Part shown: one piece after another, positions 1 through 49,926 of the stretch
Layout of the letters: each line of letters opens with the position of its first letter
Position numbering within the stretch: the first letter of the stretch is position 1
Assembly: GCA_947631865.1 (NCBI GenBank)
Contig: CANRNF010000013.1
Span: 1 to 49,926, forward strand
Origin: an uncultured Oscillospiraceae bacterium
GTDB lineage: Bacteria; Bacillota; Clostridia; Oscillospirales; Oscillospiraceae
Direction: 5' to 3'
DNA: 49,926 nt
Notes under the pieces: generated by a model
What the model saw: only the letters and a program-made list of their open reading frames with translations
Told to the model about the DNA's origin: nothing
The model's database searches: none
Translations under genes and position numbers: made by a program

Positions 1-101
1 TGTCGATTCCAATTCCGTAAGGCAGTTGCCGCTTTTCAATTATTCGTTGTCATACTGTCTTACGAACACTTGCCTGGAATCAAGTTCGGATTTCTCAATC
101 T

Positions 102-186
102 TGGTGGGGGAAGGTGGATTCGAACCACCGAAGGCATTGCCAGCAGATTTACAGTCTGTCCCCTTTGGCCACTCGGGAATTCCCCC
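102..186 (-). tRNA. tRNA-Tyr (anticodon GTA)
   Basis: The minus strand folds as an 85-nt tRNA with a long variable arm. The acceptor strands GGGGGAA (180-186) and TTCCCCC (106-112) pair, the discriminator base is A, and CCA is encoded at 102-104. The T-loop sequence GGTTCGAATCC is conserved. The anticodon loop reads CTGTAAA, giving GTA (Tyr). A long variable arm is expected for bacterial tRNA-Tyr. It lies downstream of tRNA-Thr and is probably co-transcribed with it. Confidence 0.96.
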
Positions 187-225
187 ATGTATTTACTTGT
201 GCGTTCCCTTCTCTCGTATCTCAAA

Positions 226-256
226 TCGGAGCCCAGCGCAGCGGGTCCGATTTGAA
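226..256. repeat. Palindrome between the two tRNA genes
   Basis: An 8-bp perfect inverted repeat (AAATCGGA / TCCGATTT) encloses a GC-rich centre. It lies in the 146-bp spacer between tRNA-Thr and tRNA-Tyr and would form a hairpin in the shared transcript. There is no T-run on the minus strand, so a processing signal is as likely as a terminator. The rest of the spacer and bases 1-101 contain no recognisable gene. Confidence 0.6.
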
Positions 257-332
257 AAAGGAGAAAGGAAGGAGCGGATACGCAGTTTTCCGCGTCAGCG
301 GGAAACGGAGTGTAGCGAGTTTCTTTCGACGT

Positions 333-408
333 TGGAGCTGGTAGACGGACTCGAACCCCCGACCTGCTGATTACAAATCAGCTGCTCTACCAACTGAGCT
401 ATACCAGC
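333..408 (-). tRNA. tRNA-Thr (anticodon TGT)
   Basis: The minus strand gives a 76-nt cloverleaf. Acceptor strands GCTGGTA (402-408) and TACCAGC (337-343) pair, and CCA is encoded at 333-335. The anticodon stem GCTGATT/AATCAGC holds the loop with TGT (Thr, reads ACA). The T-arm GGTTCGAGTCC is present. It is the first gene after the promoter at 428-456. Confidence 0.96.
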
Positions 409-427
409 TGATCTTCCCAGCCGTTGA

Positions 428-456
428 ACTATATCATAAAACCCCGCGCTTGTCAA
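428..456 (-). promoter_or_regulatory. Sigma-A promoter of the tRNA-Thr/tRNA-Tyr unit
   Basis: On the minus strand there is a perfect -35 TTGACA (451-456), a 17-bp spacer, and a -10 TATAGT (428-433), about 20 bp before the mature tRNA-Thr 5' end. This is the strongest consensus promoter in the window. Confidence 0.9.
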
Positions 457-551
457 CGGGTAAAATGCAAAACCCGCCGACCGCCGGGGCATAGGACATC
501 TCGCCCGGCGCATAGGATGCTGAAAAACGGGAAACCATGTGGGAGGGACAT

Positions 552-1847
552 ATGACCGAGCATCCCTATCTCCGCCGGGCCTACGCCGCGGCAGCCGGCC
601 GCGATCCCGGCCAGACATCCTTTCTCCAGGCCCTGGAGGCGCTGCACGAGAGCATCGGCCCCGCCCTGGAGGAGCAGCCCCTGTACGCCGCCCGGGGGCT
701 GCCCGAGCGGCTGGGCGAGCCGGAGCAGACATGCCTCTTCCCCGTGGTCTGGACCGACGACCGGGGCCGGACCCAGGTGACCCGGGGGATGTATCTGCGC
801 TTCAGCACCGTCCTGGGCCCGCCCCGGACGGATCTGGTCCTGCGGCCGGGATTGGACCTGGACCGGGCCAAGGCCCTGGCCCTGGAGCTGACGCTGTGCC
901 GGGCTCTGGCGGGGCTTTCTCAGGGCGCGGCCCTGGCGGGGGCGGACGCGGCCCCGGAGCAGATGAGCGACGGGGAGTGCCTCCGGTTCTGCCGGGCGTT
1001 CATGGAGGGGCTCTACCCCTGCCTCGGAACCGCTTTTCGGCCCGGCCAGTGGGAGGGCCAGGCCCCGGCCCGGGAGACGTCGCTGCTGGCCGGGCAGTAT
1101 GAGCGTCTCTGCGCCCTCACCGGCGGCGCCCTCCCCCGGCGGGAGCGATACGCCATGGCACGGAGCAAGGCGGCGGGACACGGTCTCGTCTTCTTCGCCC
1201 AGGCGGCCCTGCGCCAATGCGCCAGGGAGCGGCTGGAGGGTCAGACTGTGCTCATCTCCGGCTGCGGGGCCCAGGGGGCGTGGACCGGGGAGATGGCCGC
1301 CCGTACCGGGGCCAAAGTGGCGGCCTTCGGGGACGAGACCGGGTGCCTCTGGGCCGGGGACGGACTGCCCCTGCAGCTATTGCGGGACATGGCGGAAAAG
1401 CCGGGGCTGCCCCTGCTCCTCTGGGCCATCCGCTGTCCCGGGGTGGAGTACCGCCCCGGCCCGGCCCTGGAGGACATCCCGGCGGACGTGGTATTTCTCT
1501 GTCCCGGCCACGGCCGCATGGGAGCGGGCAGCGCCCGGCGCATCATGGCCCACCGGCCGGTGGGAGTATTCGAGGGCGCGCCCCAGACCGCCACGGTTCT
1601 GGCCGGGCAGGTCTTCTCCTCCGCGGCGGTGTACGCCCCCGGCCTTCTGGCCGGGGCCGGGGCCGAGCTGGTCCCTGCCGGGCAGGATACGCCCGGCCCC
1701 TGGGAGGCGGACCGGCGGCTCCGGGCCGCCATGGAGGCCCTGTTCCGGGAGGTCTGGGAGCCGGGACAGTCCGGGGACCTGTCCCGCGCCGCCCGGGCCG
1801 CGGCCTACCGCCGACTGGCCGACACTATGCTGGCCAAGGGCATATGA
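552..1847 (+). CDS. Glutamate dehydrogenase-like protein, predicted inactive
   Basis: A 431-aa protein with the length and domain order of hexameric GDH: a substrate-domain half (about residues 60-200), then a Rossmann half with GCGAQG at 237-242. Its C-terminus (RRLADTMLAKGI) matches the GDH tail, and residues RFCRAFMEGLY align with the GDH helix RFCQAFMTELY. Aligned by eye to clostridial GDH, K89 of the PYKGG motif becomes R92, K113 becomes C116, the catalytic K125 of GGAKGG becomes L128, and D165 becomes E168. Glutamate deamination is therefore unlikely. A non-enzymatic, regulatory or altered function is inferred. The start at 552 is chosen for GGGAGGG five bases upstream; an ATG at 537 lacks a site. 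A strong terminator follows directly. Confidence 0.85.
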   Translation: MTEHPYLRRAYAAAAGRDPGQTSFLQALEALHESIGPALEEQPLYAARGLPERLGEPEQTCLFPVVWTDDRGRTQVTRGMYLRFSTVLGPPRTDLVLRPGLDLDRAKALALELTLCRALAGLSQGAALAGADAAPEQMSDGECLRFCRAFMEGLYPCLGTAFRPGQWEGQAPARETSLLAGQYERLCALTGGALPRRERYAMARSKAAGHGLVFFAQAALRQCARERLEGQTVLISGCGAQGAWTGEMAARTGAKVAAFGDETGCLWAGDGLPLQLLRDMAEKPGLPLLLWAIRCPGVEYRPGPALEDIPADVVFLCPGHGRMGAGSARRIMAHRPVGVFEGAPQTATVLAGQVFSSAAVYAPGLLAGAGAELVPAGQDTPGPWEADRRLRAAMEALFREVWEPGQSGDLSRAARAAAYRRLADTMLAKGI

Positions 1848-1849
1848 AT

Positions 1850-1875
1850 ATCCCGCCGGGCACACCCGGCGGGAT
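1850..1875. terminator. Bidirectional terminator, copy A
   Basis: An 11-bp perfect stem (ATCCCGCCGGG / CCCGGCGGGAT) with loop CACA sits between the GDH-like gene and the convergent xre gene, with T-rich sequence on the plus-strand side. It is nearly identical to the hairpin at 2386-2411. Confidence 0.85.
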
Positions 1876-1878
1876 GAT

Positions 1879-2097
1879 TTATTCTTCCGTTTTCTGGTCA
1901 TCCGGTAAAAAGCGGATGACGCTTTCCGCCTGGCAGTCAAGGATGCGGCAGAGCTTTTCCAGCGTGTACATGGTAATGGAGCGGTCATGCTTCAGGTGAT
2001 TGATCGTGCGGGGGTTCATGTGGTGCTTCTCGATGAGCGTATACGTTGTCACGCCCTTTTCGCGCATGGTCTGCCATAATGGCTCATAGGAGATCAC
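1879..2097 (-). CDS. Small Xre-family HTH regulator
   Basis: A 72-aa protein that is almost entirely a Cro/C1-type helix-turn-helix domain. Helices 2-3 are around TYTLIEKHHMNPRTINHLKH, followed by MYTLEKLCRILDC, the usual dimer-stabilising helix. It probably represses its own region. The start is a GTG at 2097 preceded by GGTGGAG; the open frame extends further upstream but without a ribosome site or matching homology. It is divergent from the 56-aa gene at 2202 and shares its 104-bp intergenic region, so it may regulate it. Confidence 0.85.
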   Translation of the reverse strand: MISYEPLWQTMREKGVTTYTLIEKHHMNPRTINHLKHDRSITMYTLEKLCRILDCQAESVIRFLPDDQKTEE

Positions 2098-2152
2098 CGC
2101 TCCACCCACCTTCCAGAAGACTGCTGATTCATTATCTTCTGAAAAACAGGGC

Positions 2153-2181
2153 TTGAATATACTGAAATAAGTATCTATAAT
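2153..2181 (+). promoter_or_regulatory. Sigma-A promoter of the 56-aa gene
   Basis: -35 TTGAAT (2153-2158), 17-bp spacer, -10 TATAAT (2176-2181). Transcription would start about 2188, leaving a leader of only some 14 nt that is essentially the ribosome binding site. Confidence 0.8.
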
Positions 2182-2201
2182 AGATGCAAGGGGGTGTTTT
2201 G

Positions 2202-2372
2202 ATGGCAGACTACGAGCAGATGTACCACATCGTCTGCGCGGCCATGAACCAGGCTCTGGACATGCTGGAAGACCAGGCAAAAGTGGAGCAGGCCCGCGAG
2301 CTCATGCAGGCGGCATTGCTGGAGGCAGAAGAATTGTACATACAGACCTGCGGCGACCCGTCAAAAAGCTGA
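2202..2372 (+). CDS. Small acidic helical protein, unknown function
   Basis: A 56-aa protein with no recognised family. It is acidic, rich in Ala, Glu, Met and Leu, and predicted to be almost all helix, with a single Cys near the C-terminal end. The start at 2202 is preceded by AAGGGGG with 7-base spacing and a consensus promoter, so it is probably expressed. Being divergent from an Xre regulator and closed by its own terminator, it forms a compact two-gene module. A partner or antitoxin-like role is possible but unsupported. Confidence 0.7.
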   Translation: MADYEQMYHIVCAAMNQALDMLEDQAKVEQARELMQAALLEAEELYIQTCGDPSKS

Positions 2373-2385
2373 CGGGCATATAGAT

Positions 2386-2411
2386 ATCCCGCCGGGCACG
2401 CCCGGCGGGAT
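2386..2411. terminator. Bidirectional terminator, copy B
   Basis: An 11-bp perfect stem (ATCCCGCCGGG / CCCGGCGGGAT), loop CACG, between the 56-aa gene and the convergent carD. The stem is identical to copy A at 1850-1875, and similarity continues into the flanks (GGGCATAT before, TTATTC and CCGTTT after). Confidence 0.85.
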
Positions 2412-2429
2412 CTATTATTCCGTTTCGTC

Positions 2430-2957
2430 TTACACCGCCTCAGGCGCGGCCCCCAGGGATTCCAGCCGCCGGGCGATGAAGTCCTGAACGCTGTCCCGGG
2501 TGATACCCAGGGCCACGGCCAGCTCCCCGTAGAGCAGATCCTCCGCCCGCTCCATATACCGCCGGTCCACGGCGCCGAACTTCAGCTTCTTCTCTTCCCG
2601 CTCCACCTTCTTCCGGTAGGTGGACATGGTGAGCCGCAGAAGGCTCATGCAGTCATGGTCCTCCATCCGGGTCTTGTAGTGGTTTTCCAGCTGCTGCAGA
2701 TTTTGGTTGTAGTATACCTCCGGCTGGATGGTGGGGATCTGGTCGATGAGGGCCATGGCCTGGTCCCTGGTGATGACCGGTCTCGTAGCCACCTTCCCGT
2801 TGTCCACAGGCGTGGTGATGGTGCCCGTCTGATACAGCGGCTCCAGCACGTAATACATCCGCTCCGGCTCCGTCCGGCTCGGCTTTCTCGCCACCACGTC
2901 CACTACCCGGCACACGCCTGTGCCGCCGTACGCTATGAGTTCGCCCTTCTGATACAC
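2430..2957 (-). CDS. carD: CarD family transcriptional regulator
   Basis: A 175-aa protein with the CarD/CdnL layout: an N-terminal Tudor-like RNA-polymerase-interacting domain beginning YQKGELIAYGGTGVCRV, then a basic helical C-terminal domain containing RMEDHD, the RKKVEREEKKLK helix and DRRYMERAEDLLYGELA. CarD binds the RNA polymerase beta subunit and stabilises open promoter complexes, often at rRNA and stress promoters. The start is taken as GTG 2957, nine bases after GGAG; the frame is open further upstream but the fold begins here. Its own promoter lies at 3034-3062. Confidence 0.92.
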   Translation of the reverse strand: MYQKGELIAYGGTGVCRVVDVVARKPSRTEPERMYYVLEPLYQTGTITTPVDNGKVATRPVITRDQAMALIDQIPTIQPEVYYNQNLQQLENHYKTRMEDHDCMSLLRLTMSTYRKKVEREEKKLKFGAVDRRYMERAEDLLYGELAVALGITRDSVQDFIARRLESLGAAPEAV

Positions 2958-3033
2958 AACGCCACGCTCCTTGTTCTCTCGGCCCACCGGCCGGCCCACG
3001 GTGCTATTACCCGCACTTTATATTACTGTTAGT

Positions 3034-3062
3034 ATTATAACACTTTTTTCCAGCTGGCGTAA
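3034..3062 (-). promoter_or_regulatory. Probable carD promoter
   Basis: Minus-strand -10 TATAAT (3034-3039), 17-bp spacer, weak -35 TTACGC (3057-3062), about 77 bp before the carD start. Confidence 0.6.
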
Positions 3063-3105
3063 GTATCTTTTGCGAAATCCGGTCGATTCTATCAAAAGAC
3101 TAATG

Positions 3106-3130
3106 AAGCCCCCTCTTTTGGAGGGGGCTT
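3106..3130. terminator. Terminator between galE and carD
   Basis: A 10-bp perfect stem (AAGCCCCCTC / GAGGGGGCTT), loop TTTTG, with T-rich sequence on the plus strand and a weaker T-rich tail on the minus strand. Read on the minus strand it would end the ilvE-galE transcript upstream of the carD promoter. A second small C/G palindrome lies at about 3165-3180. Confidence 0.75.
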
Positions 3131-3187
3131 TTGTAAGAAATTACCATATCGTTCGCCGGAAACCCCCATTTTTCGGGGGATCGCGGC

Positions 3188-4198
3188 TTAGTAACCCTGG
3201 GGGTTGTTCTTCTGCCAGCGCCAGGAGTCGGCGCACATCTCGTCCACGGTGCGGGCAGCCTTCCAGCCCAGGACCCGCTCCGCCTTGGAGCAGTCGGCGT
3301 ACACCGAGGCCAGGTCGCCAGGCCGGCGGGGCGTGATCTCGTAGGGGATCTTCACGCCGGAGGCCCGCTCGAAGGCGTGGACCAGCTCCAGCACGCTGAC
3401 GCCGTGGCCGGTGCCCAGGTTGAACACCTCTGTGCCCTTATGCTCCAGGGCATATTTCAGCGCGGCCACGTGGCCCTCGGCCAGGTCCACCACATGGATG
3501 TAATCCCGTACGCCGGTGCCGTCAGGGGTGTCGTAGTCGTTGCCGAACACGTTCAGATGGGGCAGCCGTCCCACAGCCACCTGGGTGATATAGGGCATCA
3601 GGTTGTTGGGGATGCCGGAGGGGTTCTCGCCGATGCGGCCGCTGGGATGGGCGCCCACAGGGTTGAAGTACCGCAGCAGCACCACGCTCATGTTGGGGTC
3701 GGCCTTGGCGGCGCCGGAGGCGATCTGCTCGATCATGAACTTGGTCCAGCCGTAGGGGTTGGTGCAGCCGCCGGTCTCGCTCTCCTCGGTGTAGGGCACC
3801 TTGGCCTTGGCGCCGTAGACCGTGGCGGAGGAGGAGAAGATGAAGGGGCCCACGCCGAACTCCGCCATGACCTCCAAAAGACTCAGGGTGGTGTCCAGGT
3901 TGTTGCGGTAGTACATGAGGGGCTTGGCCACGCTCTCGCCCACCGCCTTGAAGCCGGCAAAGTGCATCACCGCCGCGGGCTTCACCTCGGCGAATATCTT
4001 GCGCAGGGCCTCCTTGTCGGACACGTCCGCCTCATAGAGGGGCATTTTCTTCCCGGTCAGCTCCTCGCAGCGGCGGACCGCCTCGGGGCTGGAGTTGGAG
4101 AAGTCGTCCACGATGGCCACGTCATAGCCGGCCTCGGCCAGGGCGATGGCGGTGTGGGAGCCGATATACCCGGCCGCACCGGTAAGTAAGATAGTCAT
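3188..4198 (-). CDS. galE: UDP-glucose 4-epimerase
   Basis: A 336-aa extended short-chain dehydrogenase of standard GalE length. The N-terminus MTILLTGAAGYIGSH holds the GxxGxxG NAD-binding motif. The SSSATVYG serine and the YxxxK pair (YGWTK) form the catalytic set, and YFNPVGAHPSG is the UDP-sugar loop. It interconverts UDP-glucose and UDP-galactose in the Leloir pathway and supplies UDP-Gal for surface polysaccharide. It starts 10 bp after ilvE on the same strand and is probably co-transcribed with it. No other gal gene is nearby. Confidence 0.96.
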   Translation of the reverse strand: MTILLTGAAGYIGSHTAIALAEAGYDVAIVDDFSNSSPEAVRRCEELTGKKMPLYEADVSDKEALRKIFAEVKPAAVMHFAGFKAVGESVAKPLMYYRNNLDTTLSLLEVMAEFGVGPFIFSSSATVYGAKAKVPYTEESETGGCTNPYGWTKFMIEQIASGAAKADPNMSVVLLRYFNPVGAHPSGRIGENPSGIPNNLMPYITQVAVGRLPHLNVFGNDYDTPDGTGVRDYIHVVDLAEGHVAALKYALEHKGTEVFNLGTGHGVSVLELVHAFERASGVKIPYEITPRRPGDLASVYADCSKAERVLGWKAARTVDEMCADSWRWQKNNPQGY

Positions 4199-4208
4199 AG
4201 CGCTCTCC

Positions 4209-5273
4209 TCAGCAGACAGGTATCACCCAGCCGTAGGGGTCGTCGATCTTGCCCCACTGGATGCCGGTGATGGTGTCGTACAGCTTCTGGGTCACGGGGC
4301 CGATCTTATTGCCGGCGATGGTGTAGTCCTCGCCCCCGTAGTAGATCTCGCCGATGGGGCTCACCACGGCGGCGGTGCCGCAGCCCCAGGCCTCGTCCAG
4401 CTTGCCGGACTTGACTGCGCCGATGAGCTCGTCGATGGAGATGTTCCGCTCCTCCACTTCATAGCCCCAATCGCGGAGCAGCTGCAGGCAGCTCTTGCGG
4501 GTGACGCCGGGGAGCACGGAGCCGCTGGCCAGGGAGGGCGTCACGATCTTGCCGTCGATCTTGAACATCACGTTCATGGAGCCCACTTCCTCGATGTACT
4601 TCTGCTCCACGCCGTCCAGCCACAGCACCTGGGAGAAGCCGTTGGCCTCGGCGATCTCGCTGGCGTGCAGGCTGGCGGCATAGTTGCCGCCGCACTTGGC
4701 AAAGCCGGTGCCGCCCCGGACGGCCCGGACCTCACGGCCCTCGATGGCGATGCGGACGGGGTTGATGCCCTCGGGATAGTAGCTGCCCACCGGGCAGGTG
4801 ATGATGCAGAAGATGTAGGTGGAGGAGGCGTGCACGCCCAGCTTCGGGTCCGTGGCGATGACGAAGGGGCGGATGTACAGGCTGGTGTCCGGCGCGGAGG
4901 GGACCCAGTCTTTGTCCACTTCCACCAGGGCCTTAATGGCCTGGAGATAGTCCTCGTCGGGGACGGGGGGCACACACAGCTTCTCGCAGGACCGGGCCAT
5001 GCGGGCGATGTTCTCCGTGGCGCGGAACAGCTGGATATGGCCGCTGGCGGTCCGATAGGCCTTCATGCCCTCGAACACCTCCTGGGCATAGTGCAGGACC
5101 ATGGCGGAGGGCTCCAGGGTCAGGGGGCCGTAGGGGACGATCCGGGCGTCATGCCAGTGGCCGTCGGAGTAGTTCATGACGAACATATGGTCGGAAAAGA
5201 AGGAACCGAAGGGGATGTTGTCGCCCTCGGGCTTCTTCCGGGGAGTGGTCGTCTTGACGATCTTTATATCCAT
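4209..5273 (-). CDS. ilvE: Branched-chain amino acid aminotransferase
   Basis: A 354-aa fold-type IV PLP aminotransferase of the long (type II, BCAT-like) branch. EVFEGMKAYR and RPFVIATDP mark the N-terminal domain, the PLP lysine is in GTGFAKCGGNYAAS, and WLDGVEQKYIEEVGSMN plus EAWGCGTAAVVSPIG form the cofactor phosphate cup. It transfers the amino group between glutamate and the 2-keto acids of Leu, Ile and Val. It is first in an ilvE-galE unit; a GC palindrome (5296-5312) lies in its leader. Confidence 0.96.
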   Translation of the reverse strand: MDIKIVKTTTPRKKPEGDNIPFGSFFSDHMFVMNYSDGHWHDARIVPYGPLTLEPSAMVLHYAQEVFEGMKAYRTASGHIQLFRATENIARMARSCEKLCVPPVPDEDYLQAIKALVEVDKDWVPSAPDTSLYIRPFVIATDPKLGVHASSTYIFCIITCPVGSYYPEGINPVRIAIEGREVRAVRGGTGFAKCGGNYAASLHASEIAEANGFSQVLWLDGVEQKYIEEVGSMNVMFKIDGKIVTPSLASGSVLPGVTRKSCLQLLRDWGYEVEERNISIDELIGAVKSGKLDEAWGCGTAAVVSPIGEIYYGGEDYTIAGNKIGPVTQKLYDTITGIQWGKIDDPYGWVIPVC

Positions 5274-5331
5274 GATGGCTTCCTCCTGCCGTGTTCGGCC
5301 GCGTCGCGGCCGTCATTTGTGATTTCATGAT

Positions 5332-5360
5332 ATTATAGTCTCATTTTTCCCGCTCCGCAA
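5332..5360 (-). promoter_or_regulatory. Probable ilvE-galE promoter
   Basis: Minus-strand -10 TATAAT (5332-5337), 17-bp spacer, -35 TTGCGG (5355-5360). The leader of about 50 nt contains the palindrome CGGCCGCG/CGCGGCCG. Confidence 0.6.
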
Positions 5361-5470
5361 GGGCCTGTCCCGGGAAAGACGAAAACTTTTGCCCCAAAAG
5401 GGCCGTTTCGACAAAAGGACAAAATCTTCTCCTGCCATTTGTAACTTTTCTCTATGAATTTCGTAATAAA

Positions 5471-5713
5471 TGTGATATAATGTTAAAGATAGGGAAAAAA
5501 GTTACAGGCTGAGGCACATTATATCACATGGATATCAGTCGCGCTCCTGGCCGATGGCCGAAACCGCGCGACATGATATGGCATGTTAAAGATAGGGAAA
5601 AAAGTTACAGGCCACGGCACATTATATCACATGGATATCAGCCGCGCTCCCGGCCGATGGCCGAAACCGCGCGACATGATATGGCATGTTAAAGATAAGG
5701 ATAAAAGTTACAG
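5471..5713. repeat. 103-bp tandem repeats with internal dyads
   Basis: Two full units (5481-5583 and 5584-5686) differ at about 5 of 103 positions, and a third partial unit (5687-5713) runs up to the lipoprotein gene. Each begins TGTTAAAGATAGGG and contains GTTACAG, the 11-bp palindrome GGCCGATGGCC, and arms TCGCGC / GCGCGA. The 12-mer TGTGATATAATG at 5471-5482, which includes a -10-like TATAAT, recurs inverted as CATTATATCACA at 5517-5528 and 5620-5631. No coding potential is seen. The array is the upstream region of the lipoprotein/two-component operon; the remainder of the 452-bp gap (5361-5470) shows nothing further recognisable. Confidence 0.9.
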
Positions 5714-5725
5714 CGGGGTGATGGG

Positions 5726-7021
5726 ATGAACGACCGGATACGGCGGGCCGCGGCGGTGCTGGCGGCGGTGGTCCTCATCGCCTCTTTGTCCGGGTGTCTG
5801 CCCGTCAGCGTGGATGAGCTGTACTCCCTGCCCCGGATGAGCGAGGAATACGTCCAGCTCCAGGACCTGATCGCGGGCCAGCTGGCCGGCGGCGGGACCT
5901 ACGCCGCCCCCACCGGCGGCAGCAACCGCCAGAGCGTACAGCTCCGGGACCTGGACGGGGACGGCACGGCGGAGGCCCTGGCTTTCCTGGCCGGCGAGTC
6001 CGGCGAGCCGGAGATATGCGTCTACCGCCGGGGCGAGGACGGCAACTTCTTCCAGTACGTGACCATCATGGCCGAGGGCTCGGCCGTGTACAGCGTGGAC
6101 TACGCCGACCTGAACGGCGACGGCTCCGCGGAGCTCATCGTCTCCTGGCAGATCGGCGGGGACCTGCGGCAGCTGTCCGTGTACGCCCTGCGGGGCGCGG
6201 ACGACGAGCAGCAGCGGCTGCGGCTTTTGAGCGCGGACTGCTCCCAGTTCGTGGTGTTCGACCTGGACGGGGACGGGGTGGACGATCTTCTGGACCTGCG
6301 CCTGGGCGCGGGGCTGGACGGCTCCCTCGTCATGTATGAGCTGGACGGCAGCGGCGAGCCCAGGACCTCCACGGCGGAGCTGTCCTCCGGGGCGTCCGCC
6401 ATCCGGCGGGCCGTGTCCGGCCTCCTGGCCGACGGCACGGCGGCCCTGTTCGTGGACAGCGACATGGGAAACCAGGGCCTGGTGACGGACGTGTTCGCCG
6501 TGAAAAACGGAAAGCTTGAAAACATCGCCATGTCCTCCCTGGGCCGCAGCGCCCTGCTCCGGCCGGACGGCATGTTCGCCGCGGATCTGGACGGGGACGG
6601 GACCACGGAGCTGCCCGCCGGCAGCGGCGAGTTCATCACCTGGTACGCCATGGACGCGTCCGGGGCCAGGACCCCTGCCGCCACTTCCTACCACAACGCC
6701 GGGGACGGCTGGTATCTGGTGCTGCCGGAGAGCCTGAGCGACGGCGTCACCGCCGAGCGCCATGGGGCCGGCGGCGAGGAGAGCGCGGTAGTGTTCCTCC
6801 AGGAGGGGGACGGCTCCGCCCCCCAGCGCAGCGTGCTTGTCATCTATATGCTCACCGGCGCCAACCGCCTTGACCGGGCGGAGGTGGACAGCCGGTTCAT
6901 CCTCCGGCAGGACGAGGATGCGGTCTACGCCGCCCAGCTCCTCACGGATGAGCTGTCCCAGGAGGATATCATCAATAACTTCTACCTTCTGTACGACCAA
7001 TGGCAGACGGGAGACCTTTAA
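5726..7021 (+). CDS. Lipoprotein with four EF-hand-like calcium repeats
   Basis: A 431-aa secreted lipoprotein. A basic N-terminus and hydrophobic stretch end in the lipobox LSGC, with the lipidated Cys at 24. Four DxDGDG-type loops (DLDGDGTAE at 75, DLNGDGSAE at 128, DLDGDGVDD at 179, DLDGDGTTE at 287) resemble the calcium loops of FG-GAP/VCBS beta-propeller blades, so a surface calcium-binding propeller is inferred. No enzymatic motif is seen. It ends 20 bp before a response regulator and precedes its kinase, so it may be an input or accessory protein to that two-component system. GGGGTGATGGG just before ATG 5726 supports the start. Confidence 0.85.
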   Translation: MNDRIRRAAAVLAAVVLIASLSGCLPVSVDELYSLPRMSEEYVQLQDLIAGQLAGGGTYAAPTGGSNRQSVQLRDLDGDGTAEALAFLAGESGEPEICVYRRGEDGNFFQYVTIMAEGSAVYSVDYADLNGDGSAELIVSWQIGGDLRQLSVYALRGADDEQQRLRLLSADCSQFVVFDLDGDGVDDLLDLRLGAGLDGSLVMYELDGSGEPRTSTAELSSGASAIRRAVSGLLADGTAALFVDSDMGNQGLVTDVFAVKNGKLENIAMSSLGRSALLRPDGMFAADLDGDGTTELPAGSGEFITWYAMDASGARTPAATSYHNAGDGWYLVLPESLSDGVTAERHGAGGEESAVVFLQEGDGSAPQRSVLVIYMLTGANRLDRAEVDSRFILRQDEDAVYAAQLLTDELSQEDIINNFYLLYDQWQTGDL

Positions 7022-7041
7022 CAGAGGAGGCGCCACGAGAT

Positions 7042-7731
7042 ATGAAGAAAGTTTTGGTTTTGGAGGACGAGTCCAGCATCCGCTCCTTCGTGGTCATCAA
7101 CCTGAAGCGGTCCGGCTACGAGCCCATCGAGGCGGAGACCGGCGAGCAGGCCCTGGAGCAGCTCAAGCAGAACCCGGACATCAAGGTGGCCCTGCTGGAC
7201 GTGATGCTGCCGGATATCGACGGCTTCGAGGTCTGCCGCCGCATCCGGGCGTCCGACTCGAAGATCGGCATCATCATGCTCACCGCCAAGAGCCAGGAGA
7301 TGGACAAGGTCACGGGCCTGATGACCGGCGCGGACGACTATGTGACCAAGCCCTTTTCCCCCGCGGAGCTCACCGCCCGCATTGACGCCCTGTTCCGCCG
7401 CACCGGCGCGGAGGATCCCCAGAGCGACGGCGGCGAGCTGCACCAGGGCCCCTTCCGGCTCAACACCCGCAACCGGACATTGGAGAAGAACGGCGAGCGC
7501 ATCAAGCTCACCCAGATCGAGTACTCCATCATGAAGCTGTTTATGGATAACCCCGGCCGGGCCCTGTCCCGGGAGGACATCCTGAACGCCGTGTGGGGCC
7601 GGGACTACTTCGGCGAGCTGAAGATCGTGGACGTGAACATCCGCCGTCTGCGCATCAAGATCGAGGACAACAGCACCATCCCTACCTATATCACCACCGT
7701 GTGGGGCTACGGGTATAAGTGGGGATTTTGA
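7042..7731 (+). CDS. OmpR-family response regulator
   Basis: A 229-aa regulator. The receiver domain (1-120) has acidic pocket residues ED at 8-9, phospho-acceptor D53 in LLDVMLPDIDGF, the conserved Thr in LTAKS, and Lys in TKPFSP. The C-terminal winged helix (about 130-229) ends with the typical YITTVWGYGYKW. An earlier in-frame ATG at 7000 overlaps the lipoprotein gene; 7042 is preferred because MKKVLVLEDE is the family N-terminus and AGGAGG lies upstream. It pairs with the kinase at 7912. Confidence 0.95.
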   Translation: MKKVLVLEDESSIRSFVVINLKRSGYEPIEAETGEQALEQLKQNPDIKVALLDVMLPDIDGFEVCRRIRASDSKIGIIMLTAKSQEMDKVTGLMTGADDYVTKPFSPAELTARIDALFRRTGAEDPQSDGGELHQGPFRLNTRNRTLEKNGERIKLTQIEYSIMKLFMDNPGRALSREDILNAVWGRDYFGELKIVDVNIRRLRIKIEDNSTIPTYITTVWGYGYKWGF

Positions 7732-7735
7732 CAGT

Positions 7736-7857
7736 CGTTTGAAAGGCCTGCGCCTTTCAAACGAGAAGGTTTGCAGTCCGCTGCAGCGCACTCGCTGCGC
7801 TCGCACGTTTGCGGCCTGAGAAGAGATTTTTCCGAGGTACACGCCCCCGGAAAAATC
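7736..7857. repeat. Palindromes between regulator and kinase genes
   Basis: The 180-bp spacer holds an 11-bp perfect stem (CGTTTGAAAGG / CCTTTCAAACG, 7736-7763) immediately after the regulator stop, a small GCAGCG/CGCTGC stem near 7782, and a 10-bp perfect stem (GATTTTTCCG / CGGAAAAATC, 7825-7857). None has a strong T-run directly after it. They could attenuate or stabilise the downstream kinase message. No coding sequence is seen here. Confidence 0.75.
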
Positions 7858-7911
7858 ATCTAACTTTTTTCACGCCTGCGGGCGCGAACTCTGCGAGGCT
7901 TGTATTCATCT

Positions 7912-9363
7912 ATGGGGAAACTTCTGGCAAAACAGCATGTGCGGGGGCTGCGCAGCCGCTGGCTTCGGTCCGGTGTGCTGCTGACCGTCGCGGTGGTGGT
8001 GCTGTTCACGCTGGTGTTCTCCCTGGGCGTGCGCAGCTACTACTACAGCGCCGTGCGCACGGGCCTTGCCTCCAAGGCCCAGTCTGCCTCCACCTTCTTC
8101 ACCGGCTACGTCTCCCGGACCTACAGCCAGTACTACCAGAGCGCCTACCGCTATACGGAGACATTTGAGGACAAGGACGTTTTGGAGCTGCAGTTCGTGA
8201 ACACCAGCGGCGTGGTGGAGGTATCCAGCTACGGCATCTCCGCCGGCACCGTGGCCGACACCCGGGACGTGAGCACCGCCCTGGAGCAGAAGACCATCGG
8301 CTCCTGGTCCGGCCGGCGCAACGGCACCGGCGAGAAGATCATGGCCGTGACCGCGCCCCTCCTCAGCTCCGACGGCACGGTGGTGGGCGCCATGCGGTAC
8401 GTGACCAGCCTGCATCTGGTGACACGGCAGATCGGCCTCATCTCCGCCGCCGTGGCGGGCATCGGCCTGCTGGTCATCCTGGCGGTGATCGTCTCCAATC
8501 TCTATTTCATCCGGCCCGTGACCGAGCAGCTGGTGGAGCTGACCGCCATGAGCCGGCGCATCGCCGAGGGCAGCTACGGCATCCAGGTCCAGAAGAAATA
8601 CGACGACGAGATCGGCGACCTGACCGACGCCATCAACGAGATGAGCGCCAAGATCGGCGAGTCGGAGCGGGTGCAGACCGAGTTCATCTCCTCCATCTCC
8701 CACGAGCTGCGCACCCCCCTCACCGCCATCACCGGCTGGGCGGAGACCCTGGCCTACGACGAGTCCATCTCCCCCGACGCCCAGCGGGGCATCGCCATCA
8801 TCTCCAAGGAGTCCGGGCGGCTCACCAAAATGGTGGAGTCCCTGCTGGAGTTCACCCGTATCCAGGACGGCCGGTTCAATCTGAACGTGGAGACATTGGA
8901 CGTGACCGCGGAGCTGGAGGACGCCATCTTCACCTACGGCAAGCTCCTGGAGCAGGACGGCATCGCCGTGGAGTACACCCCGCCCACGGAGGAGATCCCC
9001 TTCGTCCTGGGCGACGCGGAGCGGCTCAAGCAGGTGTTTTTGAACATCATGGATAACGCCGCGAAATACGGCCGGGCCGCCGGCCGCATCCAGGTCACCA
9101 TCGGCGCCACCGGCGCCTGGGTGGTCATCCGGTTCAGGGACTTCGGTCCTGGCATCCCCCCGGAGGAGCTGCCCTTCGTGAAGAAGAAGTTCTATAAAGG
9201 CAGCGGCAAGGAGCGGGGCAGCGGCATAGGCTTGGCGGTGTGCGACGAGATCGTCACCCGCCACAAGGGCAAGCTGGAACTGGAGAACGCCGCCGACGGC
9301 CGCACCGGCCTCATCGTGACGGTGATGCTCCCGGTCATGAATGAAGAGGAATTGACAATATAA
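7912..9363 (+). CDS. Membrane sensor histidine kinase
   Basis: A 483-aa kinase with transmembrane segments at about 21-41 and 176-197 flanking an extracellular sensor domain of about 130 residues. A HAMP linker follows (RPVTEQLVELTAMSRRIAEG), then HisKA with H264 in SSISHELRTPLT, then HATPase_c with N-box NIMDNAAKYG and G-boxes DFGPGIP and GSGIGLAVC. It phosphorylates the regulator at 7042. The start is uncertain: ATG 7912 has only a distant GAGG, and a TTG at 7900 is in frame. The gene is separated from its partner by structured spacer DNA, so expression may be uneven. Confidence 0.94.
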   Translation: MGKLLAKQHVRGLRSRWLRSGVLLTVAVVVLFTLVFSLGVRSYYYSAVRTGLASKAQSASTFFTGYVSRTYSQYYQSAYRYTETFEDKDVLELQFVNTSGVVEVSSYGISAGTVADTRDVSTALEQKTIGSWSGRRNGTGEKIMAVTAPLLSSDGTVVGAMRYVTSLHLVTRQIGLISAAVAGIGLLVILAVIVSNLYFIRPVTEQLVELTAMSRRIAEGSYGIQVQKKYDDEIGDLTDAINEMSAKIGESERVQTEFISSISHELRTPLTAITGWAETLAYDESISPDAQRGIAIISKESGRLTKMVESLLEFTRIQDGRFNLNVETLDVTAELEDAIFTYGKLLEQDGIAVEYTPPTEEIPFVLGDAERLKQVFLNIMDNAAKYGRAAGRIQVTIGATGAWVVIRFRDFGPGIPPEELPFVKKKFYKGSGKERGSGIGLAVCDEIVTRHKGKLELENAADGRTGLIVTVMLPVMNEEELTI

Positions 9364-9373
9364 ATACCTTATA

Positions 9374-9494
9374 GCCTCCCTCAGACGAGGGAGGTGGCTC
9401 GCCCGCCAGGGCGAGACGGAGGGAGGGAATATACTACTACTTCTCTCCCCCAGTCACCGCTTTCAGCGGCGACAGCCCCCTCGTCAGAGGGGGC
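9374..9494. repeat. REPIN-like double-hairpin element R1
   Basis: About 121 bp with outer hairpin CCTCCCTC-AGAC-GAGGGAGG at the left and CCCCCTC-GTCA-GAGGGGG at the right, inner hairpins (GCTCGCCC/GGGCGAGA and CCGC/GCGG), and a central stem of GGAGGG against CCCCC/CTCC. It lies between the kinase gene and the DUF1385 gene. Related copies are at 12708, 13407, 32491 and 35366. Confidence 0.88.
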
Positions 9495-9547
9495 TGCCCA
9501 AGCAGTTGCGAGGCAAAGCCTCGCCGATCCTAAAGAAAGGCGGAAAA

Positions 9548-10525
9548 ATGTCAAGCAAGAACCAGCAAAATAATAGCTGCGCCTTCCGCACGTCCATCGG
9601 CGGCCAGGCGCTCATCGAGGGCATCCTCATGCGGGGCCCGGAAAAGCAGGCCATCGTCATCCGGGACCAGGACGGCAGTCTGGTCACCAAGGTGGAGCCC
9701 ATCAACCAGCTCCGGGACAAACACCCCATCTTGGGCTGGCCCCTCATCCGGGGCGTGGTGAATTTCATAGACAGCATGGCCAAGGGCATGAAGGCCATCA
9801 CCTACTCCGCCAGCTTCCTGCCCGAGGAGGAGCAGGAGGAGCCCTCCAAGCTGGACCTGTGGATCGAGAAGAAGTTCAGCTCCGACAAGGCGGAAAAGCT
9901 CATCATCGGCGTCGCCGTCGTATTGGGCATCGCCCTGGCGGTAGGCCTTTTCATCTTCCTTCCCACGCTGCTGGTGGGCCTCATCCCGCCCCTGCGCCAC
10001 GGCCACGACGGCCTTCGCACCCTGCTTGAGGGCGTGATGAAGCTTGTCATCTTCCTGGGCTACATGGGCGCGGTGAGCCAGATGAAGGAGATGAAGCGCA
10101 TGTGGTCCTACCACGGCGCGGAGCACAAGACCATCTACTGCTACGAGCACGGCAGGGACCTGACGGTGGAGAACGTCCGTAAGGAAAGCCGGTTCCACCC
10201 CCGCTGCGGCACCAGTTTCCTGCTGGTAGTGGTCATCCTGAGCATCTTCGTGTTCATCGTCGCCAACGCCTTCCTGCACGTGGACAACGTGTTTCTGCGC
10301 ATCCTGGTGAAGCTGCTGCTTCTGCCCATCGTGGTGAGCCTCAGTTATGAGCTGAACCGCTGGATCGGCCGGCACGACGACATGGTCATCGCGAAGATAC
10401 TGTCCTGGCCGGGCCGGAAGCTCCAGCTCCTCACCACCCGGGAGCCGGACGAGGGCATGATGGAGGTGGCCATCGAATCCTTAAAACTCGTGATCCCCGA
10501 GAAAAAGGGTTCTGATGCCTGGTAA
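9548..10525 (+). CDS. DUF1385 family membrane protein
   Basis: A 325-aa protein of the DUF1385 family, recognised by the N-terminal IGGQALIEGILMRGP, the WSYHGAEHKTIYCYE segment and FHPRCGTSFL. Hydrophobic segments lie at about 115-150, 165-180, 225-250 and 255-275. The biochemical role of the family is unknown. In many clostridia the gene lies directly before prmC and prfA-related genes, and here it is followed by prmC. The start at 9548 follows AAAGGCGG; an upstream in-frame ATG at 9506 overlaps the R1 flank. Confidence 0.92.
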   Translation: MSSKNQQNNSCAFRTSIGGQALIEGILMRGPEKQAIVIRDQDGSLVTKVEPINQLRDKHPILGWPLIRGVVNFIDSMAKGMKAITYSASFLPEEEQEEPSKLDLWIEKKFSSDKAEKLIIGVAVVLGIALAVGLFIFLPTLLVGLIPPLRHGHDGLRTLLEGVMKLVIFLGYMGAVSQMKEMKRMWSYHGAEHKTIYCYEHGRDLTVENVRKESRFHPRCGTSFLLVVVILSIFVFIVANAFLHVDNVFLRILVKLLLLPIVVSLSYELNRWIGRHDDMVIAKILSWPGRKLQLLTTREPDEGMMEVAIESLKLVIPEKKGSDAW

Positions 10526-10556
10526 AAATATAGAATAAGACTACCCTTTCGAGGAT

Positions 10557-10634
10557 GATTTGCGCAGGGCGAGGCGGATCGACGAAGGCGTACATGGGGT
10601 ACGTCGAGGAGGACAACGAAGCCATGCACAAATC
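10557..10634. repeat. Imperfect palindromic intergenic element
   Basis: In the 144-bp gap before prmC, outer arms GATTTGCGCA (10557-10566) and TGCACAAATC (10625-10634) are inverted with one mismatch, and the centre contains CGTAC-ATGGG-GTACG (10589-10603) flanked by GACGA and TCGAGG. The whole ~80-100 bp could fold into one long hairpin. No ORF with a ribosome site is present. It resembles a small non-autonomous element or a structured RNA leader. Confidence 0.65.
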
Positions 10635-10669
10635 AGACCGAAACCCCAGATAGAGAGAGGGGACCTGAT

Positions 10670-11536
10670 ATGGCTAAAACCTATAACGATATCTATATAA
10701 AGGCCCGGCGGCGTCTGAAGGACGCGGGCATAGAGGCCCACAGCCTGGAGGCCCGGCTCATGGTGTCCCAGGCGGCGGGCAAGTCCATGGAGAAGCTGAT
10801 GCAGGATCTGAATCTGTACTCCTCCGACGAGGTGGACAAGACCGTGCAGGCCATGGTGGACCGGCGCATCGCCGGGGAGCCCGTGGCCTACATCACCGGT
10901 CTGTGGGAGTTTTACGGCGTGCCCCTGGAGATCACCCGGGACGCCCTCATCCCCCGGTCGGACACGGAGGTGCTGGTGAAGGCGGCCATCGACCTGTTCG
11001 ATGGGCGCAACGGCCGGCCCCGGATCCTGGACCTGTGCGCCGGGTCGGGCTGCGTGGGCGTGGCCATGGGCGTGCACATGCCGGGCGCCCGGGTGGTCAT
11101 GGTGGACAACAGCCCCAAGGCCCTCAGCCTGTGCCGGCGGAACATCCACCGCAACGACCTGGACGTGCGGGTGCTGTGCGTGGAGGCGGACGTGACCAAA
11201 AAGCCTCCCATGCTTTTGGGGGACTTTGACCTCATCACCTGCAACGCCCCCTATATCCCCACGGCGGAGCTGGAGACCCTGGACCCCTCCGTGAAGGACT
11301 ACGAGCCCATCCACGCCCTGGACGGCGGAGAGGACGGGCTGGACATCATCCGTCCGGTCATCGCCTTGTGGAAGTCCGTTTTAAGGGACAACGGCGTTCT
11401 TATGCTGGAAGTCGGCGAGGGGCAGGCCCCCGCCGTGGCTGAATTGATGGAGAAGAGCGGCTTTACCGGCGTCGTCTTCTTCAAGGACACGGGCGGCACC
11501 GACCGGGTGGTGGCGGGCCGCATCCGCAGGACCTGA
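10670..11536 (+). CDS. prmC: Release factor glutamine methyltransferase
   Basis: A 288-aa PrmC/HemK-type enzyme. A helical N-terminal domain (1-85) is followed by a class I methyltransferase domain with motif I LDLCAGSGCVGVAMG and the acidic Asp in MVDNSP. It methylates the GGQ glutamine of RF1/RF2 using S-adenosylmethionine. The catalytic NPPY motif reads N192-A-P-Y195 here, one base change from canonical. The PVAYITG and LIPRSDTEVLV motifs confirm the family. AGAGGGG precedes the start. It lies between DUF1385 and recA. Confidence 0.93.
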   Translation: MAKTYNDIYIKARRRLKDAGIEAHSLEARLMVSQAAGKSMEKLMQDLNLYSSDEVDKTVQAMVDRRIAGEPVAYITGLWEFYGVPLEITRDALIPRSDTEVLVKAAIDLFDGRNGRPRILDLCAGSGCVGVAMGVHMPGARVVMVDNSPKALSLCRRNIHRNDLDVRVLCVEADVTKKPPMLLGDFDLITCNAPYIPTAELETLDPSVKDYEPIHALDGGEDGLDIIRPVIALWKSVLRDNGVLMLEVGEGQAPAVAELMEKSGFTGVVFFKDTGGTDRVVAGRIRRT

Positions 11537-11584
11537 GCGCGCAAATCGCGCACACGAAATACGATCAGAGAGAGGACGGCACTT

Positions 11585-12697
11585 ATGGCGGCGAAAAAGA
11601 CGGCCCCCCTGCCCACCGTGGGCCAGGCGGAGGACAAGAAAAAGGCGCTGGAAACGGCGCTGGCACAGATCGAGAAGAATTACGGCAAGGGCGCCATCAT
11701 GCGCCTGGGCGAGGACATCCCCGTGAACGTGGAGAGCATCTCCACCGGCTCCCTGGGGCTGGACCTGGCCCTGGGCATCGGCGGCGTGCCCCGGGGACGC
11801 ATCGTGGAGATCTACGGCCCCGAGGCCAGCGGCAAGACCACCCTGGCCCTGCACCTGGTGGCCTCCGCCCAGAAGGGCGGCGGCGAGGTGGCCTATATCG
11901 ACGTGGAGCACGCGCTGGAGCCGGCCTATGCCCGCGCCCTGGGCGTGGACATCGACAACCTGCTCATCTCCCAGCCGGACACCGCCGAGCAGGCCCTGCA
12001 GATCACCGAGGCCCTGGTGCGCTCCGGCGCTTTGGACGTGATCGTGGTGGACTCCGTGGCGGCCCTGCTGCCCCGCAGCGAGCTGGAGGGCGAGATGGGC
12101 GACTCCACCGTGGGCGTGCTGGCCCGGCTCATGAGCCAGGCCCTGCGGAAGCTGGCGGGCATCGTGTCCAAGACCAACTGCATCGTGGTGTTCATCAACC
12201 AGCTCCGGGAGAAGATCGGCGTCATGTACGGCAACCCGGAGACCACCCCCGGCGGCCGGGCGCTGAAGTATTATTCCAGCGTGCGCCTGGACGTGCGCCG
12301 GGTAGAGACCCTCAAGTCCGGGAACGAGATGATCGGCAACCGGACCCGGGTAAAGATCGTGAAGAATAAGGTCGCGCCCCCCTTCAAGGAGGCCCAGTTC
12401 GATATCATCTACGGCGAGGGCATCTCCAAGATCGGCGAGATCATCGACCTCGGCGTGCAGCTGGACCTGATCGAAAAGGCCGGCGCCTGGTTCACCTGCT
12501 GCGGCGAGCGCTTCCAGGGCCGGGACGGGGTGAAGGAGTTTCTCATGGAGAACCCGGACAAGGCCGATGAGCTGGAGGCCCAGATCCGGGCTAACGCCCA
12601 CAAGCTCATGAGCCCCCAGGCCCTGAAGGCCGCCAAGGCCGCCGGCCGGGCGGTGGACGTGTCGGCGGAAGATTTTGACGACGGCAGCGACGACTGA
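11585..12697 (+). CDS. recA: Recombinase RecA
   Basis: A 370-aa RecA with Walker [10 protein letters not shown] at 78-86, Walker [12 protein letters not shown]1/L2 loops around the EGEMGD region and the [17 protein letters not shown] segment, and an acidic C-terminal tail ending EDFDDGSDD. It forms ATP-dependent filaments on single-stranded DNA for recombination and induces LexA self-cleavage. The start follows AGAGAGG. An REPIN-like element separates it from recX, its usual regulator. No clear SOS box was seen in the short 48-bp upstream gap. Confidence 0.97.
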
Positions 12698-12707
12698 CCG
12701 CATCTAA

Positions 12708-12822
12708 GCCTCCCTCAGACGAGGGAGGTGGCGCGGCGACAGCCGCGACGGAGGGAGAGATAGACGATTTCCCTCCCTCAGTCACCGCTTTCAGCGGCGA
12801 CAGCCCCCTCGTCTGAGGGGGC
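12708..12822. repeat. REPIN-like double-hairpin element R2
   Basis: 115 bp between recA and recX. Left arm: hairpin CCTCCCTC-AGAC-GAGGGAGG then GCGGC-GACA-GCCGC. Right arm: CCGC-TTTCA-GCGG then GCCCCCTC-GTCT-GAGGGGGC. The two arms also pair centrally (GACGGAGGGAG against CTCCCTCAGTC). Close to R3 in sequence; both are followed by CAATAAGGTGTT. Confidence 0.92.
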
Positions 12823-12840
12823 CGCAATAAGGTGTTTTCT

Positions 12841-13380
12841 ATGGATGAGCAATATAAACATACCGTCCGGTCGGTGATGAACGACCCGGCAGGGGAGCTG
12901 GAACCGCCCAAAAAGCGAAAGACCCCCGCCGAGCCCCTGGAACGGGCGAAAAAATGGGCCCTGGACTACTTAAAGCGCCCCCACTCCGAGAAGGAGCTGC
13001 GGGACAAGCTGAAGGAGAAGGGCTGCGCTCAGGAGGACATCGACACCGTGACGGCCCTGTGCCTGGACTACGGCTTTCTGGACGATGGCGAGTACGCCGG
13101 GATGATCGCCCGGCACTACGCCGCCATGGGCTACGGCCCCGGCCGGGTCCGCACGGAACTGAACCGCCGGGGCGTGCCCAAGGAGCTGTGGGACCGGGCC
13201 ATGGAGGAACTGCCCCAGGACACGGACACCATCGATAAGCTCCTGGCGGCCCGCCTCCGGGGCCGGGACATAAACGACCGCAAAGAACGGGACAAGGCCG
13301 CGGCGGCGCTCTTCCGCCGGGGCTTTTCCTGGGATGAGATACGCGCCGCACTTCGTCGGTACGGGGCAGAGGACGAGTGA
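12841..13380 (+). CDS. recX: Regulatory protein RecX
   Basis: A 179-aa RecX-type protein made of tandem three-helix repeats. Typical segments are ALDYLKRPHSEKELRDKL, VTALCLDYGFLDDGEYA, and GYGPGRVRTELNRRGVPKELWDRA. It binds RecA filaments and limits recombinase activity. It directly follows recA and is read in the same direction. ATG 12841 is used because AAGGTG lies six bases upstream; a GTG at 12832 falls inside that site. The ribosome site lies within sequence shared with the one before rimO. Confidence 0.93.
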   Translation: MDEQYKHTVRSVMNDPAGELEPPKKRKTPAEPLERAKKWALDYLKRPHSEKELRDKLKEKGCAQEDIDTVTALCLDYGFLDDGEYAGMIARHYAAMGYGPGRVRTELNRRGVPKELWDRAMEELPQDTDTIDKLLAARLRGRDINDRKERDKAAAALFRRGFSWDEIRAALRRYGAEDE

Positions 13381-13406
13381 ATCGCCGAAGGCGATACAAA
13401 TTGGAC

Positions 13407-13522
13407 GCCTCCCTCAGACGAGGGAGGTGGCGCGGCGTCAGCCGCGACGGAGGGAGAGATTATTGCTTTCTCTCCCCCAGTCACCGCCTGACGGCGGCGC
13501 CAGCCCCCTCGTCTGAGGGGGC
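13407..13522. repeat. REPIN-like double-hairpin element R3
   Basis: 116 bp between recX and rimO, in the same orientation as R2 and largely identical at both ends; differences cluster in the middle and are partly compensatory (inner hairpin CCGCC-TGAC-GGCGG). A small palindrome ATCGCC-GAA-GGCGAT (13381-13395) precedes it, straight after the recX stop. Confidence 0.92.
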
Positions 13523-13544
13523 CATCAATAAGGTGTTACCTCAT

Positions 13545-14852
13545 ATGAATATCCATTTTACCTCCCTCGGATGCGCAAAAAACCTAATTGATTCCGAACA
13601 GATGCTGGCCCTGGTGACCGCCGCGGGCCACGAGATCGTCGCGGACCCCGCCCAGGCGGACGCCGCGGTGGTCAACACCTGCGCCTTCATCGAGGCCGCC
13701 CAGCAGGAGGCCATCAACGCCATTTTGGAGCTGGCGGAACTGAAAAAGACCGGTTCCCTAAAACGCCTGGTGGTGACCGGGTGCCTGCCCCAGCGGTACT
13801 CCGGGGACATCCTCAAAGAGATACCCGAGATCGACGCGGTGCTGGGCACCGGCAGCTTCCCCGACATCGTCTCCGCTCTGGAAACGGAGGAGCATCACTT
13901 CGCCCGCTTCGCGGACAAGAACGCGACCCTGCCCGAGCTGGACCGGGCCGTGACCACCGGCCCGGGCTGGGCCTATGTGAAGATCGCGGACGGGTGCGAC
14001 AACCGCTGCGCCTACTGCGTCATCCCCTCCATCCGGGGCAGGTACCGCTCCCGGCCCGTGGACGCCATCCTGGCGGAAGCATCGAATTTGGCCCAGGCGG
14101 GCATCAAGGAGCTTATTTTGGTGGCCCAGGACGTGACGGCCTATGGCCGGGACTTCCGGGACGGTACCACTCTCTGCTCCCTCCTGCGGGAACTGGTGAA
14201 GGTGGAGGGCATAGAATGGATACGGCTCCACTACCTCTACCCCCATGAGATGACCGATGAGCTCATCGACCTCATCGCCGAGTCGCCGAAGGTGCTCCAC
14301 TATCTGGACATCCCCATCCAGCATGTGAACGACGCCATCCTCCGGCGCATGCGCCGGCCGGAGACCAGGGCCTCCATCGAGGCGCTGTTTCAAAAGCTCC
14401 GGGCACGCATCCCGGACGGGGTGATACGCACCAGCCTCATCGTGGGCCTGCCCGGCGAGGGTGAGGCGGAATTTCAGGAGCTTCTGGACTTCCTCAAGGA
14501 GCAGAAGCTGCCCCGGGCGGGGGCGTTCGTCTTCTCCCCCCAGGAGGGCACCGCCGCGGCGGAAATGCCTGACCGATGTACGGAAGAAGAGGCCCAGGCC
14601 CGCCGGGATGCGGTGATGGCGCTCCAGGCGGATATCATGGACGAGTACGACGCCGCCCAGATCGGCAGGACCTTCCAGGTGCTGTGCGAGGGCCGGAGCG
14701 AGGACGGCCGCTGGACCGGACGCCGCTACGCCGACTCCCCGGACGTGGACGAGCAGGTGCTCTTCACCGGCGAGGCCGTGCCCGGCGAATTTGCCCAAGT
14801 GCGCATCGACGCGCTGGAGGACGGCAACCTTATTGGTCATACCGCAAAATAA
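13545..14852 (+). CDS. rimO: Ribosomal protein S12 methylthiotransferase
   Basis: A 435-aa RimO. The N-terminal UPF0004 domain has three cluster cysteines (SLGCAKN, NTCAF, TGCLPQRY). The radical SAM domain carries CxxxCxxC in CDNRCAYC. A C-terminal TRAM-type domain (about 370-435) contacts S12. It adds a methylthio group to the S12 aspartate near the decoding site and uses two 4Fe-4S clusters. The frame is open upstream through R3, but MNIHFTSLGCAKN is the true N-terminus, with AAGGTG nine bases before ATG 13545. Confidence 0.96.
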   Translation: MNIHFTSLGCAKNLIDSEQMLALVTAAGHEIVADPAQADAAVVNTCAFIEAAQQEAINAILELAELKKTGSLKRLVVTGCLPQRYSGDILKEIPEIDAVLGTGSFPDIVSALETEEHHFARFADKNATLPELDRAVTTGPGWAYVKIADGCDNRCAYCVIPSIRGRYRSRPVDAILAEASNLAQAGIKELILVAQDVTAYGRDFRDGTTLCSLLRELVKVEGIEWIRLHYLYPHEMTDELIDLIAESPKVLHYLDIPIQHVNDAILRRMRRPETRASIEALFQKLRARIPDGVIRTSLIVGLPGEGEAEFQELLDFLKEQKLPRAGAFVFSPQEGTAAAEMPDRCTEEEAQARRDAVMALQADIMDEYDAAQIGRTFQVLCEGRSEDGRWTGRRYADSPDVDEQVLFTGEAVPGEFAQVRIDALEDGNLIGHTAK

Positions 14853-14876
14853 ACGTTAGCAAGGACCATTTCCTGT

Positions 14877-15524
14877 ATGTTTGACTATCTTCGAGAGACC
14901 ATAAAAGCCTACCAGGACCGGGACCCCGCGGCTCGCAGCGCCCTGGAGGTATACCTTTTGTATCCCGGCGTGAAGGCCGTGCTGCGCCACCGCCGGGCCC
15001 ACTGGTGCTGGACCCATGGGCTCAAATTCCTGGGCCGGGCCATTTCCCAGCGCACCCGCAGAAAGACCGGCATCGAGATACACCCCGGCGCCACCATCGG
15101 CCGCCGGCTGGTGATAGACCACGGCATGGGCGTGGTGATAGGCGAGACCGCCGAGATCGGGGACGACGTGCTTCTCTACCAGTGCGTCACCCTGGGCGGC
15201 ACGGGCAAGGACCACGGCAAGCGCCACCCCACCATCGGCAACAACGTCCTCATCGGCTCCGGCGCCAAGGTGCTGGGTCCCTTCAAGGTGGGGGACAACA
15301 GCCGCATCGCCTCCAACGCCGTGGTGCTCTCGGAGGTGCCCCCCAATTCCACCGCCGTGGGCGTGCCCGCCCACATCGCCCGCATCGCAGGGGAGAAGAC
15401 CGACTTCGCCTCCCGGGTGGACCAGATCAGCGTGTCCGACCCGGTGGCCCAGGAGCTTTGCGCCCTGCGCGGCCGCGTCATCGAACTGGAACAGCAAGTT
15501 TCCGCAAAGGAAAAGGAGAACTGA
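14877..15524 (+). CDS. cysE: Serine O-acetyltransferase
   Basis: A 215-aa short-form serine acetyltransferase. The N-terminal helical part is followed by left-handed beta-helix hexapeptide repeats ([37 protein letters not shown]) with the catalytic His residues in DHG and GKRHP. It makes O-acetylserine, the cysteine precursor. The last 25 residues form a charged coiled-coil-like extension. AAGGA precedes the start. The stop lies 3 bases before cysS, so cysteine synthesis and cysteine charging are likely coupled in one operon. Confidence 0.95.
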
Positions 15525-15527
15525 CCC

Positions 15528-16928
15528 ATGCGTTTTTATAACGACCTGACCATGCAGAAAGAGGATTTTGTCCCCATCAACGAGGGCAAGGTCACCATGT
15601 ACAGCTGCGGCCCCACGGTGTACAACTATATCCACGTGGGCAACGCCCGGCCCATCATCATGTTCGACGTGCTGCGCCGGTATCTGGAATACCGGGGCTA
15701 CGAGGTGACCTTCGTGCAGAACTTCACCGACGTGGACGACAAGATCATCAAAAAGGCCAATGAGGAGGGCGTCTCCTCCGCGGATATTGCGGAGAAGTAT
15801 ATCGCCGAGTACTGGAAGGACGTGAAGGCCCTGGGCGTCCGGGAGGCCACCGTCCACCCCAAGGCCACCGAGAACATCCCCCAGATCATCGAGCTGGTCC
15901 AGACCCTCATCGACAAGGGCTACGCCTATGAGGTGAACGGGGACGTGTACTACCGCACCGCCAAGTTCAAGGGCTACGGCAAGCTGAGCCACCAGAACCT
16001 GGACGACTTGATGTCCGGCGCCCGGGTGGAGGTCAACGATGTGAAGGAGAATCCCATGGACTTCGCCCTGTGGAAGGCCGCCAAGCCCGGCGAGCCCGCC
16101 TGGGAGTCCCCCTGGGGCATGGGCCGGCCCGGCTGGCACATCGAGTGCTCCGCCATGTCGAACCGCTATCTGGGCCGCACCATCGACATCCATACCGGCG
16201 GCAAGGACCTGGTCTTCCCCCACCACGAGAACGAGATCGCCCAGTCTGAGGCCGCCAACGGCGTCCCCTTCGTCCACTACTGGCTGCACAACGGTTTCAT
16301 CAACGTGGATAACAAGAAAATGTCCAAATCCCTGGGCAACTTCTTCACCGTCCGGGAGGCCGCCGGGGTATACGGCTACGACTGCATCCGCATGTTCATG
16401 CTCATGAGCCATTACCGCTCCCCCCTGAACTACTCCACCGACGTGCTGGAGCAGGCCCAGGCCGCCCTGGACAGGCTCAAGACCGCCAAGGACAACCTGG
16501 ACTTCTTCGCCGAAAACGGCCGGGACGGGGACCTGTCCCCGGAGGACGCCGCCTTTGCGGCCGGCTTGGACAAGTACCGTCAGCGGTTCGTGGAGGTCAT
16601 GGACGACGACTTCAACACCGCCGACGCCGTATCCGTCATCTTCGAGCTGGTCCGTGACGTGAACGCCGCCGTGAGCCCCGCCGCCGACCCCTCCAAGGCC
16701 CTGGCCAAAGCCTGCCGGGATATTTTCCTGGAGCTGTGCGATGTGCTGGGCATCCCCTTCGGCCAGGCGGAGGACCTGGACAGGGAGATCGAGGGTCAAA
16801 TCGCCGCCCGCCAGGCAGCCCGCAAGGCCAAAAATTGGGCCGAAGCGGACCGTATCCGGGACGAGTTGAAGGCCGCCGGGATCATCCTGGAGGACACCCC
16901 CCAGGGCGTCAAATGGCATAGGGCTTGA
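15528..16928 (+). CDS. cysS: Cysteinyl-tRNA synthetase
   Basis: A 466-aa class Ia synthetase. SCGPTVYNYIHVGNARP holds the zinc Cys and the HIGH-equivalent (HVGN). The insertion carries WHIECSAMS and GGKDLVFPHHENEIAQ with the other zinc ligands, and KMSKSLGN is the ATP loop. A C-terminal DALR-type anticodon domain follows. It charges tRNA-Cys. It starts 3 bp after cysE with AAAGGAG inside the cysE end, and is closed by a strong terminator. Confidence 0.97.
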   Translation: MRFYNDLTMQKEDFVPINEGKVTMYSCGPTVYNYIHVGNARPIIMFDVLRRYLEYRGYEVTFVQNFTDVDDKIIKKANEEGVSSADIAEKYIAEYWKDVKALGVREATVHPKATENIPQIIELVQTLIDKGYAYEVNGDVYYRTAKFKGYGKLSHQNLDDLMSGARVEVNDVKENPMDFALWKAAKPGEPAWESPWGMGRPGWHIECSAMSNRYLGRTIDIHTGGKDLVFPHHENEIAQSEAANGVPFVHYWLHNGFINVDNKKMSKSLGNFFTVREAAGVYGYDCIRMFMLMSHYRSPLNYSTDVLEQAQAALDRLKTAKDNLDFFAENGRDGDLSPEDAAFAAGLDKYRQRFVEVMDDDFNTADAVSVIFELVRDVNAAVSPAADPSKALAKACRDIFLELCDVLGIPFGQAEDLDREIEGQIAARQAARKAKNWAEADRIRDELKAAGIILEDTPQGVKWHRA

Positions 16929-16946
16929 CCGCTAAGACAAATTAAC

Positions 16947-16980
16947 TGCCGCAGGCAAATGCCTGCGGCATTCTTTTTTT
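16947..16980 (+). terminator. Terminator after cysS
   Basis: A 10-bp perfect stem (TGCCGCAGGC / GCCTGCGGCA), loop AAAT, followed by TTCTTTTTTTATTT: a textbook intrinsic terminator. Confidence 0.93.
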
Positions 16981-16989
16981 ATTTACATG

Positions 16990-17018
16990 TTGACATTTTG
17001 AAATATTTGTGTTAAGTT
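16990..17018 (+). promoter_or_regulatory. Promoter of the pseudokinase-lectin gene
   Basis: Perfect -35 TTGACA (16990-16995), 17-bp spacer, -10 TAAGTT (17013-17018). This makes the next gene an independent unit just after the cysS terminator. Confidence 0.7.
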
Positions 17019-17071
17019 TGTTTCATATCGTAACCAAATTGTAACTTTTCTGGGAGCAAAGGTGACTGTCG

Positions 17072-19483
17072 ATGACGGATACGGAAATGAATCCGGCGGC
17101 CTCCCTGGCGGGCTATCTCTGCCAGACCACGCCGGAGCAGGCGGTAAAGGCGGCCATGGAGCTGTGCGAGCAGCTGCCGGGGGACCCGGAGGGGTTCCAC
17201 GGCGGCGTCTGGCCGGGGAACGTGACCTTGGACGGGGACGGCAAGGCTGTCCTCGGTATGCCCATGTCCACTCCCGCGGCCCAGCGGCCCGCCAACCAGG
17301 TGGAATACCTGGCCCCGGAGTTCTTCTGGGATGGGTCTACCTCCGCTGCCGCGGATGTGTTTTCCGTCGGTCTCATGATATACGCCGGGTGCAGCAAGGG
17401 CTTCCTGCCCTTCCAGCCCGCGAAAGACGACTTGTCCAACCAGGAGCGGGCCTCCGCCCTTCGCAGGCGGATGAAGGGTGAGGCCATCCCAGCCCCCGAG
17501 GGCGTCAGCGAGGACCTGAAGAAGGTCCTGGAAAAGGCCCTGGCCTACAAGCCGGAGGACCGGTATATCACCGCCAAGGAGATGCTCTTCGCCCTGCACT
17601 GGACGGACGAGGCCCTGGGTCCCGACAAGGACAAGGACGCCGCGGCAGCGGCGGCCATACCGGAAGCGGAGGCTGCCGAGCCTGTCCCTGAGGCTCCTGC
17701 GGAGGCCCCCGTTACGCCGGAGGCGCCCCCCGAGCCCGAGGAGACGACCGAGGAGATGCTCCGGGAGGCGGACGCCGTCCTGGCGGCAGCAGCAGCCGCT
17801 GCGGCGGTAGCTGCAGGCGGCGCGGCCGTGGCCGCCGGTGAGGCGGAGAAAGCCGCCGAAGGCGCCGGGGGCGGCGAGGCGCCCGCCGGCAATGCCGAGG
17901 ACGGTCAGCCTGAGGACAGCAAGACCTCCGCCGAAGAGGCTTCCCCTGCCCAGACAGAGGGCGGCCAGGACTTCGTGAAAGAGGCTCCCTCGGACGGCGC
18001 GGACGGAAAGGCCGCGGCTGCGGCAGCCGCAGTCGGCACAGCCGGCGCCGCGGCGGCAGCAGCTGGAGCCGCGGCAAAAAAGGAATATAAGGTCCGCAAG
18101 GACTTTGAGAAGTCCCCCGACCGGAAGGCCCCCACCGTGGCCCCGGCCAAGAAGAAAAAATCCAAGGCGGTACCCATCCTGTGCGGCATCGCGGCAGCGG
18201 TACTGCTGGGCAGCGTGGGCTACATGGTCTACGGCAGCAGGACTCCTGGCCACACCGAGCCCTCGCCCCTGTTCACCCCGGACAGCGCCGAGGATGCGTC
18301 CATGGAAACGTCCCCCACCCCCCTGGTTATCACCCCCGAGCCAACCGGTACGGCCAAGCCCACCGACGAGCCTGAGACGGCCCCCGACGGCACGGCCGAA
18401 CCCGGCGCGACGCCTGGCGAGGATGGCATCGTCCCCGGTGACGACAGCGTCATCATCGTCACCCCCGCCCCCGGCACCATCGGCGGCGCGGTCACTGCGG
18501 GCGCCCTGGCCGGTGAGGCCGGCAGCGGCGAGCAGACCGGCGGCAATACCGGTGGGACGCCCGGCGGCGCTGGGTCCAGCGGAAGCGCAGGGACGACCCC
18601 CGGCGGCAGCGCGGGCACAGGCTCCGGTACAAGCTCCGGCGCGGGCACAGGCTCCGGGAACACCAGCACGGGCTCTGGCGCAGGCACCAGTGGTACAGGG
18701 TCCGGCGGCAGCACGTCCTGGGGCGGCGGCACTGGCTCCGGCGGCGGTACATCCTGGGGCGGCAACACCGGCTCCGGCGGCGGTACATCCTGGGGTGGCA
18801 ACACCGGCTCCGGCGGCGGCTCCACCACGACCCCTGCGCCCTCCTACACGGTCTCCCCCGCGGACGACACGGTGTACATCACCGGCGTGGGCGTGAACGT
18901 CCGCTCCGGCCCGGGCACCAGCTATCCCATCATCGGCTCCGCCAACACCGGCTATGAGCTGAAGCGCACCGGCACCTCCGGCGACTGGAGCCGGGTGACC
19001 TTCAAGGGCACCACAGGCTTCGTGTCCAACACATACCTGTCCACCACGAACCCCACTCCCTCTGCCACCGCGCAGCCCCAGCAGACGGCGCAGCCCGCGC
19101 CCCGGTACACCGTCACCGGCGGCGACCTGACCTACACCGACGCCAAGACCCAGGCCCAGAGCCAGGGCGGCCTCACCGTCATCCGCTCCGACGACGACTT
19201 TGAAGCCGTGGCACGGCAGCTGGATAACGGCGGCAGCGGCGTGGAATACGCCTGGCTGGGCGTGGAGTACGACAGCGCCTTCGACTGCTGGCGCTGGTCC
19301 GACGGTTCGGTCCTCTACACCGGCGACAGCCATTGGGCGGCCGGTAACCCCAAGGCCGGCGACGATTTAGTTCTGCTGGCCAGACAGGACGGCTCCTGGA
19401 AGTTTGTCAGCTTGTCCTCCTCCACTTTCGACCCCGCCGACAGCGCCTATGCCGGAAAGCTGGGCTACGTCACGGGCTCGTAA
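17072..19483 (+). CDS. Membrane pseudokinase with SH3b and lectin-like domains
   Basis: An 803-aa protein. Residues about 20-185 resemble the C-lobe of a Hanks-type kinase: H43-G-G-V-W-P-G-N50 stands where HRDxxPxN is expected, GMP (62-64) stands for DFG, APE is kept (81-83), followed by DVFSVGLMIY and a final helix with KPEDRY. The N-lobe and ATP lysine are absent, so no kinase activity is expected. An Ala/Glu/Pro-rich stretch (about 190-350) leads to KKKK and one membrane segment (about 366-388). Outside lie a Gly/Ser/Thr linker with TSWGGN repeats (about 470-590), a bacterial SH3 domain (about 600-655, VNVRSGPGTSYP) and a C-type-lectin-like domain (about 683-800, YAWLGVEY and WRWSDGS) without the usual cysteines. 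A wall-sensing scaffold is inferred. Confidence 0.85.
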   Translation: MTDTEMNPAASLAGYLCQTTPEQAVKAAMELCEQLPGDPEGFHGGVWPGNVTLDGDGKAVLGMPMSTPAAQRPANQVEYLAPEFFWDGSTSAAADVFSVGLMIYAGCSKGFLPFQPAKDDLSNQERASALRRRMKGEAIPAPEGVSEDLKKVLEKALAYKPEDRYITAKEMLFALHWTDEALGPDKDKDAAAAAAIPEAEAAEPVPEAPAEAPVTPEAPPEPEETTEEMLREADAVLAAAAAAAAVAAGGAAVAAGEAEKAAEGAGGGEAPAGNAEDGQPEDSKTSAEEASPAQTEGGQDFVKEAPSDGADGKAAAAAAAVGTAGAAAAAAGAAAKKEYKVRKDFEKSPDRKAPTVAPAKKKKSKAVPILCGIAAAVLLGSVGYMVYGSRTPGHTEPSPLFTPDSAEDASMETSPTPLVITPEPTGTAKPTDEPETAPDGTAEPGATPGEDGIVPGDDSVIIVTPAPGTIGGAVTAGALAGEAGSGEQTGGNTGGTPGGAGSSGSAGTTPGGSAGTGSGTSSGAGTGSGNTSTGSGAGTSGTGSGGSTSWGGGTGSGGGTSWGGNTGSGGGTSWGGNTGSGGGSTTTPAPSYTVSPADDTVYITGVGVNVRSGPGTSYPIIGSANTGYELKRTGTSGDWSRVTFKGTTGFVSNTYLSTTNPTPSATAQPQQTAQPAPRYTVTGGDLTYTDAKTQAQSQGGLTVIRSDDDFEAVARQLDNGGSGVEYAWLGVEYDSAFDCWRWSDGSVLYTGDSHWAAGNPKAGDDLVLLARQDGSWKFVSLSSSTFDPADSAYAGKLGYVTGS

Positions 19484-19498
19484 GAGCACACAAGCTCA

Positions 19499-19532
19499 GA
19501 GCGCACTGCTTTTCGCAGTGCGCTCCTTTTTT
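19499..19532. terminator. Bidirectional terminator
   Basis: An 11-bp perfect stem (GAGCGCACTGC / GCAGTGCGCTC), loop TTTTC, with a T-run on the plus side; it separates the pseudokinase gene from the convergent GH13 gene. Confidence 0.92.
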
Positions 19533-19538
19533 ATCTTT

Positions 19539-21191
19539 TTATATCGTCTCCACAGAGTAGGACCCGTTCGCCCGGTCCACCCGGCACCGGACCGTCTCGG
19601 CCCCGCAGCGGCGGGTGAACTGGACCGTCCCGTTCCCGGCCTGCTCAAAGCGGATATCCCCGGTCCGCAGGGCGGGATGGGCGTTTTTGAGCCCCGCCAG
19701 GTCCTTATACAGCGCCAGCAGTTCCCGGTCCTCCCGGCCCCAGGGATAGGGCAGCCGGTTCATGGGGTCCTTACCCCCGGTGAGGCCCGCCTCGTCCCCG
19801 TAGTAGATGACCGGGGACCCGGGCAGGGCAAACTGCAGAAACGCCGCGGTCCGCCGGGCGCTCCGGCCGGGCAGCAGGGTGCCCACCCGCTCGGTGTCAT
19901 GGGTGCCCAGCACCGCCATGGTGCAGTCCAGGGCGGCGGCGGGATAGTGCTCGGCGATCTCCTCCACCGTCTTGGCAAGAGCTTCGCCGTCGTCACGGCC
20001 GGCGGCAAAGTTCACAATGGCCGTGCGGAAGGGGTAGTTGATGACCCCGTCCAGCTCCGCGCCGGTGAAGTACCGCCGCCGGACAGAGTAGCTGATCTTG
20101 TTGGAGGCGTCCTCCCAGACCTCGCCGATGACCACGTCATTGGGGTCCACCGCCTTCACCCGCGCCCGCAGCGCAGCCAGGAATTCGTCCGGGATCTCGT
20201 CCGCCACGTCCAGGCGGAACCCGTCCGCCCCCCGGCGCAGCCATGTGGCCACTACGCCGTCCTCGCCCAGGATATATTCCATGTAGTCCGGGTCCAGCTC
20301 ATTGACGCAGGGCATCACCTCTACGCCCCACCAAGCCGTATATTTCCGGGGAAATTCCTGAAAATCGTACCACTTATAGTACTTTGAGGCGGGTCCAGCC
20401 GACACCGCTCCCCCACCGAACTCGCCGGTCGCGTCAAAATACACGCTGTGGCTGCCCGTGTGGGAGAACACCCCGTCCAGTATGACCCGCAGGCCCTTCT
20501 CATGGGCGGCCCGGCACAGGGCGGAGAAATCCTCCACCGTGCCCAGCATGGGGTCCACCTGCATGTAGTCCGCCGCGTCGTAGCGGTGGTTAGACCAGGC
20601 CTTCACGATGGGGTTCAGGTAGATGACCTTTACGCCCAGGCCAGCGATGTAGTCCAGCTTCTCCATGATGCCCCGCAGGTTGCCCCCGGCAAAATCGGTG
20701 GCGTTCCGGGCCTGGGGCGTGAACGTGGCGAAGTCCCGTACCGTGTAGGGCCGGAGCTTTCCCGTGAGGTCGCAGTCCCCGCTCTTATAGAAGCGGTCGG
20801 GGAAGATCTGGTAGTACACCGCGCCCCGATAGCTCTCCGGCGGGTCGTAGTCCGCGGGCAGCACGGAGAGCTGCCACGGGTCCCCCGCGCCTATGTTGGT
20901 GCCGTTCCTGGTCCGGAACAGGTCGTAGTTCCCGTTCTTATCCCAGATATGGAAATGATAGAAATACAGTCCCGGCGTTTGGACGCACAGTTCCCCGTGG
21001 AATACGTCGTAGGGCCCTTCGGCCTCCCCCTTTTCCAGGGGCGTGTCCTCCAGTCCCTCGGCAGCGAGTATCGCCTTATAGGCGCCGCACTCCGACGGGA
21101 CGCGCAGCCGTATGCGGCATTCCTGCCCCGCCTTCACGGGGCCGAAGGGGTCCTTGTACCGGATATCTCCGCAGTCAAACAGAATATTCAA
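19539..21191 (-). CDS. GH13 alpha-glycosidase (neopullulanase/maltogenic type)
   Basis: A 550-aa cytosolic GH13 enzyme without signal peptide. An N-terminal beta-sandwich of about 120 residues, as in CBM34-containing cyclomaltodextrinases, precedes the barrel that opens with AVYYQIFPDRF. Catalytic residues are visible: nucleophile Asp in GFRLDVAD, acid Glu in VIGEVWED, and Asp in LGTHDTERV. It should hydrolyse alpha-1,4 (possibly alpha-1,6) links of maltodextrins, consistent with the glycogen genes at 35-40 kb. The start is taken as TTG 21191, seven bases after GGAGG; the in-frame ATG 57 bases further up overlaps unrelated sequence. Confidence 0.9.
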   Translation of the reverse strand: MNILFDCGDIRYKDPFGPVKAGQECRIRLRVPSECGAYKAILAAEGLEDTPLEKGEAEGPYDVFHGELCVQTPGLYFYHFHIWDKNGNYDLFRTRNGTNIGAGDPWQLSVLPADYDPPESYRGAVYYQIFPDRFYKSGDCDLTGKLRPYTVRDFATFTPQARNATDFAGGNLRGIMEKLDYIAGLGVKVIYLNPIVKAWSNHRYDAADYMQVDPMLGTVEDFSALCRAAHEKGLRVILDGVFSHTGSHSVYFDATGEFGGGAVSAGPASKYYKWYDFQEFPRKYTAWWGVEVMPCVNELDPDYMEYILGEDGVVATWLRRGADGFRLDVADEIPDEFLAALRARVKAVDPNDVVIGEVWEDASNKISYSVRRRYFTGAELDGVINYPFRTAIVNFAAGRDDGEALAKTVEEIAEHYPAAALDCTMAVLGTHDTERVGTLLPGRSARRTAAFLQFALPGSPVIYYGDEAGLTGGKDPMNRLPYPWGREDRELLALYKDLAGLKNAHPALRTGDIRFEQAGNGTVQFTRRCGAETVRCRVDRANGSYSVETI

Positions 21192-21264
21192 ATGGTCTCC
21201 TCCAAGGAAAAGCCCCCGCTTTCCGGCGGGGGCGTATTGGTCCTGCACAGGTCACCAAAAAGGC

Positions 21265-22848
21265 TCAACCCCGATAGTCGTCTGGGTCGTCGTCAGACGG
21301 AGCGGGATCCTCATCAAAATCCAGCCCCTCATCGGACTCGTACCGCCTGCCGCCGCCGGAATGGCGGCCATTGTAAGCGCCGCCGTCGGCCTCGTCCCCA
21401 TAGTCCTCCTCCGGCTCGTCATAGCGGTCACGGGGCTCGTCGAAGTACCCGGCGGGCTCGTCGTCCTCCCGGGGCACCTCCAGCCATTGGGCCTCCTGCC
21501 GGGCCCTGGATACCGCCCGCTCCTTGCGGGCGCGGCGCAGGGTGTGCAGATGGTGCAGCCGCTGGATAAAGTAGATGAGCATCAGCAGCAGATAGATGCC
21601 GAAGATGATGACCAGGATGGACACGATCTGGCGCACGGCCGGGGCCTGGACCATGCTCTTGAGCTGGGTGCGCAGGTAGTCCACCCGGGATATATCCGAG
21701 GTGGTGGCCGCCACCAGGCGGGAGGAGCCGTGGTCCGTCCCGTCCACGTAGACCGTCACGGTGCCCAGGTATGTCCCGGCGCTGATGGGCGCCTCCAGGG
21801 TCGTGCCCGACTGCTCATGGTTGTATTGGATGGCGTATTCCACCTGGCCCAGCTCCTGGTCGTTGGGCAGGAGCAGGGAGATGGTGTTCTCCGCCCGGAC
21901 GCCCAGAGTGGCGGGCGAGCCCATCTCCACCTCCACGGTGTCCAGGGTGTCGTAGGGGTTCAGGATCTCCCGGTAGCTGTAGTTATTGAAGGCCCAGTCG
22001 AACAGGTTGATGGCGTCCCGGAACTGGTCGCCGTTCTGGGCGCCCAATATCACGGCCACCACGTTCACGCTGTTATAGTCCGCCGCGGCCACCAGGCAGC
22101 TGCCCAGGGCGGCGGAATAGCCGGTCTTCAGACCGTAGGCGTTCTCATAGTAGAACTCGCTGCTGGGGTCCAGCAGGTAGTTGGCGTTGGTCACGGTGCG
22201 GCTGCCGGCCACCTCCGTGGCGCCGATGGTATAGCTGGCGGCCCGGCTCACGTCCAGCACGGCGGGCTTCGTCACCAGCTGGCGGCAGATGAGGGCCAGG
22301 TCGTGGGCCGTGGTCTGGTGGACCTGGCCGTCGGCCACGGGCTGGCCGTTGGTGTTGGCAAAGTGGGTGTTGGTGCAGCCCAGCTCCTGGGCCCGGCGGT
22401 TCATGGACTCCACGAAGGCGTCGATGGACCCGCCAACCCGCTCGGCCAGGATGTTGCAGGCGTCCGCCGCGGACTTCAGAAGGGAGCAGTACAGAAGCTC
22501 GATCACGGACAGGTGCTCGCCGGGCACGATGGCCGGGTCCGCGGTGATGCTGTCCGCGTTCAGGTTATAGCGGAAGTTCTCCGAGGCGGTGACCTCCTCA
22601 GACAGGGTCAGGGTGTTGGCGTCGATGGCCTCGGCCGCCAGCAGCGCCGTCATGAGCATGGTGAGGCCGCCGGGGAACATGGCCATGTCCCCGTTCTTCT
22701 GGTACAGGATGTCGCCGGTGTCCGCGTCGATGAGCACGACGGACTGCGCGTTCGTCGTGGGCTCGTCCAGGGCCAGGGCGTGGACGGGCAGCATCAGCAC
22801 GAACAGCGATATAGCGAGCAGGAGGGACAAAAGCCTATATTTTTTCAT
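21265..22848 (-). CDS. DacA-like penicillin-binding protein, active site lost
   Basis: A 527-aa protein with a signal sequence (1-27) and the fold of low-molecular-weight D,D-carboxypeptidases (S11). The nucleophile motif SxxK reads G61-L-T-M64 in the otherwise conserved FPGGLTMLMTALL. SxN reads S126-A-A128. Only KTG (241-243, GLKTGYS) is intact. Both key changes are one base away from canonical codons. D-Ala removal and penicillin acylation are therefore unlikely. A PBP5_C-like domain follows, then a membrane segment (about 425-447) and an acidic, Asp/Glu/Pro-rich cytoplasmic tail. GGAGAATGAC precedes ATG 22848. A structural or muropeptide-binding role is inferred. Confidence 0.88.
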   Translation of the reverse strand: MKKYRLLSLLLAISLFVLMLPVHALALDEPTTNAQSVVLIDADTGDILYQKNGDMAMFPGGLTMLMTALLAAEAIDANTLTLSEEVTASENFRYNLNADSITADPAIVPGEHLSVIELLYCSLLKSAADACNILAERVGGSIDAFVESMNRRAQELGCTNTHFANTNGQPVADGQVHQTTAHDLALICRQLVTKPAVLDVSRAASYTIGATEVAGSRTVTNANYLLDPSSEFYYENAYGLKTGYSAALGSCLVAAADYNSVNVVAVILGAQNGDQFRDAINLFDWAFNNYSYREILNPYDTLDTVEVEMGSPATLGVRAENTISLLLPNDQELGQVEYAIQYNHEQSGTTLEAPISAGTYLGTVTVYVDGTDHGSSRLVAATTSDISRVDYLRTQLKSMVQAPAVRQIVSILVIIFGIYLLLMLIYFIQRLHHLHTLRRARKERAVSRARQEAQWLEVPREDDEPAGYFDEPRDRYDEPEEDYGDEADGGAYNGRHSGGGRRYESDEGLDFDEDPAPSDDDPDDYRG

Positions 22849-22967
22849 GTCATTCTCCGGTAAAGTGTGGTATGATATATCTACAGCGGACGAATGCCGT
22901 TCCCACCTATTATAAGAAATAATCATTGGAAAAGCAACCTTGATTTTTATTAAATATCGTTGTATAT

Positions 22968-23324
22968 ATGCAAAAGTCATCCCCTAAAAACAAGGCCGGG
23001 CGGCCCTGGGCGCTTTGGGCCCTGACGGCGGCGCTGCTGGCGGGCGTTCTGGGCTGGTACGCCCTGGACGGCCGGGCCCATGAAGTGTGCTCGGAGCCCC
23101 TGGACACCGCGTCCATCGCCGGGGCCGGGCCCCTGGATATCAACACCGCCACCGCCGACGAGCTGGACGGTCTGCCCGGTATCGGCCCCGCCCTGGCCCA
23201 GCGCATCATCGACCGGCGGGAGACCGCCGGCCCCTTCCGGGGTGAGGAGGATCTGCTGGCCGTGGAGGGCATCGGCCCGGCCACCTATGAGGACCTGGCA
23301 CCCTACATCGGCTTTTCATCCTGA
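22968..23324 (+). CDS. ComEA-like helix-hairpin-helix protein
   Basis: A 118-aa membrane-anchored protein: basic N-terminus, one membrane segment (about 14-32), short linker, then tandem helix-hairpin-helix motifs (DINTATADELDGLPGIGPALAQRII and FRGEEDLLAVEGIGP). This is the DNA-binding part of ComEA, the surface receptor in natural transformation, but the usual SLBB domain is missing, and no comEC lies nearby. ATG 22968 has no ribosome binding site and sits inside AT-rich promoter-like sequence, so a leaderless or very short-leader message is possible. It is followed by an M24 peptidase 24 bp on. Confidence 0.82.
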   Translation: MQKSSPKNKAGRPWALWALTAALLAGVLGWYALDGRAHEVCSEPLDTASIAGAGPLDINTATADELDGLPGIGPALAQRIIDRRETAGPFRGEEDLLAVEGIGPATYEDLAPYIGFSS

Positions 23325-23348
23325 CAAAACCTAAAGGAGAACAATCAT

Positions 23349-24416
23349 ATGGCACAGTCTCACGTGAAGAATATCCAGGCCCATTTGGGCGGGCTGCCCG
23401 CCCTGGTCATGACAGACGCGGTCAGCATCCGCTACGCCTGCGGCTTCCACATCGACGACGGCGCCGCCGTCATCACCCCGGACAAGGCCTGGGTGATCAC
23501 CGATTCCCGGTACGTGGAGGCGGCCACCGCGGCCATCCGGGACATGGAGGTGCTGTGTACCGGCGCGGGCCGGGGCCTGAACGCCATCCTGGGGGAGATT
23601 TTCGCTCAAAATCATCTGGCCTCCGCCGGAGCCAGCCCCTCCTATCTGAGCCACGCCCGGTGGCAGTGGCTGGAGCAGGCCATCGGCGTGCCCCTCACGG
23701 CCTCGGACCTGGTGAAAGAGCTGCGGGCCGGGAAGGACCAAAGCGAGGTGGACGCCATCGTGAAGGCCCAGCGCATCGCGGAGAGGGCCCTGGAGGACGT
23801 GCTGGGCTTCATCCGCCCCGGCGTCACGGAGAAGGACGTGACCGCGGAGCTGGTCTATAAGATGTACAAATACGGCGGCGAGGGCAACTCCTTCGACCCC
23901 ATCGTGGTCACCGGTGCCAAGACCTCCATGCCCCACGGCGTGCCCGGGGACGTGGTCATAAAGGACGGGGATTTCGTCACCATGGACTTCGGCGCCCTCT
24001 ACGACGGGTACTGCTCCGACATGACCCGCACCGTGGCGGTGGGTCACGCGACCGACGAGATGAAAAAGGTCTACGACACGGTCCTCCGCGCCCAGCTGGC
24101 CGGCATCGAGGCGGCGGGAAAGCCCGGCGCCACCGGCCGGGATATCCACGAGGCCGGCGCCAAGGTCATCGAGGCGGCGGGCTACGGGGAATACTTCGGC
24201 CACAGCTTCGGCCACAGCCTGGGCCTGGAGATCCACGAGGACCCGGGCGCTCACACGCGCAACGACAAGCCCATGCCCGAGGGCGCCGTCATCTCCGCCG
24301 AGCCGGGCATCTACCTGCCGGGTCGGTTCGGCGTGCGCATCGAGGACATGCTCTGGCTCCACGACGGGATGGCCGAGGACCTGACGAAAGCCCCGAAAGA
24401 ACTCATAGTGCTGTAA
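23349..24416 (+). CDS. Xaa-Pro aminopeptidase (M24 family)
   Basis: A 355-aa metallopeptidase. An N-terminal creatinase-like domain (1-125) is followed by a pita-bread domain whose five metal ligands are visible: two Asp in TMDFGALYDGYCSDMTR, His in GHSFGHSLGLEIHE, Glu in SAEPGIY and Glu in RIEDM. It removes N-terminal residues ahead of proline. It directly precedes efp, the usual arrangement in Firmicutes and sensible because EF-P relieves proline stalling. AAGGAG lies before the start. Confidence 0.94.
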   Translation: MAQSHVKNIQAHLGGLPALVMTDAVSIRYACGFHIDDGAAVITPDKAWVITDSRYVEAATAAIRDMEVLCTGAGRGLNAILGEIFAQNHLASAGASPSYLSHARWQWLEQAIGVPLTASDLVKELRAGKDQSEVDAIVKAQRIAERALEDVLGFIRPGVTEKDVTAELVYKMYKYGGEGNSFDPIVVTGAKTSMPHGVPGDVVIKDGDFVTMDFGALYDGYCSDMTRTVAVGHATDEMKKVYDTVLRAQLAGIEAAGKPGATGRDIHEAGAKVIEAAGYGEYFGHSFGHSLGLEIHEDPGAHTRNDKPMPEGAVISAEPGIYLPGRFGVRIEDMLWLHDGMAEDLTKAPKELIVL

Positions 24417-24425
24417 AAACAGGGG

Positions 24426-24454
24426 TTGCCAAGCGGGCGAAAATATAGTAGAAT
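24426..24454 (+). promoter_or_regulatory. efp promoter
   Basis: -35 TTGCCA (24426-24431), 17-bp spacer, -10 TAGAAT (24449-24454), about 42 bp before the efp start; lets efp be expressed apart from the peptidase gene. Confidence 0.75.
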
Positions 24455-24495
24455 GAATCGTTAAGACACATACAACTCATACGGAGGATAAGTAT

Positions 24496-25059
24496 ATGAT
24501 TTCAGCAGGCGAATTTCGCAACGGCGTGACCTTCGAGATGGACGGCCAGGTGATGCAGGTCATCGAGTTCCAGCACGTCAAGCCCGGCAAGGGCTCCCCC
24601 TTCGTGCGCACCAAGATGAAGAACGTCATCACCGGCGCGGTGGTGGAGACCTCCTTCAACCCCACGGCCAAGTTCGAGAACGCTTACGTGGAGCGCAAGA
24701 ACATGGAGTACAGCTACGCCGACGGCGATATCTACTACTTCATGGACGGCGAGACCTACGAGCTCATCCCCATCGACAAGTCCAAGCTCTCCGACGGCTT
24801 CCGTTTCGTCAAGGAGAACGAGGTCTGCACCATCAGCTCCTATAAGGGCGTGGTCTTCAACGTGGAGGCCCCCAACTTCGTGACCCTGGAGGTCACCGAC
24901 ACCGACCCCGGCTTCGCCGGCAACACCGCCACCAACGCCACCAAGCCCGCCACCCTGGAGACCGGCGCCGAGATCAAGGTGCCCCTGTTCATCGAGCCGG
25001 GCGAGCGCATCGAGATAGACACCCGCACCGGGGAGTACCTGGGCCGGGCCAAGGCATAA
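24496..25059 (+). CDS. efp: Elongation factor P
   Basis: A 187-aa EF-P with the three beta-barrel domains. The tip loop [13 protein letters not shown] places Lys32 at the position modified in other bacteria, and the C-terminal signature [14 protein letters not shown] is intact. EF-P binds between the P and E sites of stalled ribosomes and promotes peptide bonds at polyproline. No modification enzyme gene is seen in the window. CGGAGGATAAG precedes the ATG. Confidence 0.97.
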
Positions 25060-25086
25060 GCTGAATACCTTCAAGGAGGCTCACCT

Positions 25087-25515
25087 ATGACCACATCGGA
25101 AAAAGTCGCGTATCTGAAGGGCCTGACCGAGGGCCTTGGCATCGACCCCCAGCAGAAGGAGGGGAAGATCCTCTCCACCATCCTGGACATCCTGGAGGAC
25201 CTGGCTCTGGACCAGGAGGATCTGGCTTCCGATATCGCGGAGCTGGACGAGGGCCTGGACGCCGTCAGCGACGACCTGGAGGACGTGGAGACCGTCCTGT
25301 TCGGCGACCCCGAGGACGAGGATGAGGACTGGGACGATGAGGAGGCCGAGGACTGGGACGGCGAGACCACCTTTTATGAGTGCGAGTGCCCCGTCTGCGG
25401 CGAGACCGTGACCTTTGACGAGGACGTTCTGGCCAAGGGCTCCATCCAGTGCCCCGCCTGCGGCGAGACATTGGAGTTCGACACCGGCTCTGACGAGGCC
25501 AAGCCCGAGGAATAA
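25087..25515 (+). CDS. CD1247-type acidic zinc-ribbon protein
   Basis: A 142-aa protein. The N-terminal helical domain (MTTSEKVAYLKGLTEGLGID, then a coiled-coil-like stretch to about 75) matches the CD1247 N-terminal domain of clostridia. A very acidic linker (Asp/Glu/Trp) follows, then a zinc ribbon with two CPxCG pairs (CPVCGET and CPACGET, about 100-130). The function of the family is unknown; contact with RNA polymerase or ribosome is only a guess. It follows efp by 27 bp with GGAGG before ATG. Confidence 0.88.
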   Translation: MTTSEKVAYLKGLTEGLGIDPQQKEGKILSTILDILEDLALDQEDLASDIAELDEGLDAVSDDLEDVETVLFGDPEDEDEDWDDEEAEDWDGETTFYECECPVCGETVTFDEDVLAKGSIQCPACGETLEFDTGSDEAKPEE

Positions 25516-25531
25516 GACCCATCGACAACAT

Positions 25532-25565
25532 AAAAGCAGACACGAAATATCGTGTCTGCTTTTTT
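25532..25565. terminator. Bidirectional terminator
   Basis: A 14-bp perfect stem (AAAAGCAGACACGA / TCGTGTCTGCTTTT) with loop AATA and T-runs on both strands; it overlaps the stop codon of the convergent phosphatase gene. Confidence 0.93.
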
Positions 25566-26298
25566 AATCCTTTCGTTCCCAGTCGTGGGAGAAGCACTCC
25601 CGGAAGCGGCCGGAAAAGGCGGGCGGCTCCCCGTGGGCAGTCAGATGGGTCACGTCCCCGAACCGGGTCATGCGAAACAGGGCGATCCCCTCCCGGCGCT
25701 CCTCCGTCACCAGCTCCGTCACGGAGGTGGGCGCGGCGCACGTCCCGCTCCAGAGCACCATGGCCGAGACGCCCAGCAGGTGCCCCAGCATCACGCAGGT
25801 CACCCCGAAGTGGCAGAAGAACACCAGCGTATCGCTGTTGGCCTGTTCCACCCGGTAGACGTTCCCCTCCCGGCGGTAGCCGTGCTCCGCCAGCACCTCG
25901 TCCAGGCCCCGGGCCACCCAGCGGGCCTCCTCACCCACGCCGGCGGCGGCCATAGCCGGGGGCTCCGTCCACTGGTCCTTATCGTAGAACCGCGCCTCCG
26001 CCGTCCAGTCCTGGGGCAGCCAGTCCCAGGCGATGTTCCACTTGTCCGGCGCGTCGGGCCGGCGGACCCGGGGGGCGAACTCCCGCAGCCAGGGCTTCTC
26101 CTCCCAGGCCCATCCGGCCCGGGCCAGCGTTGGCGCGGCGGTGGCCTTGGCCCGGCCCAGGGGCGAGACATAGCAGCCCCGGACGCCCTCCAGCGCCGCC
26201 AGCCGCGGGGCCAGCAGGTCCGCCTCCCGGACGCCCTTGTCCGTCAGGCTGTCATGCTCATAATCCGGGTCCCCGTGGCGCACGAACAGCAGCTTCAT
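25564..26298 (-). CDS. Histidine phosphatase family protein
   Basis: A 244-aa protein with the RHG catalytic motif at the N-terminus (LLFVRHGDPDY), the conserved LTDKG and YVSPLGRAKATA segments, and the second catalytic His in VFFCHFGV. These are the phosphohistidine core residues of the phosphoglycerate mutase-like superfamily. The substrate is unknown; the insert around 70-130 with KWNIAWDW is specific to a clostridial subgroup. It lies 34 bp downstream of the LtaS-like gene on the same strand and may be co-transcribed. Confidence 0.9.
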   Translation of the reverse strand: MKLLFVRHGDPDYEHDSLTDKGVREADLLAPRLAALEGVRGCYVSPLGRAKATAAPTLARAGWAWEEKPWLREFAPRVRRPDAPDKWNIAWDWLPQDWTAEARFYDKDQWTEPPAMAAAGVGEEARWVARGLDEVLAEHGYRREGNVYRVEQANSDTLVFFCHFGVTCVMLGHLLGVSAMVLWSGTCAAPTSVTELVTEERREGIALFRMTRFGDVTHLTAHGEPPAFSGRFRECFSHDWERKD

Positions 26299-26332
26299 GG
26301 TCTATCCGCCTCCCCATCCGGTCACGCCATTT

Positions 26333-28159
26333 TTATCCCGCAGGCGGGTCGAACAATTCCTGCCGCCGGTCCGAGGCGCTCTTCAGATTCTCGTATTCCA
26401 GGTAATAGTAAGGCGCGAGGGTATCATAGCCCGGATCGTCCTGGGCAAAGTAGCCCGTCTCGCCCGCCGCCGTCAGATACTGGCCGGTGCTGAGGCGTAC
26501 AGGCGCCGCCTCCTGCAGGTCCAGGATGGCCTGGTAGTAGGGCGACAGGGGCAGCCCCGCCAGGCGCAGCATCATGGGGAACAGGTCCGGCGTGCTCACC
26601 TGCAGCCCGTCTGTCTCCGGCAAAGGGCCGAAGGCCTTGTTGGCCCAGATGATGAAGGGGGTGCTCCGGGCGATGACCTCCCGCTCCTCGGCCGTCATGC
26701 CCTCCCGGGCGGGCAGCTGGGTGAGGAAGCTGGGGGCGTGGTCGCCCACCATGCACACCAGCACGGGCCGTTCCTCCCGGTCCAGATCCGTCAGCAGCCG
26801 GCCCAGGGCCCCGTCCGACATGCTGATGCTGGTCAGGTATTCGTCCACATCGTCGGTCAGGTCCCCGAAATCCCGGCCCGTGTGGACCGTGTCGAAGCTT
26901 GCCTCGTTCTGCTCATAGCCCCCGTGGTTCTGGTAGGTAAGCAGATACATGAACCGGGGTCCCTCTCCGGCGGAGGCGTACCACTCCTCCAGATTCCCGT
27001 AGTTGGCCATGTCCGTCTCCATGCGCTCGCCGTACTTGACGAAGGTGAAATCGTCCACGAACTTGCGCTCGTCAAAGCCCATGTCCGCGTAGCCCCGGCC
27101 CCGGTTGTAGTTGGCCCCGCTGGCCTGGTGCATGGCCCAGGTGGTGTAGCCCAGGCTCTCCAGATAGGTCACCGCGCTGTTGGCGTCGGTCAGGTCCACC
27201 ACGTTAAAGGGGGCCTGGCAGCTCACCAGCAGCATGGAGTTGCCGGTGAGCAGCTCATACTCCGTCCGGTTGGTGCCGCCGCCGATGCTGGGCACCACGG
27301 CGTAGCCCCGCAGGGCGTTTTCCACACCGCGGTATTTCTCCAGATAGGGCGCGTCTGTGTCCGTATCCGTATAGTGGTCCAGATCGTAAAAGCTCTCGTT
27401 CAGGATGAGGATGATGTCCGGCTTCTGGTCCGCGCTCCCAGCCGTGCCCTTATCGGCGTACTCTGTTTTAATCGCTTCCAGGGTGTCCGCGTCATAGCCC
27501 GCGGGCTTTTGGATGCAGCGGATGGACTGGATGCCCTGCCGGACGAAATAGACCGGGTAGCCGTACTGGCCGATCTCGATGCGGGTCCGCCAGGGCGCCG
27601 TGGAGTCCCTCTTTTCCAGGGGGCCCAGGGATCCGACGGCCCCGCCGCCCAGTATGACCATGGCCAGCGCCGGGATCCAGACCCGCCGCCAGGGGATGGG
27701 GCCCCGATAGAGCCGCCCCGCCAGCCAGGCCAGGACCATATTGACGGCGAACACCGCCGCCGAGGCCGCCACCGTCATGTCCAGAGCCAGCCGGTAGCCG
27801 CTCAGCACGTCCATGGCGGTGCCCGCGCTCAAAAGAGCCGTCAACGTCAGCACGTCGCCGCTGAAAAGCCTGGTATAGTGGCCCGCCACGCTCCAGACGA
27901 AGAAGAGGATATTGCCCAGAAAATAGCCCCAGCGCCACCGGCGTGTCAGCGTCACGAACAGCATGTCCACGGCGAATACCATGGCCAGGTTCACCAGCTG
28001 GTACTCCAGCTTCCGGTCCAGCAGCGTCATGAGCTGGATGCCGCTGCTCAGGTCCAGCTGCAGCCACTGCATGCCCGTCATGGCCGCCACGGCCAGGACC
28101 ATCATCGCCAGCCGCAGCCGGGGCTTTTCCCTCAGGGCGTCTATCCTGTCTTTCATCAT
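26333..28159 (-). CDS. LtaS-like sulfatase-family membrane phosphotransferase
   Basis: A 608-aa protein with about five N-terminal membrane segments (to residue 190) and an extracellular sulfatase-fold domain. Metal and nucleophile residues of the LTA synthase type are visible: Glu in ILNESFYD, Thr in GGTNRTEYELLTG, HQASGANYN, and Asp-His in VGDHAPSF. Such enzymes transfer glycerol phosphate or similar groups to surface polymers or lipids. Which substrate is used here is not clear. Two tandem ATGs (28159 and 28156) follow GGTGAG; either could be used. Confidence 0.9.
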   Translation of the reverse strand: MMKDRIDALREKPRLRLAMMVLAVAAMTGMQWLQLDLSSGIQLMTLLDRKLEYQLVNLAMVFAVDMLFVTLTRRWRWGYFLGNILFFVWSVAGHYTRLFSGDVLTLTALLSAGTAMDVLSGYRLALDMTVAASAAVFAVNMVLAWLAGRLYRGPIPWRRVWIPALAMVILGGGAVGSLGPLEKRDSTAPWRTRIEIGQYGYPVYFVRQGIQSIRCIQKPAGYDADTLEAIKTEYADKGTAGSADQKPDIILILNESFYDLDHYTDTDTDAPYLEKYRGVENALRGYAVVPSIGGGTNRTEYELLTGNSMLLVSCQAPFNVVDLTDANSAVTYLESLGYTTWAMHQASGANYNRGRGYADMGFDERKFVDDFTFVKYGERMETDMANYGNLEEWYASAGEGPRFMYLLTYQNHGGYEQNEASFDTVHTGRDFGDLTDDVDEYLTSISMSDGALGRLLTDLDREERPVLVCMVGDHAPSFLTQLPAREGMTAEEREVIARSTPFIIWANKAFGPLPETDGLQVSTPDLFPMMLRLAGLPLSPYYQAILDLQEAAPVRLSTGQYLTAAGETGYFAQDDPGYDTLAPYYYLEYENLKSASDRRQELFDPPAG

Positions 28160-28201
28160 ACTCTCACCCGCCTTGTCTGTATCATATAGTAGCATATCCT
28201 G

Positions 28202-29089
28202 TCAAGGCGGGAAACGGACCGTGACCGTGAGGCGGCCTCCCTCATAGGCCGCGTCGATGCTGCCACCCATGCGCTCGGCCAGCGTCCGGGCGATGGCGAG
28301 GCCCAGGCCCGTGGCGTTCCGGGCCGCCTCCAGGGAGAAGAACCGGTCGAACAGCCGCCCCACCTGCACCGGGTCCAGGCCCGCCGCGGCGTTGGAGAAG
28401 GCGATGTCCCCCTCTTCATTCAGCGTCACGGAAAGGTCCCCGTCGCTGTATTTGAGGGCGTTGGAGAAGAGGTTGGACAGCACCCGTCCCAGGGCCGCCC
28501 GGTCAAGCGTCCGCACCACATGCTTCTCCGGCAGGGATATTTCCGGGGAAATGCCCCGAGCGGTGAGGGCGGCGTAGAACCCGGCGGCGCTGGCCTCCAC
28601 CGCGGCGTTCAGGTCCACCGGCTCCGGGGCCAGCTCCCCGTCCGTGGACAGGACCACCGAGTAGCGGAACAGCTCCTCCGTGAGGCTTTTCATGGCCTCG
28701 GTCCGCCCGGAGATGTACCCCAGATACCGCCGGGCGTTGGGGCTCAGGTCCTCCCGGTCCAGAAGCTCCAGGTACCCGCATATGGCGGTCAGAGGCGTGC
28801 GCAGGTCGTGAGAGACGTTGGTGACAGCGTCCTTGAGCTCCCGATCCCCCTGCTCATAGCGCAGGCGCTGGGCCCGGAGGGCCCGCAGCTCCCGGTTGAG
28901 GCCCGCCGCGAGACGGCGCATCTCCCCGTCCGTGGTGGACAGGGAGATGAGGGTATTGGTGTCCTCCGAGAGCTTTTCGGAAAGCTCCCGGACGATCTGC
29001 CGGGCCGCCCGGCGCATGGACCAGATGTGCAAGCCCAGCGCCAGGACCGCCGCGGCCAGTATGACGCACAGGGCGACAGGAAGCGTCAT
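28202..29089 (-). CDS. Sensor histidine kinase of the ABC transporter locus
   Basis: A 295-aa kinase with a single N-terminal membrane segment (about 4-24) and almost no extracellular part. HisKA follows with the His in VSHDLRTPLTAICGY, then HATPase_c with N-box LFSNALKYSDG, FDRFFS and GLGLAIA. Because the input domain is minimal, signal probably comes through the neighbouring transporter, as known for Bce/Cpr-type systems. It is the last gene of the regulator-ABC-permease-permease-kinase run, 12 bp after the second permease. Its partner is the regulator at 31749. Confidence 0.92.
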   Translation of the reverse strand: MTLPVALCVILAAAVLALGLHIWSMRRAARQIVRELSEKLSEDTNTLISLSTTDGEMRRLAAGLNRELRALRAQRLRYEQGDRELKDAVTNVSHDLRTPLTAICGYLELLDREDLSPNARRYLGYISGRTEAMKSLTEELFRYSVVLSTDGELAPEPVDLNAAVEASAAGFYAALTARGISPEISLPEKHVVRTLDRAALGRVLSNLFSNALKYSDGDLSVTLNEEGDIAFSNAAAGLDPVQVGRLFDRFFSLEAARNATGLGLAIARTLAERMGGSIDAAYEGGRLTVTVRFPP

Positions 29090-29101
29090 AGGCGCACCGC
29101 C

Positions 29102-29917
29102 TTATCGGATATCTTTTCGTTTGAACAGAATGAGGCCCGCCGCCGCGGTCAGGACGGTCAGGGCCGCCGACCAGACCAGCATCATGGGCGACGCGTCCAG
29201 CTCCATGTACCGATACGCCTGGCAGACGGGCAGGGCGTCATAGAGAAACGCCGTGAGCGTCCCCGCCTGGCCCGGCTCGTGGAAGACCCACTGCTGCTGG
29301 CCGGCCTCGTCGATCATCAACTGTAGCCCGCCGTGGGTGGCGGTCTCCCAGGCGTCCTGGACCTGGATGCCGGCGAAGAACAGCACCACCATCAGCAGGA
29401 TGAGGACCACCGCGAGAAGCGACCGGCGCTGGATGAGCATGCAAAAGAACACGCACAGGGAGCAGTACCCCGCCAGGAGCAGCACCGTCCCGCCCAGGCA
29501 CAGCGCCAGCCTTCCCGGCTCCGGGGCGGGGAAATTGCGCAGCATCCAGGGCAGCCGGGGCAGCCAGACCAGCAGTTCGACCCCGTACAGCGCCAGGGCC
29601 GCGAGAAAGCCCGCCGCGAGGGTCGCCAGATAGATGCTCGCCCGGCCGTGGCCCGCGATGATCTTGCTGCGGATGGTCCCGTCGGCGTATTCCCCGTCGA
29701 AAAAGAGGCTGAACACCGCCGCCAGGATGATGCCTATCATCAGACCGAGGCCGCATAGGGGCTGGCCCCACAGCCCGGCGGAGACGACGCCGGACTGAAA
29801 ATCGCCTATGGCGCTGTTACAAAGGCCCAGGCCGTAGGGGAGCATGATGACAAGCGCCAGCCAGAATACCGGTGTTTTCCACAGCCTCGCCATATGGGCG
29901 CGAATGAGGTTTCCCAT
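29102..29917 (-). CDS. ABC-2 type transporter permease (second)
   Basis: A 271-aa integral membrane protein with about six hydrophobic segments and an amphipathic N-terminus (IRAHMARLWKTPVFWLAL) similar to that of its upstream neighbour, suggesting duplication. The DGEYADGTIRSKIIAGHGR segment between helices 2 and 3 is typical of lantibiotic-immunity permeases (EG/NsuE-type). It should form a heterodimer with the permease at 29930 driven by the ATPase at 30750. Confidence 0.88.
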   Translation of the reverse strand: MGNLIRAHMARLWKTPVFWLALVIMLPYGLGLCNSAIGDFQSGVVSAGLWGQPLCGLGLMIGIILAAVFSLFFDGEYADGTIRSKIIAGHGRASIYLATLAAGFLAALALYGVELLVWLPRLPWMLRNFPAPEPGRLALCLGGTVLLLAGYCSLCVFFCMLIQRRSLLAVVLILLMVVLFFAGIQVQDAWETATHGGLQLMIDEAGQQQWVFHEPGQAGTLTAFLYDALPVCQAYRYMELDASPMMLVWSAALTVLTAAAGLILFKRKDIR

Positions 29918-29929
29918 ACCGCCTCCCCC

Positions 29930-30757
29930 CTATTTCAAGTCCTTCCGGCGGAAGGCCAGAAGGCCCCCGGCGGTGGACGCGGTCAGGATGAGCAGGGAAT
30001 AAAGGCACATGGCCCAGGGGTGGACGATCATGTCGAAATTATAGAGAAGCGCCTGGCCTGTGGGCAGAAAGTCCGCCACGAACTGGTAGACCTCCCGCTC
30101 CCGGCCCTGGAGATAGTCCGGGTTCTCCATGTCCGAGGCGTCCACCAGTTCCCCCTCTTCGGTCATCATAAGGCCCTGGAAATGCTCCGGCTCTCCCAGT
30201 CGGCCCGCCACATTGCCGCCCACGGCCAGGCCCGCCAGCACCGCCAGCAGCAGCGTCACCGCCAGGATGGCCTTGCGGGAGATGAGCATGCTCCCCAGGG
30301 TGCATAGAGCGCACAGCGCCGCCGCCATGAGAAGCTCCCCGACCACGGTCAGGGCCAGCATGCCGGGCGAGACGCCCAGCCCCTCGGTGAAAAACGGGCC
30401 GATGATGCACACCGGCAGGAAATAGGCCGCGATCATCAGAAAACAGGCGGCCAGGCTCAGCACGAGGCTGGAAAGGTACACCGCCGGGCGGGTCTTGCCG
30501 GCGATCAGCTTGTTGCGGATGACGCCGTGCTCGTACTCCGTGCCCAGGAAGAGGGCGCAGAACACCGCCGGCAGGAACACCGTGACGATGCAGTGGTAGC
30601 GGCACAGGTCGCCCATGAAGTAGACGATCCCCTCCTGGGTGCCGTCCCAGACGGTGCAGCAGACCATGCCGCCGCAGAGCGCCATGAACGCCACGCCCAG
30701 CCAGAGGATGGGGGCCCGCCACAGCCGGGCAAACCCGGCCCGGAGAAGGTCATGCAT
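29930..30757 (-). CDS. ABC-2 type transporter permease (first)
   Basis: A 275-aa membrane protein with six predicted helices. LRAGFARLWRAPILWLGV and LGTEYEHGVIRNKLIAGKTR match the second permease in position and style. ATG 30757 overlaps the ATPase stop by 8 bases with GGGAGG upstream, indicating translational coupling. A large loop near 195-225 carries acidic residues. Likely role: expulsion of a cationic antimicrobial peptide from the membrane. Confidence 0.88.
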   Translation of the reverse strand: MHDLLRAGFARLWRAPILWLGVAFMALCGGMVCCTVWDGTQEGIVYFMGDLCRYHCIVTVFLPAVFCALFLGTEYEHGVIRNKLIAGKTRPAVYLSSLVLSLAACFLMIAAYFLPVCIIGPFFTEGLGVSPGMLALTVVGELLMAAALCALCTLGSMLISRKAILAVTLLLAVLAGLAVGGNVAGRLGEPEHFQGLMMTEEGELVDASDMENPDYLQGREREVYQFVADFLPTGQALLYNFDMIVHPWAMCLYSLLILTASTAGGLLAFRRKDLK

Positions 30758-31664
30758 GGCGGCCACCTCCCACCAGGGAGACGAAGTAACTCTCCAGGCT
30801 CTCGTCCCGCTCCCGGATGTCCAGAAGCTCGCAGTCCTGGGCCGCCAGGGCCAGGGTGAGCTGGGACACGTTCAGTTTTTCGTATACGTCCGCCGTCCGG
30901 CCGTCCAGCACCTTGTACTCCGCCCCCATGGCGTCCAGCACCCGGGCGAGAGCGGCGGTATCCGTCACCGTGAGGCGCACGCACTTGCGGCAGGCCGCCT
31001 CCAGCTCCGCGGCGGATATCTCCTTCACCATCCGCCCGCCGTCGATGAAGCCGTAGTGGGTGGCCAGGCGGGAAAGCTCGTCCAGGATGTGGCTGGAGAT
31101 GAGGACGGTGATCTGTCTCTCCCGGTTGAGGCGCAGGATGAGCTCCCGGATCTCGATGATGCCCTGGGGATCCAGGCCGTTCACCGGCTCGTCCAGGACG
31201 AGGAAGTCCGGATCCCCGGCCAGGGCCACCGCTATCCCTAAGCGCTGCTTCATGCCCAGGGAGAAGTGCCGGGCCTTCTTTTTGCCCGTGTCGGCCAGGC
31301 CCACCAGCTCCAAGAGCTCGTCGATCCCCTCGAAGGAGGGCAGGCCCAGCACCCGGTACTGCTGCTTTAAGTTGTCCCGGGCGGACATGTCCAGGTAGAT
31401 GGACGGGGTCTCCACCACCGCCCCCATGCGCCGGCGGGCGCGGCTGATATCCCGGTCCGTGTGGCGGCGGCCGTAGAGGCGGTACTCCCCGCCGGAGGGG
31501 GCCTGCAGGCCGCAGATCAGGCGGATGAGGGTGGTCTTGCCCGCGCCGTTCCGGCCCACCAGGCCGTAGATGGCCCCCTTGGGCACAGCCATGGTGAGGC
31601 CGTTCAGGGCCCTGCCCTGCCGGTAGCGCTTGGAAAGGTCCGCCGTCCGCAAGACGTATTCCAT
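30750..31664 (-). CDS. ABC transporter ATP-binding protein (CprA/lantibiotic immunity type)
   Basis: A 304-aa ATPase with Walker A GRNGAGKTT, Q-loop region RRMGAVVETPSIY, signature FSLGMKQRLGIA (LSGGQ replaced by FSLGM, common in this subfamily), Walker B FLVLDEPVNGLDP and the switch His in SSHILDEL. A C-terminal extension of about 80 residues is present. Together with two permeases, a short kinase and an OmpR regulator the set resembles C. difficile cprABC-cprKR. Three phased repeats lie just upstream (31717-31746). Confidence 0.93.
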   Translation of the reverse strand: MEYVLRTADLSKRYRQGRALNGLTMAVPKGAIYGLVGRNGAGKTTLIRLICGLQAPSGGEYRLYGRRHTDRDISRARRRMGAVVETPSIYLDMSARDNLKQQYRVLGLPSFEGIDELLELVGLADTGKKKARHFSLGMKQRLGIAVALAGDPDFLVLDEPVNGLDPQGIIEIRELILRLNRERQITVLISSHILDELSRLATHYGFIDGGRMVKEISAAELEAACRKCVRLTVTDTAALARVLDAMGAEYKVLDGRTADVYEKLNVSQLTLALAAQDCELLDIRERDESLESYFVSLVGGGRHA

Positions 31665-31716
31665 ATGTCGAAAACCTCCCGATCGTTCATTGATGGCGCC
31701 ATAGTAGATGCGGGGG

Positions 31717-31746
31717 GTAAAGAAACCGGTAAAGAGTCCCGTAAAG
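31717..31746 (-). promoter_or_regulatory. Three 12-bp-phased direct repeats upstream of the ABC genes
   Basis: GTAAAG (CTTTAC on the transcribed strand) occurs at 31717, 31729 and 31741, exactly 12 bp apart, in the 84-bp gap between the regulator stop and the ATPase start. They precede a TACTAT -10-like site near 31700-31707 that has no good -35. This layout fits an activated promoter bound by the OmpR-type regulator. A fourth GTAAAG occurs in that regulator's own -35 region (32478). Confidence 0.65.
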
Positions 31747-31748
31747 GT

Positions 31749-32429
31749 TTACGCCTCCGGCTCTTCATGGGCCCGGAGCTTGAAGCCGATGCCCCAGACC
31801 GCCTCGATGTAGTCGCGGCCGGACAGGTCCCGCAGCTTTTTCCGCAGGTTGCTCACGTGCATCTTGAGGGAGCCCTCCGTGCAGTCGGGGGTATCCAGGC
31901 TGATGCGGTCCAATATCTGGCTCTTGGTGACCACCTGATTGGGGTTCAACATGAGCAGCTTCAATATGGCGCACTCGGTGCGGGTCAGGCGGACCTCCGC
32001 CCCGCCCACCGCCGCTGTCCGGGTATCCGCGTCCAGACGCAAGTCCGAGAAGGAGAGCTTTTCCGCCTCCAGGGACGGGCCCTCCCGCAGGCGCACGGCG
32101 ACGCGGGCTAAGAGCTCCTTCACGTCGAAGGGCTTGGTCACGTAGTCCGCCGCCCCGCCCAGGAGCAGGGACACCTTGTCCTGGGTGTCCGCCTTGGCGC
32201 TCACTACGATCACGGGGACGCCCTTCAGCTTTGGAAGGACCTCCTCCCCCGCGAGGCCGGGCAGCATCAGGTCCAGGAGCACCAGGTCCGGCCTGACCTG
32301 AGGCAGCGCCAGCAGCGCCTCCGTGCCGGAATAGGCCCGGCTCACCCGGTAGCCCTCCCGGGTGAGCACCTCGGCGAGCATGTCCCCGATGTGCTGGTCG
32401 TCGTCCACGATGAGGATGTGTTTGGACAT
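31749..32429 (-). CDS. OmpR-family response regulator of the ABC locus
   Basis: A 226-aa regulator. The receiver has DDD at 9-11, phospho-acceptor D53 in LVLLDLMLPG, Ser in VVSAKAD and Lys in TKPFDV. The winged helix (about 130-226) ends YIEAVWGIGFKL. It should be phosphorylated by the kinase at 28202 and control the transporter genes. ATG 32429 is preferred because GGGAGGTGACC precedes it; a GTG three codons upstream is less likely. First gene of the locus. Confidence 0.95.
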   Translation of the reverse strand: MSKHILIVDDDQHIGDMLAEVLTREGYRVSRAYSGTEALLALPQVRPDLVLLDLMLPGLAGEEVLPKLKGVPVIVVSAKADTQDKVSLLLGGAADYVTKPFDVKELLARVAVRLREGPSLEAEKLSFSDLRLDADTRTAAVGGAEVRLTRTECAILKLLMLNPNQVVTKSQILDRISLDTPDCTEGSLKMHVSNLRKKLRDLSGRDYIEAVWGIGFKLRAHEEPEA

Positions 32430-32454
32430 GAAGGTCACCTCCCATGCCGCTTAT

Positions 32455-32482
32455 AGTATAACAAAAGGGCCGCCCGTGTAAA
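32455..32482 (-). promoter_or_regulatory. Promoter of the response regulator gene
   Basis: Minus-strand -35 TTTACA (32477-32482), 16-bp spacer, -10 TATACT (32455-32460). The -35 overlaps one GTAAAG motif of the type repeated at 31717-31746, suggesting autoregulation. Confidence 0.7.
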
Positions 32483-32490
32483 GAAAAAAA

Positions 32491-32621
32491 GGCTCCCTCA
32501 GACGAGGGAGGTGGCCGCCGAAGGCGGACGGAGGGAGGGAAACTGATGACTGCCAGCGTAACGGAGGTTTTCCCTCCCCCAGTCTCGCTAACGCTCGACA
32601 GCCCCCTCGTCTGAGGGGGCC
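32491..32621. repeat. REPIN-like double-hairpin element R4
   Basis: 131 bp between the regulator promoter and the tldE stop. Left arm CTCCCTC-AGAC-GAGGGAG then CCGCC-GAA-GGCGG; right arm AGTCTCGCTAACGCTCGACA then GCCCCCTC-GTCT-GAGGGGGC; central arms GGAGGGAGGGAAA / TTTTCCCTCCCCC pair over a longer loop than in R2 and R3. Confidence 0.9.
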
Positions 32622-32627
32622 ATTTTA

Positions 32628-33899
32628 CTACGCGCCCGCGACGGCCACGCCTTCGATCCGCACGGCCAGGGGACCGTCGTAGTCGGCGCTGCGGTAGCGC
32701 TCGGCGGAGAAGGTCATGCGGTCCTGGCAGTCCAGGATGCTGCCGTTGACGGACCCGCCGGTGACCGGGGTGACCGTACCGTTCTCATAGAGGAAGCCCA
32801 GGCGCAGCTCCCCGCCGAAGTGGCCGGAGAGGGGGTCCATCTGGAAGTCCGAGAAGGCCACGGCGTACAGGCAGGGCTCCTTCGTGAGCGCCTCCATGGG
32901 CGTGTCCCCCGTGGGCACGGCGACGGCCCGGTAATTGCCCGTGGGCTCCACTCCCAGGTAGTGGGCGAAGCGGGGCCCGCCGTGGATGGTCTTCAGCACG
33001 CCATTGTCCACCAGGGGCCGGTCGGCCATGGGCGCGCCGTAACCGGTGTAGGGCTCGGTGGCCTTCAAGCCGATGGTCAGGATGTCGCCGGCGGCCGCCC
33101 CGCCCTGGACGTTGTCCCCCAGCTGGAAGGGGGAGTATTTCTGGTAGATCATGCTGGAAGAGGACCTGTCCACATAGTAGCTCAAAAGCTCCCGCATCTG
33201 CTCCCGGTCCAGCACGAGGGTATAGGTCCCGGTCTTGGGGGCTGCAGCGGCCCGGGCCCGGGCCTTCGTCATCTCCAGGGCGTGGGCTGCGTCGGCGGTG
33301 AGAGCCGCCGTCTCCGGCGTCCGGTAGTTGAACTGGTGGTAGGTCTCCACGTCCACCGGCGCGGGGCATTGGCACACATACTCGCCCCACACGTCGGTCC
33401 GCTCCCAGCCCACGTCAGCGCCGGCGGAGGTGAGGATGCGTGTGTCCGTGCGGCGCATGAATATCTCCGCGGAGTTCAAAAACACGTCCTTTGCCGTGTC
33501 CGCGGCGAACAGGGCCGCCGCCATGGTCTTCATGCCCTCGGAAAGGGGCTTGCCCGCAAAGCCGCCCTCATCGGGCTTGGCCGGTCCCTTCACTCCCGCG
33601 GGCAGGGGGTACCAGGGGTTGGCCACGAACTGGGCGGCGAACCAGGCCTTTTCAATGACCTTTTTGATCTCTCCCTCCGGCATGCCGGGGCGGACCGTGG
33701 CTTCCGAGTCGCCCAGCATCTTCACCCCGTCCTTCTCGAATGGGCGGAACACCTGCACCGTCGTGACGGTGGTGTCCGCCCGGCGGGTCAGGTCCAGGTT
33801 TTTCTTCACGTAGAAACACTCCAGGGAGTCGGTGTGCTTTTCCGTGATCACGTACTGCTCTACGCCCAGTTCTTTCAGGGCGGATAATATTCTTTCCAT
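32628..33899 (-). CDS. tldE: TldE/PmbA-family protein
   Basis: A 423-aa member of the TldD/PmbA family. It lacks the HExxxH zinc motif, as expected for the TldE subunit, and keeps the C-terminal architecture (SGHFGGELRLGFLYENG, GGSVNGSILD). TldD and TldE form a heterodimeric peptidase that unfolds and cleaves peptides, for example in microcin or lasso-type maturation and CcdA turnover. It lies 12 bp after tldD on the same strand. The sequence is divergent from the enteric form. Confidence 0.88.
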   Translation of the reverse strand: MERILSALKELGVEQYVITEKHTDSLECFYVKKNLDLTRRADTTVTTVQVFRPFEKDGVKMLGDSEATVRPGMPEGEIKKVIEKAWFAAQFVANPWYPLPAGVKGPAKPDEGGFAGKPLSEGMKTMAAALFAADTAKDVFLNSAEIFMRRTDTRILTSAGADVGWERTDVWGEYVCQCPAPVDVETYHQFNYRTPETAALTADAAHALEMTKARARAAAAPKTGTYTLVLDREQMRELLSYYVDRSSSSMIYQKYSPFQLGDNVQGGAAAGDILTIGLKATEPYTGYGAPMADRPLVDNGVLKTIHGGPRFAHYLGVEPTGNYRAVAVPTGDTPMEALTKEPCLYAVAFSDFQMDPLSGHFGGELRLGFLYENGTVTPVTGGSVNGSILDCQDRMTFSAERYRSADYDGPLAVRIEGVAVAGA

Positions 33900-33911
33900 A
33901 GTATTGCCTCC

Positions 33912-35330
33912 TTATCCCAGCCGGATGGTGGCCTTGATATAGGGTCCGCCGTCGGAGACCTTCACCCACTCCTTGTGGCCCTTGCCGCAGAAGCCGGAGC
34001 CGGAAAGCTCTGTCCCGTCGCTCATGGCGGTGATGGACTTGAGAAGGTCCGGCACATAGCCGGTGAGCACCACCGGGGAGAAGATGCGGCCGGTGAGTTT
34101 CCCGTCTTTGATCTCCCGGGCGATATTCACCATGCACTGGATGCCCCAGTTCTTGGGGTCCTCCATGCCGCTGGAGGGGTCCTCCAGGTACATGCCGTAC
34201 TTCACCGAGGCGATCATGTCCTCCAGCTTGTCATGCCCCGGCTCGAACCAGGTATTGGTCATGCGTGTATAGGCCTTGCGGGCAAAGCTCTCCCGCCGGC
34301 CGTTGCCGGTGGGCTCGGTGCCCAGGGCCAAAGCGGACTGCAGGTCGCTGATGCCGGTCACCAGTACGCCCTTATCGATGACGACGGTGTCGTGGGCCAG
34401 GGTGCCCTCGTCGTCGAAGAAATAGGTGGCGGTCTGCAGGGCGGAACTGGCCCCGTCGTGCATGGTCACCAGAGGGGAGGCCACGTATTTGCCCACGTAC
34501 CGGGGCGCCAGGGCCCGGTCCTTCACGAACATATCCATCTCCACCCCGTGGCCGAAGGCCTCGTGGACGATCATGCCGGTGGTCTCCGGGTCGCAGATAC
34601 ACTCGTACTCCCCGGGGATCATGGGCTCGCTGTCCAGAAGGTCCAGCACCGTCTTCACGCAGGGGTCCACGCTCTGCTCCAAGGAATCCATCAGCTCCAG
34701 GCCTCCCAGGCCGGAGCAGGGCACATAGGCCTGCTTTACCTCCTGGCCCTTCGCGGCGGCGGCCGCCACCGCCCCGTCCAGGTACATCACGCTCTGGGTC
34801 ATGTCCTTTTCCCGGGACAGGAACAGCTTGGTGTACCGCTGCCAGGTCACCTGGGCGATGAAGTCCAGGATGGCCTCGTCCATGGCCAGGCCCTTGTCCC
34901 GCAGGGCGGTGAGCTTATCAAGGATGGCCCCGTCCCCCATCGCCTCCGGGTCGATCTCATACTCCGTGGTGCCGGTAAATACGGTGGGCTCCTCCGCCGG
35001 GGGGACATAGGCGTTGGCCCCCAGGTCAGCCGGGCGCACGTCGGCGGCCAGCAGATCCTTCACCGCCGCCGTCACAGCGGGGATGGACGCCTCCGTCAGC
35101 TCCGTGAAGGAATACTCCGTGTAGCGGCCCTTGTCCAGGGCCTTCACCACGAAGCCCCGGGCGGTGTCGCCCTCCCCCACGCTGACGCTGTGGCGGCTGA
35201 CCCGGTAGTGCTTGCCGGTCATGTCCTCCGCCAGGACGGAGGCGTAATCGAATTCCGCGCAGAGCGCGTCCCGCAGCTTCAATAGCAGCGGGCGCTTTTC
35301 CGCGATAAATGCGCTCTCCTGTACTTTCAT
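33912..35330 (-). CDS. tldD: TldD-family metallopeptidase
   Basis: A 472-aa protein with the zinc motif HEAFGHGVE (HExxxH), the downstream RMTNTWFEPG and a C-terminal Cys-containing segment GSGFCGKGH typical of TldD. It is the catalytic subunit that pairs with TldE, encoded next. Start at 35330 is chosen because GGAAAGGAG precedes ATG; the open frame upstream runs into repeat R5. No precursor peptide gene for a ripp was found nearby. Confidence 0.92.
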   Translation of the reverse strand: MKVQESAFIAEKRPLLLKLRDALCAEFDYASVLAEDMTGKHYRVSRHSVSVGEGDTARGFVVKALDKGRYTEYSFTELTEASIPAVTAAVKDLLAADVRPADLGANAYVPPAEEPTVFTGTTEYEIDPEAMGDGAILDKLTALRDKGLAMDEAILDFIAQVTWQRYTKLFLSREKDMTQSVMYLDGAVAAAAAKGQEVKQAYVPCSGLGGLELMDSLEQSVDPCVKTVLDLLDSEPMIPGEYECICDPETTGMIVHEAFGHGVEMDMFVKDRALAPRYVGKYVASPLVTMHDGASSALQTATYFFDDEGTLAHDTVVIDKGVLVTGISDLQSALALGTEPTGNGRRESFARKAYTRMTNTWFEPGHDKLEDMIASVKYGMYLEDPSSGMEDPKNWGIQCMVNIAREIKDGKLTGRIFSPVVLTGYVPDLLKSITAMSDGTELSGSGFCGKGHKEWVKVSDGGPYIKATIRLG

Positions 35331-35365
35331 GACAACTCCTTTCCCAAATTGGCCCGGCGTTGATT

Positions 35366-35435
35366 GGAGGAGGGACAAATAACTATCCCTCCCTCAGTCT
35401 CGCTCCGCTCGACAGCTCCCTCGTCTGAGGGAGCC
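35366..35435. repeat. Truncated REPIN-like element R5
   Basis: About 70 bp upstream of tldD keeping the right arm (CCCTCCCTCAGTCTCGCTC, then GCTCCCTC-GTCT-GAGGGAGC) and only a stub of the left arm (GGAGGAGGGA). The left outer hairpin is missing, so this looks like a decayed copy. Confidence 0.8.
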
Positions 35436-35447
35436 GTCAACAATGTT

Positions 35448-35475
35448 CAGCGGCTTCCCGGCCGGGAAGCCGCTG
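35448..35475 (-). terminator. 28-bp perfect palindrome after glgP
   Basis: CAGCGGCTTCCCGG followed at once by its complement CCGGGAAGCCGCTG, 8 bp downstream of the glgP stop. It can form a very stable hairpin. There is no long T-run on the minus strand, so it may act as a weak terminator or 3' stabiliser. Confidence 0.65.
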
Positions 35476-35483
35476 GACTTCTA

Positions 35484-37877
35484 TTACACTTTCCAGATGT
35501 TCTTCGCGTACTCGGCCACGGCCCGGTCGGCGGCGAACACGCCGGACTCGGCGATGTTCACGAGGCTCATCCTCGCGGAGGCCCTGGGGTCGGCCATGAG
35601 CTTGTACAGGTCGCTGTGGGCCCGGCGGTAGTCGGCGAAGTCCGCCAGGAGCATGTACTGGTCGCCGTTGTAGAGAAGGCCGCTCACCAGGTCAGCGTAG
35701 TTCTTGCCGTCGCTGAACCCGTTGCGGAACTTATCCAGCACCGCCCTGGTCACCGGGTCGGAGTCGTAGTAGCTCTGGGGCCGGTAGTTGGGCCGCAGTG
35801 CCTCCACCTCCTCGGCTTTCAGACCGAACAGGAACATGTTCTCGTCGCCAAGGTGCTCGTACATCTCCACGTTGGCGCCGTCCAGGGTGCCGATGGTGAT
35901 GGCGCCGTTCATCATGAGCTTCATGTTGCCGGTGCCGGAGGCCTCCTTGCCGGCCGTAGAGATCTGCTCGGAGATCTGGGCGGCGGGCATGAGCTGCTCG
36001 GCCATGGATACCCGGTAGTTGGCGGCGAAGAGGACCTGCAGCTTGCCCTTGCAGACCGGGTCCGCGGTGATGTCCTTGCTGAGGGAGTTGATCAGCTCGA
36101 TGATCCGCTTGGCGGTCACATAGCCGCCGGCGGCCTTGGCGCCGAAGACGAAGCTCCGGGGCAGGAAGTCCTGGTCCGGGTCGTCGTGCAGGCTCTGCTG
36201 CAGGCTGGTGATGAGCATGGCGGCCAGCAGCTGGCGCTTATACTCGTGCAGCCGCTTCACCTGCACGTCCAGCACCGCCGCCGGGTCCAGGACGGCGTCC
36301 TGGTCCCGCTTCAGCCAGGCGGCCAGCCGGGACTTATTGCGGCGCTTGATCTCGTTCAGCTTATCCAGCACCACCGTGTCGGTCTCAAACTGGCGGAGCT
36401 TTTTCAGCTCCTCGGGCTTGGTGATGAAGTCCGGGCCGATGAGCTCCTGCACCAGGCCGGACAGGCCGGGGTTGATCTGGTCCAGCCAGCGGCGGTGGTC
36501 GATGCCGTTGGTGACGAAGGTATACCGCTCGGGGCGGATAGAATACACGTCGTTGAAAAGACGGCTGGTCAGGATCTGGCCGTGGAGCTTACTGACACCG
36601 TTTATCATGAAGCACACCGCCTGGCACATATTGGCCATATGCACCTGGCCGCCGGAGAGGATCAGGTTCCGCTCCACCTTGTCCGGGTCGTTGGGGAAGT
36701 GTTCGTTGAGCCACTTGTTCCAGCGGATGTTCAGCTCCCGGATGATCTGCCAGCACCGGGGCAGAAGCTGCTGCACCAGGTTCTGGGGCCACTTCTCCAG
36801 GGCCTCGGAGAGGACCGTGTGGTTGGTGTAGGCCACGGTGGCCTTCACCGCGTCGAAGGCCTCATCCCAGCCCAGGCCGTCCTCATCCATGAAGATACGC
36901 ATGAGCTCGGGGATGATGAGGGTGGGGTGGGTGTCGTTGATCTGTATCACGTGGTGCTTGGGGAAGCTCCTCACATCGCCCCAGTCCCGGCGGTGCTTTC
37001 TCACCAGGTCCTGGGCGGTGGCGGAGACGAAGAAGTACTGCTGCTTCAGCCGCAGCTCCTTGCCCTGGATGTGGTCGTCGGCGGGGTACAGGACCTTCGT
37101 GATGACCTCCGCCATGGTCCGCTGCTCCATGGCCTGGACGTATTTGCCGCCGGAGAACAGGTACATATCCAGGTCCTGGTTGCTCCGGGCCTCCCACAGC
37201 CGCAGGGTGTTGATGCGCTTGCCCTCATAGCCCGCGATGAGCATATCCCGGGGCACGGCCAGCACGCTGGTGTAGCCGGTGAGCTTGGTCCGGCACACGC
37301 CGGTGTGGTCCCAGATCTCCTCCACGCTGCCGCCGAAGCGGACCTCGCAGGTATCCTCCTCCCGTGGCACCAGCCAGCCGATGGCGCCCAGGTGCCAGCT
37401 GTCGGCCACCTCGGTCTGGACACCCTCCTTCATCACCTGCTTGAACAGGCCCAGCTCATAGCACAGGGAGTAGCCCGAGGCGGGGATGTTCAGGGTGGCC
37501 ATGGAATCGGAATAGCAGGCCGCGAGGCGGCCCAGGCCGCCGTTGCCAAGGCCCGCGTCCGGCTCCTCCTCGAAGATGTCGGCCGGCTCCCGGCCCATGT
37601 CCTGCAGCGCGCCGGTGAGCTCGTTGGCGATGCCCAGGTTGTAGGCGTTCTTCATGAGGCTCCGGCCCAGCAGGAACTCCATGGACAGGTAGTGGACCTG
37701 CCGCTCGTCCTTCTGCTCCCGCTGTACGGCGATGAGACGGCTCATTATGTCCCGTATCACCTGGGCGGAGGCCAGGAAGACCTGCTCGTCGGTGGCGTTT
37801 GCGCCGGTGGTGCCAAAGTGGGCGCAGAGTTTGTCCTCTATGGCGGCGTGCAGCTCGTCGCGTGTGATCTCTGACAT
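35484..37877 (-). CDS. glgP: Glycogen/starch/alpha-glucan phosphorylase
   Basis: A 797-aa GT35 phosphorylase of standard length. The PLP-binding Lys lies in GTGNMKLMMNGAITIGT, and other family blocks are present (EEEPDAGLGNGGLGRLAACY, HVIQINDTHPTL, ERNLILSGG). It releases glucose-1-phosphate from glycogen with phosphate. ATG 37877 follows AAGGAG. It lies downstream of glgC and glgD on the same strand, so synthesis and breakdown genes sit together. A hairpin at 37918-37955 separates it from glgD. Confidence 0.96.
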   Translation of the reverse strand: MSEITRDELHAAIEDKLCAHFGTTGANATDEQVFLASAQVIRDIMSRLIAVQREQKDERQVHYLSMEFLLGRSLMKNAYNLGIANELTGALQDMGREPADIFEEEPDAGLGNGGLGRLAACYSDSMATLNIPASGYSLCYELGLFKQVMKEGVQTEVADSWHLGAIGWLVPREEDTCEVRFGGSVEEIWDHTGVCRTKLTGYTSVLAVPRDMLIAGYEGKRINTLRLWEARSNQDLDMYLFSGGKYVQAMEQRTMAEVITKVLYPADDHIQGKELRLKQQYFFVSATAQDLVRKHRRDWGDVRSFPKHHVIQINDTHPTLIIPELMRIFMDEDGLGWDEAFDAVKATVAYTNHTVLSEALEKWPQNLVQQLLPRCWQIIRELNIRWNKWLNEHFPNDPDKVERNLILSGGQVHMANMCQAVCFMINGVSKLHGQILTSRLFNDVYSIRPERYTFVTNGIDHRRWLDQINPGLSGLVQELIGPDFITKPEELKKLRQFETDTVVLDKLNEIKRRNKSRLAAWLKRDQDAVLDPAAVLDVQVKRLHEYKRQLLAAMLITSLQQSLHDDPDQDFLPRSFVFGAKAAGGYVTAKRIIELINSLSKDITADPVCKGKLQVLFAANYRVSMAEQLMPAAQISEQISTAGKEASGTGNMKLMMNGAITIGTLDGANVEMYEHLGDENMFLFGLKAEEVEALRPNYRPQSYYDSDPVTRAVLDKFRNGFSDGKNYADLVSGLLYNGDQYMLLADFADYRRAHSDLYKLMADPRASARMSLVNIAESGVFAADRAVAEYAKNIWKV

Positions 37878-37917
37878 ATATTTAGACTCCTTACTGAAGA
37901 TTGATAGCAAAGTTATA

Positions 37918-37955
37918 GCCCCCGTCCGGCGGGATACTCCCGCAGGGCGGGGGCA
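37918..37955 (-). other. Hairpin between glgD and glgP
   Basis: Outer stem GCCCCCG / CGGGGGC enclosing an inner GGCGGGA-TAC-TCCCGC stem in the 112-bp gap. There is no clean T-run on the minus strand. It could reduce or process read-through from glgCD into glgP. Confidence 0.6.
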
Positions 37956-37989
37956 AAGGTCGCTGTGGTGTTGCTCGATGGAAATAATT

Positions 37990-39108
37990 TTACACTGTCT
38001 CTCCCTTAGGAATTACCAGCGGGAGACGGTCGCTGCCGGTCAGGACGGTGTTCTCGGTGACCACGCAGTCCTTGTCGGCGATGACGCTGGTGAGCTGCGC
38101 TCCCTCGCCGATGACGGTGTCCTGCATGACGACGCAGTTTTTCAGCTTCGCGCCCTTGCCCACCCGGACGCCGCGGAAGAGGATGCAGTGCTCCAGCTCC
38201 CCCTCCACATAGCAGCCGTCGGCCACCAGGGAAGAGCTGACCTTCGCCAGGTCGCTGTAGTATGTACTGGCCTCGGCCCGCTCCTTGGTGCGGATGGGCA
38301 GGCCGCCCTCCGGGAACAGCTCCGCCATGACCTGGGGCCCGATGAGCTCCATGCTGGCGTCGTAATAGTCCTTGACGGAGGTGATGCGCCGGGCGTAGAT
38401 GTTGTGCTCATAGACGGCGATCTCGCCGCCCTGGGCCAGGAAATGGGCCACCGCGTCCCGGTGGAAGTGGTCGTGGACCGAGTCGGAGCAGTATTCCATC
38501 AGCTCCAGCAGCAGGTCCTTTTTGATGATGTAGATCTCCCGGGAGAACAGGCCCTCGCCGGGGCCGCCCTCGGAGAACAGCAGCCGGCGGGCAAAGCCGT
38601 CCGGGTCCTTGATGAGCCGGTGATGGGCGAAGGGGCCGTAGCCCTCGGAGCAGATGGCGGTCATGCGCGCGCCGGTCTGGCGGTGCAGTTCCACCGCGGC
38701 GCCCAGGTCGATGTTGCCGGCCCAGTCGGCCGCGCACAGGACGATGTCCTCCTGGGGGATGTCGCGGATGTAGGAGCGCACGGAGCGCAGGGCCTCCATG
38801 CAGCCGGAGAAGTGGCCGGAACGGGAGCCTTTCAGGCCGAAGGGCGGCAGCAGCCGCAGGCCGCCGCTGCGCCGGGCCAGGCCCCAGTCCGCGCCGTTGG
38901 ACATGTGGTCCAGAAGGCTCTGGTAATCCCGCTCCATGATGACGCCCACGTCCCGGATGCCCGCGTTGACCATCATGGACAGGGCGAAGTCGATGAGGCG
39001 GTAACGGCCGCCGAAGGGGATCGAAGCGCTGTTTCTGTGTTCCACCAGCTCCCGCAGCTCAGGCTCGGAGCTCAAGGTGTAGATGATGCCATGCAGATCG
39101 TTTCTCAT
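37990..39108 (-). CDS. glgD: Glucose-1-phosphate adenylyltransferase subunit GlgD
   Basis: A 372-aa nucleotidyltransferase-like protein of the GlgD type: GlgC fold with left-handed beta-helix C-terminus, but the N-terminal GGxGxRL loop is missing (starts [15 protein letters not shown]). In Firmicutes GlgD is largely non-catalytic and modulates GlgC in a heterotetramer. ATG 39108 overlaps the glgC stop by four bases (ATGA). Confidence 0.95.
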
Positions 39109-40298
39109 GTCGCCACCCCGCTATAGAGCATGGCGCCGGGCGCCACAACGGCGCCGGGGCCGATCGTCACATCCGGGCCGCAGGTCGCTACGCCCCAGTT
39201 CTCCGTCCCGTCCGGTTCGGCGCCCACATGGGCGCCCTTGCACACCCGGGCGTTCTCGCCCAAAACGGCAAAGCGCACCTCCGCGCCGGCCTCCACCACG
39301 GCGCCGGGCATGAGCACGCTGTATTCCACCTTGGCGCCCTTTTCCACCGTCACCTGGTTGGACAGGACGCTGTTGAACACGCTGCCGTCCACGATGCAGC
39401 CCTCCGTCACGATGCTGTGGCGAATGTCCGCCTCAGCACCGGCCACATGGGGCGGCCGGATGGGGCTGCGGCTCATGATGGGCCAGTCGGGGTCATACAG
39501 GTCGATGGTGTCGGGGCTCAGCATATCCATGTTGGCGTCCCAAAGGCTGGTGATGGTGCCCACATCCCGCCAGTAGCCCTGGAAGTGGTAGGCCCAGAGC
39601 TTCTCGCCCTGGTTCAGGAGCCGGGGGATGATGTTCTTGCCGAAGTCCTGCTGGCTGTTGGGGTCCTCGTTGTCGTCGATCAGGGCCTGACGCAGCTTGG
39701 ACCAGGTGAAGATGTAGATGCCCATGGAGGCCAGATCGCTCTTGGGATGGGCGGGCTTTTCCTCGAACTCGGTGATGTAGCCGTCCTCGCCGGTGTTCAT
39801 GATGCCGAAGCGCTTGGCCTCGTCCATGCTCACCTGGATGACGGCGATGGTGGCCGCCGCGTCCTTTTCCTTGTGCTCCCGGAGCATGTCGGCGTAATCC
39901 ATCTTGTAGATGTGGTCGCCGGACAGGATCAGCACGTACTCCGGGTCGTACACGTCGATGAAATCGAGGTTCTGATAGATGGCGTTGGCCGTGCCGGAGA
40001 ACCAGTTGCCCTTCTCCCCGGCGGACATGTAGGGCGGCAGGACGAATACGCCGCCGTCGTCCGCGCTCAGGTCCCAGGGCTGACCAGTGCCCAGGTAGGC
40101 GTTGAGCTTCATGGGCCGGTACTGGGTCAGCACGCCCACGGTGTCGATGCCGGAGTTTGCGCAGTTGGAAAGGGGAAAGTCGATGATGCGGTACTTGCCG
40201 CCAAAGGGGATGTAGGGTTTTGCCACGTTCGCGGTCAAAGCGTATAGTCTTGAGCCCTGACCGCCTGCCAGGAGCATGGCGATACATTCTTTCTTCAC
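39105..40298 (-). CDS. glgC: Glucose-1-phosphate adenylyltransferase
   Basis: A 397-aa catalytic subunit with [15 protein letters not shown], the [14 protein letters not shown] block, [10 protein letters not shown] and [11 protein letters not shown]. It makes ADP-glucose for glycogen synthesis. The start codon is GTG with GGAGG nine bases upstream. No glgA synthase or glgB branching enzyme lies in the window, so they must be elsewhere. A 6-bp stem hairpin (ACGCGC / GCGCGT, 40324-40344) lies in the 57-bp gap after pth. Confidence 0.96.
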
Positions 40299-40355
40299 AA
40301 GCGAACCTCCTTACCTTATTTTTACGCGCTCCGCCAAGGCGCGTGACGCACAACT

Positions 40356-40952
40356 TCAGCTGCTTCGGTTATACCGGTCCATGGTCTTTGCCGGGCCCAG
40401 GAGGATGTAGTCCCGCACCGCTTGGGCCGCCCGGCCGCAGGCGTCGGAAAAGGCGTCCCAGTCGGCGTTTCGGGGCACGCCCAGGACCCAGTCGATCTGC
40501 TCCGCGCCCCCCTGGGGCGGCGCGCCCACACCGATCCGTATCCGGGGAAAATCATCGGACCCCAGATGGGCGATGACGCTCTTGAGGCCGTTATGGCCCC
40601 CCGCGGAGCCACGCTCCCGTATCCGCAGCTTCCCGCAGGGCAGGTTGATGTCGTCGGACACCACCAGCACCCGCTGGGGAGGTATTTTGTAAAACCGCGC
40701 GGCCTGGCCCACGGCCTGGCCGGATTCGTTCATGTAGGTCTGGGGCTTCATAATGAGCACGCCCGTGCCGTCCTCCAGCTCCAGCCGGCCGGTGAGGGCC
40801 TTGAACCGGAGGCGGGTAGCCGCCGCGCCCGTCTCCTTCGCCAGGGCGTCCGCGGCGAGAAAGCCCGCGTTGTGGCGGGTGCCGTTATATTTGGGACCGG
40901 GATTGCCCAAAAACACCGCCAGCCATTGGACCGGGCCGCCCCTGCCGAACAT
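40356..40952 (-). CDS. pth: Peptidyl-tRNA hydrolase
   Basis: A 198-aa Pth with FLGNPGPKYNGTRHNAGF (catalytic His of the TRHN motif and the conserved Asn), KPQTYMNESGQAV, and SDDINLPCGKLRIRERGSAGGHNGLKS. It recycles peptidyl-tRNA that drops off ribosomes. The start overlaps the prs stop (TGATG), so the two are translationally coupled. The N-terminus is about ten residues longer than usual, with a weak ribosome site. Confidence 0.96.
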   Translation of the reverse strand: MFGRGGPVQWLAVFLGNPGPKYNGTRHNAGFLAADALAKETGAAATRLRFKALTGRLELEDGTGVLIMKPQTYMNESGQAVGQAARFYKIPPQRVLVVSDDINLPCGKLRIRERGSAGGHNGLKSVIAHLGSDDFPRIRIGVGAPPQGGAEQIDWVLGVPRNADWDAFSDACGRAAQAVRDYILLGPAKTMDRYNRSS

Positions 40953-41914
40953 CAGTCGAACAGGGACGCCAAAGACTCGTCCTCATAGATGCGGTGGATG
41001 GACGCGGCGAAGATGGGCGCCGCGGAGAGATACTTGATCTTGTCCACCTTGGGCTGGTCCTTGGGATAGGGGATGGTGTCGAAGAGGAGCAGCTCCTCCA
41101 GGTCGCTGGACTCGATGCGCTCCAGGGCAGGGCCGGACAGGACCCCGTGGCTGGCGCAGGCATAAATTTTATTGGCGCCGCCCACGTGCTTGATGGCCTT
41201 GGCCGCGCCCACCAGGGACCCGGCGGTGTCCACCATGTCGTCCAGAAGGAGGACGTTCTTGCCCTCCACGTTGCCGATGAGGTTCATGACCTCGGACTGG
41301 TTTGCCTTTTCACGGCGCTTGTCCACGATGGCCAGGTCCAGGCCCAGCTTCATGGCGAAGGTGCGGGCGCGGGCCACGCTGCCCACGTCCGGGGAGACTA
41401 CCATGAAATCGCCCTTGGACAGGTCGAAACGCTTTTTATAGTGGTTGGCGAACAGGGGGCCGCCGGCCAGATTGTCCACGGCGATGTCGAAAAAGCCCTG
41501 GATCTGGGGGGCGTGCAGGTCCATGGTCAGGACCCGGTCGGCCCCGGCCTGGGTGATGAGGTTGGCTACCAGCTTCGCGGAGATGGGGTCGCGGCTCTTG
41601 GCCTTCCGGTCCTGTCGGGCGTAGCCGAAATAGGGCATCACGGCGGTGATGCGCCCGGCGGAGGCCCGGCGCATGGCGTCGGTCATGACAAGCAGCTCCA
41701 TCAGGTTGTCGTTAACGGGACCACAGGTGGACTGTACCAGAAATACGTCCGCGCCGCGCACCGGTTCATACACGGACACGGAGCACTCGCCGTCGGCGAA
41801 ATGGGTGCATACGGCGTCGCCAAGGGTGATGTTCAGGTTGTCGCATATGCCCTTCGCCAGCTCGGGATTGGCATTTCCGGTGAACACCTTGATTTCTTTC
41901 CCGTGAGAGATCAT
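40952..41914 (-). CDS. prs: Ribose-phosphate pyrophosphokinase
   Basis: A 320-aa class I PRPP synthetase. The PRPP-binding signature VLLLDDMVDTAGSL, the flexible KAKSRDPISAK loop, DLHAPQIQGFFD and the ATP-binding RQDRKAKS are all present. It makes PRPP for nucleotide, His and Trp synthesis. It is first in a prs-pth unit that may run into glgCDP. A TATAAT is found on the minus strand at 41986-41991, though no convincing -35 is spaced correctly. Confidence 0.96.
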   Translation of the reverse strand: MISHGKEIKVFTGNANPELAKGICDNLNITLGDAVCTHFADGECSVSVYEPVRGADVFLVQSTCGPVNDNLMELLVMTDAMRRASAGRITAVMPYFGYARQDRKAKSRDPISAKLVANLITQAGADRVLTMDLHAPQIQGFFDIAVDNLAGGPLFANHYKKRFDLSKGDFMVVSPDVGSVARARTFAMKLGLDLAIVDKRREKANQSEVMNLIGNVEGKNVLLLDDMVDTAGSLVGAAKAIKHVGGANKIYACASHGVLSGPALERIESSDLEELLLFDTIPYPKDQPKVDKIKYLSAAPIFAASIHRIYEDESLASLFD

Positions 41915-42098
41915 TCAGTTACCCCCTACCCATATGGGCGATTTCGATTCTATATGTAATTTTTAAAAGAATGGTCTATGACGATATTATAACAAAGGCC
42001 GCCGTCAAATGGAAGTGTTTTGTCAAATTCTTTCTGGGGAAAAATGACAAATCTTTTCCAGTTGAATTCGGGCAGGATAACCGATTTTCCGCCCGGGA

Positions 42099-42128
42099 TT
42101 GACAGCGGCCGCCCCCCTGACCTATACT
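42099..42128 (+). promoter_or_regulatory. Promoter of the M19 dipeptidase gene
   Basis: -35 TTGACA (42099-42104), 18-bp spacer, -10 TATACT (42123-42128), 36 bp before the start codon. Confidence 0.8.
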
Positions 42129-42164
42129 GCCGGAGAGACAAAAAATAGGAAAGGCGGCGGCGAT

Positions 42165-43094
42165 ATGAACGGCTCCATCCCCTATTTTGACGGCCATTCG
42201 GATACCATCAGCGAGTGCACCCACCAGGGCTGGTCCCTGCGGGAGAACGAGGGACACCTGGACCTTATACGGCTGAGCCGGTTCCAAAAGGCAGCCCAGG
42301 TGTTCGCCCTTTTCGCCAACGCCGCCAAATTCCCGGCGGGAACGCTGTTCACCGAGTGCCAGAAGCAGCACGATGTGTTCCTGACGGAGCTGGCCAAAAA
42401 CGCCGATATGGCGGTCCTGTGCCGCACCGGAGCGGAGATCGCCGGCGCGAACGCCGCGGGCAAAGCCGCCGCGCTCCTCTCCGTGGAGGGGGCGGAGCTT
42501 TTGGACTGCGAGCCGGAAAAGCTGGAGACGGCGGCCGCCTGGGGCGTGAAGCTGGTGAACATCACCTGGAACCATAAAAACGCCCTGTCCGGCGCCAACG
42601 TGGAGGCCACGGACAGCGGCCTCACCGACCGGGGCCGGGCTTTTGCGCGGGAGGCCGTCCGGCTGGGCATCCTCCTGGACGTGTCCCATTTGTCCGACCC
42701 GGGCTTCTGGGACCTGGCGGAGATGGGTCTGGGTCCCATCGTGGCCACCCACTCCAACGCCCGTGCCCTGTGCGGCCATCCCCGGAACCTGACGGACGAC
42801 ATGTTCCGGGCCATCCGGGACAGCGGCGGCACGGCGGGGTTCAACCTGTGCGACGAGTTCGTGGGCGGGACCGCCTCCCTGGACGACGCGGTACGCCACA
42901 TCGAGCACTTCCTGGCCCTGGGCGGGGAAAAAACGGTTTCCCTGGGCGGAGATTGGGACGGCTGCGTCCTCTCCTGTGGCTGGCAGGGGGTCCAGGACCT
43001 GCCCCAGCTGTGGGACGCCCTTGAAAAGCGCGGCTATGACAGACCCCTGCTGGAGGACATCTTCTATAACAACTGGCTGCGGGTGCTGGGATAA
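42165..43094 (+). CDS. Membrane dipeptidase-like protein (M19)
   Basis: A 309-aa TIM-barrel metallopeptidase of the renal dipeptidase family. Metal ligands are visible: His-x-Asp in YFDGHSDTI, bridging Glu in LLSVEGAELL, His in LDVSHLSD and His in ATHSNARAL, with Asp in LGGDWDG. It hydrolyses dipeptides, often with D-residues. There is no signal peptide, so it is cytosolic. ATG 42165 follows AAAGGCGGCGG; the frame extends upstream across the promoter, which rules out the longer start. Confidence 0.92.
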   Translation: MNGSIPYFDGHSDTISECTHQGWSLRENEGHLDLIRLSRFQKAAQVFALFANAAKFPAGTLFTECQKQHDVFLTELAKNADMAVLCRTGAEIAGANAAGKAAALLSVEGAELLDCEPEKLETAAAWGVKLVNITWNHKNALSGANVEATDSGLTDRGRAFAREAVRLGILLDVSHLSDPGFWDLAEMGLGPIVATHSNARALCGHPRNLTDDMFRAIRDSGGTAGFNLCDEFVGGTASLDDAVRHIEHFLALGGEKTVSLGGDWDGCVLSCGWQGVQDLPQLWDALEKRGYDRPLLEDIFYNNWLRVLG

Positions 43095-43162
43095 CGCTTT
43101 CCTTTCCGGTCCAAATATGTTATTATAAGAAAAAAGACAACACATTGCAGGAGGATACATAT

Positions 43163-44824
43163 ATGCTCCAGGACGGCAAGATCTTAGTTGGCAAGGGAGA
43201 AGTTCCCGTCTACCTGCTGCCCGACATGGCCAACCGCCACGGGCTCATCGCCGGCGCCACCGGCACTGGCAAGACCGTCACCCTGAAGGTCCTGGCCGAG
43301 GGCTTTTCCGACATGGGCGTGCCCGTGTTCCTGGCCGACATCAAGGGCGACGTGTCCGGCACGGCTCTGGCCGGCGCCGACAGCGAGAAGATGCAGGAGC
43401 GGCTCAAAAACGTGGGCGTGGACCCGGCGGCCTTCAAGTACACCGGCTACCCCTGCCGGTTCTGGGACGTGCTGGGCAAGGGCGGCATCCCCGTCCGGGC
43501 CACCGTCACGGACGTGGGTCCCCTGCTGCTGAGCCGGCTGCTGGGCCTTTCCGACGCCCAGGAGGGCGTGCTGAACATCGCCTTCCGGGTGGCGGACGAC
43601 AACGGCTGGGAGATCATCGACCTCAAGGACCTGCGGGCCATGCTGGCGTACCTGGGCGAACACCACGCCGACTTCGTCAACACCTACGGCAACGTCTCCA
43701 CCCAGAGCGTGGGCGGCATCCAGCGGGCGCTTTTGAGCCTGGAGAATGACGGCGCGGCGGACTTCTTCGGCGAGCCCAGCCTGGACATCGACGACTGGAT
43801 GCAGACCGCCGCCGACGGCCGGGGCACGGTGAACATCCTCCACTGCGTGGAGCTGGCCCAGCGGCCGCTTTTGTACGCCACGTTCATGCTGTGGATGCTG
43901 TCGGAGCTGTACGAAGCCCTGCCCGAGGTGGGCGATGCGGACAAGCCCAAGCTGGTCTTCTTCTTCGACGAGGCCCACATGCTCTTCTCCGACGCCCCCA
44001 AGGCCATGGTGGATAAAGTGGTCCAGGTGGTGAAGCTCATCCGCAGCAAGGGCGTGGGCATCTTCTTCATCACCCAGAGCCCCTCCGACATCCCCGACGA
44101 GGTCCTGGCCCAGCTGAACAACCGGGTCCAGCACGCCCTGCGGGCCTACACCCCCGCGGAGCAGAAGGCCGTGCGCACCGCCGCCCAGAGCTTCCGTGAG
44201 AACCCCAAGTTCAAGACCGAGGACGTGATCGGCTCTCTGGGCACCGGCGTGGCCCTCACCTCCATGCTGGACGCCGACGGCGTGCCCACCATGGCGGAGC
44301 AGACCACCATCTGCCCGCCCCAGAGCTCCATGGACGCCATGGACATGGCCGCCCGGGCCATGATCGTGGCCAACGACGCCCTGTACGGCAAGTACAAGGA
44401 GGCCGTGGACGACCGCTCCGCCTATGAGATATTGACCGAGCAAGAGCAGGCCGCCGCCGAGGCGGAGGCCCAGGCCGAGGCCGAGAAGGCCCAGGCGGAG
44501 GCGGAAAAGCAGGCCGCCAAGGAGGCCGCCGCCGCCCAAAAGCAAGCCCTGGCCGAGGCCCGCGCCGCCGAGAAGGCCGCCCGGGAGGAGGAGCGGGCCC
44601 TGCAGGCCCAGTACAAGGCCGAGGGTCGGGACAAGTACGGCCGCTCCAAGATGGAGCAGAGTCTCATCAAGGCCAGCCGCAATACCGCAAAGAGCATGGG
44701 CCGCCAGCTCACCAAGAGCATCACTCGCGGCCTCATGGGCAACTCCAGCAAGACCGCCCGCAACGCGGCCAGCCAGTTCGCCGGCAACATCGTCAGCGAC
44801 CTGATCGGCGGGTTCTTCAAGTAA
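43163..44824 (+). CDS. HerA/DUF853-family ATPase
   Basis: A 553-aa FtsK/HerA-superfamily ATPase of the DUF853 (YjgR) type. Walker A GATGTGKTVT is near residue 34, Walker B is VFFFDEAHMLF, and the arginine-rich motif region contains FFITQSPSDIPDEVLAQLNNRVQHALRAY. After about residue 425 comes a long Ala/Glu/Lys coiled coil, then a basic tail (RSKMEQSLIKASRNTAKSMGRQ). The family is poorly characterised. The start at 43163 follows GCAGGAGG; a TTG six codons upstream lies in that site. Confidence 0.92.
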   Translation: MLQDGKILVGKGEVPVYLLPDMANRHGLIAGATGTGKTVTLKVLAEGFSDMGVPVFLADIKGDVSGTALAGADSEKMQERLKNVGVDPAAFKYTGYPCRFWDVLGKGGIPVRATVTDVGPLLLSRLLGLSDAQEGVLNIAFRVADDNGWEIIDLKDLRAMLAYLGEHHADFVNTYGNVSTQSVGGIQRALLSLENDGAADFFGEPSLDIDDWMQTAADGRGTVNILHCVELAQRPLLYATFMLWMLSELYEALPEVGDADKPKLVFFFDEAHMLFSDAPKAMVDKVVQVVKLIRSKGVGIFFITQSPSDIPDEVLAQLNNRVQHALRAYTPAEQKAVRTAAQSFRENPKFKTEDVIGSLGTGVALTSMLDADGVPTMAEQTTICPPQSSMDAMDMAARAMIVANDALYGKYKEAVDDRSAYEILTEQEQAAAEAEAQAEAEKAQAEAEKQAAKEAAAAQKQALAEARAAEKAAREEERALQAQYKAEGRDKYGRSKMEQSLIKASRNTAKSMGRQLTKSITRGLMGNSSKTARNAASQFAGNIVSDLIGGFFK

Positions 44825-44844
44825 ACTTTCCCTAAAACTGAACA

Positions 44845-44875
44845 CCGCCGGAGGCGTTTGTCTCCGGCGGTCATT
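44845..44875 (+). terminator. Terminator after the HerA-like gene
   Basis: A 9-bp perfect stem (CCGCCGGAG / CTCCGGCGG) followed by TCATTTTTATTT. Confidence 0.88.
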
Positions 44876-44942
44876 TTTATTTCCCGGGAACTTTTTCCCG
44901 GCGGCGCCGTCCTATGGTCAAACGAACACGGAGGAAGCGCCC

Positions 44943-45818
44943 ATGAAAAAGCGATTTCTGGCCCTGTATCTGGCCGCTCTGCTGCTGGTGACCCTGTTCG
45001 CCGGCTGCGGGGCCAAGGCCGCCCATCAGGAGGCGGCCGAGAGTGTGACCGTGCCCATGGCGGCCTACGACGCCGGCGGGGCATACGGCTACGCCGCCAG
45101 CGAAGAGACCGTCCCGGTCCCCGCCCCCGCCGGGGCGGAGGCCAAGATCATCCGCACCGCGGACATGGACCTGGAGACCACGGATTTCGACGGGGCCGTG
45201 GAGGCCCTGGCCGCCCTCACCGGGGAGCTGGGGGGCTACTACGAGGCCAGCCGCCTGGACAACGACGGGGGCCGCTCCGCCAGCTATACGGTCCGGGTCC
45301 CCTCGGAGAACTTCCGGGCCTTCCTGGACCGGGTGGGGGGCGTGTGCCATGTGCTCAGCGTGAGCGAATACGCCGACGACGTGAGCGAGGCCTATTACGA
45401 CACGGAGGGGCGTCTCAAGACCCAGCAGGCCAAGCTGGACCGGCTGCGGGAGCTGCTGGCCCAGGCAGCAAATATGGAGGACATGATCGCCCTGGAGAGC
45501 GCCATCGCCGACGCGGAGCGGGAGATAGACTATCTCTCCGGAACATTGAAGCACTACGACACCCAGGTGGACCTGGCCTCTATATCCATCTATCTGCGGG
45601 CGGTGAGCCGCCTGTCCGACGTGCCGGAACCGGAGCAGAGTTTGGGCCAGCGCGTAGCCGCCTCCTTCCGGGCGGGGCTGGGCTCCTTCGCCCAGTGGGC
45701 GGAGGACCTGCTGGTGGGCCTGGCCTACAGCTGGGAGTGGCTGCTCCTGGCGCTCATCATCCTGATCGCCGCCGTGCTTCTCGTTCGCCATATGGTGAAG
45801 AAGAGAAAGAACAAATAA
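44943..45818 (+). CDS. DUF4349 lipoprotein
   Basis: A 291-aa protein with signal peptide and lipobox (LFAGCG, Cys near 23). The DUF4349 domain covers about 70-270: KIIRTADMDLETTDFDGAVEAL, GGYYEASR, then a coiled-coil with RLKTQQAKLDRLRELLAQA and IDYLSGTLKHYDTQVDLASISIYL. A C-terminal membrane segment (about 258-280) and Lys-rich end follow. The function of the family is unknown; a role in envelope stress is inferred only from its architecture. Confidence 0.92.
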   Translation: MKKRFLALYLAALLLVTLFAGCGAKAAHQEAAESVTVPMAAYDAGGAYGYAASEETVPVPAPAGAEAKIIRTADMDLETTDFDGAVEALAALTGELGGYYEASRLDNDGGRSASYTVRVPSENFRAFLDRVGGVCHVLSVSEYADDVSEAYYDTEGRLKTQQAKLDRLRELLAQAANMEDMIALESAIADAEREIDYLSGTLKHYDTQVDLASISIYLRAVSRLSDVPEPEQSLGQRVAASFRAGLGSFAQWAEDLLVGLAYSWEWLLLALIILIAAVLLVRHMVKKRKNK

Positions 45819-45854
45819 GGAACTGCGCTATGGACATCCCATCCTGTAACACGT

Positions 45855-46769
45855 TCAGAGGATGGCGCATAGAAGCGGCAAGGTCATTACGGAAAAAAGC
45901 GTGGAGGCAAAGACCAGCTCCGAGGCAAAGACGTCGCCGCAGTCATATTCCTCCGCCAGAATGGAGGTGACGCTTCCGGCGGGCATGGCGGTCATCAGCA
46001 CGCTCACGCTCACCAACAGCCTGTCCAGGGGAAGCCAGTACAGTGCAGCGTACACGGCCAAGGGGAACACAATGAGCCGCAGAAGGCAGAAATACAGCAC
46101 CGGCCGTGAGAACAGCGCTTTTATCGGCGCGTCCGCCAGAACGGAGCCGATCATCAGCATGGACACCGGGATGCAGCACCGGCTCAGCGCTCCCACCGTG
46201 TCCAGCGCGAATCCCGGCAGCTTTACCGGCAGCACCATGAGCGCCAGCCCCAGGAAGATGGACACGATGCAGGGGTGGGTGGCCAGCTTTTTCAGCGCGT
46301 CTTTTCGTTCCACATCTGTGAATAGGCTCAGCCCTGCCGTCCACATGGTAAAGCGGATGGGTATCTGGAAGATGGAAGTGACCATAACGCCCATGCTCCC
46401 GTAGAGGACCTCGGCCACCGGCAGGCCGATAAAGCTGGAGCTGGAGCAGATCATGCCGTAGCTCAGCACACTTCTCCTCTCCCGGTCGAAGCGTCGGAAC
46501 AGCACCCGGCTGCCCAGGATGGCGGTCATTTGGATGGCCGCGCTGATGGCGACGGCCCACAGGCAGTTTCGGGCGAACGCCGCCGTGACGGCTGCGCCGC
46601 CTAAAAAGGAATTAACAATGTTGCAAGGCAGGATGAGATCGATCAGCAGGGATGAAAGGCACTTGCGCCCGGCGACAGTGATGACGCTCAGCCTTGCCAG
46701 CAGCATCCCCAACAAAATCAACACAAACATCTGCGCCTGCAGTGAGAGCATTCGTCCGAAGAAATCCAT
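45855..46769 (-). CDS. AEC family transporter
   Basis: A 304-aa integral membrane protein with ten hydrophobic segments in two inverted halves, matching the auxin efflux carrier family that moves organic acids or amino acids. Notable are the conserved LILPCNIVNSFLGG and TAMPAGSVTSILAEEYDCG (broken-helix region near the C-terminus). ATG 46769 follows GAAAGGAAGG. It is divergent from lysR, and the two usually form a regulator/target pair. Overlaps no other gene. Confidence 0.92.
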   Translation of the reverse strand: MDFFGRMLSLQAQMFVLILLGMLLARLSVITVAGRKCLSSLLIDLILPCNIVNSFLGGAAVTAAFARNCLWAVAISAAIQMTAILGSRVLFRRFDRERRSVLSYGMICSSSSFIGLPVAEVLYGSMGVMVTSIFQIPIRFTMWTAGLSLFTDVERKDALKKLATHPCIVSIFLGLALMVLPVKLPGFALDTVGALSRCCIPVSMLMIGSVLADAPIKALFSRPVLYFCLLRLIVFPLAVYAALYWLPLDRLLVSVSVLMTAMPAGSVTSILAEEYDCGDVFASELVFASTLFSVMTLPLLCAIL

Positions 46770-46834
46770 AACGGCACCTTCCTTTCGGCCAGAGCATAGC
46801 ACGGCGCACATGGGTTTGTGAAATACCGTTTATG

Positions 46835-46869
46835 GGCCAAGTTCATACTCCGAAAGCATGAACTTGGCC
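46835..46869. promoter_or_regulatory. 12-bp inverted repeat in the AEC-lysR region
   Basis: GGCCAAGTTCAT (46835-46846) and ATGAACTTGGCC (46858-46869) form a perfect 12-bp inverted repeat with an 11-base loop in the 202-bp divergent region. It may be an operator for the interrupted LysR protein or a leader hairpin of the AEC gene. Confidence 0.6.
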
Positions 46870-46907
46870 TATAAGACTGTTTAACGTATGAAATAAATCT
46901 GCCCCTC

Positions 46908-46936
46908 TTGACGGTCACGCTCATTCACGGTATCAT
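46908..46936 (+). promoter_or_regulatory. lysR promoter
   Basis: -35 TTGACG (46908-46913), 17-bp spacer, -10 TATCAT (46931-46936), followed by GAGG 11 bases before the ATG at 46972. Confidence 0.7.
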
Positions 46937-46971
46937 ATCGTCGAAATTATACTTTTGAGGTATATACTATC

Positions 46972-47152
46972 ATGGAGCTGCGCCAAATCGAGAATTTTCT
47001 AAAGATCGCGGAATATGAAAATATCACCCAGGCCGCCGAGGTCCTGCACATGAGCCAGCCGCCTCTGACCCGGCAGCTACAGGCGCTGGAGGCGGAGCTG
47101 GGCGTGCGGCTCTTCGTCCGGGAGAAAAAGCGCCTGCACATCAAGGGCGAGG
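46972..47152 (+). pseudogene. LysR-family regulator, cut by a mobile element
   Basis: The first about 60 codons encode a typical LysR helix-turn-helix: MELRQIENFLKIAEYENITQ, AAEVLHMSQPPLTRQLQALE, then LGVRLFVREKKRLHIKGEG. After GEG the family sequence stops and foreign DNA begins. The reading frame continues to 47763 antisense to the recombinase, but that part has no LysR similarity. The effector domain (about 230 residues) is missing here and may lie beyond the other end of the element, outside the window. It probably controlled the divergent AEC gene. Confidence 0.9.
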
Positions 47153-47202
47153 GTCATAAAACAGTACAGTATCAAATTTCAGGAATGGCGTGGCTTTCGA
47201 AG

Positions 47203-49337
<2,135 letters not shown>

Positions 49338-49475
49338 GGCGACCCTCCGTGATGGTGATAGGAGTTCAAGTTTGCGCTTTAAAGCATGATAGCAGAGCGC
49401 AACTGATTTTTCAAGAGTCACTTGCCAAGAACTCGGTCAAATTTGAAGCTTTGGCGGAGTGCAAAAGCGGCTTTT

Positions 49476-49598
49476 ACAATCCTGGCAAGCAGGGCATGTG
49501 TGGCACCACATACGAAAAACCGCTTTTTTTGGCTTGCCGTGATTTTGCCCTCGCACAATCCTGGCAAGCAATGTATGTGGGGCCCCACATGCGAAAAA
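49476..49598. repeat. Two 44-bp direct repeats with palindromic cores
   Basis: Copies at 49476-49519 and 49555-49598, 79 bp apart, share ACAATCCTGGCAAGCA and CGAAAAA. Their cores are palindromic but differ: TGTGG-CA-CCACA in copy 1 and the perfect ATGTGGGGCCCCACAT in copy 2, implying selection for structure. They lie about 140-260 bp upstream of the TnpW-like gene. A recombinase or relaxase binding site, or an operator, is possible. Confidence 0.8.
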
Positions 49599-49667
49599 GT
49601 GTCCATTTTTGCTTGTTAGGGCAGCATCCCTAAAACCCTTTGATCGCACAAAAAATTGTGCGGCTGC

Positions 49668-49693
49668 GCGTCCCTTCGGGGCGCTTTTGTTTG
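49668..49693 (+). terminator. Terminator-like hairpin in the element
   Basis: A 7-bp stem (GCGTCCC / GGGGCGC, one wobble) with loop TTC followed by TTTTGTTTG. Just upstream GCACAA/TTGTGC can also pair (49645-49661). The remaining bases 49694-49926 have no ORF I can support. Confidence 0.6.
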
Positions 49694-49926
49694 TATGTTT
49701 TCGGTATCAGTTCGGCGCTTTTTCACCTCTGTGAGCGCGGCTTCGGCGGTGTGATATACAGGTGTGGCGGGTCAACGGAAAACCGGCTTTTGTATCATGT
49801 CGGGAATATGAAACGATCTCCCTTACGCGCCCTGTCTTTCGCAAAAAATCTCACAGCAGGCACCCAGCGGCAAGGGGATAGCTTGCAGGAGCAAGCGCAA
49901 AGGGGTCTTCCCTTGAAGGTCGCGGC

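Follow-up and report, generated by a model that had tools for sequence, protein, structure and literature searches.

A gene on the forward strand of an Oscillospiraceae contig (positions 17072..19483 of the window, by which we mean the whole stretch of 49,926 nucleotides analyzed) encodes an 803-residue membrane pseudokinase that, as delineated by open reading frame, Pfam, and genome comparison, has the C-lobe of a protein kinase, no N-lobe, and an ectodomain of SH3b and C-type-lectin-like domains. It belongs to a family of which we saw no description in the papers searched, and its C-lobe-only build is conserved in many genera of the bacterial family. Because this build recurs in so many related bacteria, the gene appears to be intact and to encode a functioning receptor with a dead kinase. 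We favor, with some reserve, a role as a noncatalytic single-pass receptor or scaffold, in which the C-lobe together with the linker would dock a cytoplasmic partner.

The forward reading frame carries the coding signature of the locus, with a GC3 of 0.84, and a 773-residue antisense reading frame is the mirror of that signature. An earlier note on this DNA had given the reading frame, coordinates, and domains correctly, and had also credited the gene with a promoter and terminator of its own. The terminator stands: the terminator scan places predicted intrinsic terminators on the forward strand to either side, one separating cysS from the pseudokinase gene (16947..16970) and one on its downstream side (19499..19525). 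The promoter is a candidate found by eye (TTGACA, 17 nt, TAAGTT; 16990..17018, forward strand), and the scanner gave no forward-strand promoter for the gene.

The kinase-derived portion spans residues 8–182 (17093..17617, forward strand), as defined by Pfam, phmmer, and the family alignment. The Pfam Pkinase model, scoring 34.1 bits against a cut-off of 31.7, pairs residues 72–171 with profile positions 156–257 of 263—the C-lobe alone—and phmmer aligns residues 20–172 to residues 114–273 of Mycobacterium tuberculosis PknB. A profile of the family likewise finds PknB as its top match among solved chains (3e-16), with 281 distinct chain sequences at E<=1e-5, of which the best 60 were examined. 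Both the Pkinase and PknB alignments are confined to the C-lobe and an N-lobe profile is silent, in keeping with the earlier proposal of a C-lobe that lacks an N-lobe and ATP-binding lysine. Within this lobe, alignment bears out that the HRD catalytic aspartate has become Gly45; the lysine of HRDxK is Trp47, and Asn50 and the APE glutamate (Glu83) are retained. The DFG position had been read as GMP, which requires correction: alignment to six active relatives puts Met63-Pro64-Met65 there, and Gly62 corresponds to the glycine that precedes DFG in active relatives (LGDFG). Two AlphaFold models returned pLDDT values of 39.2 and 36.8, each from an alignment of four similar rows (the window's protein and L030–L032), and the model at 39.2 displays, at low confidence, a C-lobe-like order of helices and strands. 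Because both models are of low confidence, assignment of the kinase fold rests on profile homology.

Loss of the catalytic parts extends throughout the family. A profile of the N-lobe, built from 20 active kinases, matched none of the 65 members, the window's included, but all 19 held-out active kinases, controls selected for having over 125 residues N-terminal to the C-lobe. By alignment, DFG is present in 0/65 members and both catalytic aspartates in 0/65; likewise, none of the 64 members besides the window's shows both HRD and DFG patterns. In the family-profile alignment (n = 65), the catalytic aspartate column is occupied by Gly in 50 members, Asn in 6, Ala in 4, Cys in 3, and Asp and Thr in 1 each, and the HRDxK lysine column by Trp in 40, Arg in 14, His in 5, Tyr in 4, and Asn in 2. 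The DFG aspartate column has Pro in 21, Ala in 10, Glu in 9, Lys in 6, Asp in 5, Gly in 4, Met in 3, Arg in 3, Ser in 2, and Leu and Asn in 1 each, and none of the five members with aspartate here has the HRD aspartate. The asparagine column holds Asn in 62, Ser in 2, and Ala in 1, and the APE glutamate is present in all 65, the invariant residues falling mostly in the region from APE to alpha-I. The lone HRD aspartate among the 65 is found in a protein of the same genus (L058, genome G018; FHGDIWPGN), which has asparagine at the DFG column and no N-lobe.

Sixty relatives were searched, 34 of them of the window's genus, and 32 of those 34 have an orthologue (29 complete, three ended by contig ends); the gene was not found in two same-genus genomes, G003 and G012, which are 90 and 93% complete. 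All 32 orthologues start with the same C-lobe, and both SH3_3 and Pkinase were detected in each of the 30 genus proteins scanned (the window's and 29 others). In a sample of 400 genomes of the family, 81 match the C-lobe profile at E<=1e-20 and 74 score at least 95 bits, 8 of these belonging to the genus (the window's own included) and 66 to others. From those 66 genomes we took 32 proteins of 16 genera, as best-scoring loci and hand-picked additions rather than a random draw, and every one is C-lobe-only, such that the build holds in 64/64 members besides the window's. Wider sampling yields few further cases: at E<=1e-12, a sample of 295 genomes of the order contributed three members besides the window's, with other matches at no more than 89.5 bits, and at E<=1e-20 a sample of 398 genomes of the phylum returned the window's genome and two others, the two encoding full kinases. 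With the family profile, members score 185–232 bits and other retrieved kinases at most 120. Among the open PMC papers listed by our searches, we saw no description of a C-lobe-only pseudokinase with a lectin-like or SH3b ectodomain; in PMC12599244, "C-lobe" and "lectin" occur zero times as word starts.

A tree of 88 C-lobes, rooted at its midpoint only, contains a 100/100 branch with 44 C-lobe-only rows (12 from the genus, 32 from others) on one side and, on the other, 41 active kinases plus three further rows. Two kinase-like proteins outside the pseudokinase family also show altered motifs. L086 (G289, another family) is degenerate, reading HGDIRPEH where HRD is expected and GGF where DFG is expected; residues before its C-lobe resemble an N-lobe remnant, and its ectodomain is VanW-like by eye. 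With the midpoint root, it is basal among the rows on the active side. L098 (G214) has HNNIQLEN and GNP at these positions and a very long branch. In L109, HRD and VADFG are both present.

The C-lobe is under purifying selection. Comparison of the window's gene with three close orthologues, two of which are near each other, gave dN/dS values of 0.06–0.08 for the C-lobe, 0.05–0.15 for SH3b, 0.05–0.19 for the juxtamembrane and transmembrane region, 0.11–0.28 for the lectin-like domain, and 0.18–0.43 for the linker, where low complexity renders the alignment unsure. The C-lobe value lies below those of the linker and lectin-like domain in all three comparisons and is the lowest of all in two; in one, SH3b and the juxtamembrane/transmembrane region fall under it.

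The remainder of the protein is likewise encoded on the forward strand. Hydropathy and dN/dS delimit an Ala/Glu/Pro-rich, low-complexity, fast-evolving cytoplasmic linker (17618..18079), which is followed by a juxtamembrane motif identified by pattern search, Y-x-V-x-K-x-F-E (YKVRKDFE; 18086..18108), and by a single transmembrane helix at residues 369–387, preceded by KKKKSK (18176..18232). That the protein crosses the membrane, as proposed earlier, is thus supported by hydropathy; an Ala-rich stretch at residues 235–253 also exceeds the threshold, and several orthologues have none there. The positive-inside rule suggests an N-in, C-out topology. The motif, written Y-x-V-x-K-x-F-[ED], occurs in 44/64 members and 0/42 active kinases, and LSxxExMMxxI in 10/64 and 0/42, counts that are descriptive because both patterns were picked after reading the sequences. 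The former is absent from 20 of the 64, including L038, a relative of the window's protein, and its degenerate DNA pattern has a single match in the window's genome (87% complete). A by-eye search of the linker saw no phosphosites common to the family.

On the predicted outer side, a long Gly/Ser/Thr-rich spacer is accompanied by an SH3b domain (SH3_3, residues 607–657; 18890..19042; Pfam 3.5e-15) and a C-type-lectin-like domain without Ca-site-like residues (residues 685–801; 19124..19474), the latter recognized by Pfam and by a profile from other genera. Pfam Lectin_C (residues 691–779) scores 18.5 bits in the whole protein, under its 22.6 cut-off, and 23.1 bits on the domain alone, above it; the profile built from other genera scores 38.2 bits. 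Both C-terminal domains of the earlier annotation are upheld by these matches, and the lectin-like domain, then called cysteine-free, has one cysteine, Cys739. Across the genus, Lectin_C is detected at E 0.01 in 10/30 proteins, and the profile from other genera matches 26/33, the window's included. Three of the other seven are cut short, and L057, L059, L060, and L061 have no real match: in the first three, which form part of a deep genus subclade, the lectin-like domain is absent with further SH3b-like repeats in its place, and L061 has unknown residues in this region. Among 19 complete proteins of other genera, Lectin_C is found in all 19 and the Pfam kinase model in 17 at E 0.01; SH3_3 was not reported in any of the 19 by the Pfam scan, and SH3b is therefore seen in the window's genus only.

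The two groups also part at the residues EPx and W..ND, which we take to mark where C-type lectins bind Ca and sugar. Both are present together in 19/19 proteins of other genera versus 0/26 of the window's genus, where EPx occurs in two and W..ND in none. On the simplest reading, also as regards direction, the window's genus would have lost the Ca/sugar site and gained SH3b. Since it lacks the predicted ligand residues, the lectin-like domain of this genus may be structural only. In CwlA of C. difficile, SH3_3 domains are reported to help the protein bind peptidoglycan (PMC8262956). The earlier notion that the receptor serves wall glycans is accordingly divided: plausible through SH3b, and weakened for the lectin-like domain of the genus, which lacks residues resembling a Ca/sugar site.

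Several other explanations merit consideration. A fragmented assembly, in 150 contigs and 87% complete, invites the suspicion of a local deletion, an assembly error, or a decaying pseudogene, but the same build recurs in 32/34 genomes of the genus and in 16 other genera, and the C-lobe dN/dS of 0.06–0.08 is not that of a decaying sequence. As no member has an N-lobe or intact HRD and DFG, the build reflects neither local deletion nor assembly error, and we give this account, ruled out by independent genomes, practically no weight. A composite kinase, to which another protein supplies the N-lobe in trans, has a parallel of sorts in the split HipA pair proposed in Legionella, according to the accessible portion of PMC9758233. 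Against it, none of the four kinase matches in the window's genome is N-lobe-only, at the completeness given above, and the catalytic aspartate is gone in 64/65 members, with aspartate at the DFG column in 5/65 and never alongside that of HRD. With no DFG and the two aspartates never both present, a completed composite fold should still be dead; we rejected this highly improbable arrangement for want of an N-lobe-only match and because the catalytic residues are lost.

Two further readings accept a dead C-lobe and differ over its purpose. The C-lobe could act as a decoy or inhibitor that binds active Hanks kinases (for instance at the substrate/alpha-G face), or their substrates, and limits signaling with no receptor output. 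The concentration of invariant residues between APE and alpha-I is what such a role would favor, as is the presence of three N-lobe-bearing kinases in the same genome, but a protein with this juxtamembrane motif and so large an ectodomain would seem to do more than act as a decoy, and we regard this reading as doubtful. It is a smaller prospect that the protein is an envelope anchor or adhesin and the C-lobe merely a stable cytoplasmic plug. An SH3b and lectin-like ectodomain on a long spacer would suit an anchor, and constraint on SH3b is about that on the C-lobe; yet constraint on the C-lobe exceeds that on the lectin-like domain in 3/3 comparisons and that on SH3b in 2/3, a pattern not expected of a mere plug.

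We return, then, to the noncatalytic receptor or scaffold put forward in the earlier note, for which the absence of an N-lobe from all 65 members tested, the missing DFG, the never-paired aspartates, and purifying selection all speak. Outside the cell, SH3b and the degenerate lectin-like domain would hold or sense the envelope; inside, the C-lobe, presumably incapable of ATP binding or phosphate transfer, would offer a protein-docking surface, with the short juxtamembrane motif and long flexible linker assisting. The docked target would most likely be a cytoplasmic partner belonging to the Hanks-kinase/cell-wall-synthesis circuit, which the receptor may position or regulate. Who that partner might be is a matter for speculation, with candidates including a PASTA kinase and, as would-be readers of a phosphorylated linker, FHA-FtsW/RodA fusions.

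Candidates of both types are encoded in the window's genome. Three of its four kinase matches have an N-lobe, and the active Hanks kinase envisaged in the earlier note has a likely counterpart in an active-looking PASTA kinase. PASTA matches lie on contigs C5 and C34, other than the window's; on C34, L074 is a PBP-like reading frame (by eye) with two C-terminal PASTA domains. A second N-lobe kinase has leucine-rich repeats, judged by eye, and a third adjoins an FHA gene. The genome also has two paralogous fusions of FHA with FtsW/RodA (SEDS), L078 on C63 and L079 on C31, both parts being detected by Pfam in L079, and in L078 FHA being detected and the SEDS part recognized by eye. Such a fusion builds phospho-threonine reading onto a wall polymerase. 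Among genomes already retrieved, FHA-SEDS fusions occur in 39/39 pseudokinase-positive versus 24/38 negative genomes, the latter having nothing above 115.1 bits for the family profile (Fisher p 1.2e-5, in a test that treats related genomes as independent and is hence confounded by relatedness). Requiring the FHA part in the match gives, under the same proviso, 38/39 (G384 excepted) versus 23/38 (G346 dropping out), p 4.9e-5. There is a precedent in the pairing of the MviN pseudokinase with FhaA, as related in the available parts of PMC12599244 and PMC11898655. The FHA-FtsW/RodA fusions may thus be a lead for the partner, the association fitting MviN-FhaA logic rather than demonstrating it.

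Gene neighborhoods offer less guidance. At 20 loci of other genera, no neighbor gene is common to more than four, and without a widely shared neighbor the partner probably acts in trans. By tblastn, the 32 genus loci, often broken by contig ends, have cysS at 17, a cysE-like gene at 12, amylase at 11, and dacF at 3, and the 20 loci of other genera have the cysE-like gene at 2 and cysS, amylase, and dacF at 0; gene setting is therefore partly common within the genus, not beyond. Synteny by clustering of reading frames was muddied by antisense ORFs in GC-rich DNA. In the window, dacF, a D-alanyl-D-alanine carboxypeptidase gene (21265–22980), is the second gene downstream, on the opposite strand. 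Some subclades have, by eye, aspartokinase- and homoserine-dehydrogenase-like genes upstream.

The usual picture of a pseudokinase is a fold of two lobes in which the motifs are damaged. A C-lobe-only family that is conserved provides a natural test of what the C-lobe does without nucleotide: the retained residues must serve docking or folding. The family points to lectin-type receptors of gut bacteria, and its cytoplasmic domain and motif could be used as bait for partners. It is conceivable, though we would wager little on it, that these proteins form a one-lobe receptor class, in which a half-kinase, devoid of ATP site and catalysis yet maintained by strong selection, is the cytoplasmic output of lectin-type receptors that link glycans of the envelope or host to FHA-linked wall synthases in gut Oscillospiraceae.

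Among known systems, Mycobacterium tuberculosis MviN is an ActPs3 pseudokinase with a carbohydrate-binding domain and a part in cell-wall control; in the available parts of PMC12599244, it resembles the window's protein as a membrane pseudokinase with degraded catalytic motifs and a carbohydrate-binding domain, but differs in that it is a flippase for lipid II and that features of an ATP pocket and an N-lobe are described for its pseudokinase. In ActPs3 the phosphorylated tail is bound by an FHA protein, and the window's genome has FHA-SEDS proteins. The window's protein, in contrast to MviN, has no N-lobe and no flippase domain, its Pfam matches including no MurJ-type family and its membrane helices numbering one, and its ectodomain is lectin-like plus SH3b. 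Pfam includes a YukC model, and the EssB/YukC family is not among the Pfam matches of the protein; nor do the five flanking genes belong to a T7SS. EssB/YukC is comparable as a transmembrane pseudokinase of Firmicutes with a scaffolding role, but, as described in PMC12599244, it retains a glycine-rich loop in degraded form and belongs to type VII secretion.

The PASTA kinases (PknB/PrkC) share the general plan of cytoplasmic kinase-fold domain, transmembrane helix, and wall-facing ectodomain, and among solved structures the top relative of the window's C-lobe is PknB. They are, however, active and bilobal with PASTA domains outside, whereas the window's protein lacks catalytic residues, has SH3b and lectin-like domains outside, and contains no PASTA domain by Pfam. 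The nearest intact relatives by sequence are Oscillospirales membrane kinases with variable ectodomains (for example L065–L072). In the same-genus genomes G013 and G018, such active-looking membrane kinases (L066–L069 and L072) are often in tandem, with ectodomains that by eye are diverse: RCC1-like, SH3b-like, and solute-binding-like. Kinases of this type have in common with the pseudokinase family an RR-x-x-GE stretch after alpha-F, but retain the N-lobe, HRD, and DFG, 42 of them being classed as active by motif.
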